NCBI GenBank assembly: GCA_012841375.1
Contig: DUUV01000047.1
Coordinates: 1-64,000, forward strand
DNA from: Candidatus Fermentithermobacillaceae bacterium
GTDB taxonomy: Bacteria; Bacillota; Sulfobacillia; Fermentithermobacillales; Fermentithermobacillaceae
DNA length: 64,000 nucleotides
Reading direction: 5' to 3'
How positions within the stretch are numbered: position 1 is the stretch's first letter; the number at the start of each line of letters is the position of its first letter. A program made the position numbers and the translations under genes. The notes under the pieces were generated by a model. It did no database searches. It was given only the letters and a program-made list of their open reading frames with translations, and was not told the origin of the DNA. Shown here one piece after another: positions 1 through 64,000 of this stretch.

Positions 1-250
1 CTTTGTTCCTCGGGGGTTGGGACGAACGCCTCGATTCCGCGATTGGCGAACGCATCCGTGTACATCCCGCTACTCATCGTAAACCCCGTGCCGAAGACCA
101 CCACTCTCTTGCAGCCCTTGACCTCGGCATACTTACAGGTCTCCTCCACAATGCTGATGAGAGGCAAGGGAGAGCGCGCCTGTACCCTGTCGAACACGAT
201 GTGCGCCGTGTTGCTGCCATCGTCGCGAATTGGGCTCCGGCCGCTGCCAT
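1..250 (-). pseudogene. Aspartate/glutamate racemase-family remnant (5'-truncated, frameshifted, runs off the left edge)
   Basis: Minus strand reads MAAAGAQFATMAA / NTAHIVFDRVQARSPLPLISIVEETCKYAEVKGCKRVVVFGTGFTMSSGMYTDAFANRGIEAFVPTPEEQ, racemase-like (NTAH, GTGFTM), with a 1-nt frame change near 213-215. Confidence 0.6.
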
Positions 251-255
251 CCGAA

Positions 256-999
256 CTACTCTCTATCCCAGTCCTGGTTGCGGGCCACTTCTCTGCCGAG
301 CTCCTCGAGTGTCAGGATCACGGGTCCCTTTGGGTCAAACACCCTGCGTGGCACGTCGTCGGGGATGACCTCAAGGATTCCCCCGAGCGTCAGTACCCGG
401 TTGTGAACCACCGAAAGCCTGATGTTGTTGTCCTTGCTGAGATGGGCCTTCCGAAGGTCCCTCTTGTACCTCTCAACAAAGGCTCTGTCGCCCTGGTATC
501 TTTGAGTAGGACCGAAGTGCTGGTCCCCATGATATTCGATAGCCCAGTAGAACTCCGGCACGTAAATGTCGTATTCCAAGTTCTGGCCCGTTTCGATGTT
601 ACGCAGGAAGTCTGGGCGGGCATGTCGGATCAGTATGACTCTCGGGGCGACCATCCACTCAAGAAAGAGCGCTGTCGTCTCCTCGCCCTTGAACGGTGCA
701 AGGTTCACCCTAATTCGGATTTGAGCAGCGATCTTGGTCTCGACATCCCGCGGAACGAGTGCCACAGGTCGCAACTTGTTACGACCCTTGATGAGGTCCA
801 TCCAGCCCAGCCTCTGAAGATTGCGCAAATGTTTGGCGAGATGCCTCGAGCCGAGGCCTGCTTCTTTTGCGAGAGCCTCAATGCAGGACGGTTGCTTGAA
901 CATGCTTTCTATGTAAATCGCTTTTTCGGTGAGAGGAAGCTCTCTGACGCCGGCCAGGTTTTCGATGATGAGCGTGTTAATGATGGCATTCGCCTCCAT
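256..999 (-). CDS. Winged-HTH protein with C-terminal PD-(D/E)XK / Vsr-like endonuclease-like region
   Basis: 247-aa ORF; N-terminal HTH-like region; C-terminal LEYDIYVPEFYWAIEYHGDQHF...RDLRK pattern typical of small nuclease folds. Confidence 0.6.
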   Translation of the reverse strand: MEANAIINTLIIENLAGVRELPLTEKAIYIESMFKQPSCIEALAKEAGLGSRHLAKHLRNLQRLGWMDLIKGRNKLRPVALVPRDVETKIAAQIRIRVNLAPFKGEETTALFLEWMVAPRVILIRHARPDFLRNIETGQNLEYDIYVPEFYWAIEYHGDQHFGPTQRYQGDRAFVERYKRDLRKAHLSKDNNIRLSVVHNRVLTLGGILEVIPDDVPRRVFDPKGPVILTLEELGREVARNQDWDRE

Positions 1000-1203
1000 T
1001 CGACGAAATAGACAGTGAGCGCCTGCCCATATTTTACCAACATCCCCATCTTACGACAAGCGGTCTCCCGAACGGACCGCAATGCTGATTGGAATTGGAG
1101 ATCTCGGCGAAGGTGCGTATCCGAGGCAGCGTCTTGCGGCCAAGGATGGGTCGATCTGAGGCGGTGTCTTACCGCCGAGGATGTTGCTCTGAGAAGGCTC
1201 GAC

Positions 1204-1448
1204 GAGGAAAGGCAACCGTCCGACTCCGGTCATGGACAAAAGGGAAGCGTTCGGAGTCGGATCACCGACAAAAGGGAAGTTTTCGGCCTGGCTCATAGTC
1301 AAAAGGGAAGCGTTCGGAGTCGGATCACCGACAAAAGGGAAGCTTTCGGCCTGGCTCATAGTCAAAAGGGAAGCGTTCGGAGTCGGATCACCGACAAAAG
1401 GGAAGCTTTCGGGCCTGGCTCATAGTCAAAAGGTAACCGTTCGACGCC
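1204..1448. repeat. Tandem repeat block: alternating 31/32-bp half-units (63-bp period) built on CAAAAGGGAAGCNTTCGG
   Basis: Units start at 1237, 1269, 1300, 1332, 1363, 1395, with degenerate flanking units at ~1206 and 1427. Confidence 0.9.
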
Positions 1449-1602
1449 GCCTCCGCCCACCGATGTTCGCGAACTGCAGCGCCGGCTGAAGGCCCAGGGA
1501 GTGCAGCTACTGAGCGAGGCGGATGAGAGCGCCACGGGACCGGCTCATTTCATGCTTGTGGACCCGGACGGCAACCCGATACTGGTCGACCAGCACGTTT
1601 GA
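1447..1602 (+). pseudogene. C-terminal fragment of a VOC/glyoxalase-family protein
   Basis: Frame ending at TGA 1600-1602 reads PPPTDVRELQRRLKAQGVQLLSEADESATGPAHFMLVDPDGNPILVDQHV*; no N-terminal half present; abuts the tandem repeat. Confidence 0.65.
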
Positions 1603-1604
1603 GC

Positions 1605-3452
1605 CTACTCGACTCCGACCAACAGGTAGAACCGGAGAGTCCCGCCCCTCGGTCTTCCCGCGGCAGGGTCGCCCAGGTCCGCCCACAGACTGGTGATTAC
1701 TAGTTTGACGCGAAGGCCCGCCGATTCGTCGGAGATGACCGTGTCCTCTGGCTCAAGCTCGACGTCTACCTCATCTCCGTACTTGTGCGCGAGTTCCTCG
1801 AGATAGTCATGCAGTGACCTTCGCCATTCCGGCGCGTCCTCGCGGATTACCTGAACATCCCAGGTCACTGTGTTGTACGTTACCTCAACCGGGCCTTGAC
1901 GCATAGAGACGTCGGGTCCGCTCCCCAACTCCGACGCGAAATCAAAGAAGTAGTCGTATCCGCCTAGGTCAAATGCCTCGCCTCGGGATTGATACCTGAC
2001 GTACTTGTGTCTTTCGGGAAATCCCACGTCGAAGTATTGGAAGCCGAAGACTTTATCGAACTCGCCGAAGTGGAAGTCCGCGGGGAGAAAACGGACATCC
2101 GTCAGCCGGTGGTTGTCCGCGAAGTAGAACAGGATTTCGGCGAATTCGCGGCGGTCCTCGACGGGCACCGGCTGGGTTGGATGGACGATGGTTCCTTCTC
2201 GCAGCATCCCGTACTTCGTGAGCAACGTCTCGAAACGCCTGTTTTGACTCCACATGGACACCGAGAAACTGCTCCACGGACCGATTACCGCCAGGGCCAC
2301 CACGATTGCGAGAGTAATGGGGAGGACTAGGCTCTTTTTCGGCTTTGCCGTGATTAGGTAGATCATGGCTCCCAGCACCCAAGCACCGAAAACCAGCACG
2401 TAGTACCGGTTCTCGGTCAGGCCGTAATGCCGGACCCTAATTCCTACGGAAGCGAACATCATGAGCGTCAGGGGGATGACGGCTTTCGGGAAGTAAGAAG
2501 AGAAGGCACGACCCCACTTATTGTCGCCCTCCAGCGGCCAAATGAAGTACAGTATCGCCGCTCCGGCCATCGAGTACCAGAGCACAAGGTGAGCGACCAA
2601 CCCGACAGGCCACACCCTGGTCAATAGGATCTTTGCGAAATAGACGTAGAGGATCAGCGTGTAGGCAGTGAGCAACGGAGTAATGACGAACAAGACAAGG
2701 TTCTTCAAGACCTTCGGGTAGTCTGCGGTGTCGCTCCCGATCGTCCCTCTGGGTATCCCGCCCATGAACAGAAACGGAGCCACCGTCACGGCCATAACCA
2801 GGAAAATGCGGATGTACGCACGGTAGGTCACGTTGAGCGAAAACAATGATGAGACCGTGAAAGTGATGGCTACCAGGCCGAGGAACAAGATCGCTGCGAA
2901 CAGGGCGGATACAAATGCGTGAGAGAACAGCCTGACGATGTACATCTCAAGGCTGCCCTTCCTGCGGAAGTGAGGTGCGACGAAGCAGGTCAGGGAGAGC
3001 ACCACACAAATGGCAAAGTGCCTGCTCATCGACACCACACCGAATTCATGGAGCAAGAGGAATGTGGCGCCGACAATAAGTCCTGCCACGGGGAGGGCCA
3101 TGAGGTTGGCGGTTAGCTCCTGATTTCTCCAGGGACTCTCTCCTGCATGGGGAGGTGTATTCCCGTCGGTTCCTGTGCTGCCCTCAGGACGGGCCGCACT
3201 GCCTTCGGCAGAGGAATCTATGTTCAGGCTATAACGACGTTCCCAGTACAGGATGGCGCACCAAGCAGCGAGGATACCGGAGAAAAGCGCCAACGACCAT
3301 CTCACCAACTGATCGTTCTTGTGGAGATCACCCGTGACCGCTGCTGACAGAGTGAGAGTCGCAGCCACACAGAGTAACACCGCAACCCAGAACCGGCGAA
3401 AGGTGGGTCTCGCGGTTTCCAGAATCCTCACAAGTGATCCCCTGAGGTTCAT
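1605..3452 (-). CDS. Multi-pass membrane protein, DUF4153-like
   Basis: Start MNLRGSLVRILETARPTFRRFW preceded by GGAGG; many TM segments; ORF track start at 3602 is longer than likely. Confidence 0.65.
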   Translation of the reverse strand: MNLRGSLVRILETARPTFRRFWVAVLLCVAATLTLSAAVTGDLHKNDQLVRWSLALFSGILAAWCAILYWERRYSLNIDSSAEGSAARPEGSTGTDGNTPPHAGESPWRNQELTANLMALPVAGLIVGATFLLLHEFGVVSMSRHFAICVVLSLTCFVAPHFRRKGSLEMYIVRLFSHAFVSALFAAILFLGLVAITFTVSSLFSLNVTYRAYIRIFLVMAVTVAPFLFMGGIPRGTIGSDTADYPKVLKNLVLFVITPLLTAYTLILYVYFAKILLTRVWPVGLVAHLVLWYSMAGAAILYFIWPLEGDNKWGRAFSSYFPKAVIPLTLMMFASVGIRVRHYGLTENRYYVLVFGAWVLGAMIYLITAKPKKSLVLPITLAIVVALAVIGPWSSFSVSMWSQNRRFETLLTKYGMLREGTIVHPTQPVPVEDRREFAEILFYFADNHRLTDVRFLPADFHFGEFDKVFGFQYFDVGFPERHKYVRYQSRGEAFDLGGYDYFFDFASELGSGPDVSMRQGPVEVTYNTVTWDVQVIREDAPEWRRSLHDYLEELAHKYGDEVDVELEPEDTVISDESAGLRVKLVITSLWADLGDPAAGRPRGGTLRFYLLVGVE

Positions 3453-3469
3453 ATGAGCCCTCCTGCCTC

Positions 3470-3655
3470 CTAGTCTTTGTTCCCCGTTTTCTTCCGGTAG
3501 TTGGCCAGCGCTATGTTGTGAGCGACAACCCCGACCAGGAGTCCTAGAGCCGGGCCGAACTGTATCTTGTTGAGGATGACCCCCAAGACAGTCCCGAAAC
3601 ACAACCCCAACGCAATATAAGTGCCGATCTCAGGCTTTCGCGGTTCTTTCTCCAT
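3470..3655 (-). CDS. Small glycine-rich membrane protein (61 aa)
   Basis: MEKEPRKPEIGTYIALGLCFGTVLGVILNKIQFGPALGLLVGVVAHN...; in a tight run with the DUF4153-like gene. Confidence 0.55.
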   Translation of the reverse strand: MEKEPRKPEIGTYIALGLCFGTVLGVILNKIQFGPALGLLVGVVAHNIALANYRKKTGNKD

Positions 3656-3736
3656 AGGTTCTCTCTCCCTAACGCGTGTGGTTATTGGAAAGTTCCATGA
3701 GAAAGTCCGTTACCCTCTACGGTTCCTTACGGATCC

Positions 3737-5026
3737 TTACGGAACGACGGAATCCATGTCGCAGGGATATTCCCTGACTTCCAGATCGAGAACCCGCTCC
3801 GGCTCCAGGTCTGCGCTCCTACCCTGGCGGATTGTCACCGTCTCGCTCCGACCATCCGACACGAACCTTTCGTCCGGGTACTCCTCAAACTCTCCCAGCC
3901 ACTTATCCAGCTCTTCCTGGGAGCCTCGGATCCTGGGGATCGCCAGCGGGTTGAACTTCCTAGAGAAGGGGGAAGGAGCGGGTTCGGCGCCGACCAGCAG
4001 TATCCCCTTGTTCACGTATTCCTGATCATCCCACGTGCCGGCAAGGAGGCTCTCGGTGGACCGCGGGTACCCTCCAAAAGGAAGCGCCAGAGACACCGGT
4101 TCGTATCCGCATATGCCCCTCACTTCGTTGACGAGGCTGCCGATTTCCCTGACCACAGCTTCCGGAGAAGCATATGCCAAGTTCGCATGGGTGCGAGTGT
4201 GGTTGCCTATCTCCATGCCGTTCTCCAGTAGGAACCGGAAATTCTCCTCGATCCGCGATGCGTCGCCAAACGGGTTTCCCGAGTTCACAAAGAACGTCGC
4301 CGCGTGCCCGAACTCCGGATGCGTCCGGGAGAACTCAAGTAGGATTCCCACGGCGCAATCGGGGTCCGGGATAAGTCCTTCATCGCCCTCAATCATGCGG
4401 AACTGGCCCCGGGTCCCGTCATCGAAGGTCAAGACAAGGGGGGCTTTCCCCGCCGGGACGCTTATGTTGCCGCTAAGGTAATCGCTTAGGAGCACAAGGC
4501 TGTATCCAAGGTCGTGGAACCGCTCAAGGTCGTTCCTGAGGTTGGACCTCGACCGCACCCACTCGGCTTCGTAGTCCTGCACATCGTGATACATGATTAT
4601 GGGGACCTTGCCGAGTTCGTTTACTCCGAGGCGGTAGAGTTCGCCATCATCCATCGGTGAGATCGTGCTGTCGCCCGGACCGTTGATCGTTTCACCGGAG
4701 CCATTGGACTCGCCGCTATCAGGCTCGTTGCCCGATCCGCCGCCTGTCCCAACACCTGATTCATAGTCAGATTTCTCACCGGAGTGCTTTCCCGGCTCGT
4801 CATCACCGGGTTGGAAACCAGGGTCCTTCCCTCCCGGGTCATTTCCGGGAAAACGGGCCTCCAAGCGCTCCCTCATCCCCGAGATGAAGTAACCGGCATA
4901 TCCGCTCGAGTGCAGGAGGAGTGCTCCTAGGATGACTGCGATTGAGCATATTCCCAACGACATCCACAGGCAACGCTTGGTCTGTTGCTTCGCCGTCTTC
5001 TGTCTGTCTCGGCGGCCACGTCTCAT
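3737..5026 (-). CDS. Polysaccharide deacetylase family protein, TM-anchored with low-complexity linker
   Basis: PIIMYHDV, LTFDDGTRGQF, GNHTRTHANL motifs; N-terminal TM and Gly/Ser/Pro/Asp-rich linker. Confidence 0.85.
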   Translation of the reverse strand: MRRGRRDRQKTAKQQTKRCLWMSLGICSIAVILGALLLHSSGYAGYFISGMRERLEARFPGNDPGGKDPGFQPGDDEPGKHSGEKSDYESGVGTGGGSGNEPDSGESNGSGETINGPGDSTISPMDDGELYRLGVNELGKVPIIMYHDVQDYEAEWVRSRSNLRNDLERFHDLGYSLVLLSDYLSGNISVPAGKAPLVLTFDDGTRGQFRMIEGDEGLIPDPDCAVGILLEFSRTHPEFGHAATFFVNSGNPFGDASRIEENFRFLLENGMEIGNHTRTHANLAYASPEAVVREIGSLVNEVRGICGYEPVSLALPFGGYPRSTESLLAGTWDDQEYVNKGILLVGAEPAPSPFSRKFNPLAIPRIRGSQEELDKWLGEFEEYPDERFVSDGRSETVTIRQGRSADLEPERVLDLEVREYPCDMDSVVP

Positions 5027-5192
5027 AAACCGGAACTCCTCTCGCCTTTGTCTCGCGCGTCAGGGACGGAGACATCAATACCATATGACGTCTATCCCGT
5101 ATGACGCGTATTCTGGGCAAGAGTTCCGTAGAAGTGCCTGGCAGAGACTCGAGTCTTGACCCGTGGCACGCCGTGAGTGGAATCCTTGCAGG

Positions 5193-6416
5193 TTAGGCGG
5201 CATCCACGCGTGGGTTTCCTGCCCTAACCAGAACCTTGTCTCCAAGCATCACCAGAGCCTGGACGGAGATCAAGAGCCCGGTTCCTAGGAGCAACCACTC
5301 AATCTTCACCGCATCGGCGAGCGGACCAAAAAGGAGCATTCCCAGAGGCATCATGCTACCGGATATCATCCCGAGAAGCCCGAACACTCTCCCGCGGAAA
5401 TCGTCCTCCACCCTCTGTTGGAGGATGACTGTGGAGGGGGCGTGGAATACGGGGAGGGACATTCCGCACACGGCCATCAACCCCAGGTAGACCCAGAAGA
5501 ACGGTACGAGCCCAAGGGCTACGGTCAGGATTCCGATGCTGAAGTTCGACAACACCATTGTATGGACCCGGTTCCTTAGCCCGCCCCAAACGGCCATGAC
5601 GATGCCGCCCAGTATCATCCCGCCTGAGAAGGCTATTTCGATCGCCGTGAGACGCCACACGTCCTCACCGAAGCTCCTCGCTACTTGGAGCGGGGTCAGA
5701 AAGGCGAGTGGGGTGACCAGGAGGAGGAAGGCGATGTTGTGGCCGAAGAATCTTATGAGATAGCTTTCGTTCTTGACGTAGGACAATCCGGTGCGCAAGT
5801 CATCCAGGTAGCTGCCGGAACGCGGAGCACTGGCCTTGGCGTGCGCAGGCACCTTGAGGGCGAAGGCGAGGATCAGGACTGCTATTGCGGCCGTCACTAC
5901 ATCGACCATGAACACGGACCCGATGCCTGCCCACGCCAGGAGCGCGCCGCTTACCATGGGCGACACCAGAGATACCGCAGAATGGATGCTGCTGTTGGTG
6001 GCGTTTACCTTCATGAGCTGGTCTTCGGGGACGAACTGGGGCAGTATGGCTCTCACCGCAGGTGACTGTACGGCCGAACCGAACGCCCGGATTGCCGAGG
6101 CCACGAACAGAAGCCAGAGCCCCTGGTGTCCTGCCCTGAACAGCAGGGCAAGGATCAGCGTCGCTACCGCTATCGATGAGTCCGAGACGATGATGAGAGT
6201 CTTCCTGGGATACCGGTCGGCCCACACTCCCGCGAAGGGCGATACGAGGAATGTTGGGACGAAGCCGCAGATTATCGATACGGCGACCATCGCGCCGGAC
6301 TGAGTCCGCAGGGTTATATACCAGGTGATGGCGTATTGAACCAGGGATGTCCCGAAGACGGAAATGGTCTGGCTGGCCAGGAAGAGTGCCGTCTGCTTTC
6401 TCCAGTCGGTCCGCAT
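5193..6416 (-). CDS. MFS transporter (MFS_3-like)
   Basis: 12-TM-like hydrophobic pattern; GVWADRYPRKTLII motif; start MRTDWRKQ with GGGAGG upstream. Confidence 0.85.
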   Translation of the reverse strand: MRTDWRKQTALFLASQTISVFGTSLVQYAITWYITLRTQSGAMVAVSIICGFVPTFLVSPFAGVWADRYPRKTLIIVSDSSIAVATLILALLFRAGHQGLWLLFVASAIRAFGSAVQSPAVRAILPQFVPEDQLMKVNATNSSIHSAVSLVSPMVSGALLAWAGIGSVFMVDVVTAAIAVLILAFALKVPAHAKASAPRSGSYLDDLRTGLSYVKNESYLIRFFGHNIAFLLLVTPLAFLTPLQVARSFGEDVWRLTAIEIAFSGGMILGGIVMAVWGGLRNRVHTMVLSNFSIGILTVALGLVPFFWVYLGLMAVCGMSLPVFHAPSTVILQQRVEDDFRGRVFGLLGMISGSMMPLGMLLFGPLADAVKIEWLLLGTGLLISVQALVMLGDKVLVRAGNPRVDAA

Positions 6417-6605
6417 GTGAGGATCGCCTCCCATCGTCGACAGCGGAAGTCACGCGAAGGGTCCGCAAGCCACGAAGGAAAGGATATCATATCGACGGGG
6501 TGCAGTGCACGTGTGGCCCGTATCGCGTTCCGAAGACGCCTTGCCAGTACAAAGAGAGGACAACCACGAGACGCCACAGAATGACCGAACCGGGGTGGTG
6601 GTGAA

Positions 6606-8123
6606 ATGAGTCCAAGGCGACTTGGGGACGTCCATCTGCGGAAACAGTTTCCCCTCATGGAATTGGGTTTGGAGAACCGGTCTCCTCTCCGTGACGCGCA
6701 CTCGGCGAACCGGCTCCCTCAGTTTGTCCAGGCGGTCTTCGTCGACCGAGACGGAACCATGGGAGGAACGGGCCGTTTCATCCATCCCAGGGACTTCGAC
6801 GTGTACCCCTTCACTCGTGAGGCCTTGGCTAACCTACGAAACGAAGGTTTCCTCCTGTTTGCCCTCACCAACCAGTATCGCATATCCAGGGGGGAGGCGA
6901 CGGAAGAGGACTTCCATCGCGAGTTTGAGGACCTTAAGCTGGACGGGGCCTACATTTGCCCTCACGATATCGACTTTCCATGTAACTGCAAGAAGCCGGC
7001 CCCCGGCATGCTGTTGCGCGCGGCGGAGGAACACGGTCTGGACCTCTCCCGGTGTGTGGTGATCGGCGACACCGGAGCGACGGATATGCTGGCCGCACAG
7101 GCCGTGGGAGCGACCAAGGTGTTGGTCAAGACGGGGTGGGGCGAATCATCCCTCGGCGAGTATCGGCACACCTGGGCCGATGTGGAGCCGGACTACATCG
7201 CCGGTGACCTTCTGGACGCAGCCAAGTGGGTCGTCGAGTTCTCAAGACAAAGAGGCATATGGTTGGGGTTCATCGATACGGTCAAGCGGGGAGCGTTCGG
7301 CATCGACGACGTCAAGCCACTCCACCAGGGTCTTGCGCCTGGCCTTTGCCACATCGTGGCGGCCATCGCTGCGAAAGTCCCGCCGGATGATTGGCCGCTG
7401 AGTCCAAAGATGGTTGTCGGCGCCCGCTGCGATACCACCGACCACCTCGATCCCGGCGACTACCGCGACCCCGGGGACCCCGGCGACGACTGTGCCCCCG
7501 GCCGTGGCCATCCGGTCCACTTCCTTGTCCCTCTTCTTGTCGATGGTCAGGAGACCACGTTTTGCTTCTCTTTTGTCCTAGAAGGCAACCGCTGGTTCTT
7601 AAGGCACATCGAAGGCATCGTCATCCCCATCACTCACGTCCCCGATTTGCCTGCCACCTCGTTTCCGGACCTACCTTCGGCGACCAAGGACTTCATGCGC
7701 GAAGAGATTGCTGCAAGCGAGAGGATCAGGCTGTGGGCCTTTCTCAAGGATAGGTTCGGTCCGGGCTTCGCGACGGACTGGTTCAAGGACGGCGTAGGCT
7801 ACGCCCTCGCAGCAAGGGCATGGATCCCGTTTCTTCCTCCTGAGCAGGCGTTCATCCTGTATGTATGTTGGGAAGAGACGCGGCTCCGGGGAGGAGAGGC
7901 CCATCTACTCGAGCTTACCTCATCCAGCGCGAGGATTTCCTTGAAGCCGCAATACCTCTCGGTATACGGACGCGCTACCCATCTCCGGGAGCAGATTTCC
8001 GCGGAGGATTATGAGGCCCTATGGGAAGCGATATGGAAGGACAGGGCCGCCCACGGTGGATGGCAGGTCGAAGTCAAGTATGAGACCACAGGCTGTACGC
8101 TGTTCTTTACGCGCCCCGGCTAG
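6606..8123 (+). CDS. HAD-IIIA (GmhB/HisB-N-like) phosphatase domain fused to a ~290-aa C-terminal domain of unknown function
   Basis: VFVDRDGTMGG, CPHDIDFPCNCKKPAPGML (Zn-binding pattern), VVIGDTGATDMLAA; C-terminal part unrecognised. Confidence 0.7.
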   Translation: MSPRRLGDVHLRKQFPLMELGLENRSPLRDAHSANRLPQFVQAVFVDRDGTMGGTGRFIHPRDFDVYPFTREALANLRNEGFLLFALTNQYRISRGEATEEDFHREFEDLKLDGAYICPHDIDFPCNCKKPAPGMLLRAAEEHGLDLSRCVVIGDTGATDMLAAQAVGATKVLVKTGWGESSLGEYRHTWADVEPDYIAGDLLDAAKWVVEFSRQRGIWLGFIDTVKRGAFGIDDVKPLHQGLAPGLCHIVAAIAAKVPPDDWPLSPKMVVGARCDTTDHLDPGDYRDPGDPGDDCAPGRGHPVHFLVPLLVDGQETTFCFSFVLEGNRWFLRHIEGIVIPITHVPDLPATSFPDLPSATKDFMREEIAASERIRLWAFLKDRFGPGFATDWFKDGVGYALAARAWIPFLPPEQAFILYVCWEETRLRGGEAHLLELTSSSARISLKPQYLSVYGRATHLREQISAEDYEALWEAIWKDRAAHGGWQVEVKYETTGCTLFFTRPG

Positions 8124-8229
8124 ACCGAAAGACACGCCATAGCACAGGTTTCCAAGAGGACAAGACTCACGCGATATCGAAGTCCTGTAAGAGGGGTTGC
8201 CTTGAGGTCAACCCATCCGCCACAGGGGG

Positions 8230-9495
8230 ATGAACATGTCAGAGGTCGCGATAACGCTCGTCATTCTTGCCGGGGCTTTGCTTCTGTTTGTCACGGAATT
8301 GGTTCCTCTCGGAATAACCCCGCTCATTGTGCTCTCAAGTCTGGCCGTCTCGGGTGTCCTTCCGGTCAAGGACGTGCTCACAGGCTTTTCGAACGACACG
8401 ACGATCATGGTTCTCTTCATGTTTCCGGTTGGTGAAGCTCTCTTCCAAACCGGCGTGTGTGACTTCATCGGCAGGAAAGTCATAAAGATGGCCGGCAAGA
8501 GTGAGGTGCGGCTTGTAGGGCTCATAATGCTCGCGGCCGCCGCGCTCTCGGCCTTCACGAGCAATACGGGAACCACCATCGTGATGGCTCCGTTGGTCGT
8601 TTCGGTAGCCCGTGAGGCCGGGGTAAGCGCCGGCGCTCTCCTTCTGCCGCTGGCCTTTGGAGCGTCGTTTGGAGGGATGCTGACCCTGGTCGGGACGCCT
8701 CCCAATGCCATTGTGCAGGGTGCATTGAGGCAAGCCACAGGCCAGTCCTTTGGGTTTTTCGATTTCGGGAAGGTATCGCTGCCCTTTGTGGCCCTGGCCG
8801 TCCTGTACATGATGTTCATAGGGAGAAAGCAGGTCCCGCAGAGGCTTCCGGCAGAGGCCCCATCCGCCGAGAAACACGAGTTCCGGAGTAACAAAATGGG
8901 CGTGTCTTTGCTGGTCCTCGCCCTGGTGGTAGTGGGGATGTTGTTCGAGAGCAGGCTTTCCTCATTCGGCCTCAGCCTTCCAATAGTCGCCATGATCGGA
9001 GCGGTGCTCACAGTCATTACAGGCTGCATCACGATGCCGGAGTTCACGGGAAGCATTGAGTGGTCCGCGGTTCTCCTCATGGGAGGGATGCAGCCCCTGG
9101 GGTTGGCAATGCAGAAGACCGGGGCCGCCGACATGCTGGCCGGGTTCCTCACTCGAGTAATCGACAGCCCGACTCCTTACCTGATGACGGGAATCGTTGT
9201 GTTATCCGCAGGTTTGCTGGGCCAGTTCATGTCCCACACTGCTGCGACCAGCGTCCTTGCTCCCGTATGCATCGCGATAGCCCGCCAGCTGGGAGTGAGC
9301 CCGGCACCGCTTCTTATGGGGCTGTGTCAAGCCACGTCCATAGCCGTGGCGACACCTATCGGCACACCACCCAATGTAATCGTCTATCACCGGGGAGGCT
9401 ACAAGTTCACTGACTTCGTCAAGACCGGACTGCCTCTCTTTATCTTGGGAGCTTTGATGCTGTCTGCCCTCATTCCCAGGATGTTTCCTTACTGA
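8230..9495 (+). CDS. SLC13 / ArsB-type permease
   Basis: SNTGTTIVMAPL, GTPPNAIVQGAL and GTPPNVIVYHRGGY repeats typical of SLC13/DASS. Confidence 0.85.
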   Translation: MNMSEVAITLVILAGALLLFVTELVPLGITPLIVLSSLAVSGVLPVKDVLTGFSNDTTIMVLFMFPVGEALFQTGVCDFIGRKVIKMAGKSEVRLVGLIMLAAAALSAFTSNTGTTIVMAPLVVSVAREAGVSAGALLLPLAFGASFGGMLTLVGTPPNAIVQGALRQATGQSFGFFDFGKVSLPFVALAVLYMMFIGRKQVPQRLPAEAPSAEKHEFRSNKMGVSLLVLALVVVGMLFESRLSSFGLSLPIVAMIGAVLTVITGCITMPEFTGSIEWSAVLLMGGMQPLGLAMQKTGAADMLAGFLTRVIDSPTPYLMTGIVVLSAGLLGQFMSHTAATSVLAPVCIAIARQLGVSPAPLLMGLCQATSIAVATPIGTPPNVIVYHRGGYKFTDFVKTGLPLFILGALMLSALIPRMFPY

Positions 9496-9671
9496 GGTCT
9501 ACAGTCCGGGGGCAAGGAATTAGGCCTCTGCCGGTCAGGTTGATCACAGGCCGGGTTCGGAGGAGTGTTTTCACCGTTCTGTGATTGTGGCAATCTATCG
9601 GTGACTGAGCCCTTGTTGGGGCCCCTAGTCCACCGGCGGTGAAGCCGGTCCATCGCGAGGGGAGACCTAAG

Positions 9672-11036
9672 ATGGATGTCGCGATTCATCCCTTTGTGTT
9701 AAAGGTCATGGACGCACTTGAGAAGGCGGGTTACCGGGCCTATCTGGTTGGGGGCTCGGTCCGGGACCTCCTATTGAATCGCCAACCGAAAGACTGGGAC
9801 ATCGCCACAGATGCCCATCCGCCCCAAGTGCGGGCCCTGTTCGAGCGTACTGCCCCTACGGGCGAGAAGTACGGCACCGTGACCGTTCTCGGAGATATCC
9901 CCGTGGAGGTCACGACCTTCCGAAAGGACGGTCGCTACCTTGACGGCAGGAGACCTGAAACCGTGGAGTTCTCATCGTCGCTTGAGGAAGACCTCACCCG
10001 GAGGGATTTCACCCTGAACGCCCTCGCCTGCGGCAGGGATGGTCATGTGGTCGACTACGTGGGCGGCCTACAGGACTTGAGGCACAGGATCATACGGAGC
10101 GTCGGAGACCCCGGTGACCGGTTTAGGGAAGATGCCCTCAGGATGCTCCGGGCCCACAGGCTTGTTGCCGAGTTGGGTGGCGATTTCCACATAGAACCGC
10201 GGACTCTCGACGCTATCGCTAAGAACGCTCACCTGATCCTCAATGTCTCATGGGAGCGGATCAGGGATGAACTGGTCAGAATACTGATGAGCGACAATCC
10301 GGGAGAGATCAGACATCTTTACCATTCCGGGATCTTGGGACACATCCTTCCGGAACTGGCCGAGTGCTACGGATTTCAGCAGTCAAGCAAGCACCACGAC
10401 AAAGACGTGTTTGAGCACTCCGTGGTCGCCCTTGAGTCTGCGCCCCGGAGGTTGCAGGTGAGGTTGGCCGCGCTTCTGCACGATGTGGGCAAGGTCAAGA
10501 CAATGACGATTGACGAAAGCGGCGAGGGGCACTTCTACGGGCACAACGTAAAGAGCGAAGAGATGGCCCGTCAGGCTATGAGGCGGCTCAAGTTCGATGT
10601 TCAAACGATTTCCTCGGTATGCACTCTCATCAGAGAACACATGGTTAGGCACAGCCGGCTTGGGCCGAAGGGAATAAAACGGCTTATCACCAGAGTCGGA
10701 GTCCCGCTCCTCGATGACCTGTTTGACCTTCAGATCGCCGATGTGAAGGCTTCGGGCCATCCAAATGATCTCTCCCAGGTTCTCAGATTGAAGGCCCGCG
10801 TGGACAGGGTGTTGGCTTCAGGAGATCCTTTGACCGTGAAGGACCTGGCGGTGGACGGGCGCGACCTCATTGAATGGGGAATGGAAGAGGGTAGAGGGAT
10901 CGGCACTGTCCTCAGGGCAATGCTGGACCGGGTCTTGGATGAACCCGCACTGAACACTAAGGAAGGTTTGCGGGCCGTCTACGAGGATCTCTCAAGGAGA
11001 GCGGGTTCAGGCAGGGCGACGTCGCGGAGACTATGA
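9672..11036 (+). CDS. cca: CCA tRNA nucleotidyltransferase / poly(A) polymerase family, with HD domain
   Basis: YLVGGSVRDLLLNRQPKDWDIATDA, RRDFTLNALA, HD-like LLHDVGKVKT. Confidence 0.85.
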   Translation: MDVAIHPFVLKVMDALEKAGYRAYLVGGSVRDLLLNRQPKDWDIATDAHPPQVRALFERTAPTGEKYGTVTVLGDIPVEVTTFRKDGRYLDGRRPETVEFSSSLEEDLTRRDFTLNALACGRDGHVVDYVGGLQDLRHRIIRSVGDPGDRFREDALRMLRAHRLVAELGGDFHIEPRTLDAIAKNAHLILNVSWERIRDELVRILMSDNPGEIRHLYHSGILGHILPELAECYGFQQSSKHHDKDVFEHSVVALESAPRRLQVRLAALLHDVGKVKTMTIDESGEGHFYGHNVKSEEMARQAMRRLKFDVQTISSVCTLIREHMVRHSRLGPKGIKRLITRVGVPLLDDLFDLQIADVKASGHPNDLSQVLRLKARVDRVLASGDPLTVKDLAVDGRDLIEWGMEEGRGIGTVLRAMLDRVLDEPALNTKEGLRAVYEDLSRRAGSGRATSRRL

Positions 11037-11043
11037 GCCGGTT

Positions 11044-11967
11044 TTACCTCGCGGCAGATCGCTTCTTCTTTTGATTGTAGACCTCGGATGCTACCAGTAT
11101 GAGGAGAAGGATTCCGAGTACTCCCACTGCACAGAAAATCAGGTGGTCGCGCGAGGGGTCGCGAGATTGATCTTGGGGCTGCGGGCTTCGTGTGGTGGGC
11201 TTGATCGCGGTGGGCATCTCTTGAGTCTTCTTGGGAGGACTGCCCGGATCGTGTTCCCCGGTCACGGTTGGTGGATCTTGTTGCCCAGGAGGAGCAGGGT
11301 CCCCCGAGCTTGACCTGGCGTCTTCCAAGAACTTGTAGCCTGCGGCTTCGTAGAGTTCGGGCGGTGGGACGTCCGCTAGAAGGCCCTCGACCGTCTGGGC
11401 TTCGTCCGCCTCTCCGATTCGCAGCCTGATGGTTCCGGCATCAACGCGTCCTGAGGCATCCGTCGATGCTACAACTGCTACTTGCTCCTCCAACTCCTGT
11501 GCGTATGACATGAGGTCCCGCACTTCCAGACGCCTCTTGTTGATTTCGTCCTCTGCCCACTCTACCCAATCGTCATCTGAGCCGGTCTTCCGTTCGTTCA
11601 GGCACTTGAGCATCCCCGCAAGGTAAGGGTCTTCTTCCGGCCGGGCATAATCCGCCCTGAACCTCATAAGGACTTGCCACGTTGACTCGTATGTGCCTTC
11701 ATCTATTTCTCCATTCAGCTTCTTTATGTTTATGAAATCAACTCTAAAGCCCAGGATTTCAGAGCGCTTGGAGATGTACTCCTCGATCGCGTGGGCAATC
11801 GAGACATCATCGGAATCGGGTCGTGGCGGCAGGGGAGTGGCCGCGGCGACAAGGAAGAGGACCGCCAGGAATGGGAGCATCAAGGTCACCATGAGGTTCT
11901 TGCGCCCGGGCAACCGGCTGGTGAGACTCTTTTTCCAGTTCAAACCGTAGTATGGGAAGTCCTTCAC
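11044..11967 (-). CDS. Hypothetical protein with N- and C-terminal TM segments
   Basis: 307-aa ORF with GTG start; TM near the N-terminus and LIFCAVGVLGILLLILVA at the C-terminus. Confidence 0.55.
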   Translation of the reverse strand: MKDFPYYGLNWKKSLTSRLPGRKNLMVTLMLPFLAVLFLVAAATPLPPRPDSDDVSIAHAIEEYISKRSEILGFRVDFINIKKLNGEIDEGTYESTWQVLMRFRADYARPEEDPYLAGMLKCLNERKTGSDDDWVEWAEDEINKRRLEVRDLMSYAQELEEQVAVVASTDASGRVDAGTIRLRIGEADEAQTVEGLLADVPPPELYEAAGYKFLEDARSSSGDPAPPGQQDPPTVTGEHDPGSPPKKTQEMPTAIKPTTRSPQPQDQSRDPSRDHLIFCAVGVLGILLLILVASEVYNQKKKRSAAR

Positions 11968-12025
11968 CTGCCTATCACCTTATATAACGGTGATTCGGCG
12001 ATGTGAGGTTAGCCTGCCATCCTCT

Positions 12026-12769
12026 TTAGTGAAGCATCTGGCTGAGGACTATACTGGTCATCACTCCCGCGACGGCTCCCAAGGTGCCGCTGTGGCCACC
12101 TTCCGAGAGCTCCTCGGCACCGGGAATGACTTCGTCGAACGTCACGAAGAGCATGGCTCCGGCGGCGAAGGCCAACGACGCTGATAGGACCGAAGGAGAC
12201 AAGTGGCCGAACCAGGCGCCCAAGGCCGCGCCCCCGACCGACGGTAGTCCGGTAGCTGCACTTACCAAAAGGATCTCGCTTCTCTTCCGTCCGATACACG
12301 CCAGGGGACCGGCAACTGCCATGCCTTCCGGCACATTGTGCAGGAACATGAGGGCAGCCACTCTGAATCCCAAAGACAATCCCGAGGCAAGCCCGGCTCC
12401 AACAGCCAATCCCTCCGGCAGGTCATGCATGGCTATACCCATGGCGATGACGTAGGCCGTCCTGGCGAAACGCCTGCTTTCCTCATCGCAGGAGAAATGA
12501 TGACTGTGAGGCAACAACATGTCGACGATCATGATAGTGATCGCGCCTATCACCATGAACGCAAGTGGGAGGAAGGTGCCGCCCAACTCCAGTGCTTCGG
12601 GCATGAGGTCAAACGCGACAAGCGAGACCATCACACCGCCGGAATATCCAAGGAAAAGAGAGAGAAGTTTCTTGCTGGGGTTGCCTCTCAGTGAGACGAT
12701 GAGGCCTCCGGCACCTGTTCCTACTACTCCAACTACCGCGGAAATGAGAATGATGCTAAGAAAAGACAT
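12026..12769 (-). CDS. ZIP family metal transporter
   Basis: HDLPEGLAVGAGLA and HNVPEGMAVAGPLA motifs. Confidence 0.9.
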   Translation of the reverse strand: MSFLSIILISAVVGVVGTGAGGLIVSLRGNPSKKLLSLFLGYSGGVMVSLVAFDLMPEALELGGTFLPLAFMVIGAITIMIVDMLLPHSHHFSCDEESRRFARTAYVIAMGIAMHDLPEGLAVGAGLASGLSLGFRVAALMFLHNVPEGMAVAGPLACIGRKRSEILLVSAATGLPSVGGAALGAWFGHLSPSVLSASLAFAAGAMLFVTFDEVIPGAEELSEGGHSGTLGAVAGVMTSIVLSQMLH

Positions 12770-12981
12770 GCTCGACCCCCGTTCTAATGCCTGCGTCGAT
12801 CCGGCATATTGATTCTAGCCCCGAATTAAAACGATGTCCACCCTCGGCTTTGGCCGTATGCCACCACAAGGAGGCAATGTAGCCAGAGTGCGCCAGTGGT
12901 CTGCCGGTTGATTTCAGTGGTCGAACGCAGGAAGAAGAGGGACGTGGGGCGGCCCGCCATGGACCGCCCCGTGCCGCTCCA

Positions 12982-13074
12982 TCAGAAGCAGAAGCAGCAG
13001 AAAATTAAAAGGATCAAGATGAGGAACAGAATGAACGTCCAGTTGTTGCCGCAAACCGGTCCGGTGCCAGACAT
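12982..13074 (-). CDS. 30-aa small hydrophobic peptide, similar in style to YjcZ-type sporulation peptides
   Basis: ATG TCT GGC ... TGA = MSGTGPVCGNNWTFILFLILILLIFCCFCF; SD AAGGGGGAG; absent from the ORF track because of length. Confidence 0.6.
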   Translation of the reverse strand: MSGTGPVCGNNWTFILFLILILLIFCCFCF

Positions 13075-13249
13075 CGATTTCTCCCCCTTGTATGAAATGT
13101 CGCATCTCATGTTATGTCTATAGAGACCGGGGAGCTACTTCAACGTGGCACTGACCCCGCCATCTTCGGTGTTCGGTTGTCACACGTGGAGGAGAACCGC
13201 TGTCATTCTCCGAAACCAGCAGGAACGGAATGGACGAGGAGTGAGGCGA

Positions 13250-14479
13250 ATGTACACTGCAATCACGAACGCGCGGCTGTTTGACGGGAGCGGCAAGCCA
13301 CCCTATGGACCCGTGAATGTCATTATCGAGAACGACGAAATCAAATGCGTAGGCCCGGCCGGTGAAGTGACGGTCCCTGAGAACGCCAACGTAATTGACG
13401 CCGGCGGGAAGTGGCTCATGCCCGGCATGGTTGACTGTCACCTACATATCGCCGGGTCGGGGGATCCCAGCGTTCTGAAAGCCAAGAAGGAACTTGTCCC
13501 ACACATGGCCATCAGGGCCGCTTTGAACGCCAAGGCCAACCTGGAGGCGGGGTTCACGGCTATCCGCGACGCCGGCTCCAGCTTCTTGGTGGATGTCGCC
13601 CTGAAGCAGGCAATCAACGAAGGATTGGTGCCCGGTCCACGCATGCACGTGGCATGCCACAGCCTGTCGATTACGGGCGGGCACGGAGACACGCGAAACG
13701 GTTGGCCGCCTGAAGTCGAGTTCAAGGGACGTCTTGTGGTAGACAGCCCGGATGAGGCGAGAAAGGCCGCCCGTGAGCAACTCCGGGACGGAGCCGACCA
13801 CCTGAAGCTTCACGCCACGGGCGGTGTAATGTCGGAAGGCAGCGTGCCTACGGCCCGGGGGTTGACGGTCGAAGAGATGAGGGCAGCCATCGAAGAGGCC
13901 AAGAATGTGGGTAAGAAAGCGATGGCCCACGCCCAGGGCTCAAAGGGCATCAAGAACGCGATTCTGGCGGGGATCTCATCCATCGAGCACGGTTTCCATC
14001 TGACAGACGAGATAATCGAACTGATGCTCACCAACGATGTCTTCATGGTCCCGACGCTCTCTGCGGTGCACCACATAGTGGAGAACGGACTCCAGGCCGG
14101 GATCCCCGAATACGGGGTCCGCAAGGCCAAGGAAGCTCAGACGGCTCACATCGCCAGTTTCCAGAAAGCCTACAAGGCAGGAGTCAAGATCGCATTGGGT
14201 ACCGACGCCGCCACACCTTTCAACTATCACGGGAAGAACGCCGGTGAGTTGGAGCTCATGGTCAAGGCGGGCATGAAGCCGGTTGACGCCTTGTGCGCCG
14301 TCACCCGGATGGGCGCGGAACTAATGGGTTGGGGCGATAGGATGGGCCAGGTTAAGCCCGGATTCTGGGCGGATCTCATTCTGGTGGACGGGGATCCCCT
14401 CGCCGATATTACCGTGCTTCAGGACCTTTCCAAGATCAAGTTGGTCATGAAAGGCGGGCAAGTGGCGGTCACCAGGTGA
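13250..14479 (+). CDS. Metal-dependent amidohydrolase family protein
   Basis: GMVDCHLHIAGSG, HATGG, AHAQGSKG, EHGFHL, LGTDAATPF, GFWADLILVDGDPLADI. Confidence 0.9.
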   Translation: MYTAITNARLFDGSGKPPYGPVNVIIENDEIKCVGPAGEVTVPENANVIDAGGKWLMPGMVDCHLHIAGSGDPSVLKAKKELVPHMAIRAALNAKANLEAGFTAIRDAGSSFLVDVALKQAINEGLVPGPRMHVACHSLSITGGHGDTRNGWPPEVEFKGRLVVDSPDEARKAAREQLRDGADHLKLHATGGVMSEGSVPTARGLTVEEMRAAIEEAKNVGKKAMAHAQGSKGIKNAILAGISSIEHGFHLTDEIIELMLTNDVFMVPTLSAVHHIVENGLQAGIPEYGVRKAKEAQTAHIASFQKAYKAGVKIALGTDAATPFNYHGKNAGELELMVKAGMKPVDALCAVTRMGAELMGWGDRMGQVKPGFWADLILVDGDPLADITVLQDLSKIKLVMKGGQVAVTR

Positions 14480-14518
14480 CGTGCTGTCCCACCGGTGGTT
14501 ATGGCCGTGAAGGCTTGT

Positions 14519-14657
14519 GGTGACTTCTGTGGTATTTGCGGGTTTTCTCGCGGTCAAACAGGTGGCCAGTCCCATAGGTGAATATAAGGCTGACTTCTGT
14601 GAGAGCCCAGTAAGAGAGAGTTGATTTCTGCGGCCGCGGCTTGAGAAATCAACTCTC
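14519..14657. repeat. TGAYTTCTGYG direct repeats plus perfect 14-bp inverted repeat; possible IS-end remnant
   Basis: TGACTTCTGTG at 14521 and 14591, TGATTTCTGCG at 14622; GAGAGTTGATTTCT (14616-14629) / AGAAATCAACTCTC (14644-14657). Confidence 0.75.
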
Positions 14658-14705
14658 GATCGGGGCTCTATGAGTTGCAGACCAGACCCACTGAAGACAC
14701 AAGGA

Positions 14706-15050
14706 TTACGTAGACCTGTAGTCCAGCAGGTTGAGAGCGTCGATCAATATCTTCTGGATATCGCTCATAATGATTAGGATCCGCCGCTCGGCGTCAAGGA
14801 AGCGCTTCACCTCGCCGTGCATGTTGACTAAGTCCGTTATCTTCTGCATTTCCTCTTTCGCCTTTTCGTCAGGCTCTCTGCCGGTCAGGAGTCCCATCTC
14901 AAACTGGATTTGCTTCTCCTGGAAGTCCCGCAGGATGGACATGGCGGCGCTGTTTCCCTGGATGGCCTGCTTGGCCTTCTGGTATTCCTTATACTCCTCA
15001 CTTGACTTGAGCTCTCGCGCCAGCTCATGGGCCTTGTCGTAAGTGGCCAT
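14706..15050 (-). CDS. YlbF/YmcA family regulator
   Basis: 114-aa helical protein; ELARELKSSEEYKEYQKAKQAI...M..FQEKQ pattern. Confidence 0.75.
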   Translation of the reverse strand: MATYDKAHELARELKSSEEYKEYQKAKQAIQGNSAAMSILRDFQEKQIQFEMGLLTGREPDEKAKEEMQKITDLVNMHGEVKRFLDAERRILIIMSDIQKILIDALNLLDYRST

Positions 15051-15271
15051 CTCGAAGCCTCCCTTCGCTTCTTCCTGTGGTGATCGTTTTCCGCGGATGC
15101 TCGTCCTCCGCAGTTACCTTTACCTGTTGAATGATCTTTTCCCCGGATGGTCTGCGATTCCTTTCACGGAGGAGGCCTTTGGGGTTAGAATGGGTGAGTC
15201 CCGTTAAGAAGGAGCCGGAAGCCCCTTCAAACTGCCGGGCCCCAAGAAGGGCGCAAAAGGAGGTCTTCGGA

Positions 15272-16219
15272 TTGGACGATCTTCGAGTCGGCGTCGTGGT
15301 CCCCATGGTCGGCGAGGCAAGTATCTTGTTCGAGATGAGGGCTTTCAGAGACCGCCGCAAGATCGGTATGTGGGAAGTGCATGAGAGGCGGGAGGTCTTC
15401 GGGGGGACTCTCGGAGATTCGACTGCCCGCTCAGTGCTCCTTGGCGTCTCCATAGGCGGGATTGGGATGGCCAACGCCGCGATGTCGACATCGGCTCTCA
15501 TCCAATATTGGAGGCCCGACATCGTCGTCCTTGTAGGGTGTGCCGGGGCGGTTTCGCCCGACTTCCTTCCGGGCGACGTTGCCATCGGCAGGGACCTCTG
15601 TTACTACGCGAGCTATCTGACCCTTCCCGACGGTTCGGTCAACCTGGATATCCCCGGGATTCGCGTCCATACAGACTATTCCCTGACCCCGGACCGGTCT
15701 CAGTACGCCGTTCGCGGCGAGAGGAAGAGGTACCTTCACAGCGATCCCGCGCTCGTGAGTCTCGCACTAGAAGCTGCGAAGGACTGTCAGGCAGCGCATG
15801 GTGACGGCGAGTGTCTTGCCAGTGGAGAGGGTCAAAGGAACTTCCCTGCGCTCACCAGGTGGCCTGAAGAGTCGGGATGGCCTTCGCCTTTCCGGGACCC
15901 CATATGCGCTCCGGCCGTAATCGGTACCGCCGACCAGATCAACTCGAACGCCGAGGCGATCCGCGTCATCCGGGAGCGTTTCAATGTGCAGGTCGAAGAC
16001 TGCGAGACCACCGCCTCCGCTCACGCCGCTTTGGCGCATAAGACCCCATTCATAGCTATCCGGGGCATCAGTGACAACGAGATGATAAACCCCGCCTACG
16101 GTGAGTTCCTGAGGTCAGGCAAAGGAGACCTCGGTTGGGTGGAAAAAGAAAGCACGAGGAACGCGTGGGCTGTCTTCTTGAGACTGATCCAATTGCTGCC
16201 TACCCGGTACCGGGGCTAG
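15272..16219 (+). CDS. PNP/UDP phosphorylase-like (5'-methylthioadenosine/SAH nucleosidase family) protein
   Basis: VVVPMVGEASIL, GIGMANAAMSTSALI, GTADQINSNAEAI, VEDCETTASAHAA; TTG start after GGAGG preferred over the upstream ATG at 15131. Confidence 0.75.
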   Translation: MDDLRVGVVVPMVGEASILFEMRAFRDRRKIGMWEVHERREVFGGTLGDSTARSVLLGVSIGGIGMANAAMSTSALIQYWRPDIVVLVGCAGAVSPDFLPGDVAIGRDLCYYASYLTLPDGSVNLDIPGIRVHTDYSLTPDRSQYAVRGERKRYLHSDPALVSLALEAAKDCQAAHGDGECLASGEGQRNFPALTRWPEESGWPSPFRDPICAPAVIGTADQINSNAEAIRVIRERFNVQVEDCETTASAHAALAHKTPFIAIRGISDNEMINPAYGEFLRSGKGDLGWVEKESTRNAWAVFLRLIQLLPTRYRG

Positions 16220-17936
16220 TTTCAGCCTGCAATTCTCTGATCCTCGCGAGGGCCGCTTCATAGCGCCTCTCCAAGTCGGCTTTCTCACTCGCGTCCTTCG
16301 CGGCGGAGATGAGAGAAACGATGTAGGCGAGTTCCGCTTTGGCGGCCAGTGCGCTCGCGTCACGGTCTTTCTCCTCCATGGTAGCCGTGTCGGCCCACCG
16401 GTTCCTCAGATCTTTGTAGGTTCCTTCATGGACCGTGAGTCTGCCCGAGTCCAGTTGCCATATGACGCTGCAGACGTGGTCAAGCAAGTACCTGTCGTGA
16501 GTCGCTACCACGAGGGCCCCGACGTAGGACCGGAGCGCTTCTTCCACGGCCTCCCTTGCGGGAACGTCCAGATGGTTGGTCGGCTCGTCGAGAAGAAGCA
16601 GGTCAAAGGATCCGTAACACAGGCACGCCATGGCGACCCGTGTGCGTTCACCCATGCTCAGCGTGCCGAGGGGCCTGGTCTGCTTTTCGCCTGAGACAGC
16701 CATTCGCCCCAGCAGGTCTCTTGAGCCGGCCATAGGGAGGCCCGTCTTCAGGCACACGTTCTCTGCAGCCGGCCTCTCCGGGTCCAGGTCATCGAGCATC
16801 TGAGCCAGGTAGCCGACTCTGGCTCCGGGGTTCAACCACAGGGAACCGGAATCCGGCCAGAGGTCACCTGCCATGAGTCGGAGCAGCGTGGTCTTGCCCG
16901 AGCCGTTTCTGCCGATCAAGCCGACCTTCTGTCCGGGGCCGACTCGAAAAGACGCGCCTTTGATGATGACTCGCTCTGACCCGGATGGGGAGGAGGTTCC
17001 TTGAGCTCCGGCTTCCGGAAGCGGATAGGCAAAGCGCAGGTTATCGGCCCGTACGACCGTCTCCGTCCGTATCCCCGCGTGGGAGATGTTGGCCACTACA
17101 GGGCGGTCATCTCTTGTGACCTCAGGCTTCTTCGCCATGAGCCTGCTCAGTTCCGACTCCTTCGCCAGAAACCGCTTGGCGTGCTTCTTGGCCTTGCGCC
17201 TTAGGAAGTCGTTCTGTCCTGCATTTTTATGGGCCCTTTCATACCACTGGCGGCGGGCGCGGATCTCCTCTCTTATCTCCCTGACCTCCCGGGACCACTT
17301 GGTGTGTTCACGCCGCTCGTGCGCGAGTCTCATGGCAAGCGTCTTGAGGTAAGCCGAATAGTTGCCCGGGTAGACTCTGAGCCGCGTGTCGCGGATCTCC
17401 CATATATCCCGGCACACCTCGTCGAGGAAGGCACGGTCGTGGGAGACGACGATTACGCTGCCCCGATATGATGACAGGAGCTTCTCAAGCCACTCGATGC
17501 CCGGGATGTCCAGGTGGTTCGTGGGTTCGTCGAGGACCAGGAGTTCAGGGCGGGTGGAGAGAGCGATGGCCAGCGACAGTCTGGTTTTCTCGCCGCCGCT
17601 CAGCCTGCCGGATGGAGTGTCCCAGAGCGTCTTTCCGACTCCGCATTGTCCCAGATACTCGGCCCGCTCGTGCCCGATAAGGTCAAGGGGCGTCTTGGAT
17701 TCGTCCAGGCTGAAGGCTTGGGGGACATAGCCCATGCGGGGCTTCTTCACCCAATCCACGCTGCCGCGTTCCGGCTCGACCTGGCCCAGGATCACCCGCA
17801 ACAGGCTGGTCTTGCCGCTCCCGTTGGGTCCGACGACGCCGATGCGGTCGCCCGATGCCAAGACGGCGTTGACATCGCTTAGGACAGGGTTTCCTTGATA
17901 GGAGAGGTCGATGTGTGAAAGACGAAGGACCGTCAT
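16200..17936 (-). CDS. ABC-F family ATP-binding protein
   Basis: Two NBDs: GPNGSGKTSLL/LSGGEKTRLSLA and GRNGSGKTTLL/LSMGERTRVAMA; LDEPTNHLD twice. Confidence 0.9.
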   Translation of the reverse strand: MTVLRLSHIDLSYQGNPVLSDVNAVLASGDRIGVVGPNGSGKTSLLRVILGQVEPERGSVDWVKKPRMGYVPQAFSLDESKTPLDLIGHERAEYLGQCGVGKTLWDTPSGRLSGGEKTRLSLAIALSTRPELLVLDEPTNHLDIPGIEWLEKLLSSYRGSVIVVSHDRAFLDEVCRDIWEIRDTRLRVYPGNYSAYLKTLAMRLAHERREHTKWSREVREIREEIRARRQWYERAHKNAGQNDFLRRKAKKHAKRFLAKESELSRLMAKKPEVTRDDRPVVANISHAGIRTETVVRADNLRFAYPLPEAGAQGTSSPSGSERVIIKGASFRVGPGQKVGLIGRNGSGKTTLLRLMAGDLWPDSGSLWLNPGARVGYLAQMLDDLDPERPAAENVCLKTGLPMAGSRDLLGRMAVSGEKQTRPLGTLSMGERTRVAMACLCYGSFDLLLLDEPTNHLDVPAREAVEEALRSYVGALVVATHDRYLLDHVCSVIWQLDSGRLTVHEGTYKDLRNRWADTATMEEKDRDASALAAKAELAYIVSLISAAKDASEKADLERRYEAALARIRELQAETSPGTG

Positions 17937-18170
17937 CTAATCTCACTCCAATACTCGCTGATCGCCGGGCATGAGACCCGGCAGGGGACAGTCTCGGCGA
18001 ATCGCCTGTTCTGAATCTTAGCGAGTGATCATCGGCGTGAGTTTCTATCCTCCTTGACGGTCTTCAGGGAGAGATCAAAGACAGTATAGCATACCCCGGT
18101 CTACCGATGCCCCGGGCTTTCCGACTTCTCCCACCGCGGGATCAGGAGAGGCCCGAGGATCAGTCCGGTC

Positions 18171-18305
18171 CTAAGGACGTGGACCTCCACCTCCGTTCTT
18201 CTTGGCATCCGCGTATTTGTCGGGCCATCCGAAGGCTTCGAACTCCGGCCAAGTGAGAAAAGTCTGTTTGACCTTCCTTCCGAAGCCGAAGGGGTAGGCG
18301 CGCAT
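18171..18305 (-). CDS. Possible 44-aa small protein downstream of the ArsP_2-like gene
   Basis: MRAYPFGFGRKVKQTFLTWPEFEAFGWPDKYADAKKNGGGGPRP*; protein-like composition but no ideal SD for this ATG. Confidence 0.35.
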   Translation of the reverse strand: MRAYPFGFGRKVKQTFLTWPEFEAFGWPDKYADAKKNGGGGPRP

Positions 18306-18334
18306 CTCTTGGGAAAGGCGGCATTTGGGGCCTC

Positions 18335-19240
18335 CTAGAACGGAGCGATGGAAGCGAGAGTGCCTGAGATGAACGCCGAGACGATGAGCAGGACCACGAC
18401 TCCTACGGTGCGAGCCCTATTCCGGGATTCCTTGATCAACACCAAGATCCCCATCCCCGAGTTGGCGGTGAGCCCGCTCACGAGGGCAGGGAAGGAAACG
18501 AGCCCCGACCCGAAACCTTCCGCCAAGACCACTGACGTGGCGCACGAAGGGATCAGCCCTAGAAACGAAGCGGCCAGCGGCTGGATGATCCCTTCGCCTG
18601 AAGCGGCTGCCTCCGACAGTCTGTCGCTGAACAGGTGTCCCGCCACGTTGAAGAGAGACGATAAAACGAAAACCATGGCGGCTATGCGGAGGGCCCTGGA
18701 GAGAGCGTGGGGGACAATTTCCCGAATGGTGCCCTTGGTGCCAACGCACGTATGTGGGTGGGGGCCTCCGGCCGGGGAGCCACCCGGGAGTTCAGGGGTA
18801 GATCCCGGTCTTTTGGGCCTTCCGGCTTTTCTCGCTCCGTAGTTTACGGCGATCCCGGCAACTGCGCCCCAGACCAGCTTCGTACCCAAGAGCGGCAGTA
18901 CCCAGGCGAGGGTACTGGGGTTTGCCATCAAGATGGGTATCGCCTCATCTGAAGTGGCTATGTAGGAGGCGAGGAGCGAGCCCGTCGGGATGAATCCCTC
19001 CACATATAGGGAAGTCGTTGCCACGGAGAAACCGCACTGCGGAAGGAGACCCAACGCTGCCGCGGCGACGGGGCCTATCCAGGGATGGGCCATGCCCCTT
19101 CTCAGCCAAGCAGCTTCTGCCCGGTGCGACACGGTTTCAACCACCACGAAGGCCGTCACCAATATAGGCAGCATCCTCGCCGTGTGGACGAGACTCTCCG
19201 AGAGGACTTCTTTGATGATATCGGGAATCGTCTCAAACAT
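18335..19240 (-). CDS. ArsP_2-like 10TM putative heavy-metal exporter / manganese transporter
   Basis: Start MFETIPDI with GGAGGTCCAA upstream; duplicated PQCGFSVA / IPSCATSVVLAEGF motifs; TMs. Confidence 0.7.
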   Translation of the reverse strand: MFETIPDIIKEVLSESLVHTARMLPILVTAFVVVETVSHRAEAAWLRRGMAHPWIGPVAAAALGLLPQCGFSVATTSLYVEGFIPTGSLLASYIATSDEAIPILMANPSTLAWVLPLLGTKLVWGAVAGIAVNYGARKAGRPKRPGSTPELPGGSPAGGPHPHTCVGTKGTIREIVPHALSRALRIAAMVFVLSSLFNVAGHLFSDRLSEAAASGEGIIQPLAASFLGLIPSCATSVVLAEGFGSGLVSFPALVSGLTANSGMGILVLIKESRNRARTVGVVVLLIVSAFISGTLASIAPF

Positions 19241-19620
19241 TTGGACCTCCACGTACGTCTTACCTATAGGAGTAATCTTTGCCCGTAGAAGGAAAGGTAT
19301 GCTGACTTGGGGAAAGGTGAAGACCGAGATGTGGGTCCCAGTATGCCGATGGGGAATCCCAAGGGCGCCAGTCTGGACGAGCGGGGTGGCCATACCGACC
19401 AGTTGAAACAGCGCTCTCTGAACCATTGGCCTTGATTTTTATCATTGATCTCTTTAATAAATGAATATGTCTAGACAATTCTTCAGACCGGCGCTCGCAG
19501 GTGTCGTAAGAACGAGACAGAATCGGAATCTTGCCCGGGTCCAATGTCAGTGGACGCACAATCGCCGCCCTCAAAGTCCCGTCAAGATGGACAACCCAGG
19601 GAGAAGGGCGGGTAGGAGGA

Positions 19621-20463
19621 ATGAAAGTGCCGTACATAGCCGAGATCAGCAGAGGAAACCCGTCTTGCTTTCTGTTCCTTATCGATCAGTCAGGCTCCAT
19701 GCGAGACCCCTTCGGGGTGGATCCTTCCAAGCGTAAGGCCGACGGCGTGGCTGACGCCATAAACCGGCTCCTTCAGAATCTGGCGATCAAGTGCGCCAAG
19801 ACGGAAGGAGTGCGCGACTACTATCACGTGGGTGTCCTGGGTTACGGTCACAGGCCTGGCCCGGCTTTCGGAGGAGCACTGGCCGGTCGCGAACTGGTGC
19901 CCATAAGTGAAGTGGCGACCAATCCCGCGAGAGTTGACGAGAGGGTGCGAAAAGTCGAGGACGGTACAGGAGGGCTCGTCGACCAGACCGTCAAGTTCCC
20001 GATCTGGTTCGACCCTGTCGCGAACGGCGGCACTCCCATGTGTCAGGCTCTCACGCGCGCCCAGAGCATCGTGCAGAGTTTCATCGCCGAGCATCCCGAC
20101 TGTTTCCCGCCGATAGTCATCAACATCACCGACGGGGAGGCTACCGACGGCAACCCCACCGCTCCGGCCGAGGCGCTCCGAAATCTCGCCTCCACCGACG
20201 GCAACGTGCTTCTTTTCAACTTGCACCTCTCGTCTCAGAAGGCTTCTCCTATCGAGTTTCCTGACTCCGATGAGAACTTGCCAGACAACTACGCGAAGCT
20301 CCTTTTCAACATGTCATCCAAGCTTCCCGAGTACATGCGGGGGATTGCCGAGGAAGAGGGGTTCAAGACGACCGAGAACACCAGAGGTTTCGTATTTAAC
20401 GGAGATTTGGTGTCCGTCATCAGGTTCCTCGACATCGGGACCAGGCCGGCGAACCTCCGGTGA
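19621..20463 (+). CDS. vWA domain protein (TerY-like)
   Basis: FLIDQSGSM MIDAS, GGTPMCQAL, VINITDGEATDG; SD TAGGAGGA. Confidence 0.85.
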   Translation: MKVPYIAEISRGNPSCFLFLIDQSGSMRDPFGVDPSKRKADGVADAINRLLQNLAIKCAKTEGVRDYYHVGVLGYGHRPGPAFGGALAGRELVPISEVATNPARVDERVRKVEDGTGGLVDQTVKFPIWFDPVANGGTPMCQALTRAQSIVQSFIAEHPDCFPPIVINITDGEATDGNPTAPAEALRNLASTDGNVLLFNLHLSSQKASPIEFPDSDENLPDNYAKLLFNMSSKLPEYMRGIAEEEGFKTTENTRGFVFNGDLVSVIRFLDIGTRPANLR

Positions 20464-20506
20464 CGGATGTGACTGCCGGGGACTTAAGCCCGGCCGGGAA
20501 TGGGTC

Positions 20507-21274
20507 ATGAGAATAGAATCAGAGACGCGCTGGCTCCCGAAGAGGGGCAACACGGTTTCAGAATACGAAGACGCCTTCTATCCGAAGGAGGCTCCAAAGG
20601 GCCGGGAGGGGTGCCTTAGGTTTGCCGTTTCCGACGGAGCCAGCGAGTCCATGCTGTCCGGTCCGTGGGCCGAGATTCTGGTGAAGACCTTTTGTCGAAG
20701 CAACGTGCCCGTCACCAAGGCATCGGCCAGGGGGATCATCGAAAGGGCCTCAATGGCCTACGAGGCCTGGCTCAAGGATTACCTCCGGCGAAGGGAACGT
20801 AGCGAACGGCCTGTCCAGTGGTATGAGGAACCCGGTCTCCAGGCGGGGGCTTTCGCTACTCTGCTCGGGCTGTCGCTGGTCACGGGGGCTTCCGGGGATG
20901 GCTTTCGGTGGGAGGCCGTCTGCCTCGGCGACAGCTGTCTCTTTCACGTCAGGGAGGACAGGCTCATCACCAGTTTCGCAATGACGCGTTCGTCAGATTT
21001 CAGCCAGCGCCCTGTTCTCCTGTCGACGAACCCCGCCAAGAACCGGTTGGCTCTAGGAAAACTGAAGGTTACGTCCGGCACATGTCATCCGGGCGATGTG
21101 TTCTATTTGATGACCGACGCGCTGGCCGCATGGTTTCTACGAGAACACGAGCGATGCGACGCTCCATGGACGTTGCTGGACGCCCTGGATTTCGAGGACC
21201 TGGTGACCGGTCTTCGCCAAGAAGGCTTAATGCGGAATGACGATGTTACCATGACGAGCATACGGGTGGTGTAG
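20507..21274 (+). CDS. PP2C-family protein phosphatase
   Basis: AVSDGASESMLSGPWAE, CLGDSCLFHVRED, MTDALAAWFL; start MRIESETRW. Confidence 0.8.
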   Translation: MRIESETRWLPKRGNTVSEYEDAFYPKEAPKGREGCLRFAVSDGASESMLSGPWAEILVKTFCRSNVPVTKASARGIIERASMAYEAWLKDYLRRRERSERPVQWYEEPGLQAGAFATLLGLSLVTGASGDGFRWEAVCLGDSCLFHVREDRLITSFAMTRSSDFSQRPVLLSTNPAKNRLALGKLKVTSGTCHPGDVFYLMTDALAAWFLREHERCDAPWTLLDALDFEDLVTGLRQEGLMRNDDVTMTSIRVV

Positions 21275-21287
21275 AGGGAGCAAGAAG

Positions 21288-23216
21288 ATGCAGTGGCCCA
21301 CTATGAGCGACTATCAGGATGCCATGCAGAACCCGGGCCTCTCTTTCGCCGATCCTGAACTGAGGGGCGGGACCCCGGTTACCGACAGTCTGGGACTGCC
21401 GAAACCCATAACCGGAGGGTTCGCCAGTGTCTACCAGGTAGTGAGCGGCGGGAGTAAGTGGGCTGTCCGCTGTTTCCTGAGGCACCACCAAGACAGCGAG
21501 CAACGCTATGCGGCTATCGGCCGCACGCTGTCGGGTTCTCGCTTGCCTTACACGGTTGCGTTCCAGTACTTGAGGGACGGCATCCGCGTGAAGAACAAGT
21601 GGTATCCCATACTGAAAATGGAGTGGGTTGACGGCGAGCCGCTCAACACTTATGTGGCTAAGCACAGATCCAATCCCAGGGCCCTCAAGGAACTGGCAGA
21701 CGCCTTTTCCCTGATGTGTCGAGAACTGAGATCCAAGTCCATAGCCCACGGCGACCTGCAGCACGGAAACATCCTCGTGGTTGATGGCAGGCTCAAACTC
21801 GTGGATTACGACTGCATGTACGTGCCGGGGCTCGACGGTCTCCCCAGCCACGAAGTCGGGCACCCTAACTACCAGCACCCCAAGCGGGGCCAGGATGACT
21901 TCGGCCCCTATCTGGACTTCTTTTCCGAGTGGGTTATCTATGTATCCCTGACGGCGCTTTCGGTACGCCCGGACCTCTGGGACCACCTGCAGGTGGGAGA
22001 CGAGCAACTCCTTTTCTCCCAGAGGGATTTCTTGAACCCGGCTGGGTCAAGAGTCCTGAGAGCCATGGGGGAGTCAGGCGACCCTCTCCTGGAAGGGTTG
22101 TCAGCGTCGTTCCGGCAAGTCATCATGTTGGGCGACGTCTCCTCGGTGCCTCCGCCGGACACATCCGGCGACCCTTCGCGCCTCAAGTATCAGTTGGGAG
22201 CGCCGGCAGGACCCGGAGGGTTCCTTGGCAGTATAGTCGAGAAGATCAGACTGCCGAAGCAAAGGCCTGCTAAGGAAGGAGAAGCGGGTGCGAAGCGCGA
22301 TGGAGAGGCGGTTTCGCCGGCGAAGCAGAGTGTAGCCGCCTCAGGCACGGGCTCTCTTCCTTCGTGGGTCCGCGGTCACTTGCAGCCCGCGGCCGTACGA
22401 CTGTCACCTCCGTTTTCAGTCGACCGGGCGGTAGTAGGCGGATACGCTGCAGCTTTATTCGCGCTCTACAGGTTTCACGTTGCGGGATACCTTTCTCTAC
22501 AGGTAGCGTTGTGGTGCGGCGCCGGAGGCTGTATTGGGACAACGGCGGCGCTCATCTGGAGATATCTCATCCGTCCCGAGTTCAGGCAGAAAAAAGTCCT
22601 CTTGGATGAGCTGAGGACAGCCAGGCGGCAGGCGAAACGGGTGGAAAAAACCATCAAGAAACTGCAGAAAGAAAAAGACGCCGTCTTGGAGAGAGAGCGT
22701 AAGAGCGTCGAAAACATTCTCTACCGGTTGAGCCAATTGGGCCGGGACGAGCAGGAAGAGACCGGGCGCGTTGACTTGTGGCTTAAAGAACAGGTTTCAA
22801 GTGTGGTCGAACGTCGCGAAGCTCTGAACAAGGCCGAAGCCGAGGAACTGGCCAAAGCGGCCAACAGCATCCAATTACCGTTCCTCGGTAAGAGGGCTTC
22901 CTCCATAATGAAGAACTACCGCAAAAAGCGCGAACCCCTGCTCCGCAGAGAGGAAAAGGTCCGGCTGGATGCTCAGAAGAGGAAAGACCTGATACGTCGC
23001 AATTACTCCCGCCAGGAACAGGTATTCCACATGAAGCTCGCAGAGGTTAAGATGAACTATGGAAAGGATGCCGGAGCCCTCGACAAGAAGATAAGGGATG
23101 AGAACTCCCGGCTAAAGTCCTTCCGCGAGACCGAGAGCAATCTCTCCCGCGAGCTCAGGCTGTACGCCGAAGTCAGCTTTGGGACATACCTGCGCCGGAT
23201 AGCTTTCATTCCGTAA
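21288..23216 (+). CDS. Protein kinase-like protein with TM segment and coiled coil
   Basis: GGFASVYQV, HGDLQHGNILV, KLVDYDCMYVPG; C-terminal TM, coiled coil and FGTYLRRIAF tail. Confidence 0.8.
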   Translation: MQWPTMSDYQDAMQNPGLSFADPELRGGTPVTDSLGLPKPITGGFASVYQVVSGGSKWAVRCFLRHHQDSEQRYAAIGRTLSGSRLPYTVAFQYLRDGIRVKNKWYPILKMEWVDGEPLNTYVAKHRSNPRALKELADAFSLMCRELRSKSIAHGDLQHGNILVVDGRLKLVDYDCMYVPGLDGLPSHEVGHPNYQHPKRGQDDFGPYLDFFSEWVIYVSLTALSVRPDLWDHLQVGDEQLLFSQRDFLNPAGSRVLRAMGESGDPLLEGLSASFRQVIMLGDVSSVPPPDTSGDPSRLKYQLGAPAGPGGFLGSIVEKIRLPKQRPAKEGEAGAKRDGEAVSPAKQSVAASGTGSLPSWVRGHLQPAAVRLSPPFSVDRAVVGGYAAALFALYRFHVAGYLSLQVALWCGAGGCIGTTAALIWRYLIRPEFRQKKVLLDELRTARRQAKRVEKTIKKLQKEKDAVLERERKSVENILYRLSQLGRDEQEETGRVDLWLKEQVSSVVERREALNKAEAEELAKAANSIQLPFLGKRASSIMKNYRKKREPLLRREEKVRLDAQKRKDLIRRNYSRQEQVFHMKLAEVKMNYGKDAGALDKKIRDENSRLKSFRETESNLSRELRLYAEVSFGTYLRRIAFIP

Positions 23217-23294
23217 CGGCGGGACTGCGCGTCCAGCGACATCCTCACCGTAACGGGAACGGCTGTTCCCGCAGGCCCGTCAAAGCCTTGAGAG

Positions 23295-24911
23295 GTGACT
23301 GAATTGCCTAACCACATAGGGTCTTCCGTCAGGACAGGCCGTCCGCCGGGCCGGGTGTCAAGTCCGGGGGGTCCCAACAGGATTCTCTTCGCGGCTCCCA
23401 TATGGGGTATTTTGCTTACGATCTTATCACTTACCGCAACGGCTTGTCTGGGGGGAAAGAACGTTCTCCCTAAGGTATCCGGAGTGTTGGATCCCAGGAT
23501 AGTTGCGGAGTTTGAGGTTCAAGGGTGGGCATGGACCGATGATCCCGAGAACGTGATATCTCCGGACGGTAAACACGTACTCGCGGTCCTGAACAACGAG
23601 GAACGTAAGGCGCTGGCCGTTATCCCGGTCGAGGGCGAAAGCCACGACGCGAAGATATTGCATGAAGCTCCGGCTGGATGGGTAGAAGGGGACGGTCTGG
23701 ATTACCGGACACTAGGGTGGACCCGAGACGGTGTTCCGCTGTTCGTGGTCTCCGGGTACCAGAACCGTGGGCCCAACGCGGGCAAGAGGGGAGTGGCCAT
23801 CTGGTCCGGGGGTGCTCCGGAAGGGATCGCGGAGGAACTCACCTTCATCGACCTGCCCGCCGGCGACTTGCACACGTCAGTCTACCTCCCTGAAGAAGAC
23901 AAAGTTTTCATCTCGGTCTCTGCGGCGATCTACTCTTACGACCTGGCAGGCAACCGCGTGACGCCGGTGAAGACCGGTCTGCCCACGTATGACGACTTGT
24001 TTTACGCCAGGCTTTCCCCCGACGGGAGACATTTCGTCTACGAGCTGTTCGAGGAAGGGAAGAGCGGGGTATATATCCTGGACGCCGTGTCCGGGAAAGA
24101 AGAGGCGCTCCTCGCCACCGGTCCGACCTTCAGCTTTGTTCCCCAGTGGTCACCCGATGGGAAGTATGTGGCTGTGTATACGTCAGACCGTAAGGCCGGT
24201 ATCGACGGTACATCAGCGGAAGATTACGATTGCTTCCTAGGGACGGCCGGACCGCTCACCATCGCGCCCGCCATCACAATCGTGGATACTTCGGGGAAAG
24301 TGGTCCAGACCGTTCGTGTTGAAGGCAAGTATCTTGCCAACATGAAGTGGTCTCTTGACTCCAAATCCATCGCCTTTGTAACCGGAGACAGGGCGGCAGC
24401 CGAGGAGAACCGCTATGCCGAGATGGGGATACCCAATGTGCAGTGGGACGGAGTCTGGACTCACAAGATAGGCGAAGGCAGCGTGCCTTTGCGGATCGCG
24501 ATTCTAACGCCTCCCGCCGGTGAGGGGCCGTCTTTTGCGTATCCGTGTGACTTCGACGCAGCGGGTGAAGGCGTTTTCTACCAGTACGGAGATATGGAGA
24601 ACATCTCGGTCTGGTACGGTGGTCCCGGGAAGGGCGCGAGCACCGAAACTCCCCTCCCCCCGGTGAAAATTGCCGACGGTTACTGGCACCCCCAATACTC
24701 AAATCCGCAGTTTGGCGAGTATCTCGCAGCCCTCATATCAGGTGACGAAACGACGGAGCTGTGGCTCTTGGGGCCTAAGATGCGGAAGGTCGATTACTGG
24801 AGCTCTATGTTTACAACCGGGCTCCTTGGGTTCAATGAGGACACCATCCTCCTGTTCCATAGGGAAGGAGACGGGCCGGCCAAAGTCCTGGTTTTTTCGG
24901 TGTATGAGTGA
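23295..24911 (+). CDS. TolB-like/PD40 beta-propeller protein, probable lipoprotein
   Basis: LTATACLGG lipobox-like, repeated SPDGK/SPDGR and [11 protein letters not shown] blades; GTG start. Confidence 0.7.
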
Positions 24912-25435
24912 TGGGCGAGGCGCCGGACGTAAGACGCATCCAGGAGCAGGCTGAGGGGGAGCTTTCGGGGCCAGACCCTCTTCTCGGCGTACCGGAGCAA
25001 CGGATGTACGATAGAGTCAGGAAGAGAGTCATGGAGACCGTCAAGGGCAAGGTGCCGCCCAGACTCCAGAGAGCCGCCGAGCTCCTACTCACGCTTCCCG
25101 ACTTTGTGGCGCTTATCTTCCGCCTCATGAAGGACCCAAGAGTGCCGGCCCGTGCAAGAGTGAGACTTGGCCTGTTCGCCGCATATTTGGCCAGCCCTGT
25201 TGACTTGGTCCCCGACTTCATCCCGGTCGTGGGTCAGATGGATGACCTGGTCGCGGCAGTCATAGTCGTTCGGGACCTATTGAGCGTCACCCCCAAGGAA
25301 GTGGTGCTCTCACACTGGAGCGGCGATGAAGACATCATCGGACTCATTGATACCGTGCTTGATGTGGCTACAGATGTCCTGGGCAGGAGGATTCTGAGAA
25401 GCCTTCTCAGGCGATTCGGCCGTAGGACGGGCTGA
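24908..25435 (+). CDS. DUF1232 (YkvA-like) protein
   Basis: [40 protein letters not shown]; overlaps the upstream stop. Confidence 0.85.
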
Positions 25436-25438
25436 CGG

Positions 25439-26002
25439 CTACGACAAGAGGCGAGCCATCGCTTCTGCGGCGCACCTCACTGCGTTCAGTTTGTAGTCTC
25501 GTGACTTCCTTGTGATGGTAATGAGGTCGAAGATGTCGGCCCTGACATGGTTTAGGAACTGTTGCATATTGAGAAGGCAGGTGATCGTCCCATTGCCGCT
25601 CCCGCCTGCCGCGGCCACCCCTATGCACGGCTTGCCTTTCAGCCCGCTCTCATCTCGTTTGGACGCTTCGTTTCTCCTTAGCCGGTCTACGAAGGCCTTG
25701 ACCGATTCGCTCATGTCTCCCCAGTACACGGGCGTGACGAGCACGAAACCTTCGCATTCCAGTATCCGCTTATGGACATCCTGGAAGTCATCTTCGACCT
25801 GACACCGGTGTTCGGTCCTGCAAGGCCCGTAACCCGTACCGCATGCGCTGCACCTGGCTATCTTTAAGGCATTAAGGTCAACCCGGTTCACTTCGAGCCC
25901 GGCCCCGGCTATTCCCGCTGCCGCCGCGTTGCCACACGCGGCAGTGAGACCGTCCTTATTCGGGCTCCCGGTCAAGACCATGATGCGTTTCGTCACTCTC
26001 AT
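25439..26002 (-). CDS. Flavodoxin-like NAD(P)H-dependent FMN reductase family protein
   Basis: KRIMVLTGSPNKDGLTAACGNAAA, GFVLVTPVYWGDMSESVKAFVDRL; start at M19 of the listed ORF with GGAGG. Confidence 0.8.
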   Translation of the reverse strand: MRVTKRIMVLTGSPNKDGLTAACGNAAAAGIAGAGLEVNRVDLNALKIARCSACGTGYGPCRTEHRCQVEDDFQDVHKRILECEGFVLVTPVYWGDMSESVKAFVDRLRRNEASKRDESGLKGKPCIGVAAAGGSGNGTITCLLNMQQFLNHVRADIFDLITITRKSRDYKLNAVRCAAEAMARLLS

Positions 26003-26042
26003 CAGCCTCCAAAGCGAATAGGACTTTCTTTCCTCTGTCGGT

Positions 26043-27248
26043 TCATCTCGGATCACCGAGATCCCTTCCGGCGCTCGTGCTTATGGAGGTCTCTACATAG
26101 CCGTTGCGGCAGGGAGCCCCGGGCGAAAAGGCGATCCACCCAAGGCGTGGGACGGCCACTGAAGACCATAGAGTCGCCATACCATCCGCATGCCCGCATA
26201 CAGGAACCGTATGATCTCTCAGGAGAGAGGCTACCCCGGAGACGGCGGAGGCAGTGGAAGCTTCCGGCAGCGATCCCTCACCGGGTCCCTGTTCCTCGCC
26301 CCGTCTTGTGGGGCTTCGCGCTGCCGGGGGGTCTTCGATATCAAGCAGGCGACGGGCTCCTTCAGTCAGGAACTCCTGTCGCGCGCGGCTTCTGGGAGGC
26401 TCCGCCCGCATGAGCGCCACAGTGTCCGGGTGCGCATAGTGGTTTGCACAGGCAAGGACGCCGCGGTCGGTCGCCCTCATCCTGACCCGTTCCGGGTGCG
26501 CTTCCACCACCAGCATCTCGTTTGGGTCGGCAAGAAAGTAGTTGTAGGAAGCGAGATGCGGCAACAAAGCTATCCGGGCCGCTGCCTCTACTGCGGTAGA
26601 GCAAGTCTCCAGGACGATCCGGGCTATGTGAACGCAGAACAGTCCCGGCTTGCGCTTCTCCGGCGGTCTGGACCGAACGGTCTGGAGGCTCACGAAGAGA
26701 CCCTCTTCGTTGAGACCATCCGTCCTTCCGGCCACAAGACCGTCATACATGCCGACGTGGGCGAATCCCGTCTCAGGCTTGGTCGTGATCCGGTGGCGGA
26801 CGCGCACTCTGTAGAAAAGGTCGAAGTTCCGACCGACTACCGGGCCTTGGCGGGTCATGAGACCCACGGTGCTGCACTGTCGGTTCTCGTCGGCCGCGAC
26901 CCTGGTGGAGGCCGCCCGGCTCCTGCCCTGTCTTGAGGTCTCGGTCATCCCTACCGACAGGTAGAAGTACGCCTCATCTAAGGGGACGGATGAGGCTTCC
27001 GCCCAGGCCTCAAGTTCCTCGACCAGCGGGGGATAAATGAGCCGCGCTTCTTTAGCGCACGCATGGGAGAAGGCAATCTGTTCTGCAGTGAGTTCCGCCC
27101 TCCTCGGTCTTTCCTCGCCCGGATGGCGAGACGAGAGCTCCTGCCCCAAGCGGTCAGGAGAACCGGTTATAACGTACTGCCGGTAGTCCGCAGTCTTCTC
27201 CTGCTCCAGGTTTTCTTGATGACATTCGTAGCCTTTTCGACGGTTCAA
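26043..27248 (-). CDS. C45 family autoproteolytic acyltransferase/hydrolase (Ntn type)
   Basis: QCSTVGLMTRQGPVVGRNFDL, LNEEGLFVSLQTV. Confidence 0.75.
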   Translation of the reverse strand: MNRRKGYECHQENLEQEKTADYRQYVITGSPDRLGQELSSRHPGEERPRRAELTAEQIAFSHACAKEARLIYPPLVEELEAWAEASSVPLDEAYFYLSVGMTETSRQGRSRAASTRVAADENRQCSTVGLMTRQGPVVGRNFDLFYRVRVRHRITTKPETGFAHVGMYDGLVAGRTDGLNEEGLFVSLQTVRSRPPEKRKPGLFCVHIARIVLETCSTAVEAAARIALLPHLASYNYFLADPNEMLVVEAHPERVRMRATDRGVLACANHYAHPDTVALMRAEPPRSRARQEFLTEGARRLLDIEDPPAARSPTRRGEEQGPGEGSLPEASTASAVSGVASLLRDHTVPVCGHADGMATLWSSVAVPRLGWIAFSPGAPCRNGYVETSISTSAGRDLGDPR

Positions 27249-27507
27249 CGGCTCAGGACCATCCCTTCATGTACATCCAGTATGTTTCTTCGAACGAACA
27301 CTCCTAACCTGCACCTGCTTGTTGACCCGATCGGATCACACGATGAGGCGCATCCCTGGTATCATGATAAATGTAGGTCAGTCCACCGGGTGGATGTTCT
27401 TCATTCACGTAAACGTAGTGTATAAGAGGTACTAATACGTAGGGCGAAGACGGCAGGTCTAGGATAGGTGAGGGGGCCGGCTCCGCTCGTCGAACCGGAG
27501 GATCCAA

Positions 27508-28854
27508 TTGGACAAGAGGGCCAAGAGCGAGCTGGCAGGCATACTGAGGTTCTATTTGCCGCTTGCGGCGACTTCAATACTTATGATGGTAACGCATTCA
27601 CTGGTGTCCGGCGCGATGGCCCGGACTCTCAGCCCGGCAGTCACGATCGCTGCCTATTCGGCCGCTTACAGTGTCGGTCAAGTGCTCGAGTCGCCGTGCT
27701 ACGCGATGGCGAAGATGGTCCTGACCTTCTCCGGGGGCAAGCGTTCCTACAGGACGACCGCTATGGTCGTCGCCAAGGTTCTCTCCGTTATTGCCGCGGC
27801 CTATATCCTTTTCGCCTGGACTCCTCTCTCGGCGATGGTTTTCCGGAACCTCCTCGGTTTGAGCGAGGCAGTGCTGGGCCCGGCCAGGGTGAACCTGAAG
27901 GTGCTTCTCTTGTGGCCCCTGGCGTCGGCCGCCCGGTCGGTCTTTCAGTCCAAGGTCGTTATTGGGAGGAGAACCTACTGGCTCACCGTGAACATGGTCC
28001 TCCGGGTGGCACTCATGTTCGTCCTGGCTGCCCTGCTTCCACGGATCATGCCACAGGGTCCGGTAGGACCGACTCTCTTGATGGCGGGACTCTGCCTTGA
28101 AGCCATACTCGCTTTTGTGGTCTCTGAGAAGCTTATCCCCCCGCTTCCGGAGGACGACCCGGACCTCACGGATGTCAGGGCTTCCCAGGTCCTTGCCTTC
28201 ATGCTTCCGCTGGCTCTGGCGGCATCTGTCCAGACACTTGCCCGCCCGGTTGTGACGGCTGCTCTCTCAAGGACGACCTATCCCGAGACTACGCTGGCCG
28301 GGTATCAAGTGGCCTCAAGTTTTTCCTACATCTTTACGGCGGCCACTTACAATATCTACCACGTGGTGGTGGTCTTCGTGAAGGATCGCCCGTCATTCGG
28401 GAGGGTCAGGAATTTCGTGCTCGCAATAGGGATAATCGCCTCGTCGATGCTATTGGTCGCCAGCCTGCCGGGACCCGGATCGTTTGTCTTCGGCACGGTC
28501 ATCGGAGCGCCTTTGGATATCTCTCAGGAGGCGGTCAGGACTCTCCTGGTCTTGTCTGTGACTCCGTTCGCCTTGGCATGCGCAGAGTTTTTCGATGGGA
28601 TCCTCATGCTTCACAAGCATTCCGGGCTGGTTACAGGAGCGAAGATGTGTAATGTTGCCGTTACGTGCTTAACGGCGGTGGCTGTGTCACGCTACTGGCC
28701 TCAAGCCGGCGGAGCCGCAGGAGCCCTTGCCATCGCGGGCGGAGCCGTTGTTGAGGCTGTCTTTTCGTACAGGTACATACGGGTCTTGCCAGACACGGCA
28801 TGCTATTTGGCCGGATCCCGGCACGGAGCGGGAGCTCAAGCCGGAGAGATGTAA
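27508..28854 (+). CDS. MATE-like multi-TM transporter/flippase
   Basis: About 12 hydrophobic segments; TTG start after GGAGG. Confidence 0.6.
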   Translation: MDKRAKSELAGILRFYLPLAATSILMMVTHSLVSGAMARTLSPAVTIAAYSAAYSVGQVLESPCYAMAKMVLTFSGGKRSYRTTAMVVAKVLSVIAAAYILFAWTPLSAMVFRNLLGLSEAVLGPARVNLKVLLLWPLASAARSVFQSKVVIGRRTYWLTVNMVLRVALMFVLAALLPRIMPQGPVGPTLLMAGLCLEAILAFVVSEKLIPPLPEDDPDLTDVRASQVLAFMLPLALAASVQTLARPVVTAALSRTTYPETTLAGYQVASSFSYIFTAATYNIYHVVVVFVKDRPSFGRVRNFVLAIGIIASSMLLVASLPGPGSFVFGTVIGAPLDISQEAVRTLLVLSVTPFALACAEFFDGILMLHKHSGLVTGAKMCNVAVTCLTAVAVSRYWPQAGGAAGALAIAGGAVVEAVFSYRYIRVLPDTACYLAGSRHGAGAQAGEM

Positions 28855-28866
28855 AGCGTTTCCTCG

Positions 28867-29277
28867 TCAAGCCAGACGATTCCGGTGCCTGAGCGGGGTG
28901 ATCGGCCTGAACACCGCCACCACTCTCCGCCCGTATTTGAGTACCGGCTCGACTCCGCTCGGGCGGTTCTTGAGTACATGAAGCATGTTGGATTCGTCAA
29001 CCATGACTCCTATATGAGTGTACCCGCCCGGAAGGCGCATGAGGATTATATCTCCCGGTTCCACTTCTTCTACTTGTACACAGTACTTCGATAAAGTCTT
29101 GATGGCCCGTTCCATATAGTCGGGTTGCCGGTCCCGTTCCATGGGCAGTCCGTCCCGGTCGGGAATATAGAAGCCCCTGTGCCTTTGATAGGCACAGACC
29201 AGCCCGAGGCAGTCAATGCCGCTTTTGTCGCGCCCTCCAAACCTAAATGGGATCCCAACAAAGTCCTCATACTTCAT
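28867..29277 (-). CDS. NlpC/P60 family peptidase
   Basis: PFRFGGRDKSGIDCLGLV, VEPGDIILMRLPGGYTHIGVMV. Confidence 0.85.
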   Translation of the reverse strand: MKYEDFVGIPFRFGGRDKSGIDCLGLVCAYQRHRGFYIPDRDGLPMERDRQPDYMERAIKTLSKYCVQVEEVEPGDIILMRLPGGYTHIGVMVDESNMLHVLKNRPSGVEPVLKYGRRVVAVFRPITPLRHRNRLA

Positions 29278-29405
29278 TGTGAGCGCCCTCCTCTCGGGTC
29301 ATTGGCGCTCTATTGTATTCAGTCTCGCCGCCCGAGGCGACATGACATAACGCGTCAAGAGGAAACCACTTCCACATCGTGGAATAATGACGAAGGAGAC
29401 CCAGT

Positions 29406-30833
29406 GTGCCGGGGCTATCAACTATGAGTGACGAACGAGAGGTGTGGCAGATGTTCCGGTCAAGGGACGAGTACGCGGAGCCCTTCCGCATCAAAGTGGT
29501 GGAGATGCTCAGGGAGACTACCCGAGAAGAGCGCGAAACGCTGATCAAGGAAGCAGGATACAACGCTTTTTCTCTTCCCTCGGACGCAGTGTACATTGAC
29601 CTTCTGTCAGACAGCGGTACGTCGGCGATGTCCGACCGGCAGTGGGCAGGCCTCATGCTGGGTGACGAGGCGTATGCCGGGAGCCGGAATTACTTCAACC
29701 TGAAGGGATCAGTGAAGGATATCATGGGCTTCGACTTTGTCGCTCCGGCCCATCAGGGCAGGGGCGCCGAACACGTCCTCATGTCTGCCTTGGTTAAAGA
29801 GGGCGACAGGGTCCTGGGCAACATGCACTTTGACACCACCGAGGGGCACATTCTCCTGCGCGGGGCCGAACCTGTCAATTGCCTGGCTGAACAGGGCTAC
29901 AAGGTCGGCGAAGAGACATTGTTCAAAGGCGACTTTGACCTCAGGAGACTGGAGGACGAGATACAGAAGGACCCGCGGAAGGTGCCTTTCGTTCTTATCA
30001 CGGTCACCTGCAACAACAACGGTGGGCAGCCCGTCTCGATGAAGAACATCCGGGAGGTCAGCAAGATAGCCCGGAAATACGGTATCCCCGTGTTCTTCGA
30101 CGCGGCAAGGTTCGCCGAGAACTGTTGGTTCATAAAGCATCTGGAACCCGGCTACTCGGGCAAGACAATCCCTGAGATAGCCCGGGAGATGTTCTCCTAT
30201 GGCGACGGGTGTACGATGAGCGCGAAGAAAGATGCCCTGGTCAATATCGGCGGCCTCCTGGCTTTCCGGGATGAAGCCATGTACAGGAAGGCTTTGGAGT
30301 GGCAGATACCCTTCGAGGGGTTTGCGACCTACGGAGGGCTTGCCGGTCGCGACATGGAAGCCATGGCCCGCGGTCTCAGAGAGGTTATTGATGAGGCGTA
30401 TCTGGAGGAGCGAATCGGTCAAGTGAGGTATCTGGGCGACCTCCTCCTTAGGGCAGGCATACCCATCGTGAGGCCGACCGGCGGTCACGGGGTCTATATT
30501 GACGCCGCCGCCATGCTCCCACACCTCCCCAGGAAAGAGTTCCCTGCACAGGCCCTCGTTGTCGAACTGTACATCGAAGGCGGCATAAGAGGGGTTGAAT
30601 TGGGCGGGTGCGCCTTTGGCCGTGTGGACCCCGAGACAGGAGAGGACATCTGGCCGGCCCTTGAACTGGTCAGGCTGGCCGTGCCCCGGCGGGTGTATAC
30701 CGACAGACATATGGCCCAGGTGGCCAAAGCCCTATCCAGGGTGAAGGGGAGGGCATCGTCGGTTCGGGGCCTGAGAATCACCTATCAGGCCCCGGTGCTC
30801 AGGCACTTCACGGCCAAGTTTGAAAGGGTGTGA
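29406..30833 (+). CDS. Tryptophanase / tyrosine phenol-lyase family (beta-eliminating lyase)
   Basis: LLSDSGTSAMSDRQWAGLMLGDEAYAGSRNYF, FVAPAHQGRGAEHVL, MSAKKDALVNIGG; GTG start after GGAG. Confidence 0.9.
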   Translation: MPGLSTMSDEREVWQMFRSRDEYAEPFRIKVVEMLRETTREERETLIKEAGYNAFSLPSDAVYIDLLSDSGTSAMSDRQWAGLMLGDEAYAGSRNYFNLKGSVKDIMGFDFVAPAHQGRGAEHVLMSALVKEGDRVLGNMHFDTTEGHILLRGAEPVNCLAEQGYKVGEETLFKGDFDLRRLEDEIQKDPRKVPFVLITVTCNNNGGQPVSMKNIREVSKIARKYGIPVFFDAARFAENCWFIKHLEPGYSGKTIPEIAREMFSYGDGCTMSAKKDALVNIGGLLAFRDEAMYRKALEWQIPFEGFATYGGLAGRDMEAMARGLREVIDEAYLEERIGQVRYLGDLLLRAGIPIVRPTGGHGVYIDAAAMLPHLPRKEFPAQALVVELYIEGGIRGVELGGCAFGRVDPETGEDIWPALELVRLAVPRRVYTDRHMAQVAKALSRVKGRASSVRGLRITYQAPVLRHFTAKFERV

Positions 30834-30877
30834 GAAGCGGGGCTGCCGTCAGGCCCTTTTGGTGTGGGATGTGACAG

Positions 30878-31357
30878 CTACCGGCCGTCTGACGCGATCG
30901 ACGCAAGCACCGGACCCAGGGCTGCCCCAATCGCTAGGCCGGATCCCACCTGGACCACGTTCCCCAGGATTTCAGCCGGTACGGCAGCCGGCGAGTAGAG
31001 GACTGCTGTGCCCACCGCGTAGCCGGCGACGGTCCAGAGGCCGGCCATAGCCATGGATAAGATCCGGGTAGTTTTGGTCCTGCCGTGGCCCACTTTGCCG
31101 ACTGTCCATCCGGCCACTCCCTTGATGACGAAGGTCCATGGAGCCCACATGACGTAGCCGCCTACAAGGTCGGCCAAGGTTGAGCCCAGGGCGCCTGAGA
31201 CGGCTCCAAAGGAAGGTCCGAAGGCGAGTGCCGCCGCGTAGATGACTCCGTCTCCAAGATGGACGTAGCCTGTGGGTGTGGGCAATTTGAGATAGGCTGT
31301 GGCGACGGTGACGAGGGATGCAACCATCGCCAATAGAACAAGACGTCTCAGTTTCAT
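30878..31357 (-). CDS. ECF transporter S component, predicted riboflavin-specific
   Basis: 159-aa, ~5-6 TM; GYVHLGDGVIYAAAL; GALGSTLADLVGGYVMWAPWTFVIKG; directly downstream of an FMN riboswitch. Confidence 0.8.
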   Translation of the reverse strand: MKLRRLVLLAMVASLVTVATAYLKLPTPTGYVHLGDGVIYAAALAFGPSFGAVSGALGSTLADLVGGYVMWAPWTFVIKGVAGWTVGKVGHGRTKTTRILSMAMAGLWTVAGYAVGTAVLYSPAAVPAEILGNVVQVGSGLAIGAALGPVLASIASDGR

Positions 31358-31362
31358 ATTTA

Positions 31363-31510
31363 GTCTCCTCCCACTCGGACTGTAGCCGTCGGCGCCGGAA
31401 TCTCACCGGACTCAACCGCTGGTGCTGTCGGGCTCGCCTCGCTCAGTCCGGCCATGCCGGGAGGAGGAGGATTACCGCCGGTCGGGAATTTCATCCTGCC
31501 CCGAAGACGT
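31363..31510 (-). promoter_or_regulatory. FMN riboswitch (RFN element)
   Basis: Minus strand: TCTTCGGGGCAGGATGAAATTCCCGACCGGCGGTAATCC ... GAGCCCGAC ... TCCGGTGAGATTCCGGCGCCGACGGCTACAGTCCGAGTGGGAGGAGAC. Confidence 0.93.
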
Positions 31511-31673
31511 TTTGGATTGGAGACCATTATACCAAACATGGTGTGGTTCTCGGCAGCGCTTGGATGATATGATCGTTACCTGAGCGGGAGAAGTACCGGT
31601 CTCGGGTCTGCGAGCGAGAGATCCTTAGGCGCTTGGACCACGGTCCGGAGACGCTCGGCTGGAGGATTGGCCC

Positions 31674-32534
31674 ATGAAGTACCTGCGGGCAGACCAGATA
31701 GAGGCCCTTGTGAGAGATCTGTGCGTCAAGGCGGCCACAGAGCTTCCCGGCGACGTCGCCGTGGCGCTGCTTGCCGCTTCTCGCAGAGAGTCCAGTCCCC
31801 TTGGGTGTGAGGTTTTGGGGGCGATACTCAGAAATGCGGAGCTTGCCAGAAAGAACAGGATGCCCTTGTGCCAGGACACCGGCCTCACATATGTCTTTCT
31901 GGAGGTCGGGCAAGACCTCCATATCGATGGCGACATCAGGGAAGCCGTGACTAAAGGCGTAAGCAGAGGATACACCGAGGGTTACTTGAGGAAGTCGGTT
32001 GTCAGAGACCCTCTGTTCTGTAGAGAGAACACGGGGGACAATACACCCCCTGTCATCCACACCGATGTCGTCCCCGGATCCGACCTTGTGGTCACGGTAT
32101 TGCCGAAGGGGACGGGAAGCGAGAACATGAGCGCTGTGAAGATGCTTACACCGTCGGCTGGAATCGCGGGCGTTGAGGACTTCGTCCTTCAGACGGTGAG
32201 ACACGGAGCCCCCAATGCGTGCCCGCCCCTGGTAGTGGGGGTTGGTGTTGGGGGCATGATGGACACCGCCGCTCTCTTGGCAAAGAAAGCCCTTCTTAGA
32301 CCCGTGGGTCATTCCAACCCCGATTCTGAAATCGCCTTGATGGAGAGAAGGCTCCTTGCTGTCATTAACAACCTGGGAGTCGGGCCCGGCGGGTTCGGAG
32401 GCTCTACAACGGCCCTGGCTGTCCACATTGAGACATATCCGACCCATATCGGTGCGTTGCCCGTGGCTGTCAATCTTCAGTGTCACGCCGCCAGGCGCGC
32501 CACGGGAATTCTGAGGGGGTCGGACGGACCGTGA
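31674..32534 (+). CDS. Class I fumarate hydratase, alpha subunit (L(+)-tartrate dehydratase alpha-like)
   Basis: PLCQDTGLTYVFLEVG, HTDVVPGSDLVVTVLPKGTGSENMSAVKML, ACPPLVVGVGVGG. Confidence 0.9.
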   Translation: MKYLRADQIEALVRDLCVKAATELPGDVAVALLAASRRESSPLGCEVLGAILRNAELARKNRMPLCQDTGLTYVFLEVGQDLHIDGDIREAVTKGVSRGYTEGYLRKSVVRDPLFCRENTGDNTPPVIHTDVVPGSDLVVTVLPKGTGSENMSAVKMLTPSAGIAGVEDFVLQTVRHGAPNACPPLVVGVGVGGMMDTAALLAKKALLRPVGHSNPDSEIALMERRLLAVINNLGVGPGGFGGSTTALAVHIETYPTHIGALPVAVNLQCHAARRATGILRGSDGP

Positions 32535-33082
32535 GTGACGGTTTCTGGGAGGGCGCGCATAGGATAAGTGTCCCTCTCGTGGATGATTCGGCTCTCAGGC
32601 GCCTGAAGGCGGGCCGCAGAGTACTTCTCAGTGGAGTTGTCTACACCGCCAGAGACGCCGCCCACAAGAGGATGGTTGAGGCGCTGGAACAAGGCGATGA
32701 ACTGCCGATCGATCTGGCCGGTCAGGTGATCTACTACGCAGGTCCGTGTCCTCCCGCGCCCGGTCAAGTCATAGGTTCCCTTGGGCCGACTACCAGCGGG
32801 CGGATGGACGCCTACGCGCCCCGACTCTGCGCCGCAGGGCTCAGGGGCATGATAGGGAAGGGCCAGCGCTCGACGGCCGTGGTTCAGGCCATTGCCAGGT
32901 ACGGAGCGGTCTACTTCGTGACCATCGGTGGAGCCGGAGCGCTTCTATCGCAGGCGGTGCGAAAGGCTCAGGTTGTCGCATACGCCGATCTCGGCCCCGA
33001 GGCCGTGCACAGGCTGGAGATAGTCGACTTTCCGGCGCTGGTAGGTATAGATCCTCTCGGCCGCGACATGTATGATCGTTGA
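32531..33082 (+). CDS. Class I fumarate hydratase, beta subunit
   Basis: LLSGVVYTARDAAHKRM, YYAGPCPPAPGQVIGSLGPTTSGRMD; GTGA overlap with the alpha subunit. Confidence 0.9.
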   Translation: MSDGFWEGAHRISVPLVDDSALRRLKAGRRVLLSGVVYTARDAAHKRMVEALEQGDELPIDLAGQVIYYAGPCPPAPGQVIGSLGPTTSGRMDAYAPRLCAAGLRGMIGKGQRSTAVVQAIARYGAVYFVTIGGAGALLSQAVRKAQVVAYADLGPEAVHRLEIVDFPALVGIDPLGRDMYDR

Positions 33083-33135
33083 TGGTCTACAGGGCGATGG
33101 CCTGTAGACAATTTGCCGGGACGGAGGAACAGACG

Positions 33136-34359
33136 ATGACGCTCAGAGACGACGCATTGAAGCTGCACAGAGAGAACCGTGGGAAACTGGAGATAGTTGG
33201 CAAGGTTCCTCTCCGCGATAAACAAGACTTGACCCTGGCCTATACTCCGGGTGTCGCCGAGGCCTGCAAAGAGATCGCCAAGGACCCGGAGAAGGCTTAC
33301 GAATACACTTTCAAGGGAAACGTCATTGGAGTGGTATCGGACGGTACGGCGGTTCTGGGGCTGGGTGACATAGGTCCGGCAGGAGCGTTGCCGGTGATGG
33401 AGGGCAAGTCTCTCCTTTTCAAGGGGTTTGCGGGGATTGACGCTATACCTCTGTGTATCGCCAGCAAGGACGTAGACGAGATCGTCAAGTTCGTGAAGAT
33501 GCTTGAGCCTACCCTTGGCGGGGTAAACCTTGAGGACATTTCGGCGCCCAGGTGCTTCGAGATCGAGCGGCGGCTTAAGGCCGAGCTATCCATACCCGTC
33601 TTTCACGATGACCAGCACGGGACAGCCGTTGTGGTGCTATCTGCCCTCATTAACGCCCTCAGACTGGTAAAGAAAGACCTCTCACAGGTCCGGGTGGTCG
33701 TGAACGGGGCGGGAGCCGCAGGGATCGCCACGGCAAACCTCTTGATGGATGCCGGTGCCCGTGAGGCCATCGTGTGCGACAGGAGGGGCATCATCTATCC
33801 GGGGCGCCCCGACGGCATGAATCCTTTCAAAGAAGAGACTGCAAGGCGTGGCAACAAGAGCGGCATGACGGGCACTCTCGCTGACGCCTTAAAGGGCGCC
33901 GATGTCTTTGTGGGAGTGTCGGTCGCCGGCGCGGTCTCCCAGGAGATGGTGAGGTCCATGGCAAGCGGGGCGGTTGTCATCGCCATGGCGAACCCGGTCC
34001 CCGAGATCTTCCCCGATGAAGCCAAGGCCGCAGGCGCGGCTGTCGTAGGTACGGGCAGGTCGGACTTCCCGAACCAGGTGAACAACGTCTTGGCGTTCCC
34101 GGGTATACTCCGGGGGGCGCTGGACGCGAGAGCCACCGAGATTAACGAGGCCATGAAGGTTGCGGCCGCAGAAGCGATTGCCTCCTTGATCGGCCCTCAG
34201 GAGTTGAGCCCCGACTACGTTATCGTCGACCCCTTCGACAAGCGAGTAGGTCCGGCCGTGGCGAAAGCCGTGGCCAAGGCTGCCATTCAGTCCGGAGTCG
34301 CCCAGGTGAAGGTCGATCCGGAAGAAGTCCTGAGAAGGGTAGAGGAGATGGTCCGGTAG
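33136..34359 (+). CDS. NAD(P)-dependent malic enzyme
   Basis: TPGVAEACKEI, GDIGPAGALPVMEGK, FHDDQHGTAVVVLSAL, GAGAAGIA. Confidence 0.93.
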   Translation: MTLRDDALKLHRENRGKLEIVGKVPLRDKQDLTLAYTPGVAEACKEIAKDPEKAYEYTFKGNVIGVVSDGTAVLGLGDIGPAGALPVMEGKSLLFKGFAGIDAIPLCIASKDVDEIVKFVKMLEPTLGGVNLEDISAPRCFEIERRLKAELSIPVFHDDQHGTAVVVLSALINALRLVKKDLSQVRVVVNGAGAAGIATANLLMDAGAREAIVCDRRGIIYPGRPDGMNPFKEETARRGNKSGMTGTLADALKGADVFVGVSVAGAVSQEMVRSMASGAVVIAMANPVPEIFPDEAKAAGAAVVGTGRSDFPNQVNNVLAFPGILRGALDARATEINEAMKVAAAEAIASLIGPQELSPDYVIVDPFDKRVGPAVAKAVAKAAIQSGVAQVKVDPEEVLRRVEEMVR

Positions 34360-35196
34360 GTGAGGAGTCTGAGGATTCGGTCTCGCTCCCCCGAGGTTTG
34401 TCTCGCAGTGTGCTTGCTGGTGATTTTCATTCTTACCTTGGCGGGATGCGGGCGCCGGGGAGCCGATCCTTCCGGTTCCATCACCTTGGCCGGTTCCACG
34501 TCCGTTCAGCCTTTTGTCGAGATGCTCGCCGAGGAATACGCCAAGAGCTATCCTGACCGTTCGCCTGTCAACGTACAAGGCGGTGGGTCCAGCGCAGGCG
34601 CTCGCGCGGCGCTGTCCGGTACGGCGCACATAGGGATGATGTCCCGGGGTCTGGCGGAGGATGAAAGCGAGCTCACTCCCACGGTTATGGCAGAGGACGC
34701 CCTGGTCCTCATTGTCCACCCGATAAATACGGTGACCGGCCTCACCAAAGACCAGATCCGCCGCATATTCTCAGGCAGTATAACGGATTGGGAAGAAGTC
34801 GGCGGGCCGCCGGGCACGATCCACGTTGTCAGCAGAGAGGAAGGCTCCGGGACTCGCGGGGCTTTCGACGAACTCATCATGGAGGGCGACGACGTGATGC
34901 CCCGCGCGATAGTACAGGACTCCAACGGCGCGGTCCGCGAGACCATCGCGGGCGACCGGATGGCTATGGGATACGTTTCTCTGGGACTTGTGGATGAGCG
35001 GGTCAAAGCGATCAAGGTGGACGGTGTCGAGGCTTCGGTTGAGAACGTCAGGAGACGCGAGTATACCTTGGTGCGTCCGTTTCTTTTGGTTGTGAAAGGA
35101 GAATACGCCCCCGGCGCCAGGGAGTTCGTTGATTTCGTGCTGAGCGATGAAGGCCGGCGCATTCTCAGAGACGAGGGATTGGTTCCCCCGGAATGA
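34360..35196 (+). CDS. pstS: Phosphate ABC transporter substrate-binding lipoprotein
   Basis: LTLAGCG lipobox, ITLAGSTSVQPFVE, GGGSSAGARAA, REEGSGTRGAFDE; GTG start abuts the malic enzyme stop. Confidence 0.85.
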   Translation: MRSLRIRSRSPEVCLAVCLLVIFILTLAGCGRRGADPSGSITLAGSTSVQPFVEMLAEEYAKSYPDRSPVNVQGGGSSAGARAALSGTAHIGMMSRGLAEDESELTPTVMAEDALVLIVHPINTVTGLTKDQIRRIFSGSITDWEEVGGPPGTIHVVSREEGSGTRGAFDELIMEGDDVMPRAIVQDSNGAVRETIAGDRMAMGYVSLGLVDERVKAIKVDGVEASVENVRRREYTLVRPFLLVVKGEYAPGAREFVDFVLSDEGRRILRDEGLVPPE

Positions 35197-35318
35197 GGGT
35201 CGAGATTGAACCGTTGATGGCGCGGGAGCCGGAACGGGACCCTGGGAGGCGGCCCGTGGAGCGGGAGATGAATGCGGAGATGACGACGGAGATGGCGACG
35301 GAGATGGCGACGGGATGA
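35193..35318 (+). CDS. Putative 41-aa linker ORF between pstS and pstC
   Basis: MRVEIEPLMAREPERDPGRRPVEREMNAEMTTEMATEMATG*; ATGA overlaps at both ends. Confidence 0.4.
   Translation: MRVEIEPLMAREPERDPGRRPVEREMNAEMTTEMATEMATG
35268..35314 (+). repeat. 12-bp tandem repeat GGAGATGRCGAC (3 copies) immediately before pstC
   Basis: GCGGAGATGACGACGGAGATGGCGACGGAGATGGCGACGGGATG. Confidence 0.9.
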
Positions 35319-36157
35319 GCCGGAAGGAGAAGTTCGCGGAGATCGCGCTTACAGTGGTGGGCCTCACTTCAGTGGCTGTGCTTGCCCTCATCATCTTCTT
35401 CATTTTCAAGGAAGGTTCTCCGGCCCTGGCTCACGTGGGGCTTGGACGGTTCGTCGGCGGCACCAGATGGTCTCCGGGCAAGGGACAGTTCGGCATCCTG
35501 CCCATGATCGTGGGGTCGTTCTTCGTGACTTTCGGCGCTCTCTTGACCGGTGTGCCCTTGGGTCTGGGATGCGCCCTCTACCTCTCCGAGTTCGCCCCGA
35601 GGAAGACGGCGGCGGTCCTCAAGCCGCTGGTCGAGATATTGGCGGGGATCCCCTCGGTGGTGTTCGGGTTCATCGGCCTGACCGTCATCGTCCCTCTGAT
35701 TAGAGACCATCTGGGAGGACCCGGTTTTTCGGTCCTGGCTTCCGCGATTGTCTTGGGCGTGATGATACTTCCCACCATGGTGAGCATATCGTACGACGCC
35801 TTGAGGGCGGTGCCCCAAGTCTATCGCGAAGGTATGCTGGCGGTCGGCGCGAACCAGTGGCAGACCGTGACCTCCGTTGTCTTGCCCGCGGCAAGACCGG
35901 GTATTCTCGCCGCAGGCATCCTCTCCATGGGTAGGGCGGTGGGAGAGACCATGGCCGTGATCATGGTCGCGGGCAACGCCACGATCATCCCGGTATCCTT
36001 CCTCGACCCCGTGAGGACGCTTACCTCCAATATCGCCCTTGAGATGGGATACGCCACCGGACTGCACCGTCAGGCGTTGTTCGCCACCGGCATCGTCCTT
36101 TTCGTCATCATCGGGGCGCTGAACATCCTGGCAAGGGCGTTTATTAGAAGCAGATAG
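35315..36157 (+). CDS. pstC: Phosphate ABC transporter permease
   Basis: GVPLGLGCALYLSEFAP, EILAGIPSVVFGFIGL, ALRAVPQVYREGMLAVGANQWQT. Confidence 0.9.
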   Translation: MSRKEKFAEIALTVVGLTSVAVLALIIFFIFKEGSPALAHVGLGRFVGGTRWSPGKGQFGILPMIVGSFFVTFGALLTGVPLGLGCALYLSEFAPRKTAAVLKPLVEILAGIPSVVFGFIGLTVIVPLIRDHLGGPGFSVLASAIVLGVMILPTMVSISYDALRAVPQVYREGMLAVGANQWQTVTSVVLPAARPGILAAGILSMGRAVGETMAVIMVAGNATIIPVSFLDPVRTLTSNIALEMGYATGLHRQALFATGIVLFVIIGALNILARAFIRSR

Positions 36158-36169
36158 GAGCGGCAGGCA

Positions 36170-37063
36170 ATGACACCATCTTCAGGTTCGGGCCGGGTTT
36201 CCGGTCTTGACGTCGCCCGGCGGCCGGAGAGGAAACCGGGCAGGCTTGGGATGGCGCTGGTGCGGGCATCGGCGTTCTTGACTGTCGCAGTGCTCGTCTT
36301 CATCATCGGCTATGTCCTGGTGCGGGGGGCGAGAGTCCTGACGCCCCGGTTCCTCCTGGGATTTCCCGAAAAGATGGGCCGCGAAGGAGGCATATACCCG
36401 AGCATCGTCGGTACCTTCGTTCTCACGTCTCTCAGCGTCGCCATCGCGGCTCCCCTCGGCATTGGCACGGCGGTCTTCCTCACCGAGTACACCAGCGAGG
36501 GCCTTTTTTCGCGGATCGTGCGGTTCGGCACCGAGAGCCTGGCAGGTATCCCGTCGATCATATTTGGGCTCTTTGGCTTCCTGTTCTTCGTCATACGGCT
36601 GGGGATGGGTTGGTCCATACTCTCGGGTTCCTTGACTCTGGCCGCGATGATGCTGCCTACCATCGTGAGGACTTCAGAGGAGTCTCTGAGGTCGGTGCCG
36701 GACATCTACAGAGAGACAGCCTATGCCTTGGGCGCAAGCAGGTGGCAGACGGTCACGTCGGTAGTCCTTCCATCGGCGGTACCGGGCATTGTCACCGGGG
36801 TTATCTTGGCCATGGGCAGGGCTGTCGGGGAGACAGCCGCGGTCATATTCACCGCAGGGTCTTCCCTGAGGTTGCCGGGCTCAATCTTCGATCCGGTGAG
36901 GACCCTCCCGGTTCACTTCTACATACTGGCCAGAGAAGGCATTTCCCTTGAGAACGCTTACGGGACCGCGGCGGTACTCATCATAGCGGTCCTCTTGGTT
37001 GACTTCGCGGCTTACTACACACTTCACCGAGTCTCAAAGAGGCGCTCGGTGACCGGGAGGTGA
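36170..37063 (+). CDS. pstA: Phosphate ABC transporter permease
   Basis: APLGIGTAVFLTEYT, ESLAGIPSIIFGLFGF, SLRSVPDIYRETAYALGASRWQT. Confidence 0.9.
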   Translation: MTPSSGSGRVSGLDVARRPERKPGRLGMALVRASAFLTVAVLVFIIGYVLVRGARVLTPRFLLGFPEKMGREGGIYPSIVGTFVLTSLSVAIAAPLGIGTAVFLTEYTSEGLFSRIVRFGTESLAGIPSIIFGLFGFLFFVIRLGMGWSILSGSLTLAAMMLPTIVRTSEESLRSVPDIYRETAYALGASRWQTVTSVVLPSAVPGIVTGVILAMGRAVGETAAVIFTAGSSLRLPGSIFDPVRTLPVHFYILAREGISLENAYGTAAVLIIAVLLVDFAAYYTLHRVSKRRSVTGR

Positions 37064-37067
37064 GGAG

Positions 37068-37862
37068 ATGCGAGAGAACCCCGGTGAAGAAGACCGGAAT
37101 TCTGGCCAAGTGCCAAAGGTCCGGGCCGAAGGATTTTCCTTCTTCTACGGCAAGGTGGAGGCGCTCAGGTCGCTGGATCTGTCTGTCCCCGAGAACTCAC
37201 TCCTCACCATAATGGGGCCTACCGGGAGCGGGAAGACCACCTTTCTAAAGGCGCTGAACAGGCTGAACGACAGGGTGCAGGGGACACACCACACGGGTTC
37301 GCTCCTCCTCAATGGCGAGGATGTTTACGGGAAAGGCGTAGACGTAGCGGACCTGAGAAGGCGTGTAGGGATGGTCTTCGCTCTGCCGGTGCCGTTGCCC
37401 ATGTCCATCTACGAGAATGTAGCGTTCGGACCGAGGAAGCAGGGCATCTCGTCCAAGAAGCGACTTGACGAGATCGTGGAGAAGGCTTTGGTCTCCGCTG
37501 CCATCTGGGATGAAGTAAAGGATAGGCTGGACTCGTCCGCAGAGAAACTCTCAGGCGGCCAGCAGCAGAGGCTTTCGCTGGCCAGAGTGCTGGCCGTCGA
37601 GCCTGAGGTCATCCTCCTGGACGAACCGACATCGGGGCTGGACCCCCTTTCGACCATGAAGATCGAGGAACTCCTCCGGGTCTTGTCGCGGAGCTACACA
37701 GTCATTTTGGTGACCCACAACCCGGTTCAGGCCGCAAGAGTCCAGGGCGAAGTCGCTTTCTTCTACATGGGTGAGCTTGTCGAGAAGGGACCGGCCTCGT
37801 CCATGTTTGTCCGGCCCAAGGACAAGAGGACTGAAGACTACATAACGGGTAAGTTCGGTTAG
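37068..37862 (+). CDS. pstB: Phosphate ABC transporter ATP-binding protein, copy 1 (Q-loop Gln to Ala)
   Basis: GPTGSGKTTFLKALNRLND, GMVFALPVPLPMSIYENVAFG, LSGGQQQRLSLAR, LLDEPTSGLD. Confidence 0.9.
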   Translation: MRENPGEEDRNSGQVPKVRAEGFSFFYGKVEALRSLDLSVPENSLLTIMGPTGSGKTTFLKALNRLNDRVQGTHHTGSLLLNGEDVYGKGVDVADLRRRVGMVFALPVPLPMSIYENVAFGPRKQGISSKKRLDEIVEKALVSAAIWDEVKDRLDSSAEKLSGGQQQRLSLARVLAVEPEVILLDEPTSGLDPLSTMKIEELLRVLSRSYTVILVTHNPVQAARVQGEVAFFYMGELVEKGPASSMFVRPKDKRTEDYITGKFG

Positions 37863-37879
37863 GTGTTGATTCCCGGGCT

Positions 37880-38713
37880 GTGGGCGCAACAAGTCTTGAC
37901 GGATGTGATGGTTTGAAGGATTGGAATGATGTGAGGGACGTGGCCGGGGAGGCCGGAGGCGCGGTCAAAGTCGAGGCCAAGGGCTTCCGGCTGTACTACG
38001 GGGAGTTTCAGGCACTCAAAGGTCTTGATGCCGCGTTTCCCGACAAGAGCATAACGGCCATCATCGGCCCCTCGGGTTGCGGGAAGTCTACTTTCCTCCG
38101 GAGCATCAACCGGATGAACGACCTCATTGAAGGAGTACGGGTGGCGGGCGAGATAGTGTATGGGGGGAAGAACATCTACGACCCGTCTGTCGATCTCACG
38201 TGGCTCAGATCCCGGATCGGGATGGTCTTTCAGCGGCCCGTTGCTTTTCCGTTGTCCATCTATGACAATGTTGCTTGCGCCCCCAGGGTTCAAGGGATAA
38301 CCAAAAAGAGCGAGCTCGACCAGATTGTCGAGAGAAGCCTGAAGGGCGTAGGACTCTGGGATGATGTGAAGGACGACTTACGGAAGCCCGCCGGTGGGCT
38401 TTCCCTCGGCAATCAGCAGAAACTGTGCATCGCCCGGGCCATTTCCACCAATCCGGATGTCATATTGCTGGACGAACCGGCGTCGGCGCTGGACCCTATG
38501 GCCACGCTCCGGCTGGAGGACCTAATGTGGGAACTTCGCGAAAACTACTGTCTGGTGATCGTGACCCACAACATGCAGCAGGCGTCGAGGGCCTCCGACT
38601 ACACGATGTTCATGCTGGACGGTGAGATTGTTGAGATGGGTCATACCAGGCAGGTCTTCACGAACCCGAGGGACCCCAGAACCGAGAGATACGTAACAGG
38701 AAAATTGGTCTAG
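37880..38713 (+). CDS. pstB: Phosphate ABC transporter ATP-binding protein, copy 2 (signature LSLGN)
   Basis: GPSGCGKSTFLRSINRMND, GMVFQRPVAFPLSIYDNVA, LSLGNQQKLCIAR, LLDEPASALD. Confidence 0.9.
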   Translation: MGATSLDGCDGLKDWNDVRDVAGEAGGAVKVEAKGFRLYYGEFQALKGLDAAFPDKSITAIIGPSGCGKSTFLRSINRMNDLIEGVRVAGEIVYGGKNIYDPSVDLTWLRSRIGMVFQRPVAFPLSIYDNVACAPRVQGITKKSELDQIVERSLKGVGLWDDVKDDLRKPAGGLSLGNQQKLCIARAISTNPDVILLDEPASALDPMATLRLEDLMWELRENYCLVIVTHNMQQASRASDYTMFMLDGEIVEMGHTRQVFTNPRDPRTERYVTGKLV

Positions 38714-38750
38714 GAGCGGAGAACCTAGGTTCTGAAAGGACGGGACTCGT

Positions 38751-39413
38751 ATGCCCAACCCAAGGCGCACCTTTGACAGGCAACTGGCCAAGCTGGATGA
38801 AGACCTCCTGGCAATGGGTCGAGAAGCCGAGGCCATGTTAGGCGACGCCCTGAAGGCGTTGAAAGAGAGAGATGCCGCCCTGGCCGATGCGACCATCGCC
38901 CGAGATGACGTTGTCGACCGGTACAGGTACGACATAGAGAGGCGGGCCATGGAGATTATCGCTACCCAGCAACCTGCCGCTCGCGATCTCAGGCGTGTGT
39001 TTGCCGCTATTGCCATTGCCGCCGACGTGGAGCGGGTCGGCGATTACTCGGTTGATATCTGCAAGACCGCGAAACGCCTGGCCGACAAGCCGCTGTTCAA
39101 ACCCTTGGTCGACATTCCCAGGATGGCTGGCTTGGTGGTCCAGATGTTGAGAGACAGTCTTGAGGGGTTCGTATCGCGAGATCTCGCTCTTATAGAGAAG
39201 ATGATAGGCGACGATGATGAGGTCGACCACCTGTACCGGTACCTTCATGATGAGCTGTGCGACTTCATGATGAAGGATCCGGAATTGGTCGATCAAGCGG
39301 TCCAACTCGTGCTTATCTCCCGTCATCTGGAGCGGATCGCCGATCACATCACAAACATCGGCGAGAGGGTATTCTACGTTGAAACGGGAGAACTCAAGGA
39401 ACTTCACCAGTAG
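38751..39413 (+). CDS. phoU: Phosphate signalling complex protein PhoU
   Basis: RAMEIIATQQPAARDLRRVFAAIAIAADVERVGDY, LVLISRHLERIADHITNIGERV. Confidence 0.95.
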   Translation: MPNPRRTFDRQLAKLDEDLLAMGREAEAMLGDALKALKERDAALADATIARDDVVDRYRYDIERRAMEIIATQQPAARDLRRVFAAIAIAADVERVGDYSVDICKTAKRLADKPLFKPLVDIPRMAGLVVQMLRDSLEGFVSRDLALIEKMIGDDDEVDHLYRYLHDELCDFMMKDPELVDQAVQLVLISRHLERIADHITNIGERVFYVETGELKELHQ

Positions 39414-39436
39414 GCGCCGGTCCGGGGGCTCCAGGA

Positions 39437-40270
39437 ATGCTTTCTGCGATGACCGGGAGATGGACGTCCCGTGAGCGCGCCGGTTGGGCGGGGGAGGATT
39501 GGTCTGTGAAAAGGGAAGAGCCGTCAGGGTGCACGACTTCTGAAGAGATGGAGCGCGGCGACAGGTTTTTGGCCGCTTACCATTTGATTGAGCAGTCGCT
39601 CAGAAAGATGAGCGGCAGCGGCGTCAGGGACACTTTCAGGCACTTGGTGGATGACATGGCCAAGGAGAACGCCGTTGTCCGGCGGTTCCGGGACGACCTG
39701 TCGGAGTTCGGAGAGTTGCGGAACGCCATTGTGCATGAGAGAGTAAGTCCCGACTACCTCATAGCCGTACCTCTGGCTGAGACGGTGGACAAGATTGAGG
39801 AAATAGCCCGGCTTGTCTCAAATCCACCTCTGGTATACCCCGCCTTTCGCCGGGAGGTGGCAGTGTTCTCACCTTCAGACTGCTTGGGAGACGTCTTCCG
39901 AGTCATGCATAGAGAAGGCTACACTCAGTTCCCTGTATATGACGGAGGGGTCTATAAGGGACTTCTGACCGATGGAGGTATCGCCCATTGGGTGGCGGCC
40001 CGAGTTGCCGGGGGAGCGGCGACCGGCCCGGTGGATGAGGTTCTGTCGTGTGTCCCTGTGGGAGAGGTCCTGTCTTTCCAGAAGAACCCGCAGAGGGCCC
40101 GGTTTGTGAGCAGGCGGTCCACGGTGTACGAGGTAGAGGAGATTTTCAGGGAGAACTCAAGGCGAGAGAGGTGGCGGGTTGTGGCAGTCCTCATAACCGA
40201 GAACGGAAAGGCTGACGAGGCTCTCTTGGGGATAGTCACTCCGTCGGACCTCCTGTCATTGTCCATCTAG
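39437..40270 (+). CDS. CBS domain protein with N-terminal HEPN-like region
   Basis: Helical N-terminus with ELRNAIVHE motif; two CBS-like segments; true start may be GTG 39506. Confidence 0.65.
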   Translation: MLSAMTGRWTSRERAGWAGEDWSVKREEPSGCTTSEEMERGDRFLAAYHLIEQSLRKMSGSGVRDTFRHLVDDMAKENAVVRRFRDDLSEFGELRNAIVHERVSPDYLIAVPLAETVDKIEEIARLVSNPPLVYPAFRREVAVFSPSDCLGDVFRVMHREGYTQFPVYDGGVYKGLLTDGGIAHWVAARVAGGAATGPVDEVLSCVPVGEVLSFQKNPQRARFVSRRSTVYEVEEIFRENSRRERWRVVAVLITENGKADEALLGIVTPSDLLSLSI

Positions 40271-40278
40271 GAGGGGCC

Positions 40279-41955
40279 ATGCGTACGAAGATATATCTCA
40301 TAGGCCATAGGAGTCCTGACACGGACTCAATCGCTTCCCCCATCGCGTATGCCCACCTGAAGAACGAGACCGAACCGGGCGCCGAGCACATCCCCACAAG
40401 GCTGGGGCCGCTCAACCGGGAGACCCGGTTTGTGTTGGACTACTTCCGTGTGGAAGCGCCGATGTATATCGACAACGTCTACACTCAGGTCAAAGACCTT
40501 TCGTTTGACGAAGCCACCAACGTTCGTCTGAACACGTCCATGAGGTCGGCGTGGGAATTGATGTCCCGGACGGGGTTCAAGAGCATCACCGTCGTAGACG
40601 ACACAGGGAAGCTTACGGGCATCGTGACGCTGGGCGACATAGCCCAAGCTTATCTCACATCGGGCGGTAGGCTATCGCTGGGGCCGGTGCCTGTGCGAAA
40701 CATCGTCGGCGCCCTGGACGGAGAGCTTCTGGTTGAAGGAAGACAGGAGTTCCGGGGGATCGTTGAGGTTGTCTCCCACGGGGGAGCGGTCTTGGGCGAC
40801 GGCGGTTTCCGGGTCGAGGATTCCCGTACCGGCGACGGGAGTGCAGGTCATGACGGCCCCGGAGTCCTTTTGATCGCAGGCAAGGGCTATGAAGGACGTG
40901 AGGTCTTGGAGGTACCCGGACTCCACGTCGTGGTCCTGACTCACGACGCCCCCACTTTGCCCGAGCTCCTACGAGGGGCGCATGAGAGGGGCATTTCGGT
41001 GGTCAGGACGCCCTTCGGGATCTATGAGACGACCAGACGGGTGAGCCAGAGCGAACCCGTTTCCCACATCATGACGTCCACCGACCTCATCGCCTTCTCT
41101 CTGGAGGAGCAGGTTGACGATATCAAGGAGACCATGCTCAGGTTCAAGTACAGGTATTTCCCGGTTTTGGACGACGAAGGTCGCCCCGTAGGCAAGATCG
41201 CCAGGCGCCATGTCTTGGACTACACCGGAAAGAACGTAATACTTGTGGACCACAATGAGACATCACAGTCTGTAGAGGGTATCGAGCAGGCTCGAATCCT
41301 CGAGATAATCGACCACCACCGGGTCGGGTCCATTGAGACCGACCAACCTATAGTCTTCATCAACCGGCCCCTGGGCTGTACTGCGACTATCGTGGATGAC
41401 CTCTATATTCAACGCTGCGTAGAACCGCCCAAACCCATCGCGGGGCTGATGCTTGCCGCCATATTGTCGGACACGCTGGCCTTCAAGTCTCCTACCTGCA
41501 CAGACCTGGATGTCCGGGCAGCCCAGAGACTGGCCCAAATCGCAGGCGTCGATGTGGAAGAGTTCGTAAGGGGGATGTTCAGCGCGGGTACGTCGCTGGA
41601 AGGCAAGAGCGAGGCCGAGATTTTCTTCGGAGATTTCAAGGAGTTCCGTCTCAGAAATCTCAAAGTCGGTGTAAGCCAGGTGAACACCTACCATACTGAT
41701 CTCGTCCCGCTCAGGCAGAGGCTTGCGGCTTTCATGCAGCATCTTCGGGTAGACAGGGGCTATGACCTTCTCCTGCTCATGCTCACCGACATCATCGGAG
41801 AGGGTTCAGAATTATTGGTGGTAGGAAATCAATCGGAGATTGTGGAACGGGCATTCGGGGTAGACCTGAAGCAGAAGCCGATCTTCCTGCCGGGAGTGAT
41901 ATCCCGCAAGAAGCAGGTTATTCCCAGGATCATCCGCGCCATTAACGCCATGTGA
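40279..41955 (+). CDS. Putative manganese-dependent inorganic diphosphatase (DHH/DHHA2) with CBS and DRTGG-like insert
   Basis: IGHRSPDTDSIASPIAYA, VDHNETSQ, EIIDHHRVG, CBS pair around 40480-40660 and 41055-41230. Confidence 0.9.
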   Translation: MRTKIYLIGHRSPDTDSIASPIAYAHLKNETEPGAEHIPTRLGPLNRETRFVLDYFRVEAPMYIDNVYTQVKDLSFDEATNVRLNTSMRSAWELMSRTGFKSITVVDDTGKLTGIVTLGDIAQAYLTSGGRLSLGPVPVRNIVGALDGELLVEGRQEFRGIVEVVSHGGAVLGDGGFRVEDSRTGDGSAGHDGPGVLLIAGKGYEGREVLEVPGLHVVVLTHDAPTLPELLRGAHERGISVVRTPFGIYETTRRVSQSEPVSHIMTSTDLIAFSLEEQVDDIKETMLRFKYRYFPVLDDEGRPVGKIARRHVLDYTGKNVILVDHNETSQSVEGIEQARILEIIDHHRVGSIETDQPIVFINRPLGCTATIVDDLYIQRCVEPPKPIAGLMLAAILSDTLAFKSPTCTDLDVRAAQRLAQIAGVDVEEFVRGMFSAGTSLEGKSEAEIFFGDFKEFRLRNLKVGVSQVNTYHTDLVPLRQRLAAFMQHLRVDRGYDLLLLMLTDIIGEGSELLVVGNQSEIVERAFGVDLKQKPIFLPGVISRKKQVIPRIIRAINAM

Positions 41956-42005
41956 CCGGTGTGTCATCGATGGGCGGGAGGAGCTCACAAGGGGAGGCCT
42001 TGTTC

Positions 42006-43181
42006 ATGACAGAGATCAAACATCAAGACTGGATTCGGAAAGGTTTGGAGGAGCTGGACGGTTGTGAAGAGGAACTGGTCGATCTCATCACCCAGGTGAC
42101 CGAGGTGCCGGCTCCCAGCAACGATGAAGCCGACCGGGGCAAGCTCGTCGCGAGAATAATGCGGGACTACGGTTTTCCGGAGGTCCAGACTGACGCTGTG
42201 GGCAACGTCCTCGGGTTTTTCCCCGGCGCCAACCCCTCCAAGGTCATCGTCAGCATGGCGCACATGGATACCGTGTTTCCCAGAGAAACCGACCTTACGG
42301 TAAAGAAAGACGGGAATATCCTGGCTGCGCCCGGGATCTCCGACAATACCACGTCCGTCTGCCAGATGCTGATGATCGGGAGGATCTTCGCCCGAAACCT
42401 GCCTCTCCCGCACCCGGTGATCCTCATAGCCAACGTAGGTGAGGAAGGCCTGGGCGACCTTAAAGGCGCCAGGTACTTCTGCGAACACGTAAAGGAGTAC
42501 GACTTCGGAGGGTTCAGGATCGATCCGGACAACCTGGTCTTCCTGAATATCGACGGGGGTCACGATCACATCGTGAACCGAGGCATCGGGTCCAGGAGGC
42601 TCCGCGTTGAATACAAGGGCGAAGGAGGGCATTCCTGGGCCGCCTTTGGAAAGACCAGCGCGGTCCACGGAATAGGGACGGCTATCGCCGGGATCGCCAA
42701 GATCAAGGTCCCCGCCGATCCCAAGACCACGTATACAGTTGGCGTTGTCCAAGGCGGACACTCGGTGAACTCCATCGCCCAGAGCGCGTGGATGCTTATT
42801 GATATGAGGTCGGTGAGCGGAGAACACCTTCAGGCTCTGGAGAGGGAAGTCAGAGAGGTCCTGCGATCCGCCGCCGAAGAGACCGGCACGACTTACGAAG
42901 TGAAGGTAGTCGGCGACAGGCCCACCGGAGGCATATCGCCTGACTCACCTCTGGTGCAAACCCTTGTGGAACTGGGCAGGGAGCATGGCATGGAGTATCG
43001 CCTGTCGGCCTCAAGCACCGACTCCAACATACCGCTGGCCAAGGGATGGCCTTCGGTCACGATGGGTTTCAAGAAGTCGGAAAATGGCCACCGCACGTCG
43101 GAGTACCTGTACATCGACTCGCTGGTGCCCGGAGTCAAGCTGCTCTTGGAGTGCTACGAGCGTCTCTTGTACGGCGCATAA
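42006..43181 (+). CDS. M20 family metallopeptidase (PepT-like)
   Basis: VSMAHMDTVFP, NVGEEGLGDLKGARYF, GGHSVNSIAQSAWMLIDMR. Confidence 0.85.
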   Translation: MTEIKHQDWIRKGLEELDGCEEELVDLITQVTEVPAPSNDEADRGKLVARIMRDYGFPEVQTDAVGNVLGFFPGANPSKVIVSMAHMDTVFPRETDLTVKKDGNILAAPGISDNTTSVCQMLMIGRIFARNLPLPHPVILIANVGEEGLGDLKGARYFCEHVKEYDFGGFRIDPDNLVFLNIDGGHDHIVNRGIGSRRLRVEYKGEGGHSWAAFGKTSAVHGIGTAIAGIAKIKVPADPKTTYTVGVVQGGHSVNSIAQSAWMLIDMRSVSGEHLQALEREVREVLRSAAEETGTTYEVKVVGDRPTGGISPDSPLVQTLVELGREHGMEYRLSASSTDSNIPLAKGWPSVTMGFKKSENGHRTSEYLYIDSLVPGVKLLLECYERLLYGA

Positions 43182-43182
43182 T

Positions 43183-44853
43183 CTATCTGACTTGGGAGGC
43201 GACCTCCAAGAGGGCGTCGAGCCAGCCGGGCTGAAGGAGCCCGAGTCTCCAGATGGCGATTCCCGCGAGCCCGTGACGTTTGGCCAGCGAAGCCCTGGCG
43301 GCCAGCGTGCGGTTGCTCTCGGTGAAAGCGTGATAGGTTATGCACTCTGATTCCCAGGTCGAATAGTGGCACGATAGGTAAGGGTCATAGGTCTCGGGTG
43401 AGGCCGTCTCTATACCGGCATCCCCTTCGCCGGCAGGGATTTTTCCACCGACCGGGTCCCGGGCGGCGGGACGGGACAACAGTGTCACGGTAGGTGAGCC
43501 TCCGGCCGTGTTCCCAGGGTTCCGGTTACCTTCGCCGTCTCCTTCGGGCGGGTTATCCTCCACGGCATACAGAGTGCCGTACGCAGGCACTCCGAGGATA
43601 AGCTTCCCGGCCGGGACTTGCTCAAGTTCAAGCCGGATCGCTTCTTCGACCTTGTTCCACGGCGCGGCAGGTGTAGGGACGCGCGGGTCTTCATATCCAT
43701 AAGCCATCAAGATGACGGCATCCGCGATCTCTCCGATGCGTTTGTGGTCATATCCCAGGTAATGGCCATTGAGAGGCTGGACGATCACCATAAGCGGCCT
43801 GTCTTGCAGATATTGTCTGAGCGCCTCAAGGAACGCAGTGAAGTTGACTGCGTCTCTTTCTCGTTCTGAGGGGTCGAGCCCGAGGCCTTCGAAGTCTATG
43901 GCCGCTCCATCGAAAGACGTCGCCGATGAGGCAATGGACATGGCGAGCCTTTCGCGCTTCAAAGGATCGGCCAGGAGAGACGAGAGGCGTCCTTTCCGGT
44001 TGTCTCCGAAATACATGGCGATGGCCTGAGAGCCTCCCGCTTCCATGCCTATCATGGCCGAACCCCATGCGTCGGGCCGGCGGAAACCGTAGTCGCTGTC
44101 CTCGTCAGTTACCCGGCCCTCTGCGTCCACGGCGAACCAGCCGAGGATCGCGCCGGCCACATTGGATGCCGGAGAATCGGGTCCCGGGACAAGTGGGTAG
44201 GGGTACTTGTCGCCGAAGAAGTCTTCCCAGCTGGAGTACTCGGAAGAGCCCAGGGCGTAAAAGCCCCAAACGGGAAGCTTCTCTTTGGGTGAGATCACCA
44301 GTGCCGAGCGTGATTGAGCATCCCATTTCACAACGTAGTCCATGGCCTCGCTGAAGAACCTGAGGGGGACCACTGTGTGGCCATCGACCAACTGGGGAGG
44401 CTGGGCCAGCGCTACTTCGCGGTTGTTTACCGTCACAAGGGTACTGCCGATCGTAAGCTCGATGGCCGTGTCGCCCTTCTGGCAGACAATAGTCCCGCTT
44501 TCGTGCCATTGGACCGTGAAACCCAGGGCCTCGGAGAGGGCGCGCAGGGGGACCATGGTCGTGCCGTCTTTCAGGAACGGGCTGATTGGAAACGCTATGG
44601 GAAGGTCGTCGAGGTAGACGCCGACCGGCATGTCTCCGTGAGGCGAAGGACCGGACGCCCGGGCATTGGGCGCCTGACCGTGGGCAATAAGGGACAAACC
44701 GCTCAGGAGAAACGCCATTACGAGCGAAAGACCGAGTCGTCCCCAACCCGCAAGATGCTTGAGGCGGCTTTGACTCTCGCGGCTCTTGCTCCCGTGTGCA
44801 GCTATCCCGCTGCAAATCGTCCTAGTCCTTCTTAGAGCGTTCATATCATTCAT
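43183..44853 (-). CDS. Copper-amine-oxidase-N-like domain plus glycosyl hydrolase 18-like domain, secreted
   Basis: MVPLRALSEALGFTVQW ... VVPLRFFSEAM; GAAIDFEGLG, VILMAYGYEDPR, KLILGVPAYG. Confidence 0.8.
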   Translation of the reverse strand: MNDMNALRRTRTICSGIAAHGSKSRESQSRLKHLAGWGRLGLSLVMAFLLSGLSLIAHGQAPNARASGPSPHGDMPVGVYLDDLPIAFPISPFLKDGTTMVPLRALSEALGFTVQWHESGTIVCQKGDTAIELTIGSTLVTVNNREVALAQPPQLVDGHTVVPLRFFSEAMDYVVKWDAQSRSALVISPKEKLPVWGFYALGSSEYSSWEDFFGDKYPYPLVPGPDSPASNVAGAILGWFAVDAEGRVTDEDSDYGFRRPDAWGSAMIGMEAGGSQAIAMYFGDNRKGRLSSLLADPLKRERLAMSIASSATSFDGAAIDFEGLGLDPSERERDAVNFTAFLEALRQYLQDRPLMVIVQPLNGHYLGYDHKRIGEIADAVILMAYGYEDPRVPTPAAPWNKVEEAIRLELEQVPAGKLILGVPAYGTLYAVEDNPPEGDGEGNRNPGNTAGGSPTVTLLSRPAARDPVGGKIPAGEGDAGIETASPETYDPYLSCHYSTWESECITYHAFTESNRTLAARASLAKRHGLAGIAIWRLGLLQPGWLDALLEVASQVR

Positions 44854-45024
44854 ATCTACGCAATTCTCCCGATCAGGCGTGCTAGAGAAATCACTCAGGC
44901 GTGTGTTACGGCTTCCATGGGGTGGTGACTCTGCCGAGATGTATCTTTTATATCACGAAGGCAGTATAGCCTGACAAGGCCTGTCTCACTAGGCAGGACT
45001 CCGGCGACGCGTGTCCTTACTCAT

Positions 45025-45312
45025 CTATTTCCTGCCCGGTCGCTCTTCCTTGGGCGGGCGGATCTCAAAGAAATACTCCATAGGCAGGTTGGGAAATCCT
45101 CGTTTGAGTGCTGCGATGAACCGGGAGTTGGGTGAACGGAGCCCCCTTAATATCCTTGACAGGGCCGCTCTGGATACCCCCATTTTCCCGGCCAATTCCG
45201 CTTGGTTCATCCCGCTTTTCTGAAGAGCCGTCCTTAGGCGTGAGGGTGAGAATCTGTTCAACGGCGATCCACCTCCGTTGCCTATAGGCGACAAATTCAG
45301 TATAGGAACCAT
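45025..45312 (-). CDS. XRE-family HTH protein
   Basis: LRTALQKSGMNQAELAGKMGVSRAALSRILRGLRSPNSRFIAALKRGF; start assumed at MVPILNLSP. Confidence 0.65.
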   Translation of the reverse strand: MVPILNLSPIGNGGGSPLNRFSPSRLRTALQKSGMNQAELAGKMGVSRAALSRILRGLRSPNSRFIAALKRGFPNLPMEYFFEIRPPKEERPGRK

Positions 45313-45418
45313 GTCCCCGTACGTCAACGCCAATCGTTCGACAAGGCCCGGCCACATGAGTACGATGCTCCTCATAGCGTCTATCTTCTCTCTATCCTGC
45401 GGACCCCAAACGGTTGGT

Positions 45419-45434
45419 GTTGCCGAACGGCAAC
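45419..45434. promoter_or_regulatory. Perfect palindrome GTTGCCG-AA-CGGCAAC; candidate operator
   Basis: Between two divergent XRE genes, 20 bp upstream of the ATG at 45455. Confidence 0.5.
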
Positions 45435-45454
45435 TCAGCGTATACACTGGTGGC

Positions 45455-45883
45455 ATGGCAATCGCAGAGCTGATCAAGGACAGGCGGACCCGCCTCGGGA
45501 TGAGCCAACGTCAGTTGGCCTCGGTCTCGGGTCTCAGCAACAGCGAGATATCCAGAATCGAGTCAGGAGAGAGAAAGAGCCCTTCTCCTCAGGTGCTCTA
45601 TGCCCTATCGGCGGCTCTCGATATCCCCTACGAAATACTCATGACGGAAGCCGGTCACCGGCCTGTCCAAGGAGCTTCTCCCAAGATGCCCGAATGGGTC
45701 TACAGCCTGCCTCCGGACTTGTACGAGTTCGTCAAGGACGAAGCCTCCCGGGGATGGCCCTACATGAGGCTTGCCAGGGGCATGAGCGAGGAGAACCTCT
45801 CGCCGGGGGAGGTCGAGGCCATCGTTGCCACCTGGGTGGAGGCCAAGCGGAAGTACGAGAAGAGACCCGGCAGGCGGAAATAG
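45455..45883 (+). CDS. XRE-family HTH transcriptional regulator
   Basis: MAIAELIKDRRTRLGMSQRQLASVSGLSNSEISRIESGERKSPSPQVLYALSAALDI. Confidence 0.85.
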   Translation: MAIAELIKDRRTRLGMSQRQLASVSGLSNSEISRIESGERKSPSPQVLYALSAALDIPYEILMTEAGHRPVQGASPKMPEWVYSLPPDLYEFVKDEASRGWPYMRLARGMSEENLSPGEVEAIVATWVEAKRKYEKRPGRRK

Positions 45884-45923
45884 CCGTACCGCGACCTCTA
45901 GCGGCACACTAGGAGGGTTTAGA

Positions 45924-47546
45924 GTGTCGGTGACAAGATACGCCAAGGCTCAGGTATCAGGGAACGGGATGGTGGCTGCCGCTCACCCGCTGGCGGCCCT
46001 CGCAGGGATTGACGCTCTTCGCGAGGGCGGGAACGCCATGGACGCGTGCCTCACAATGGCGTCGGTGACCTCTGTTGTCCTCCCACATATGTGCGGCCTG
46101 GGCGGCGATGTTTTCCTCATCTACTACGACGCCGGAACGGAGACGGTTACCGCGCTCAACGGAAGCGGAGCGCCCGGCGATAAATCGACCTTGGAGCACT
46201 TCGCCGGGACGGGACCGATTCTGCCGCAGGACGGCATCCTCTCGGTGGCCGTCCCCGGAGCGCCTCTTGCTTACCAGCTGGCAGACCGGCGGTTCGGCAC
46301 CTTCGGGCTTCGCAAGTGTTTTGAGGCAGGGGCCAAAGTGGCCGAGAAGGGATTTGTCGTTTCGGCTTCCTTCGCCAGAGCGGTCGCTGCCGAGAAAGCC
46401 AAGCTGTCCAAGTTCGATGAAGCCGCCCGGGTGTTCCTTCCCGGAGGGGAGCCGCCAAAGCCCGGCAGTGTTTTCCGGCAGGTGGATATGGCCAGTACCC
46501 TGAGGGCTTTCGGGGAGGGCGGCGCGGAGTACATGTACAACGGCCCCTTCGCCGAGAAGTTCTACGAGATGAACGCGGCGTTGGATGGCACCTTCACCGG
46601 TGACGAATTTGGGAGTCACTTCGACAACCCGTCAGGGTTCTACGACCCCATCCTGTCCTCGTACAGGGGATACACGATTCTTCAGACGGCTCCGGTCTCT
46701 CAGGGCTTTATCGTCCTCGAGGAGATGAACATACTTGAGACTTTTGACATGCCCGCGCTCGATCCGGCCGGCCCTGAGGCGATTCATCTGATGGTAGAGG
46801 CGAAGAAGACTGCCTTTGCCGACAGAAACGCCTACGCCGGAGACCCGGCGGTCTCAGGCTTTGACGTCGGGAAGTTTATCTCCAAAGAGTACGCCCGCGC
46901 GGCCGCCCAGGGCATTGACCTCCGGAAGGCTGGCGTGTTTTCGGGCGGCCCCTCGAGAGGCGGTGACACGACCTCATTCGTTGCCTGGGACGCGAAAGGC
47001 AACTGCTGTTCCTTCATCCACAGCATCGCCTTCGCCTTCGGCTCGGGCGTCATGGTGCCGGGGACGGGAGTCCTTCTCAACAACCGGGCCGGCAGGTCGT
47101 TTGTCCTGGAGCCGGGCCATCCCAACAGCCTGGCGCCGGGAAAGCGTCCAATGCACACCCTGAACTGCTATATGGTGATGAAAGACCGGGTCCCGTTTAT
47201 TGTAGGCGGTACTCCCGGCGGAGACGGTCAGCCTCAGTGGAACATGCAGATGCTCAGCCTCATGCTCGATCACAACATGGGGCCGCAGGATGCCTGCGAG
47301 TTTCCCAGGTGGACTTCTTCTCCCGGGACCGATGTGATAAGCCTCGGCAGGCCTTACGAGCTCCGGCTCGAGTCGCGCTTCCCCGACTCCACGGTTCAGA
47401 GCCTCGCCGCAATGGGACATACGGTGAAGACCGTCGGTCCGTGGGCAGGTGGCGGCGGAGCCCAGATCATCATGAAAGACCCGGACACGGGAGCGCTAAT
47501 CGGAGGTTCCGACAGGCGCGTGGGAGGATTGGCGCTGGGGTATTAG
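45924..47546 (+). CDS. Gamma-glutamyltransferase family protein
   Basis: VAAAHPLAALAGIDALREGGNAMDACLTM, GGDTTSFVAWDAKGNCCSFIHS; GTG start with AGGAGG. Confidence 0.85.
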   Translation: MSVTRYAKAQVSGNGMVAAAHPLAALAGIDALREGGNAMDACLTMASVTSVVLPHMCGLGGDVFLIYYDAGTETVTALNGSGAPGDKSTLEHFAGTGPILPQDGILSVAVPGAPLAYQLADRRFGTFGLRKCFEAGAKVAEKGFVVSASFARAVAAEKAKLSKFDEAARVFLPGGEPPKPGSVFRQVDMASTLRAFGEGGAEYMYNGPFAEKFYEMNAALDGTFTGDEFGSHFDNPSGFYDPILSSYRGYTILQTAPVSQGFIVLEEMNILETFDMPALDPAGPEAIHLMVEAKKTAFADRNAYAGDPAVSGFDVGKFISKEYARAAAQGIDLRKAGVFSGGPSRGGDTTSFVAWDAKGNCCSFIHSIAFAFGSGVMVPGTGVLLNNRAGRSFVLEPGHPNSLAPGKRPMHTLNCYMVMKDRVPFIVGGTPGGDGQPQWNMQMLSLMLDHNMGPQDACEFPRWTSSPGTDVISLGRPYELRLESRFPDSTVQSLAAMGHTVKTVGPWAGGGGAQIIMKDPDTGALIGGSDRRVGGLALGY

Positions 47547-47680
47547 TTATGCTGTGGTCATTTGGACGGGCGGCCATGTGAGTGATCGCGGTTTCTACGA
47601 CGCTCGATATTGCCTGAGATATGACCGCCCGTCTAGGTCACGGAGTACGCTAGATGAGAGATAACGCTACCCGATGCCCG

Positions 47681-48970
47681 TTAGCCGCTCTTTGCGGTAA
47701 CCGAAACGTTCTCGACCAACGCGTAAGGAAGAGTGATCCCGAAGTTCCTGGCCTCGCGGCTCAGCGCCACCAGATGGTCCTTCAAGTGTTTGAACACGTT
47801 CACCGAGAACATACAGTCTTTCACGCGCCCAACGAGCTTGCCGTCTTCAATCAGAAAGCCCATGGCTATGTTGCCGCTTACTTGTCCCGAATACGGGTTG
47901 CCGGCCCATGCTCCCATGGTACTCTCGATCATGATCCCCCGTTTCACGCCGGATAGAAGATCATCTTTGGATTGAGAACCACCCTCGACAACCAGGTTGC
48001 CGGGCTCTATGCCCGAGACGCCTCCCGTGCCTATGGGGTCTCGTCCTAGTTTGTGGGCAGTCTCCAGGTCCAAGAGGTATTCGCTCAGGACGCCTTTTTC
48101 AATAAGGGACGTGCGCCTGCAAGCCACACCCTGGGCGTCGTACATGCGGCTGCCGAGTCCGCCTGGCATCAGGCCATCTTCCAGGACTGTCAGACGCGGC
48201 GAGAAAACCTGTTCTCCCAGGCGTCCCGCCAACGGGCTAATCCCCCTGGTGACCGCTTTGCCGTTAAGGCAGGCAAGGACCGGCGACACAAGGTCTCTGA
48301 AAGCCATAGGGGTGAACAGCACCGGGTAGGTGCCTGTCTCTATCCTTACGTTCTTCCGCGCCAGCTCAAACCTGGCTTGGATCTCACGCTTCATCCGCTC
48401 AACGTCTACGTCAAGCCCGGTTGAGACGTGGAAATCCCATAGCTGGACCATATTCTGTCCTTCAACCAGTTCGGCAGCGGCCAGTATCGATAGGACCGTC
48501 CTGTCCCAAGAAGCCTCCAGGCCTTTGGTGTTGGCGATCCCCTCACGGAAAGTGGTCTTGGACACGCCCACCGAACCGTTGACCTCGGGGTGGAGCGTCT
48601 TCAGAAACCCGGATAGGTCTTCTCCTACCTCGAGCATCTTCTCGAGTCTTAGTGAAGCGATTTCCTCCGAGTACACCGCCGGTTTGGTGGATGGGGCGGG
48701 AGCAGGGAAGGAGTAGGGCGCAGGCGCTCCGTATTCGGCCAGTCGCATGGCCCTTTCCAGAACGTCGGCTTCTGCGCCGGCCTTAGTCGAGAAGGCCACG
48801 CCCAACCGGCCATCCTTTATGGCTTGGGCCGTGAGCGACAGACTTTCGGTGTTCTGGATCCCTTTCAGCCTGTTGAACTCGAAACTGAGCTCCACCTTTC
48901 TTGACTCGTGGAATGTCACGGTGGCATCGGCTCCTGCCGACGCGGCCTGTTTCAGGGCTTTGTGCATCAC
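47681..48970 (-). CDS. TldD/PmbA family, PmbA-like
   Basis: LMPGGLGSRMYDAQGVACRRTSLIEKGVLSEYLLDLETA, G..GISGIEPGN-like motif. Confidence 0.85.
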   Translation of the reverse strand: MMHKALKQAASAGADATVTFHESRKVELSFEFNRLKGIQNTESLSLTAQAIKDGRLGVAFSTKAGAEADVLERAMRLAEYGAPAPYSFPAPAPSTKPAVYSEEIASLRLEKMLEVGEDLSGFLKTLHPEVNGSVGVSKTTFREGIANTKGLEASWDRTVLSILAAAELVEGQNMVQLWDFHVSTGLDVDVERMKREIQARFELARKNVRIETGTYPVLFTPMAFRDLVSPVLACLNGKAVTRGISPLAGRLGEQVFSPRLTVLEDGLMPGGLGSRMYDAQGVACRRTSLIEKGVLSEYLLDLETAHKLGRDPIGTGGVSGIEPGNLVVEGGSQSKDDLLSGVKRGIMIESTMGAWAGNPYSGQVSGNIAMGFLIEDGKLVGRVKDCMFSVNVFKHLKDHLVALSREARNFGITLPYALVENVSVTAKSG

Positions 48971-50343
48971 TTCCTCTCACCTCCTACAACGACTCGCTGG
49001 ATCCTGATGTGAGGTGAACCGTCGGCTGTAGGCAAGGGGCTCTGACTTCCTTTCCCGCATCCCCCGGAAGAGTTATGGATCCCAAAGTCACTTCCGATCA
49101 TGTCTATGTTCCGGAGGGTGGTGAAGACGTTGCCGGTCAGACTCACGTCGCGCACGGGCTCGGCAATGGCGCCTCCGCGGATCATGTTGCAGCGCGATGC
49201 CGTGAAGGTGAACATCTCGCCGTTGGTTTCTCCTCCATAGCCGCCGTCAACGTATACACCCAAGGATATGTCCTTCAGCATATCCTCCAGGGAGTGCTTG
49301 CCAGGCGCTATGCACGTGGTCCTCATCCTGACGATCGGAGGGAACCGGTAGTTCAGCGCCCGGGCATTGCCCGTCGGCTCTTCCCCCATTTTCATGGCGC
49401 TCTCGCGGCAGTGGAGGTGTCCTACGACAACTCCTCCCTTTATGAGGTAGGTCTTTTGCATCGGTACGCCCTCGTCGTCGTACTTGGCTTCGCCGCGGTT
49501 TCCGCCTTCGATGCCGCTGTCGAAGATGTCCAGGTCTTCCGGGCCGTATCGCGTTCCCACTTTGAGCAGTTCCTTCATGCGTTCGTTCTCGTCAAGGGAG
49601 TCCGCTTCCGATAGGTGCCCGAAAGCCTCATGGACAAAGAGCCCCGCCATCTCAGGTGAGAGGACCACAGTGTACTCGTCCGCTTTGACGACCGGCGCGT
49701 ATAGCATGTCTCGAGCAGCGGCTGCCGCACGCACGATTTTCTCCTCGAGACCCAACGCGACTTTGTAGTCGGAGTTCGACCCGAACTTGGCGAATTCCTG
49801 AGTGGTAAGGCTCCCTCTGGTTGCCACGGCCGCGACCGAGCCGCCCAGGTCCATCTTCTCCTGATAGATGTACGTGCCCTCGGAGTTGGCGAAGTGCAGG
49901 TGAGTGTGCCTGTCAAAGTAACGGACCGATGTGGAAGTTATCTCCGGTTGGCTAAGGGCCAGTTCATTGTATTTGCCCAAGAGGTTTACTTTTTCCGAAA
50001 GCGGGACAGAGAACGCAGGCGTCCCGAATACCCCGGGTACTTCGTCCTCGACGGGCTCGACGGGGTAGAGCCGAATCTCCTTCCTGAGTATGTCACCCAG
50101 AACCCGGGCCTGCGCGCAGGCTTCTTCGACCTTGCGCTCCAGGTCATCCAGCCTGTTGAACGACACAAACCCCCAACCGCCGTTCACCAAGGCCCGGACG
50201 TTGCCTCCGGCCGAAATCGATTCCGATACCTGGTCGATGTCTTTTCCCCGGAACCCAATGGAGACCTGCTCGGTCTCTTCAACCCGGATCTCGCAGTACT
50301 CGGCGTTGGAGCGCTCTAGAGCGCTCCTCAAGAGATCCTTCAT
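48967..50343 (-). CDS. TldD/PmbA family, TldD-like metalloprotease
   Basis: GLFVHEAFGHLSEAD (HEAxGH); overlaps the next gene by 4 nt; GTG 50355 is an alternative start. Confidence 0.88.
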   Translation of the reverse strand: MKDLLRSALERSNAEYCEIRVEETEQVSIGFRGKDIDQVSESISAGGNVRALVNGGWGFVSFNRLDDLERKVEEACAQARVLGDILRKEIRLYPVEPVEDEVPGVFGTPAFSVPLSEKVNLLGKYNELALSQPEITSTSVRYFDRHTHLHFANSEGTYIYQEKMDLGGSVAAVATRGSLTTQEFAKFGSNSDYKVALGLEEKIVRAAAAARDMLYAPVVKADEYTVVLSPEMAGLFVHEAFGHLSEADSLDENERMKELLKVGTRYGPEDLDIFDSGIEGGNRGEAKYDDEGVPMQKTYLIKGGVVVGHLHCRESAMKMGEEPTGNARALNYRFPPIVRMRTTCIAPGKHSLEDMLKDISLGVYVDGGYGGETNGEMFTFTASRCNMIRGGAIAEPVRDVSLTGNVFTTLRNIDMIGSDFGIHNSSGGCGKGSQSPLPTADGSPHIRIQRVVVGGERK

Positions 50344-50555
50344 GGATTTCGTCACGTCTTCTTGCCTCCTTGTGATGCGCGTCCCGAGTCGGTCTTTTCT
50401 ACGAGGGGAGGCTACATACCTACCGGGAGCCATGGCGGTCCTGCCGGTTGGAGGCACGCCATGTCAGGGTGCTCCAATGGATGTTATACTGGCAAGGCAA
50501 GCATCCAAGCTGCAGAGGATAAAGCGGCTATCCGGGCCGGCGGGGAGAGGTCGAC

Positions 50556-51878
50556 ATGAAGAAAGTCATCGTAGTAGTCTTGGCTTCCATTATGGTGTTG
50601 GGAACATTGGCCAGTACTGTTTACTTCCTTCTTGAAAGCGCCAGGGCGAGAAAAAGCTCTGCCGACCCGCTGGCAGACGTACCCGAGGCGGTCGTGAGGT
50701 CGTTCCGCTTCAGCGATTTTTCTAACATGGACATATCCGAACTGGACCTATCAACGATTGGGGACGAAATTCTCACGTATACGTTCAGCTCCGGCACAAA
50801 GTGGCCCGCGGCGGAGAAAATGCCTCCGGACACCTCGCCAGACCAGGTCATGTCTCTCGGCAAGGACCTTGGTTTGGGACTCAAGGCGCTGCATGAAGCC
50901 GGTATCACCGGGAAAGGCGTTGCGGTCGCGGTGATAGACAAACCCATCATTGCCGACCATGAAGCATACTCCGCCAACCTGCACTACATCGAGGTACGTC
51001 CCGACGACCCCAAGATGGAGAGGACCCACTTTCACGGAGCCGCATGCGCGACCATTTTGGCGGGGGACTATGGTGTGGCGCCGGAAGCACCCCTCTACTA
51101 CTTCGCCGTTCCCGACGACAGAGAGCCTTACAAACGATACGCCGAGGCCATGGATATGCTCCTGGAGATGGTTGAAACGATGCCCGAAGAGGAGAAGATA
51201 CGCATCGTATCCGTGTCTCACGGCGTTGATGTTTCGCAGAGCGGCGCGTCAGAATGGCAAGCCGCCATCGCCAGGGCAGAGGAACAGGGCATCATCGTGG
51301 TCTATCCGGGGATGCCGGAGCTGAGCTACACCGGAGCGGGCTGTCCGCCGGGTCTCGACAGAGATGACCCGGCGAACTACCGGCGCTGGAGCTGGACCTT
51401 GGCCAAGGAGCACGTCTTGGGGAGATTGCTGGAGTCGGGGGTTTCCTCGTTCGAGACCGCAAGAGAAGAACTGAAGCGCCTCCTGACTTCAGATCCCGAA
51501 CTCAATGTCCTGCATGTAGAGGCAATCCACACCTATCTCTATGTGATGGAACTCGCCAGAATGGATCCGAGCGCCACTTTCGAGGAGTATCTCTGGTCAA
51601 TGGTGACTCCGGCCCCCGATACGCTTTCTGTGCCAGCCGACTACCTGACCGTCGGGGACAACGCGTCACCTTCGGCCTACACCTATTTTGGCAACGGGGG
51701 GCTAAGCTGGGCCACGCCGTACCTTGCGGGAGTCCTGGCTTTGGGGCTGCAGGTGAACCCCTCCGCCGCACCCGAGGACCTGTTCGCCGCGGTCATCGAG
51801 ACGGCGTGGACCTTCGGCGAAGAGGGCATGATGGGTAAGCTCTTGAATCCCGCCGGCTTTCTGGATGCGGTGAGGTAA
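50556..51878 (+). CDS. Divergent subtilisin-like (S8) serine protease homolog with N-terminal TM
   Basis: GVAVAVIDKPI, THFHGAACATILAG, GLSWATPYLAGVLAL. Confidence 0.65.
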   Translation: MKKVIVVVLASIMVLGTLASTVYFLLESARARKSSADPLADVPEAVVRSFRFSDFSNMDISELDLSTIGDEILTYTFSSGTKWPAAEKMPPDTSPDQVMSLGKDLGLGLKALHEAGITGKGVAVAVIDKPIIADHEAYSANLHYIEVRPDDPKMERTHFHGAACATILAGDYGVAPEAPLYYFAVPDDREPYKRYAEAMDMLLEMVETMPEEEKIRIVSVSHGVDVSQSGASEWQAAIARAEEQGIIVVYPGMPELSYTGAGCPPGLDRDDPANYRRWSWTLAKEHVLGRLLESGVSSFETAREELKRLLTSDPELNVLHVEAIHTYLYVMELARMDPSATFEEYLWSMVTPAPDTLSVPADYLTVGDNASPSAYTYFGNGGLSWATPYLAGVLALGLQVNPSAAPEDLFAAVIETAWTFGEEGMMGKLLNPAGFLDAVR

Positions 51879-51931
51879 GGGCCGCACCTGTCATGGTTGC
51901 TATAGCGACCGCACGCCGGCGTCGCATGCTA

Positions 51932-52219
51932 CTATCCACTTGAGATGACAGGCAACAGTACGACCGTATCTCCGCGGCCCAGGACGCGCGACAGATCTGT
52001 CACTGCCTGACCGTTCACGACATAGGACTGTATCTCGAAATGGGGGATGTCCAAGAGGCCGGGTAGGCATCCGAGGGCAGTGCCCACCGGGACGGTGGCC
52101 ACCGCTTTGGTCTCCTCCCTGGAAACCGGCGGGAGGTAGTAGATGAGATGTCCCAGCACCTGGACCTCGACACCTTCGGGCGCCCCGCTTTTCAACTCAC
52201 CGGCCGGCACACTCCTCAC
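51932..52219 (-). CDS. MoaD/ThiS-like ubiquitin-fold protein
   Basis: SYVVNGQAVTDLSRVLGRGDTVVLLPVISSG ending. Confidence 0.75.
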   Translation of the reverse strand: MRSVPAGELKSGAPEGVEVQVLGHLIYYLPPVSREETKAVATVPVGTALGCLPGLLDIPHFEIQSYVVNGQAVTDLSRVLGRGDTVVLLPVISSG

Positions 52220-54117
52220 GGGCTAAGCACCCTTGTCTTGATCCCCAACCGTTCCGGGTACTCCTCAAGGTCAAGCCGCTTCAGCGTTTTCAGCGTGGGC
52301 ATGCCTTCGTTGTCCCACCCACGAATGGCGTAATACCAGTTCAGCATCTCCCCGAGGAAAGGCAGCGACCCGGCAGCTTCTCCCGAAGGCCTTGGGTGGG
52401 TGAGAAGTCGGGGAGGCAGGGTATCGTCCTTCCTGGTGATGCCCAGAGATACATTGCACAATCGCCGCAGGTTAAAGGCCCTTTCACCGGTTTCGAGCAG
52501 ATCTTCACGGCTACAAGGCCATCCCAGGCAGCATTCGACCCAGCGGGCCATACTGGCAGGCGAAAGTTGTGCTTTGAGCATGAACTTGCAGATGCCCAGG
52601 GCGTTGAAGGCATCCATGAGGTTCTGCATTTTGACGGCAATCTCGGCTTTCCCCTTGCCGTCCAGGTTCTTCGTATCGGCCTCTATTCCCACCACTTCCT
52701 TGGGGTAGTTGCCGGTCTCAATGTAGTACGTCATGCCGTCCAAGTGGCAGGCCCCGCGGTTTCCGGTGGCGTAGCTCACGGCCATGCTCGTGTATTTCCG
52801 GGGGTCGTGCATGGGGAGTTCCAGACCCTTCACGTGGATCGCGAATTCTTCCGCCAAGGGTCCCAGGTGCTTGGCGGCAATGCGTGTGCCTTTTCCCAGG
52901 ATGCCTCCAAGCCCTCGCTGGCTCGCTATCTCCTCGAGAAGGAAAAGGATTGCCTCTCCATCGCCCCAGAGTAGCGGTCGTCCCGCCATCTCGTCATCTA
53001 TGATGCCTCTCTCGTAAGCTTCCATGGCGAAGGCGACGGCGCATCCGGCAGATATGGTATCGAGTCCCAGCCTGTTGCATAGGTCGTTGGCGGCCGCGAT
53101 GTACTGCGGGTCGTCAAGCATGCATAGTGAGCCGAACGCCCCGATCGTCTCATACTCGGGCCCGTGGGATTTCTGGCCCGCGCGGTCGCCCACACCCAGG
53201 CGCACGTCCTTGCCGCAGCGAATTGGGCATCCCCAGCAGCTGTAGTGCCCGATCACCATGCCCTGTTCGGCCATGGTCTGCCCCGTGATCCTGGAGACGC
53301 CCGGGAAGGATCCGCCCCTCCAGTTGTCTACGGGCAGGTCGCCGATGGCTTCCGCGGAGATGACTCCTCCCGAGGTACCGTACTTGCCCCAGGGGATGGC
53401 CCTTTCTCTCACCTGTACCATGAACTCGCGCATCGCTTGCGTAAGCCCTTCCCGGTCGGCAGGTTTGGGAGTCTTTCCTCCCCTGACCACAACGGCCTTC
53501 AGGTTCTTTGAGCCCATCACGGCCCCCATGCCTGTCCGTCCGGCTGCCCTTGAGTCGATGCCCCCGAAGATCACGGCCGCGAAGTACACGCCGTTTTCAC
53601 CGGCAGGTCCTATGACGGCCGCGTCCAGGTCTTCTCCGTGGCGTTCCTTCAAGACCTCAAAAGTCCGGAAGATATCCTGGCCCCACAAGGCGCCTGCGTC
53701 CTCCACTTCCACTGTCCCTGAGTCGCCGTCTATGATGATGTAAGACGGTACGTCAAACGACCCTTTGATTACCAGCGCGTCCACTCCGGCGGCTTTCATC
53801 TTCGCTCCGAAAAACCCTCCGACGGTAGACTCGCTGAGGAGTCCTGTTTGAGGCGACTTGGATACGAGTGAGGTCCGGTTGGCCGCTATGATGGGGAAAC
53901 CGGTGAGCAGCCCCGGAGCTATCACCAGGGCGTTGGCCGCCGAGAGCGGGTCAACCTCAAGTCTTGATGATTCCAGCCAAAGGTGGGTCGCAAGGTATGA
54001 CCCCCCAAGGTAACGACGTCTCACCGCGTCCTCCAGCGGAGAGCAGGTTATGCTTCTGGTTGTGGCGTCGACTGCGACCGCCCTCGTTTGGGCAGTCTCG
54101 GCTGCGTTCAAGTTCAT
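52216..54117 (-). CDS. Aldehyde ferredoxin oxidoreductase family (tungsten/molybdopterin)
   Basis: RRYLGGSYLATHLW, GRTGMGAVMGSKNLKAVVVRG, CWGCPIRCGK, HDPRKYTSMAVSYATGNRGACHLDG. Confidence 0.93.
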   Translation of the reverse strand: MNLNAAETAQTRAVAVDATTRSITCSPLEDAVRRRYLGGSYLATHLWLESSRLEVDPLSAANALVIAPGLLTGFPIIAANRTSLVSKSPQTGLLSESTVGGFFGAKMKAAGVDALVIKGSFDVPSYIIIDGDSGTVEVEDAGALWGQDIFRTFEVLKERHGEDLDAAVIGPAGENGVYFAAVIFGGIDSRAAGRTGMGAVMGSKNLKAVVVRGGKTPKPADREGLTQAMREFMVQVRERAIPWGKYGTSGGVISAEAIGDLPVDNWRGGSFPGVSRITGQTMAEQGMVIGHYSCWGCPIRCGKDVRLGVGDRAGQKSHGPEYETIGAFGSLCMLDDPQYIAAANDLCNRLGLDTISAGCAVAFAMEAYERGIIDDEMAGRPLLWGDGEAILFLLEEIASQRGLGGILGKGTRIAAKHLGPLAEEFAIHVKGLELPMHDPRKYTSMAVSYATGNRGACHLDGMTYYIETGNYPKEVVGIEADTKNLDGKGKAEIAVKMQNLMDAFNALGICKFMLKAQLSPASMARWVECCLGWPCSREDLLETGERAFNLRRLCNVSLGITRKDDTLPPRLLTHPRPSGEAAGSLPFLGEMLNWYYAIRGWDNEGMPTLKTLKRLDLEEYPERLGIKTRVLSP

Positions 54118-56933
54118 GCGTTTCTCCTCCTGGCTCCACCGTCTCCTTGGCGACCCGACGTTCGCGGATCCGTCTCACGCCCTTCCCGGCCCATAGTGTC
54201 CTGCGTGAGGGCCCGGGCGCTTCCTCTTGATCTTAACTCATCGACAAAAGTAGGTCTCTTTACGAAAGGGGGGTCTGAAGGTTTCTCCACAGCAGTTTCC
54301 GCCTGGGCCGTGTGTTCCCGCCCGGACAGGATGTTGGGATCCGGGATGGAGGACCCGGAAGGATGGGAGGAGGAGCCCGGCGAGGCCGCAGTCGCGGCCG
54401 CCTGTGTCCCGGCCTCAAACATCCGCAGGTACTCGGCCATGGTGATCCTTACCTCCCGGGGCTTTGAGCCTTCATATGGGCCCACGTAGCCCTTAACCTC
54501 CATAGCGTCTATGAGGCGGGCGGCCCGGCTGTAACCGATGGGGAGTTTGCGCTGCAAAAGGGATACCGATGCCTGTTTCGCTTCCACCACTATCCTCAAG
54601 GCCTGGGGGAAGAACGGGTCATCGGAGATCTCCGATTCCTGTTCCAAGGTTTCGGGCACCTGAAGGATACCCGTGGCGAACTGGGGCTTGGCCTGCGCCG
54701 AGACAAAGGAAACGAGTTCGTCTATCTCTCGCTCAGAGATGTAGCATCCCTGGTTGCGAAGGGGCTTGGATGAACCGACCGGGTGGAAAAGCATGTCTCC
54801 ACGACCGAGCAGTTTCTCGGCTCCTGCCATGTCCAGTATTGTGCGCGAGTCTATCTGTGAAGCCACCGCAAACGCGATCCTCGATGGAATGTTTGCTTTG
54901 ATTGTCCCCGTGATGACGTCTACCGACGGTCTCTGGGTTGCGACCACCAGGTAGATACCTGAAGCGCGGGCCATCTGGGCCAAGCGGAAGATGGCGTCCT
55001 CAACTTCGGCCGGCGCAACCATCATGAGGTCTGAGAGCTCGTCGATGATGATGACGATATAAGGCATTGCCGGCTTTAGGCTGTCGGGCGGCGTCGCCAC
55101 TTGGTTGTAGCGGTCGATGTCGCGTGTCCCCACTTTCGTGAACTTCTCGTAACGGGACTCCATCTCTTTGATGGCCCACCTGAGGGCGCCCGCCGCCTTC
55201 TTGGGATCCGATACGACGGGAGCGATAAGGTGGGGCACTTTCGACCACACAGACAGCTCAACACGCTTGGGGTCTATGAGGACGAGCTTGACCTGGTCCG
55301 GCCTGGCCTTGAAAAGCAGGCTCGCGATGATCGAGTTGATGCAGACGCTCTTTCCCGCGCCGGTCGCGCCGGCGATTAGGAGGTGGAGGCAGTGGTCCAG
55401 TGTTGTCACCACAGAGCGGCCCGATATGTCTTTGCCCAGAGCGATCGTAAGGGGCGACTTCGAGTTACGGAACTCCCTGGTCTCAAGGACATCTCTCAAG
55501 TGAACCAGGGAGACTTCCTTGTTGGGAACCTCGATGCCTATGGCGGATTTGCCCGGAATTGGGGCCTCAATACGTACATCTTGCGACGCCAACGCAAGGG
55601 CCAGGTCCTGAGACAAGTTCACTATGCTGGCCACCTTGACTCCCGGGCCCGGCTGGAGCTCAAAACGAGTCACCGCTGGCCCCCGTTCTATGCCTATCAC
55701 TTTGGCGGCGATGCCGAAAGAAAGGAGGGTCCTCTCAATAACGCGGCCCAGCGCTTCATAGCTTTGAGACGGTTTGGGACGCTTGGAAGGCTCCGATTTC
55801 TGGAGTATATCCAGCGGAGGGATCTCGTAGAAAACATCTTCACTCAGGGGCTGCTGCTCCATGGACGGCTCGAACTCCTCGACTCCGCCGGCCTTGCTTC
55901 TCCGGCCGCTTGCCGGGGCGTCTGCCCCGCCCGGGTCCCGGCCGCCGGGAGCCCCTGCGACGGGCGACTGCAGTCCGGGGTCGCCGGCAGGTTCCGCACC
56001 GGTTTCATCCTGTCCGTCCTGGCCTCTTCCCAACCGTGCCTGAATCTCGGCGACGGTAGACGAAAAGGCGCCCCGGCCGGGACTCCCGGCTTCGATGAGG
56101 TCCCTGAGGCTCAACTCTTCGTCCTCTTCGGCCTCGTCCCCAGGCTCGTCGTGCCATATCTCCTCAGGGTCCGGTCCGTGTTCACCGAAGAAACGACCTA
56201 CGAACTCCTTGAACCATTGCCATCCGGACATAAAGGCCATCCAGATGAGGGAAAAGGGAGTCCAAGGAGATTTGTTCGCCAAGAGGCTCACCGCAACGGC
56301 AATCCCGAGGAACATGACCGGTAAAGACACGTACCTTCCTGTCGCTATCCTGAAAAACCACCAGACCGAGGCTCCTATGAGTCCGCCTCCACCGCCCATG
56401 CGGGCACCTGTAAAGACGTCCTCCCAGGGGACCCGGACCGCGTGATAAATGCTCGATCCGAACACCAAGAGCACCCAGAAGCCCCAGACGAAGCGGGGCA
56501 GCGGGTCGCCGGGGTTCACCAGTTTGACCACCGAGTTGAGGATGAGTATGAAGCAGAAGAACATGGCCAGGGCTCCGGCGATCGACGAGACGAACCGGGC
56601 CAGCCGGGCAAACACTATGGTGACGGGGCTCCCGCCCTCGGGGTTGTACCCCGAAATGCCCATGGCTATGATGAGAGCCATGCCGGCAAGGAGGAGCAGG
56701 GCCCAAGGCCAGCGTCTGCCTTGCTTGACGGTCCTTCTACCCCGCCCGGAGCGGGGCCTACGGCTCGTTTCCTCGCCTCTCCCGTTCCCGCCGTTGGGAC
56801 TGTTCCTGTCGTTACGGCCGCTTCCGGATTGGGCGCCGGCTTTCGTTTCAGTTCCGGGCGCTTTGTCGCCCGACCGCTTTACCCGGTATACTCTAGCCAA
56901 GATAGACCTCCATTTATGACTAATCCCCCTCAT
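54114..56933 (-). CDS. DNA translocase FtsK/SpoIIIE
   Basis: N-terminal TMs; GATGAGKSVCINSII, VLIDPKRVELS, LVVATQRPSVDVITGTIKANIPSRIAF, gamma-like C-terminal wHTH. Confidence 0.93.
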   Translation of the reverse strand: MRGISHKWRSILARVYRVKRSGDKAPGTETKAGAQSGSGRNDRNSPNGGNGRGEETSRRPRSGRGRRTVKQGRRWPWALLLLAGMALIIAMGISGYNPEGGSPVTIVFARLARFVSSIAGALAMFFCFILILNSVVKLVNPGDPLPRFVWGFWVLLVFGSSIYHAVRVPWEDVFTGARMGGGGGLIGASVWWFFRIATGRYVSLPVMFLGIAVAVSLLANKSPWTPFSLIWMAFMSGWQWFKEFVGRFFGEHGPDPEEIWHDEPGDEAEEDEELSLRDLIEAGSPGRGAFSSTVAEIQARLGRGQDGQDETGAEPAGDPGLQSPVAGAPGGRDPGGADAPASGRRSKAGGVEEFEPSMEQQPLSEDVFYEIPPLDILQKSEPSKRPKPSQSYEALGRVIERTLLSFGIAAKVIGIERGPAVTRFELQPGPGVKVASIVNLSQDLALALASQDVRIEAPIPGKSAIGIEVPNKEVSLVHLRDVLETREFRNSKSPLTIALGKDISGRSVVTTLDHCLHLLIAGATGAGKSVCINSIIASLLFKARPDQVKLVLIDPKRVELSVWSKVPHLIAPVVSDPKKAAGALRWAIKEMESRYEKFTKVGTRDIDRYNQVATPPDSLKPAMPYIVIIIDELSDLMMVAPAEVEDAIFRLAQMARASGIYLVVATQRPSVDVITGTIKANIPSRIAFAVASQIDSRTILDMAGAEKLLGRGDMLFHPVGSSKPLRNQGCYISEREIDELVSFVSAQAKPQFATGILQVPETLEQESEISDDPFFPQALRIVVEAKQASVSLLQRKLPIGYSRAARLIDAMEVKGYVGPYEGSKPREVRITMAEYLRMFEAGTQAAATAASPGSSSHPSGSSIPDPNILSGREHTAQAETAVEKPSDPPFVKRPTFVDELRSRGSARALTQDTMGREGRETDPRTSGRQGDGGARRRNA

Positions 56934-57083
56934 TGATTTCGCCTTAGACCGGGCTTTTCCTCTATTAGTCTACCTGAGAGCACCACCCCCGACCTTGTCT
57001 TCTTGCGGTTCGTGCCCCTTAGGAAAAGTCCGGAAGGATAATGACCCGGGAGCCCAGAAGAATTTCGAGGTTAGAAACACTGT

Positions 57084-57641
57084 GTGCGCAAGAGACAGGG
57101 GGGCCTTATTGTGGATGCCGGAAGTTTGGTGTTGGTCTACACGGGAAACGGAAAGGGAAAGACCACCGCGGCGTTGGGACTGGCCTTGCGCCAGGTCGGG
57201 TGGGACCGGAGGGTCCTGGTCATCCAGTTCATGAAAGGCAAGGGAAACGTGTACGGTGAACGGGTCGCGGCCGAGCGTTACTTGCCCCTCTTGGAGATCG
57301 AACAACACGGAAGGGACGAGTTCGTGAACCTGGCGGATCCTGCCGAGGTAGACGCCCGTCTGGCCCGGGAGGCTCTCAAGCGGGCCGAAGAAGCGCTTGC
57401 GTCGGGAGACTACGGAATGGTCGTTCTGGATGAAGTGAATGTCGCGGTCGCGACCGGGATGATTGACGCCAGGGATGTGCTCACCGTCCTGGACAAGAGG
57501 CACGAAGACACGGATGTAGTCCTCACGGGCCGGTACTGTCCCAAGGAGATCGCGGATCGAGCCGACATGGTATCTGAAGTGCGAGAGATCAAACACCACT
57601 TCACGCGAGGTGTCCAGGCGAGAAAGGGGATCGAGTACTAG
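57084..57641 (+). CDS. Cob(I)yrinic acid a,c-diamide adenosyltransferase family
   Basis: LVYTGNGKGKTTAALGLALR, VIQFMKGKGNVYGE, VVLDEVNVA, LTGRYCPKEI; GTG 57111 is a likely alternative start. Confidence 0.88.
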   Translation: MRKRQGGLIVDAGSLVLVYTGNGKGKTTAALGLALRQVGWDRRVLVIQFMKGKGNVYGERVAAERYLPLLEIEQHGRDEFVNLADPAEVDARLAREALKRAEEALASGDYGMVVLDEVNVAVATGMIDARDVLTVLDKRHEDTDVVLTGRYCPKEIADRADMVSEVREIKHHFTRGVQARKGIEY

Positions 57642-57754
57642 GATCGCTTGCCGCTTCTGGCGGCACAATGGAACCCGATCCCTTTTCACGGTGGTTTGAT
57701 GAGGTTGGTGCTTTGTCCGGAGTATGAAACCACGAAGAAAGAGGGGGCTTGTAA

Positions 57755-59431
57755 GTGAAGAAGCCGGATTTCGCGTGTTACCTGGATTACGCCGAACTCA
57801 CGAAGACGCTCCGAGAGATGGTTCAGGAGAATGGGAACCTTGCGAAGATGTACTCGATAGGCAAGACCTACGAGGGACGGGACATGTGGGCGGTGGAGAT
57901 CACCAACTTCGAGAAGGGCAGCCCCGAGAAGAAGCCCGGCATGTACATAGACGGCAATCACCACGCAGGCGAGGTGACCGGGTCGGCCGTATGTCTCTAT
58001 ACCGTGTGGTACCTGCTCTCCAACTACGGGAAAGACCCGTTAGTCACCGGACTGGTGGATGATAGAACGTGGTACATCCTGCCCAGGATATCCGTTGACG
58101 GCGCAGAGGTTTTCCTCCACACTCCCATGACGCTTCGCTCCAGCACCCGGGAGTACCCGCCCAGGGAAAACGACGATGGGCTGAACGCCGAAGACATCGA
58201 CGGCGACGGCTGGATACTCCAAATGAGGGTGCAGGACCCCGATGGCGACTGGAAAGTGTCCGCGAAGGACGAGCGCCTGATGGTCCGGCGGGAGCCGTGG
58301 GACCAGGAAGGGCCCTTCTACAAGGTCTACCCGGAAGGCATCATCAAGAACTGGGACGGCGGCGAGATCAAGATGGCCCAGCCCAAGTGGGGCCTTGACA
58401 TAAATCGCAATTACCCCGCCTTTTGGGAACCCGACAACGTCCAGAGGGGAGCGGGCCCGTATCCTTTGTCCGAGCCCGAGACTCGAAACGTGGCCAACTT
58501 TATCCTGGCGCATCCCAACATCGTGGGCGCCATGTCCTATCACACCACCATGGGCGCCATACTGCGTCCCGCCTGCACGAGGCCGGACAGCAAGCTGCCC
58601 GCCCTGGACGTTACGCTCTACAAGACCATCGGGCAAAAGGGGACAGACCTCACAGGTTACCCCCACGTGTCCACTTACGAAGATTACACGTTTGACAAGA
58701 GCCGCCCGCTAAAGGGCGTCTTCATGGATTGGCTCTATGAGCACCTGGGCATCATCACGTTCTCGACAGAGCTTTGGGACGCTTCGGTCCGCGCCGGCAA
58801 CAAGCTGTTCGACCGCCGCGGCAGAAGCGCCGAGGAGAGTCAGTTGGCCCTTCTCAGATGGAACGATAGGGAACTGGCCGGGCAGGGCTTCGTCAGGTGG
58901 CGGAAGTTCAACCACCCGCAGCTGGGAGAGGTCGAGATCGGCGGCTGGAAATCCAAGTTCGTGCTGACCAATCCGCCTCCTCAGTTCCTGGAGGGCGAGT
59001 GCCACAAGAACTGCATGTTCACTCTGTACCACGCGGCGAGCCTGCCCGAGGTGGAGATCGAGAAGACCAAGGTCGAGAAGCTGGCCGAAGGCATCTACAA
59101 GGTGTCGGTCGTGGTTTCCAACAAGAGCTACATGCCCACCAGCGGATCCCACCAGGCCGTCGTAGTAGGCAAGGTCAAGCCGGTCTCGGTTCAGATCTCC
59201 CACGACGATAAGGTGAAGATCGTGACCGGCAAACCCAAGACCGATATAGGCCACCTCCCGGGCCTCTCCGGCAGCACCAGAGGTAGGGGTGGGTGGATGG
59301 GTTCGAGCGGCGAGGGCACTCGGAAGGAAGTCGAATGGGTGCTGAAGGCCGAGGAGGGCGCCCAGGTCACGATAACGGTCTCTTCGGAGAGGGCGGGAAC
59401 CGATACCGCCGATATTGTCCTTTCGAGCTAG
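57755..59431 (+). CDS. M14 family zinc carboxypeptidase, copy 1
   Basis: YIDGNHHAGEVTG, RNYPAFW, MSYHTTMGA, ITFSTELWD. Confidence 0.9.
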   Translation: MKKPDFACYLDYAELTKTLREMVQENGNLAKMYSIGKTYEGRDMWAVEITNFEKGSPEKKPGMYIDGNHHAGEVTGSAVCLYTVWYLLSNYGKDPLVTGLVDDRTWYILPRISVDGAEVFLHTPMTLRSSTREYPPRENDDGLNAEDIDGDGWILQMRVQDPDGDWKVSAKDERLMVRREPWDQEGPFYKVYPEGIIKNWDGGEIKMAQPKWGLDINRNYPAFWEPDNVQRGAGPYPLSEPETRNVANFILAHPNIVGAMSYHTTMGAILRPACTRPDSKLPALDVTLYKTIGQKGTDLTGYPHVSTYEDYTFDKSRPLKGVFMDWLYEHLGIITFSTELWDASVRAGNKLFDRRGRSAEESQLALLRWNDRELAGQGFVRWRKFNHPQLGEVEIGGWKSKFVLTNPPPQFLEGECHKNCMFTLYHAASLPEVEIEKTKVEKLAEGIYKVSVVVSNKSYMPTSGSHQAVVVGKVKPVSVQISHDDKVKIVTGKPKTDIGHLPGLSGSTRGRGGWMGSSGEGTRKEVEWVLKAEEGAQVTITVSSERAGTDTADIVLSS

Positions 59432-59456
59432 GCACCGTAGCGGGGAGGGAAAGGGT

Positions 59457-61115
59457 ATGAACATAAGCTTCGACAAGTACCATACCTACGATGAGATACG
59501 CGCGTTCTTGCAGGACTGCGTTCGCGAGTATCCGGATCTTTGCCGCATAGAGTGCATCGGCAAGTCGTATCAAGACCGGGAGATCCTCATGGTGGAGATA
59601 ACCAACCGGAAAACCGGTCAGGGGTCCGACAAACCCGGTATCTACGCCGATGCCAACACTCACGCGGGTGAGGTGACGGGCGCCGAGGTCATCCTCTATA
59701 CCATCAATATGCTCCTTCAGGGTTACGGGAAAGACCCGCGCATCACCGAGTTGGTGGACACCAGGGTCTTCTACTTCATCCCGCGGATAACCGTAGACGG
59801 TACCGAGTACTATCTCAGCACCCCCTATATGCTCAGGTCGAGCCTCCATCCCTGGCCGGAAGAGGCCGACGACAAGCCTGGGCTATACGCCGAAGACATT
59901 GACGGCGACGGGAAGATCCTGCAGATGCGGGTGAAGAACCCTGACGGCGGGTGGAAGATATCCAAGAAAGACCCGAGAGTCATGGTTCGACGGCGCCCTG
60001 ACGAACTGGGTTCGCCGGATGAGACCTACTATGACGTGTTCATGGAGGGACTGGTCAGGGACTACGACCCCGACGTGACTCTCAAGCCGGCTCCGGGCAG
60101 GTACCGGTTGGACTTCAACCGGCAGTATCCCACCAATTGGGCCCTTCCCGTGAGGCAGGCCGGCTCCGGCGACTACCCGTTCGCCGAACCCGAGATGAAA
60201 GCGGTGGGCGACTTCTACCTGGCCCATCCCAACATCGTGAGCTCCATGGCTTACCACACTACCGGCGGAGTGCTGCTCCGGCCTCTCTGCGACAAGCCTG
60301 ACCGGTCATTGGATTCCAGAGACCTGGCCATCTACCGGGCGCTAGGGGAGATCGGAGAGGAGGTTACCGGATACCCCCTCAAGTCGGTGTTTGAGAGCTT
60401 TACCTGGGATCCCCAAAGACCCGCGGTAGGCAGCGACCTGGAGTGGGCCTACGAAACCCTGGGGATCCTGGCGTTCGAGACTGAACTCTGGGATATGCAG
60501 GGGCGCGCGGGCATCCGGAAGCGTTCGCTGACCGAGATGAGAGCCCTTAGCGAGAAAGACAGGGAAGAAGACGCCGTGAAGCTCCTCAAGTGGAATGACG
60601 AAGAGATGGGCGGGAAGCTCTTCAATGACTGGAAGCCCTTCAGGCATCCTCAGTTGGGGGATGTTGAAATAGGAGGGTGGGAGCCCAAGGTGGGCAGGCA
60701 GAACCCGCCGCTGTCGCTTCTTGAGGACGAGTGCAGGCGGAACGCCGAGTTCAATCTCACCAGGGCAGCGGTGACACCCCACCTGGTCATCGAGAAATTC
60801 ACGGCCGAGCCGCTGGGAGATGGTCTGTACAAAGTAGAGGCGGTCGTGAAGAACGACGGATACCTGCCGACCCATGTGACCTACCAGGCACTCAAGGTCA
60901 GGCAGGCTAAGCCGGTGAAGGTCTCCCTGGAAGGCGGCACGCTCGTCGGGGGGAAAGCAGTTGAGGACATAGGTCATCTGGGCGGACGTTCGGGCGGCGG
61001 AGATATGAAGACAAAACTGTCGTGGGTCGTGAAGGCAGAGAAGGGCACGACGCTGACAGTCACCGCCCACACACCCAGGGCGGGGAAGGCCAGGGCCGAG
61101 GTAGTCGCCGGCTAA
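59457..61115 (+). CDS. M14 family zinc carboxypeptidase, copy 2
   Basis: YADANTHAGEVTG, RQYPTNW, MAYHTTGG, LAFETELWD; colinear with copy 1. Confidence 0.9.
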   Translation: MNISFDKYHTYDEIRAFLQDCVREYPDLCRIECIGKSYQDREILMVEITNRKTGQGSDKPGIYADANTHAGEVTGAEVILYTINMLLQGYGKDPRITELVDTRVFYFIPRITVDGTEYYLSTPYMLRSSLHPWPEEADDKPGLYAEDIDGDGKILQMRVKNPDGGWKISKKDPRVMVRRRPDELGSPDETYYDVFMEGLVRDYDPDVTLKPAPGRYRLDFNRQYPTNWALPVRQAGSGDYPFAEPEMKAVGDFYLAHPNIVSSMAYHTTGGVLLRPLCDKPDRSLDSRDLAIYRALGEIGEEVTGYPLKSVFESFTWDPQRPAVGSDLEWAYETLGILAFETELWDMQGRAGIRKRSLTEMRALSEKDREEDAVKLLKWNDEEMGGKLFNDWKPFRHPQLGDVEIGGWEPKVGRQNPPLSLLEDECRRNAEFNLTRAAVTPHLVIEKFTAEPLGDGLYKVEAVVKNDGYLPTHVTYQALKVRQAKPVKVSLEGGTLVGGKAVEDIGHLGGRSGGGDMKTKLSWVVKAEKGTTLTVTAHTPRAGKARAEVVAG

Positions 61116-61154
61116 GTCACGCAAAACTAGTGTTGGCGCAGAGGAGGTATCGGT

Positions 61155-62207
61155 GTGACCACAAGCAATGTCCCGGACATAGAGTACATCACCGACAGGC
61201 TGGCTACGCTCCTCAGGATTCCAAGCCCCAGCGGCGATACCAAAGAGGCCATAGATTGGATAAAGGCCGAATTTGAGGCGCTGGGCTATAAGCCTGCCGT
61301 AAACAACAAAGGCGGACTGTTGGTCACCATCCCCGGAGTGAAAGAAGGCAATGAACGCGGTCTTTCCGCCCATGTGGATACTCTGGGCGCCATGGTCTTC
61401 GAGATCAAGAGCAGCGGAAGGCTAAAGCTCACTCTGGTCGGGGGGTCGCCATGGCCCAGTCTAGAGGGGGAGCACGTCACTATCAAGGCCTCGAACGGCA
61501 AGCGGTACACCGGGACAATCCTTATCAACAAGGCGGCGTCTCACGTATGGGGTCAGGAGACCACCAAGATGGAGCGCAACGCCGACAACATGGAAGTCCG
61601 GATAGACGAAAAGGTCAAGAACAAAGACGATGTGCTCCGGCTCGGCATCAGGGTAGGAGACTTCGTCGTGTTCGACCCCAGAACCCAGGTGACGCCTTCC
61701 GGGTTCATCAAGTCGAGACACCTGGATGACAAAGCTTCGGTGGCGGTCCTCCTCGGGTGCGCCAAGTTCCTTGCGGATCGGAAACTCAAGCCCGCCTACA
61801 CCACCCACTTCTACATGAGCGTCCACGAAGAGGTCGGGCACGGTGGGTCGTACGGCATTCCCGATACGGTCAAGGAGTTCATCGCCGTAGATATGGGGTG
61901 CGTTGGAGACGGACTACTCGGGTCCGAGTATACCGTGTCTATATGCGCCAAGGACGGCGGCGGGCCCTACGACCTGACGCTCAGGAAGAAACTCGAGGAC
62001 ATCTGCGAGACCAACGACATCCCTTACGTGGTGGATATCTTCCCGTACTACGGTTCGGACGCGGGAGCCCTTTTGCGGGCCGGACACGATGTAAGGTGCG
62101 CTTGTGTCGGCACCGGTGTCGACGCGTCTCACTCTCACGAGCGAACCCATAAGGAGGGTGTCTTGGCGACGGCGAGACTTGTGCTCGGCTATATTCTGGG
62201 TGATTAG
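61155..62207 (+). CDS. M42 family metallopeptidase
   Basis: LSAHVDTLGAMV, KSRHLDDKASVAVLL, HEEVGHGGSYGI, VDASHSHERTHKEG. Confidence 0.9.
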   Translation: MTTSNVPDIEYITDRLATLLRIPSPSGDTKEAIDWIKAEFEALGYKPAVNNKGGLLVTIPGVKEGNERGLSAHVDTLGAMVFEIKSSGRLKLTLVGGSPWPSLEGEHVTIKASNGKRYTGTILINKAASHVWGQETTKMERNADNMEVRIDEKVKNKDDVLRLGIRVGDFVVFDPRTQVTPSGFIKSRHLDDKASVAVLLGCAKFLADRKLKPAYTTHFYMSVHEEVGHGGSYGIPDTVKEFIAVDMGCVGDGLLGSEYTVSICAKDGGGPYDLTLRKKLEDICETNDIPYVVDIFPYYGSDAGALLRAGHDVRCACVGTGVDASHSHERTHKEGVLATARLVLGYILGD

Positions 62208-63589
62208 CTCAGGCTCACCCTATAGATTTTCTGGGGCCTGCCCCTCGTGCCGGCCTGATTGAGGCCGGCAACTCTGGCCAGTCCGGTTTCCTCCAACCTG
62301 GCCAGAATCCGCCTGGCGTTTCGTTTCGATATTGATAGGTACGTGGCAAGCTGCTCTGTAGTGATAAACAGCGATCCGTTTGTCCGCAGCGCAGCTTGCA
62401 CACGGCTGATCGTCGCCACGCTCAGGCCGCTCTGAGACGACATGGAGACCAGGGAAGGGTCGGTCGTGGAAGTCGTGAACTCCAAGGGATGCGAGGGAGC
62501 CGACTCCGCGGCCGGCCCAAGGGGACCCACTACACGGCTGTCTTCAAACACGGCGAAGGCGCAGCTCTGGGAGGTTTCGATCGCGTAGTTGATCGCCAGT
62601 GTCGCGTTGGCGAACGACAGGCTTGCTGTAGGCGCGACTCCAAACCCAAAGAATACCGGCAGGCCGCAAGCCTTGGAAATGCGTGGAGCCGTCTCGAACG
62701 CCGTCTGGCCGTGTGTGACTTCATCCAGGACTCCCCGCGTCATGAATACGCTGAACCTGCCGCCCTCTTGCGGGATCACCGAGACGCCCAGGGGGCCGGC
62801 CCACTCCAGGAGCATCTTGAGGAGCTTGGCCCTTGAGTTTTGGCCGTTGGCCAATTCACGGTGGCGTGAAGCGCGATGTTCCTCGCCTTCTTCGCGCCGT
62901 CCATCCGGGTCGTCCGGAGGACTCACCGGGTCAGGCACCCTACCGGTGGAAACCAACCCGACGACGAGCTGGCTGGCCTTGGCCTTCAGCGCCTCCAACT
63001 CGAGCACTGCCCTGACAAGTCCCTCTTTCAGGCCGCCCAGACTGGGGGTGCACCGGTAGACCGGCATCCCGCAGCCACTGAGTTCGACGTAGGCGCTCCT
63101 CAGGAAGGTAGCCGCCGCGGAGGTCTTGCCCTCCTCCCAAAGGGTTCTATGAAACGAGACAAACTCGCTTTTCTCCATTGGGCTCTCCACGGGAAGGAAG
63201 TAGAGCGCGTCAGGGCTGAGTCCCACATCCGATAAGCACTGCCGGGCTTCGCCGGGCGTCGCCGTGTCGATGCTGAGGCGCCGCGTGTCGACTCCGTCGT
63301 GCAGCATCTTGGCAAGGGCTTGGTAGATACCGAGGCTCGTGTCGCACACGTACACGAGAGGGATCCCTGAGTCCCGTCCCCCATAGTGATTCATCACCTT
63401 AAAGTAAGGCCAATTGCCGGTGAACAGGCAGACGTCCATCTGCCCGCGGTTCTTTTCGAAGAGCGGGACGGTGTCGTTCTCGTCTTCATAGCGAAGCTTC
63501 AGGAACCGGTATTGAGGAAAGCTCTCGGCGAACTGCAAGGTCTTGTCCACAAGGTCCGGTGGTCCTATCACGCCGATGGAAAACTTCAT
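62204..63589 (-). CDS. Regulator with periplasmic-binding-like N-terminus, degenerate GGDEF-like region and C-terminal wHTH
   Basis: FGFGVAPTASLSFANATLAINYA (GGDEF/GCHIII-like helix); ITTEQLATYLSISKRNARRILARLEETGLARV wHTH. Confidence 0.55.
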   Translation of the reverse strand: MKFSIGVIGPPDLVDKTLQFAESFPQYRFLKLRYEDENDTVPLFEKNRGQMDVCLFTGNWPYFKVMNHYGGRDSGIPLVYVCDTSLGIYQALAKMLHDGVDTRRLSIDTATPGEARQCLSDVGLSPDALYFLPVESPMEKSEFVSFHRTLWEEGKTSAAATFLRSAYVELSGCGMPVYRCTPSLGGLKEGLVRAVLELEALKAKASQLVVGLVSTGRVPDPVSPPDDPDGRREEGEEHRASRHRELANGQNSRAKLLKMLLEWAGPLGVSVIPQEGGRFSVFMTRGVLDEVTHGQTAFETAPRISKACGLPVFFGFGVAPTASLSFANATLAINYAIETSQSCAFAVFEDSRVVGPLGPAAESAPSHPLEFTTSTTDPSLVSMSSQSGLSVATISRVQAALRTNGSLFITTEQLATYLSISKRNARRILARLEETGLARVAGLNQAGTRGRPQKIYRVSLS

Positions 63590-63973
63590 TCCGGGTCACT
63601 CCTACCACTTATCAGGGGAATTATCCGGCAGACTACATTTATTAGCGCATCCATTACTATTCGAATCACCGGCGTACCGGCATGCCGGGACACTGACGCC
63701 CGGCGCATCCGGCTGTCTAGTATACTTCTTGACCTCCTGCCGTTTTGCCTTCTGGCTTTCTTTTCATATTTCTTAGATGCAGGATTTTGCGGAGAAGTAG
63801 CCAATAAGGAAACACTTCCAGGATAAATAAGGATATTTTTGCGGTCAACTGGAAGTTCGGTGCCGGTCCCTTGTCGGATGCGTTCCCCTGTCAAACACAA
63901 GGTAGGTGGTGCGAAGAGCCCAACGAGTTAATTACGGATCATTTCTAGACAATGATTCAGATCGGAGGAGAAC

Positions 63974-64000
63974 ATGGCGGAAACGGAAATCATCGCGACA
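63974..64000 (+). CDS. Start of a gene truncated by the window (MAETEIIAT...)
   Basis: ATG preceded by GGAGGAGAAC. Confidence 0.5.

Follow-up and report, generated by a model that had tools for sequence, protein, structure and literature searches.

A chromosomal vWA-PP2C-kinase triad of the broad TerY-P kind with a conserved vWA C-terminal tail and a predicted coiled-coil kinase in a Fermentithermobacillaceae bacterium

Reading of the open reading frames in a 64,000-nucleotide contig stretch from a Candidatus Fermentithermobacillaceae bacterium (hereafter the window) places genes for a von Willebrand factor A (vWA) protein, a PP2C protein phosphatase, and a Ser/Thr kinase in this order, closely spaced and all on the forward strand (Table 1). 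The start of the PP2C gene was set at position 20507 by homology to relatives, whereas the longest open reading frame begins at 20270. A divergently oriented permease gene lies upstream of the triad and a probable lipoprotein gene lies downstream. Scans for promoters and terminators of the triad gave an uninformative upstream region and no terminators above those of shuffled sequence.

Table 1. Features of the triad locus. Positions are nucleotides of the window unless given as amino acids (aa) of the kinase.
Feature	Position	Strand	Basis or remark
ArsP_2/arsenic-efflux permease gene	18335..19426	-	divergent; Pfam ArsP_2 3.7e-18, NCBIfam arsenic_eff 1.6e-50
Putative GGAGG-type ribosome-binding site region GTAGGAGGAATG	19616..19620	+	directly 5' of vWA start; sequence reading
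vWA (TerY-type) gene	19621..20463	+	280 aa; intact MIDAS (DQSGSM, T138, D171)
vWA tail IGTRPANLR, codons 272-280	20434..20460	+	stop directly after; conservation, pLDDT
PP2C protein phosphatase gene	20507..21274	+	255 aa; metal-binding Asp residues intact
Ser/Thr kinase gene	21288..23216	+	642 aa
Kinase domain	aa 1-280		AF2
Kinase disordered linker	aa ~304-357		AF2
Kinase short helices	aa 377-398, 404-428		AF2
Kinase long helices	aa 430-527, 530-624 (turn 528-529)		AF2
Kinase C-terminal helix	aa 631-638		AF2
Kinase hairpin-turn region around NSIQLPFLGKRASSIMKNYR	22863..22925 (aa ~526-546)	+	alignment with relatives outside the genus; AF2 turn
Probable lipoprotein gene with PD40 beta-propeller repeats	23295..24911	+	downstream; Pfam PD40 2.6e-07; hydrophobic N-terminus 2.11

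The first-pass annotation had described the locus as a TerY-P-like triad with intact motifs, and this description is borne out by profile searches and residue checks. The vWA protein matches the PADLOC TerY model with an E value of 3.4e-109, the match running to model position 277 of 277, and the Pfam VWA model at 5e-05. Its AF2 model has a mean pLDDT of 82.8, and the best Foldseek matches to this model are chiefly vWA/I-domain folds. The phosphatase matches PADLOC PP2C (3.3e-30) and Pfam PP2C_2 (9.2e-06). The kinase matches PADLOC STK_OB at 3e-79, through residues 1-262 only and with 265 of the 562 model positions covered, and Pfam Pkinase at 3.8e-08; a Foldseek search of the PDB with its model confirmed the kinase fold. 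Thus, none of the three genes was assigned to an unrelated family in the Pfam and PADLOC searches. Pairwise sequence searches of the PDB returned nothing but chance matches for the vWA and PP2C proteins and weak matches for the kinase.

The residues expected of each family are in place. In the vWA protein, MIDAS residues D22, S24, S26, T138, and D171 are intact and are conserved in 50 of 50 homologs. The PP2C protein retains metal residues D22, D43, D142, D204, and D245/D246; E21, D22, D43, G44, D142, D204, D245, and D246 are conserved, with the metal residues kept in all or nearly all homologs. With a TerY-type vWA protein bearing a MIDAS, a PP2C on the same strand, and a kinase of the STK_OB/TerY-P subfamily all present, the locus holds a TerY-P triad in the broad sense.

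The active site of the kinase deserves closer attention. Its HGDLQHGN loop (residues 154-161), which is of the sort seen in APH/RIO-type kinases, and D173 are intact, and among 87 homologs Asn161 and Asp173 are invariant while Asp156 is kept in 86. The position of the ATP-binding beta3 lysine is occupied by Arg61 (Arg in 78 and Lys in 9 of the 87 homologs), and the DFG motif reads DYD. Replacement of the beta3 lysine by arginine lowers activity in many kinases, and these two departures would suit a pseudokinase scaffold, in which case the PP2C would target the substrates of other kinases and the vWA protein would assemble the complex. We consider this arrangement very improbable, given the near-invariance of the HGD aspartate, Asn161, and Asp173 and the interchange of Arg and Lys at position 61. 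Furthermore, E. coli YegI is active though described as being without conserved motifs, according to a paper cited in PMC13232886. As judged from its sequence, the window kinase is likely to be catalytically active.

Beyond its catalytic domain, the kinase has an architecture that the first-pass annotation had not described. The AF2 model (mean pLDDT of 89.0) is helical throughout its C-terminal part, where two long helices of ~95 residues each, mostly with pLDDT above 90, form an antiparallel hairpin of ~15 nm. Neither an OB-fold nor a zinc ribbon is present on the C-terminus, as judged from both the coverage of the STK_OB profile and the AF2 model. The two short helices that precede the long hairpin probably form a transmembrane (TM) hairpin that anchors the kinase in the membrane. 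Their hydropathy in the window protein peaks at 1.48 against a threshold of 1.6, whereas the same region reaches 1.6-3.0 in many relatives; because the value for the window protein is marginal, the proposed anchoring draws mainly on these relatives. Positively charged residues come after the second short helix, which is consistent with a cytoplasmic location of the coiled coil. Alignment also revealed that most relatives sharing this kinase architecture carry a tandem helix-hairpin-helix (HhH) at the tip of the hairpin; none of the four species of the genus has one. Note that a scripted sorting of kinase C-termini by composition was set aside as too crude for counts.

This layout resembles that of E. 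coli YegI, which is encoded within the yegL-pphC(yegK)-yegI genes, a set comprising the same three gene kinds. According to the 2026 paper PMC13232886, citing Rajagopalan and colleagues, YegI is a Ser/Thr kinase that is bound to the membrane, autophosphorylates, and is dephosphorylated by PphC. Upon reading its sequence, we found a kinase followed by hydrophobic stretches, a coiled-coil-like region, and HhH-like motifs. The window kinase, as modeled, is architecturally like YegI minus the HhH tip; its coiled-coil hairpin is clear in the AF2 model, whereas its TM hydropathy is marginal. Sequence similarity to the E. coli proteins is only distant: a local match links the window vWA protein to YegL (E value of 5e-05), but the kinase and PP2C proteins yielded no significant pairwise BLASTP match to YegI and PphC, and therefore the comparison with E. 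coli is one of gene set and architecture.

Several other systems use the same gene set. The tellurite-resistance TerY-phosphorylation triad (Anantharaman et al. 2012) comprises vWA, PP2C, and kinase genes, as recounted in PMC11090510. The window genome (97.8% complete) shares this set but gave no match to TerD or TerC, whereas control genomes did match, so that the stand-alone character proposed in the first-pass annotation holds with respect to these two genes. The TerY-P triads (vWA, PP2C, STK) of Type II and Type III-A CoCoNuT systems have kinases that end in a zinc ribbon and reside in operons with McrBC-like nucleases (PMC11090510), but no genes of this kind were found beside the window triad. 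The antiphage TerY-P system (TerY/PP2C/STK_OB; Gao et al. 2020) is alike in its three gene families, with the vWA model matched over its full length and a strong match for the kinase domain. It differs in that its kinase ends in an OB-fold rather than in a putative TM hairpin and a coiled-coil hairpin. The window triad is chromosomal, syntenic, and outside any recognizable defense island. We place it within TerY-P in the broad sense but outside the STK-OB antiphage subtype.

We next consider the distribution of the triad. Each of the four species of the genus has it, within one shared gene neighborhood, and the triad kinase was found in none of 10 genomes from other genera of the family. Besides the genus, TerY was detected in one further genome among 57 relatives. 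Across the phylum, 5 of 399 genomes carry it, two of the five through weak matches. Homologous triads occur in genomes and metagenome-assembled genomes (MAGs) labeled as Anaerolineae/Chloroflexi, Planctomycetota, Acidobacteria, Deltaproteobacteria, Paenibacillus, and others. At 43 of the 70 homologous kinase loci that had enough upstream sequence, the vWA-PP2C-kinase order is kept on one strand, with median gaps of 12.5 and 11 nucleotides. Between the three proteins, pairwise distances show correlations of r = 0.78-0.89, which were equaled in none of 500 permutations, and therefore the three proteins evolve largely as a unit. Separately, many Obscuribacterales genomes carry several copies of the kinase subfamily (L060, L047, L052, L070, and other loci), often with no vWA or PP2C gene nearby and with varied C-termini.

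These data bear on whether the triad is an antiphage system like that of Gao et al. 2020, in which a phage signal would shift the balance of kinase and phosphatase and phage growth would be blocked. PADLOC recognizes all three components (TerY, PP2C, and the kinase domain), and the patchy occurrence within the phylum is also in keeping with such a function. TerY-P is known to act against T7-like phages (PMC7699616) and, in Pseudomonas, against Autographiviridae (PMC10889362), and the kinase of its stand-alone antiphage form bears an OB-fold (PMC11090510). However, the window kinase has neither this fold nor a zinc ribbon, and the triad is syntenic throughout the genus. Homologs of the vWA protein were found in just 2 of 72,556 plasmids, one of which is an Acaryochloris conjugative plasmid, and in no phage records. 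Only a handful of the 120 ORFs neighboring related triads match PADLOC models at 1e-10, chiefly generic helicases and AAA ATPases, and the Pfam matches among such neighbors are diverse and mostly to housekeeping families. Thus, the association with defense suggested by the first-pass annotation finds no support in this copy, and on these indirect grounds we regard a dedicated antiphage role as unlikely. The best reading is that the triad is a stably inherited chromosomal phospho-signaling switch.

The neighboring permease raises another possibility, namely that the triad responds to metal through its MIDAS site and governs the ArsP_2 exporter. In each species of the genus, four of four, the divergent ArsP_2 gene adjoins the triad, and metal sensing has been proposed for TerY-P (PMC11090510). 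A ZIP-family metal transporter gene (12026-12769) also lies ~7 kb away, beyond the ArsP_2 permease gene as seen from the triad. Nevertheless, a sister genus that lacks the triad has a nucleosidase-ABC-F-ArsP_2 block, and ArsP_2 is present in 11 of 14 family genomes compared with four for the triad kinase. No related triad outside the genus was found to have a match to the window ArsP_2 nearby, and the adjacency looks like that of a landing site. Since the sister genus has the block but not the triad, we rejected co-function with ArsP_2 as the main reading and consider it improbable. ArsP_2 is probably older at the locus than the triad. Because the sister genus has the block alone, the triad was probably acquired next to this pre-existing block, or lost elsewhere, and has since been retained. 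A spacer motif between the ArsP_2 and vWA genes that is common to relatives is poorly kept in the window. In one species of the genus, ~4.6 kb separate the ArsP_2 and ABC-F genes (L090:13106-17762; G002:C26), unlike the arrangement in the window and in G001.

On the other side of the triad, the gene for the PD40 lipoprotein is syntenic in the genus and could share a transcription unit with the triad. Four matches to this beta-propeller family were found in the window genome, and most family members have 1-5. In an Anaerolineae MAG (L011:1104-5388), three tandem paralogous genes lie between the vWA and PP2C genes; at least two of them encode a signal-peptide-like N-terminus, and one gave a weak WD40 match (E value of 0.22). 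No similarity between these paralogs and the window beta-propeller protein was detected by phmmer. A link between beta-propeller proteins and the triad is a weak lead.

The second addition to the first-pass annotation is the C-terminal tail of the vWA protein. Residues 272-280 have a mean conservation of 92% in an alignment of 50 sequences and rank second among 272 nine-residue windows, with the region of the MIDAS loop ranking first. T274 is invariant (50 of 50), and the final Arg of the consensus IGTRPxxLR is the exact C-terminus in nearly all vWA homologs. These same residues have pLDDT values below 50 in the AF2 model and are thus predicted to be disordered. Termini that are disordered but near-invariant generally serve in binding or as sites of modification. 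The tail is found across phyla, regardless of whether the kinase of the triad ends in a zinc-ribbon-like, WD40-like, or coiled-coil region. YegL is without it. Because the tail is present whatever the C-terminal region of the kinase, its probable partner is a component that the triads share, either the kinase domain or the PP2C. Conservation and predicted disorder together suggest that it may be a docking or phospho-acceptor site for the kinase or the phosphatase. In the literature examined, we found no account of the mechanism by which the vWA protein couples kinase to phosphatase in TerY-P. We tentatively propose, while leaning toward doubt, that TerY vWA proteins act via the widespread C-terminal linear motif IGTRPxxLR-COOH, which would plug into, or be phosphorylated by, the kinase or PP2C.

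The model that we somewhat favor for the whole triad is a switch based on reversible phosphorylation, encoded on the chromosome and akin to TerY-P/YegI-PphC-YegL. The short TM hairpin would probably tether the kinase to the inner face of the membrane, such that its catalytic domain and the ~15-nm coiled-coil hairpin would lie in the cytoplasm. The PP2C is predicted to strip phosphates that the kinase places on itself and on its targets. The vWA protein, binding a divalent metal at its MIDAS, would serve as an adaptor that couples kinase and phosphatase, and its near-invariant, disordered tail may be phosphorylated by the shared kinase domain or may dock on this domain or on the PP2C. The coiled-coil hairpin might sense or recruit a partner, in this genus no longer through an HhH tip. 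Such a switch would likely function in membrane-proximal stress signaling rather than in dedicated phage immunity.

TerY-P modules are widespread, and their mostly chromosomal, syntenic distribution indicates that a PADLOC-style TerY-P call alone is not evidence of phage defense. If the proposal for the vWA tail is true, the vWA protein would be the regulatory substrate of a module present in many phyla, whose kinase outputs are swappable and include a membrane-anchored coiled-coil antenna. The conserved, disordered tail, the most useful new observation made here, offers a small, specific handle by which the entire family can be tested, its antiphage forms among them.
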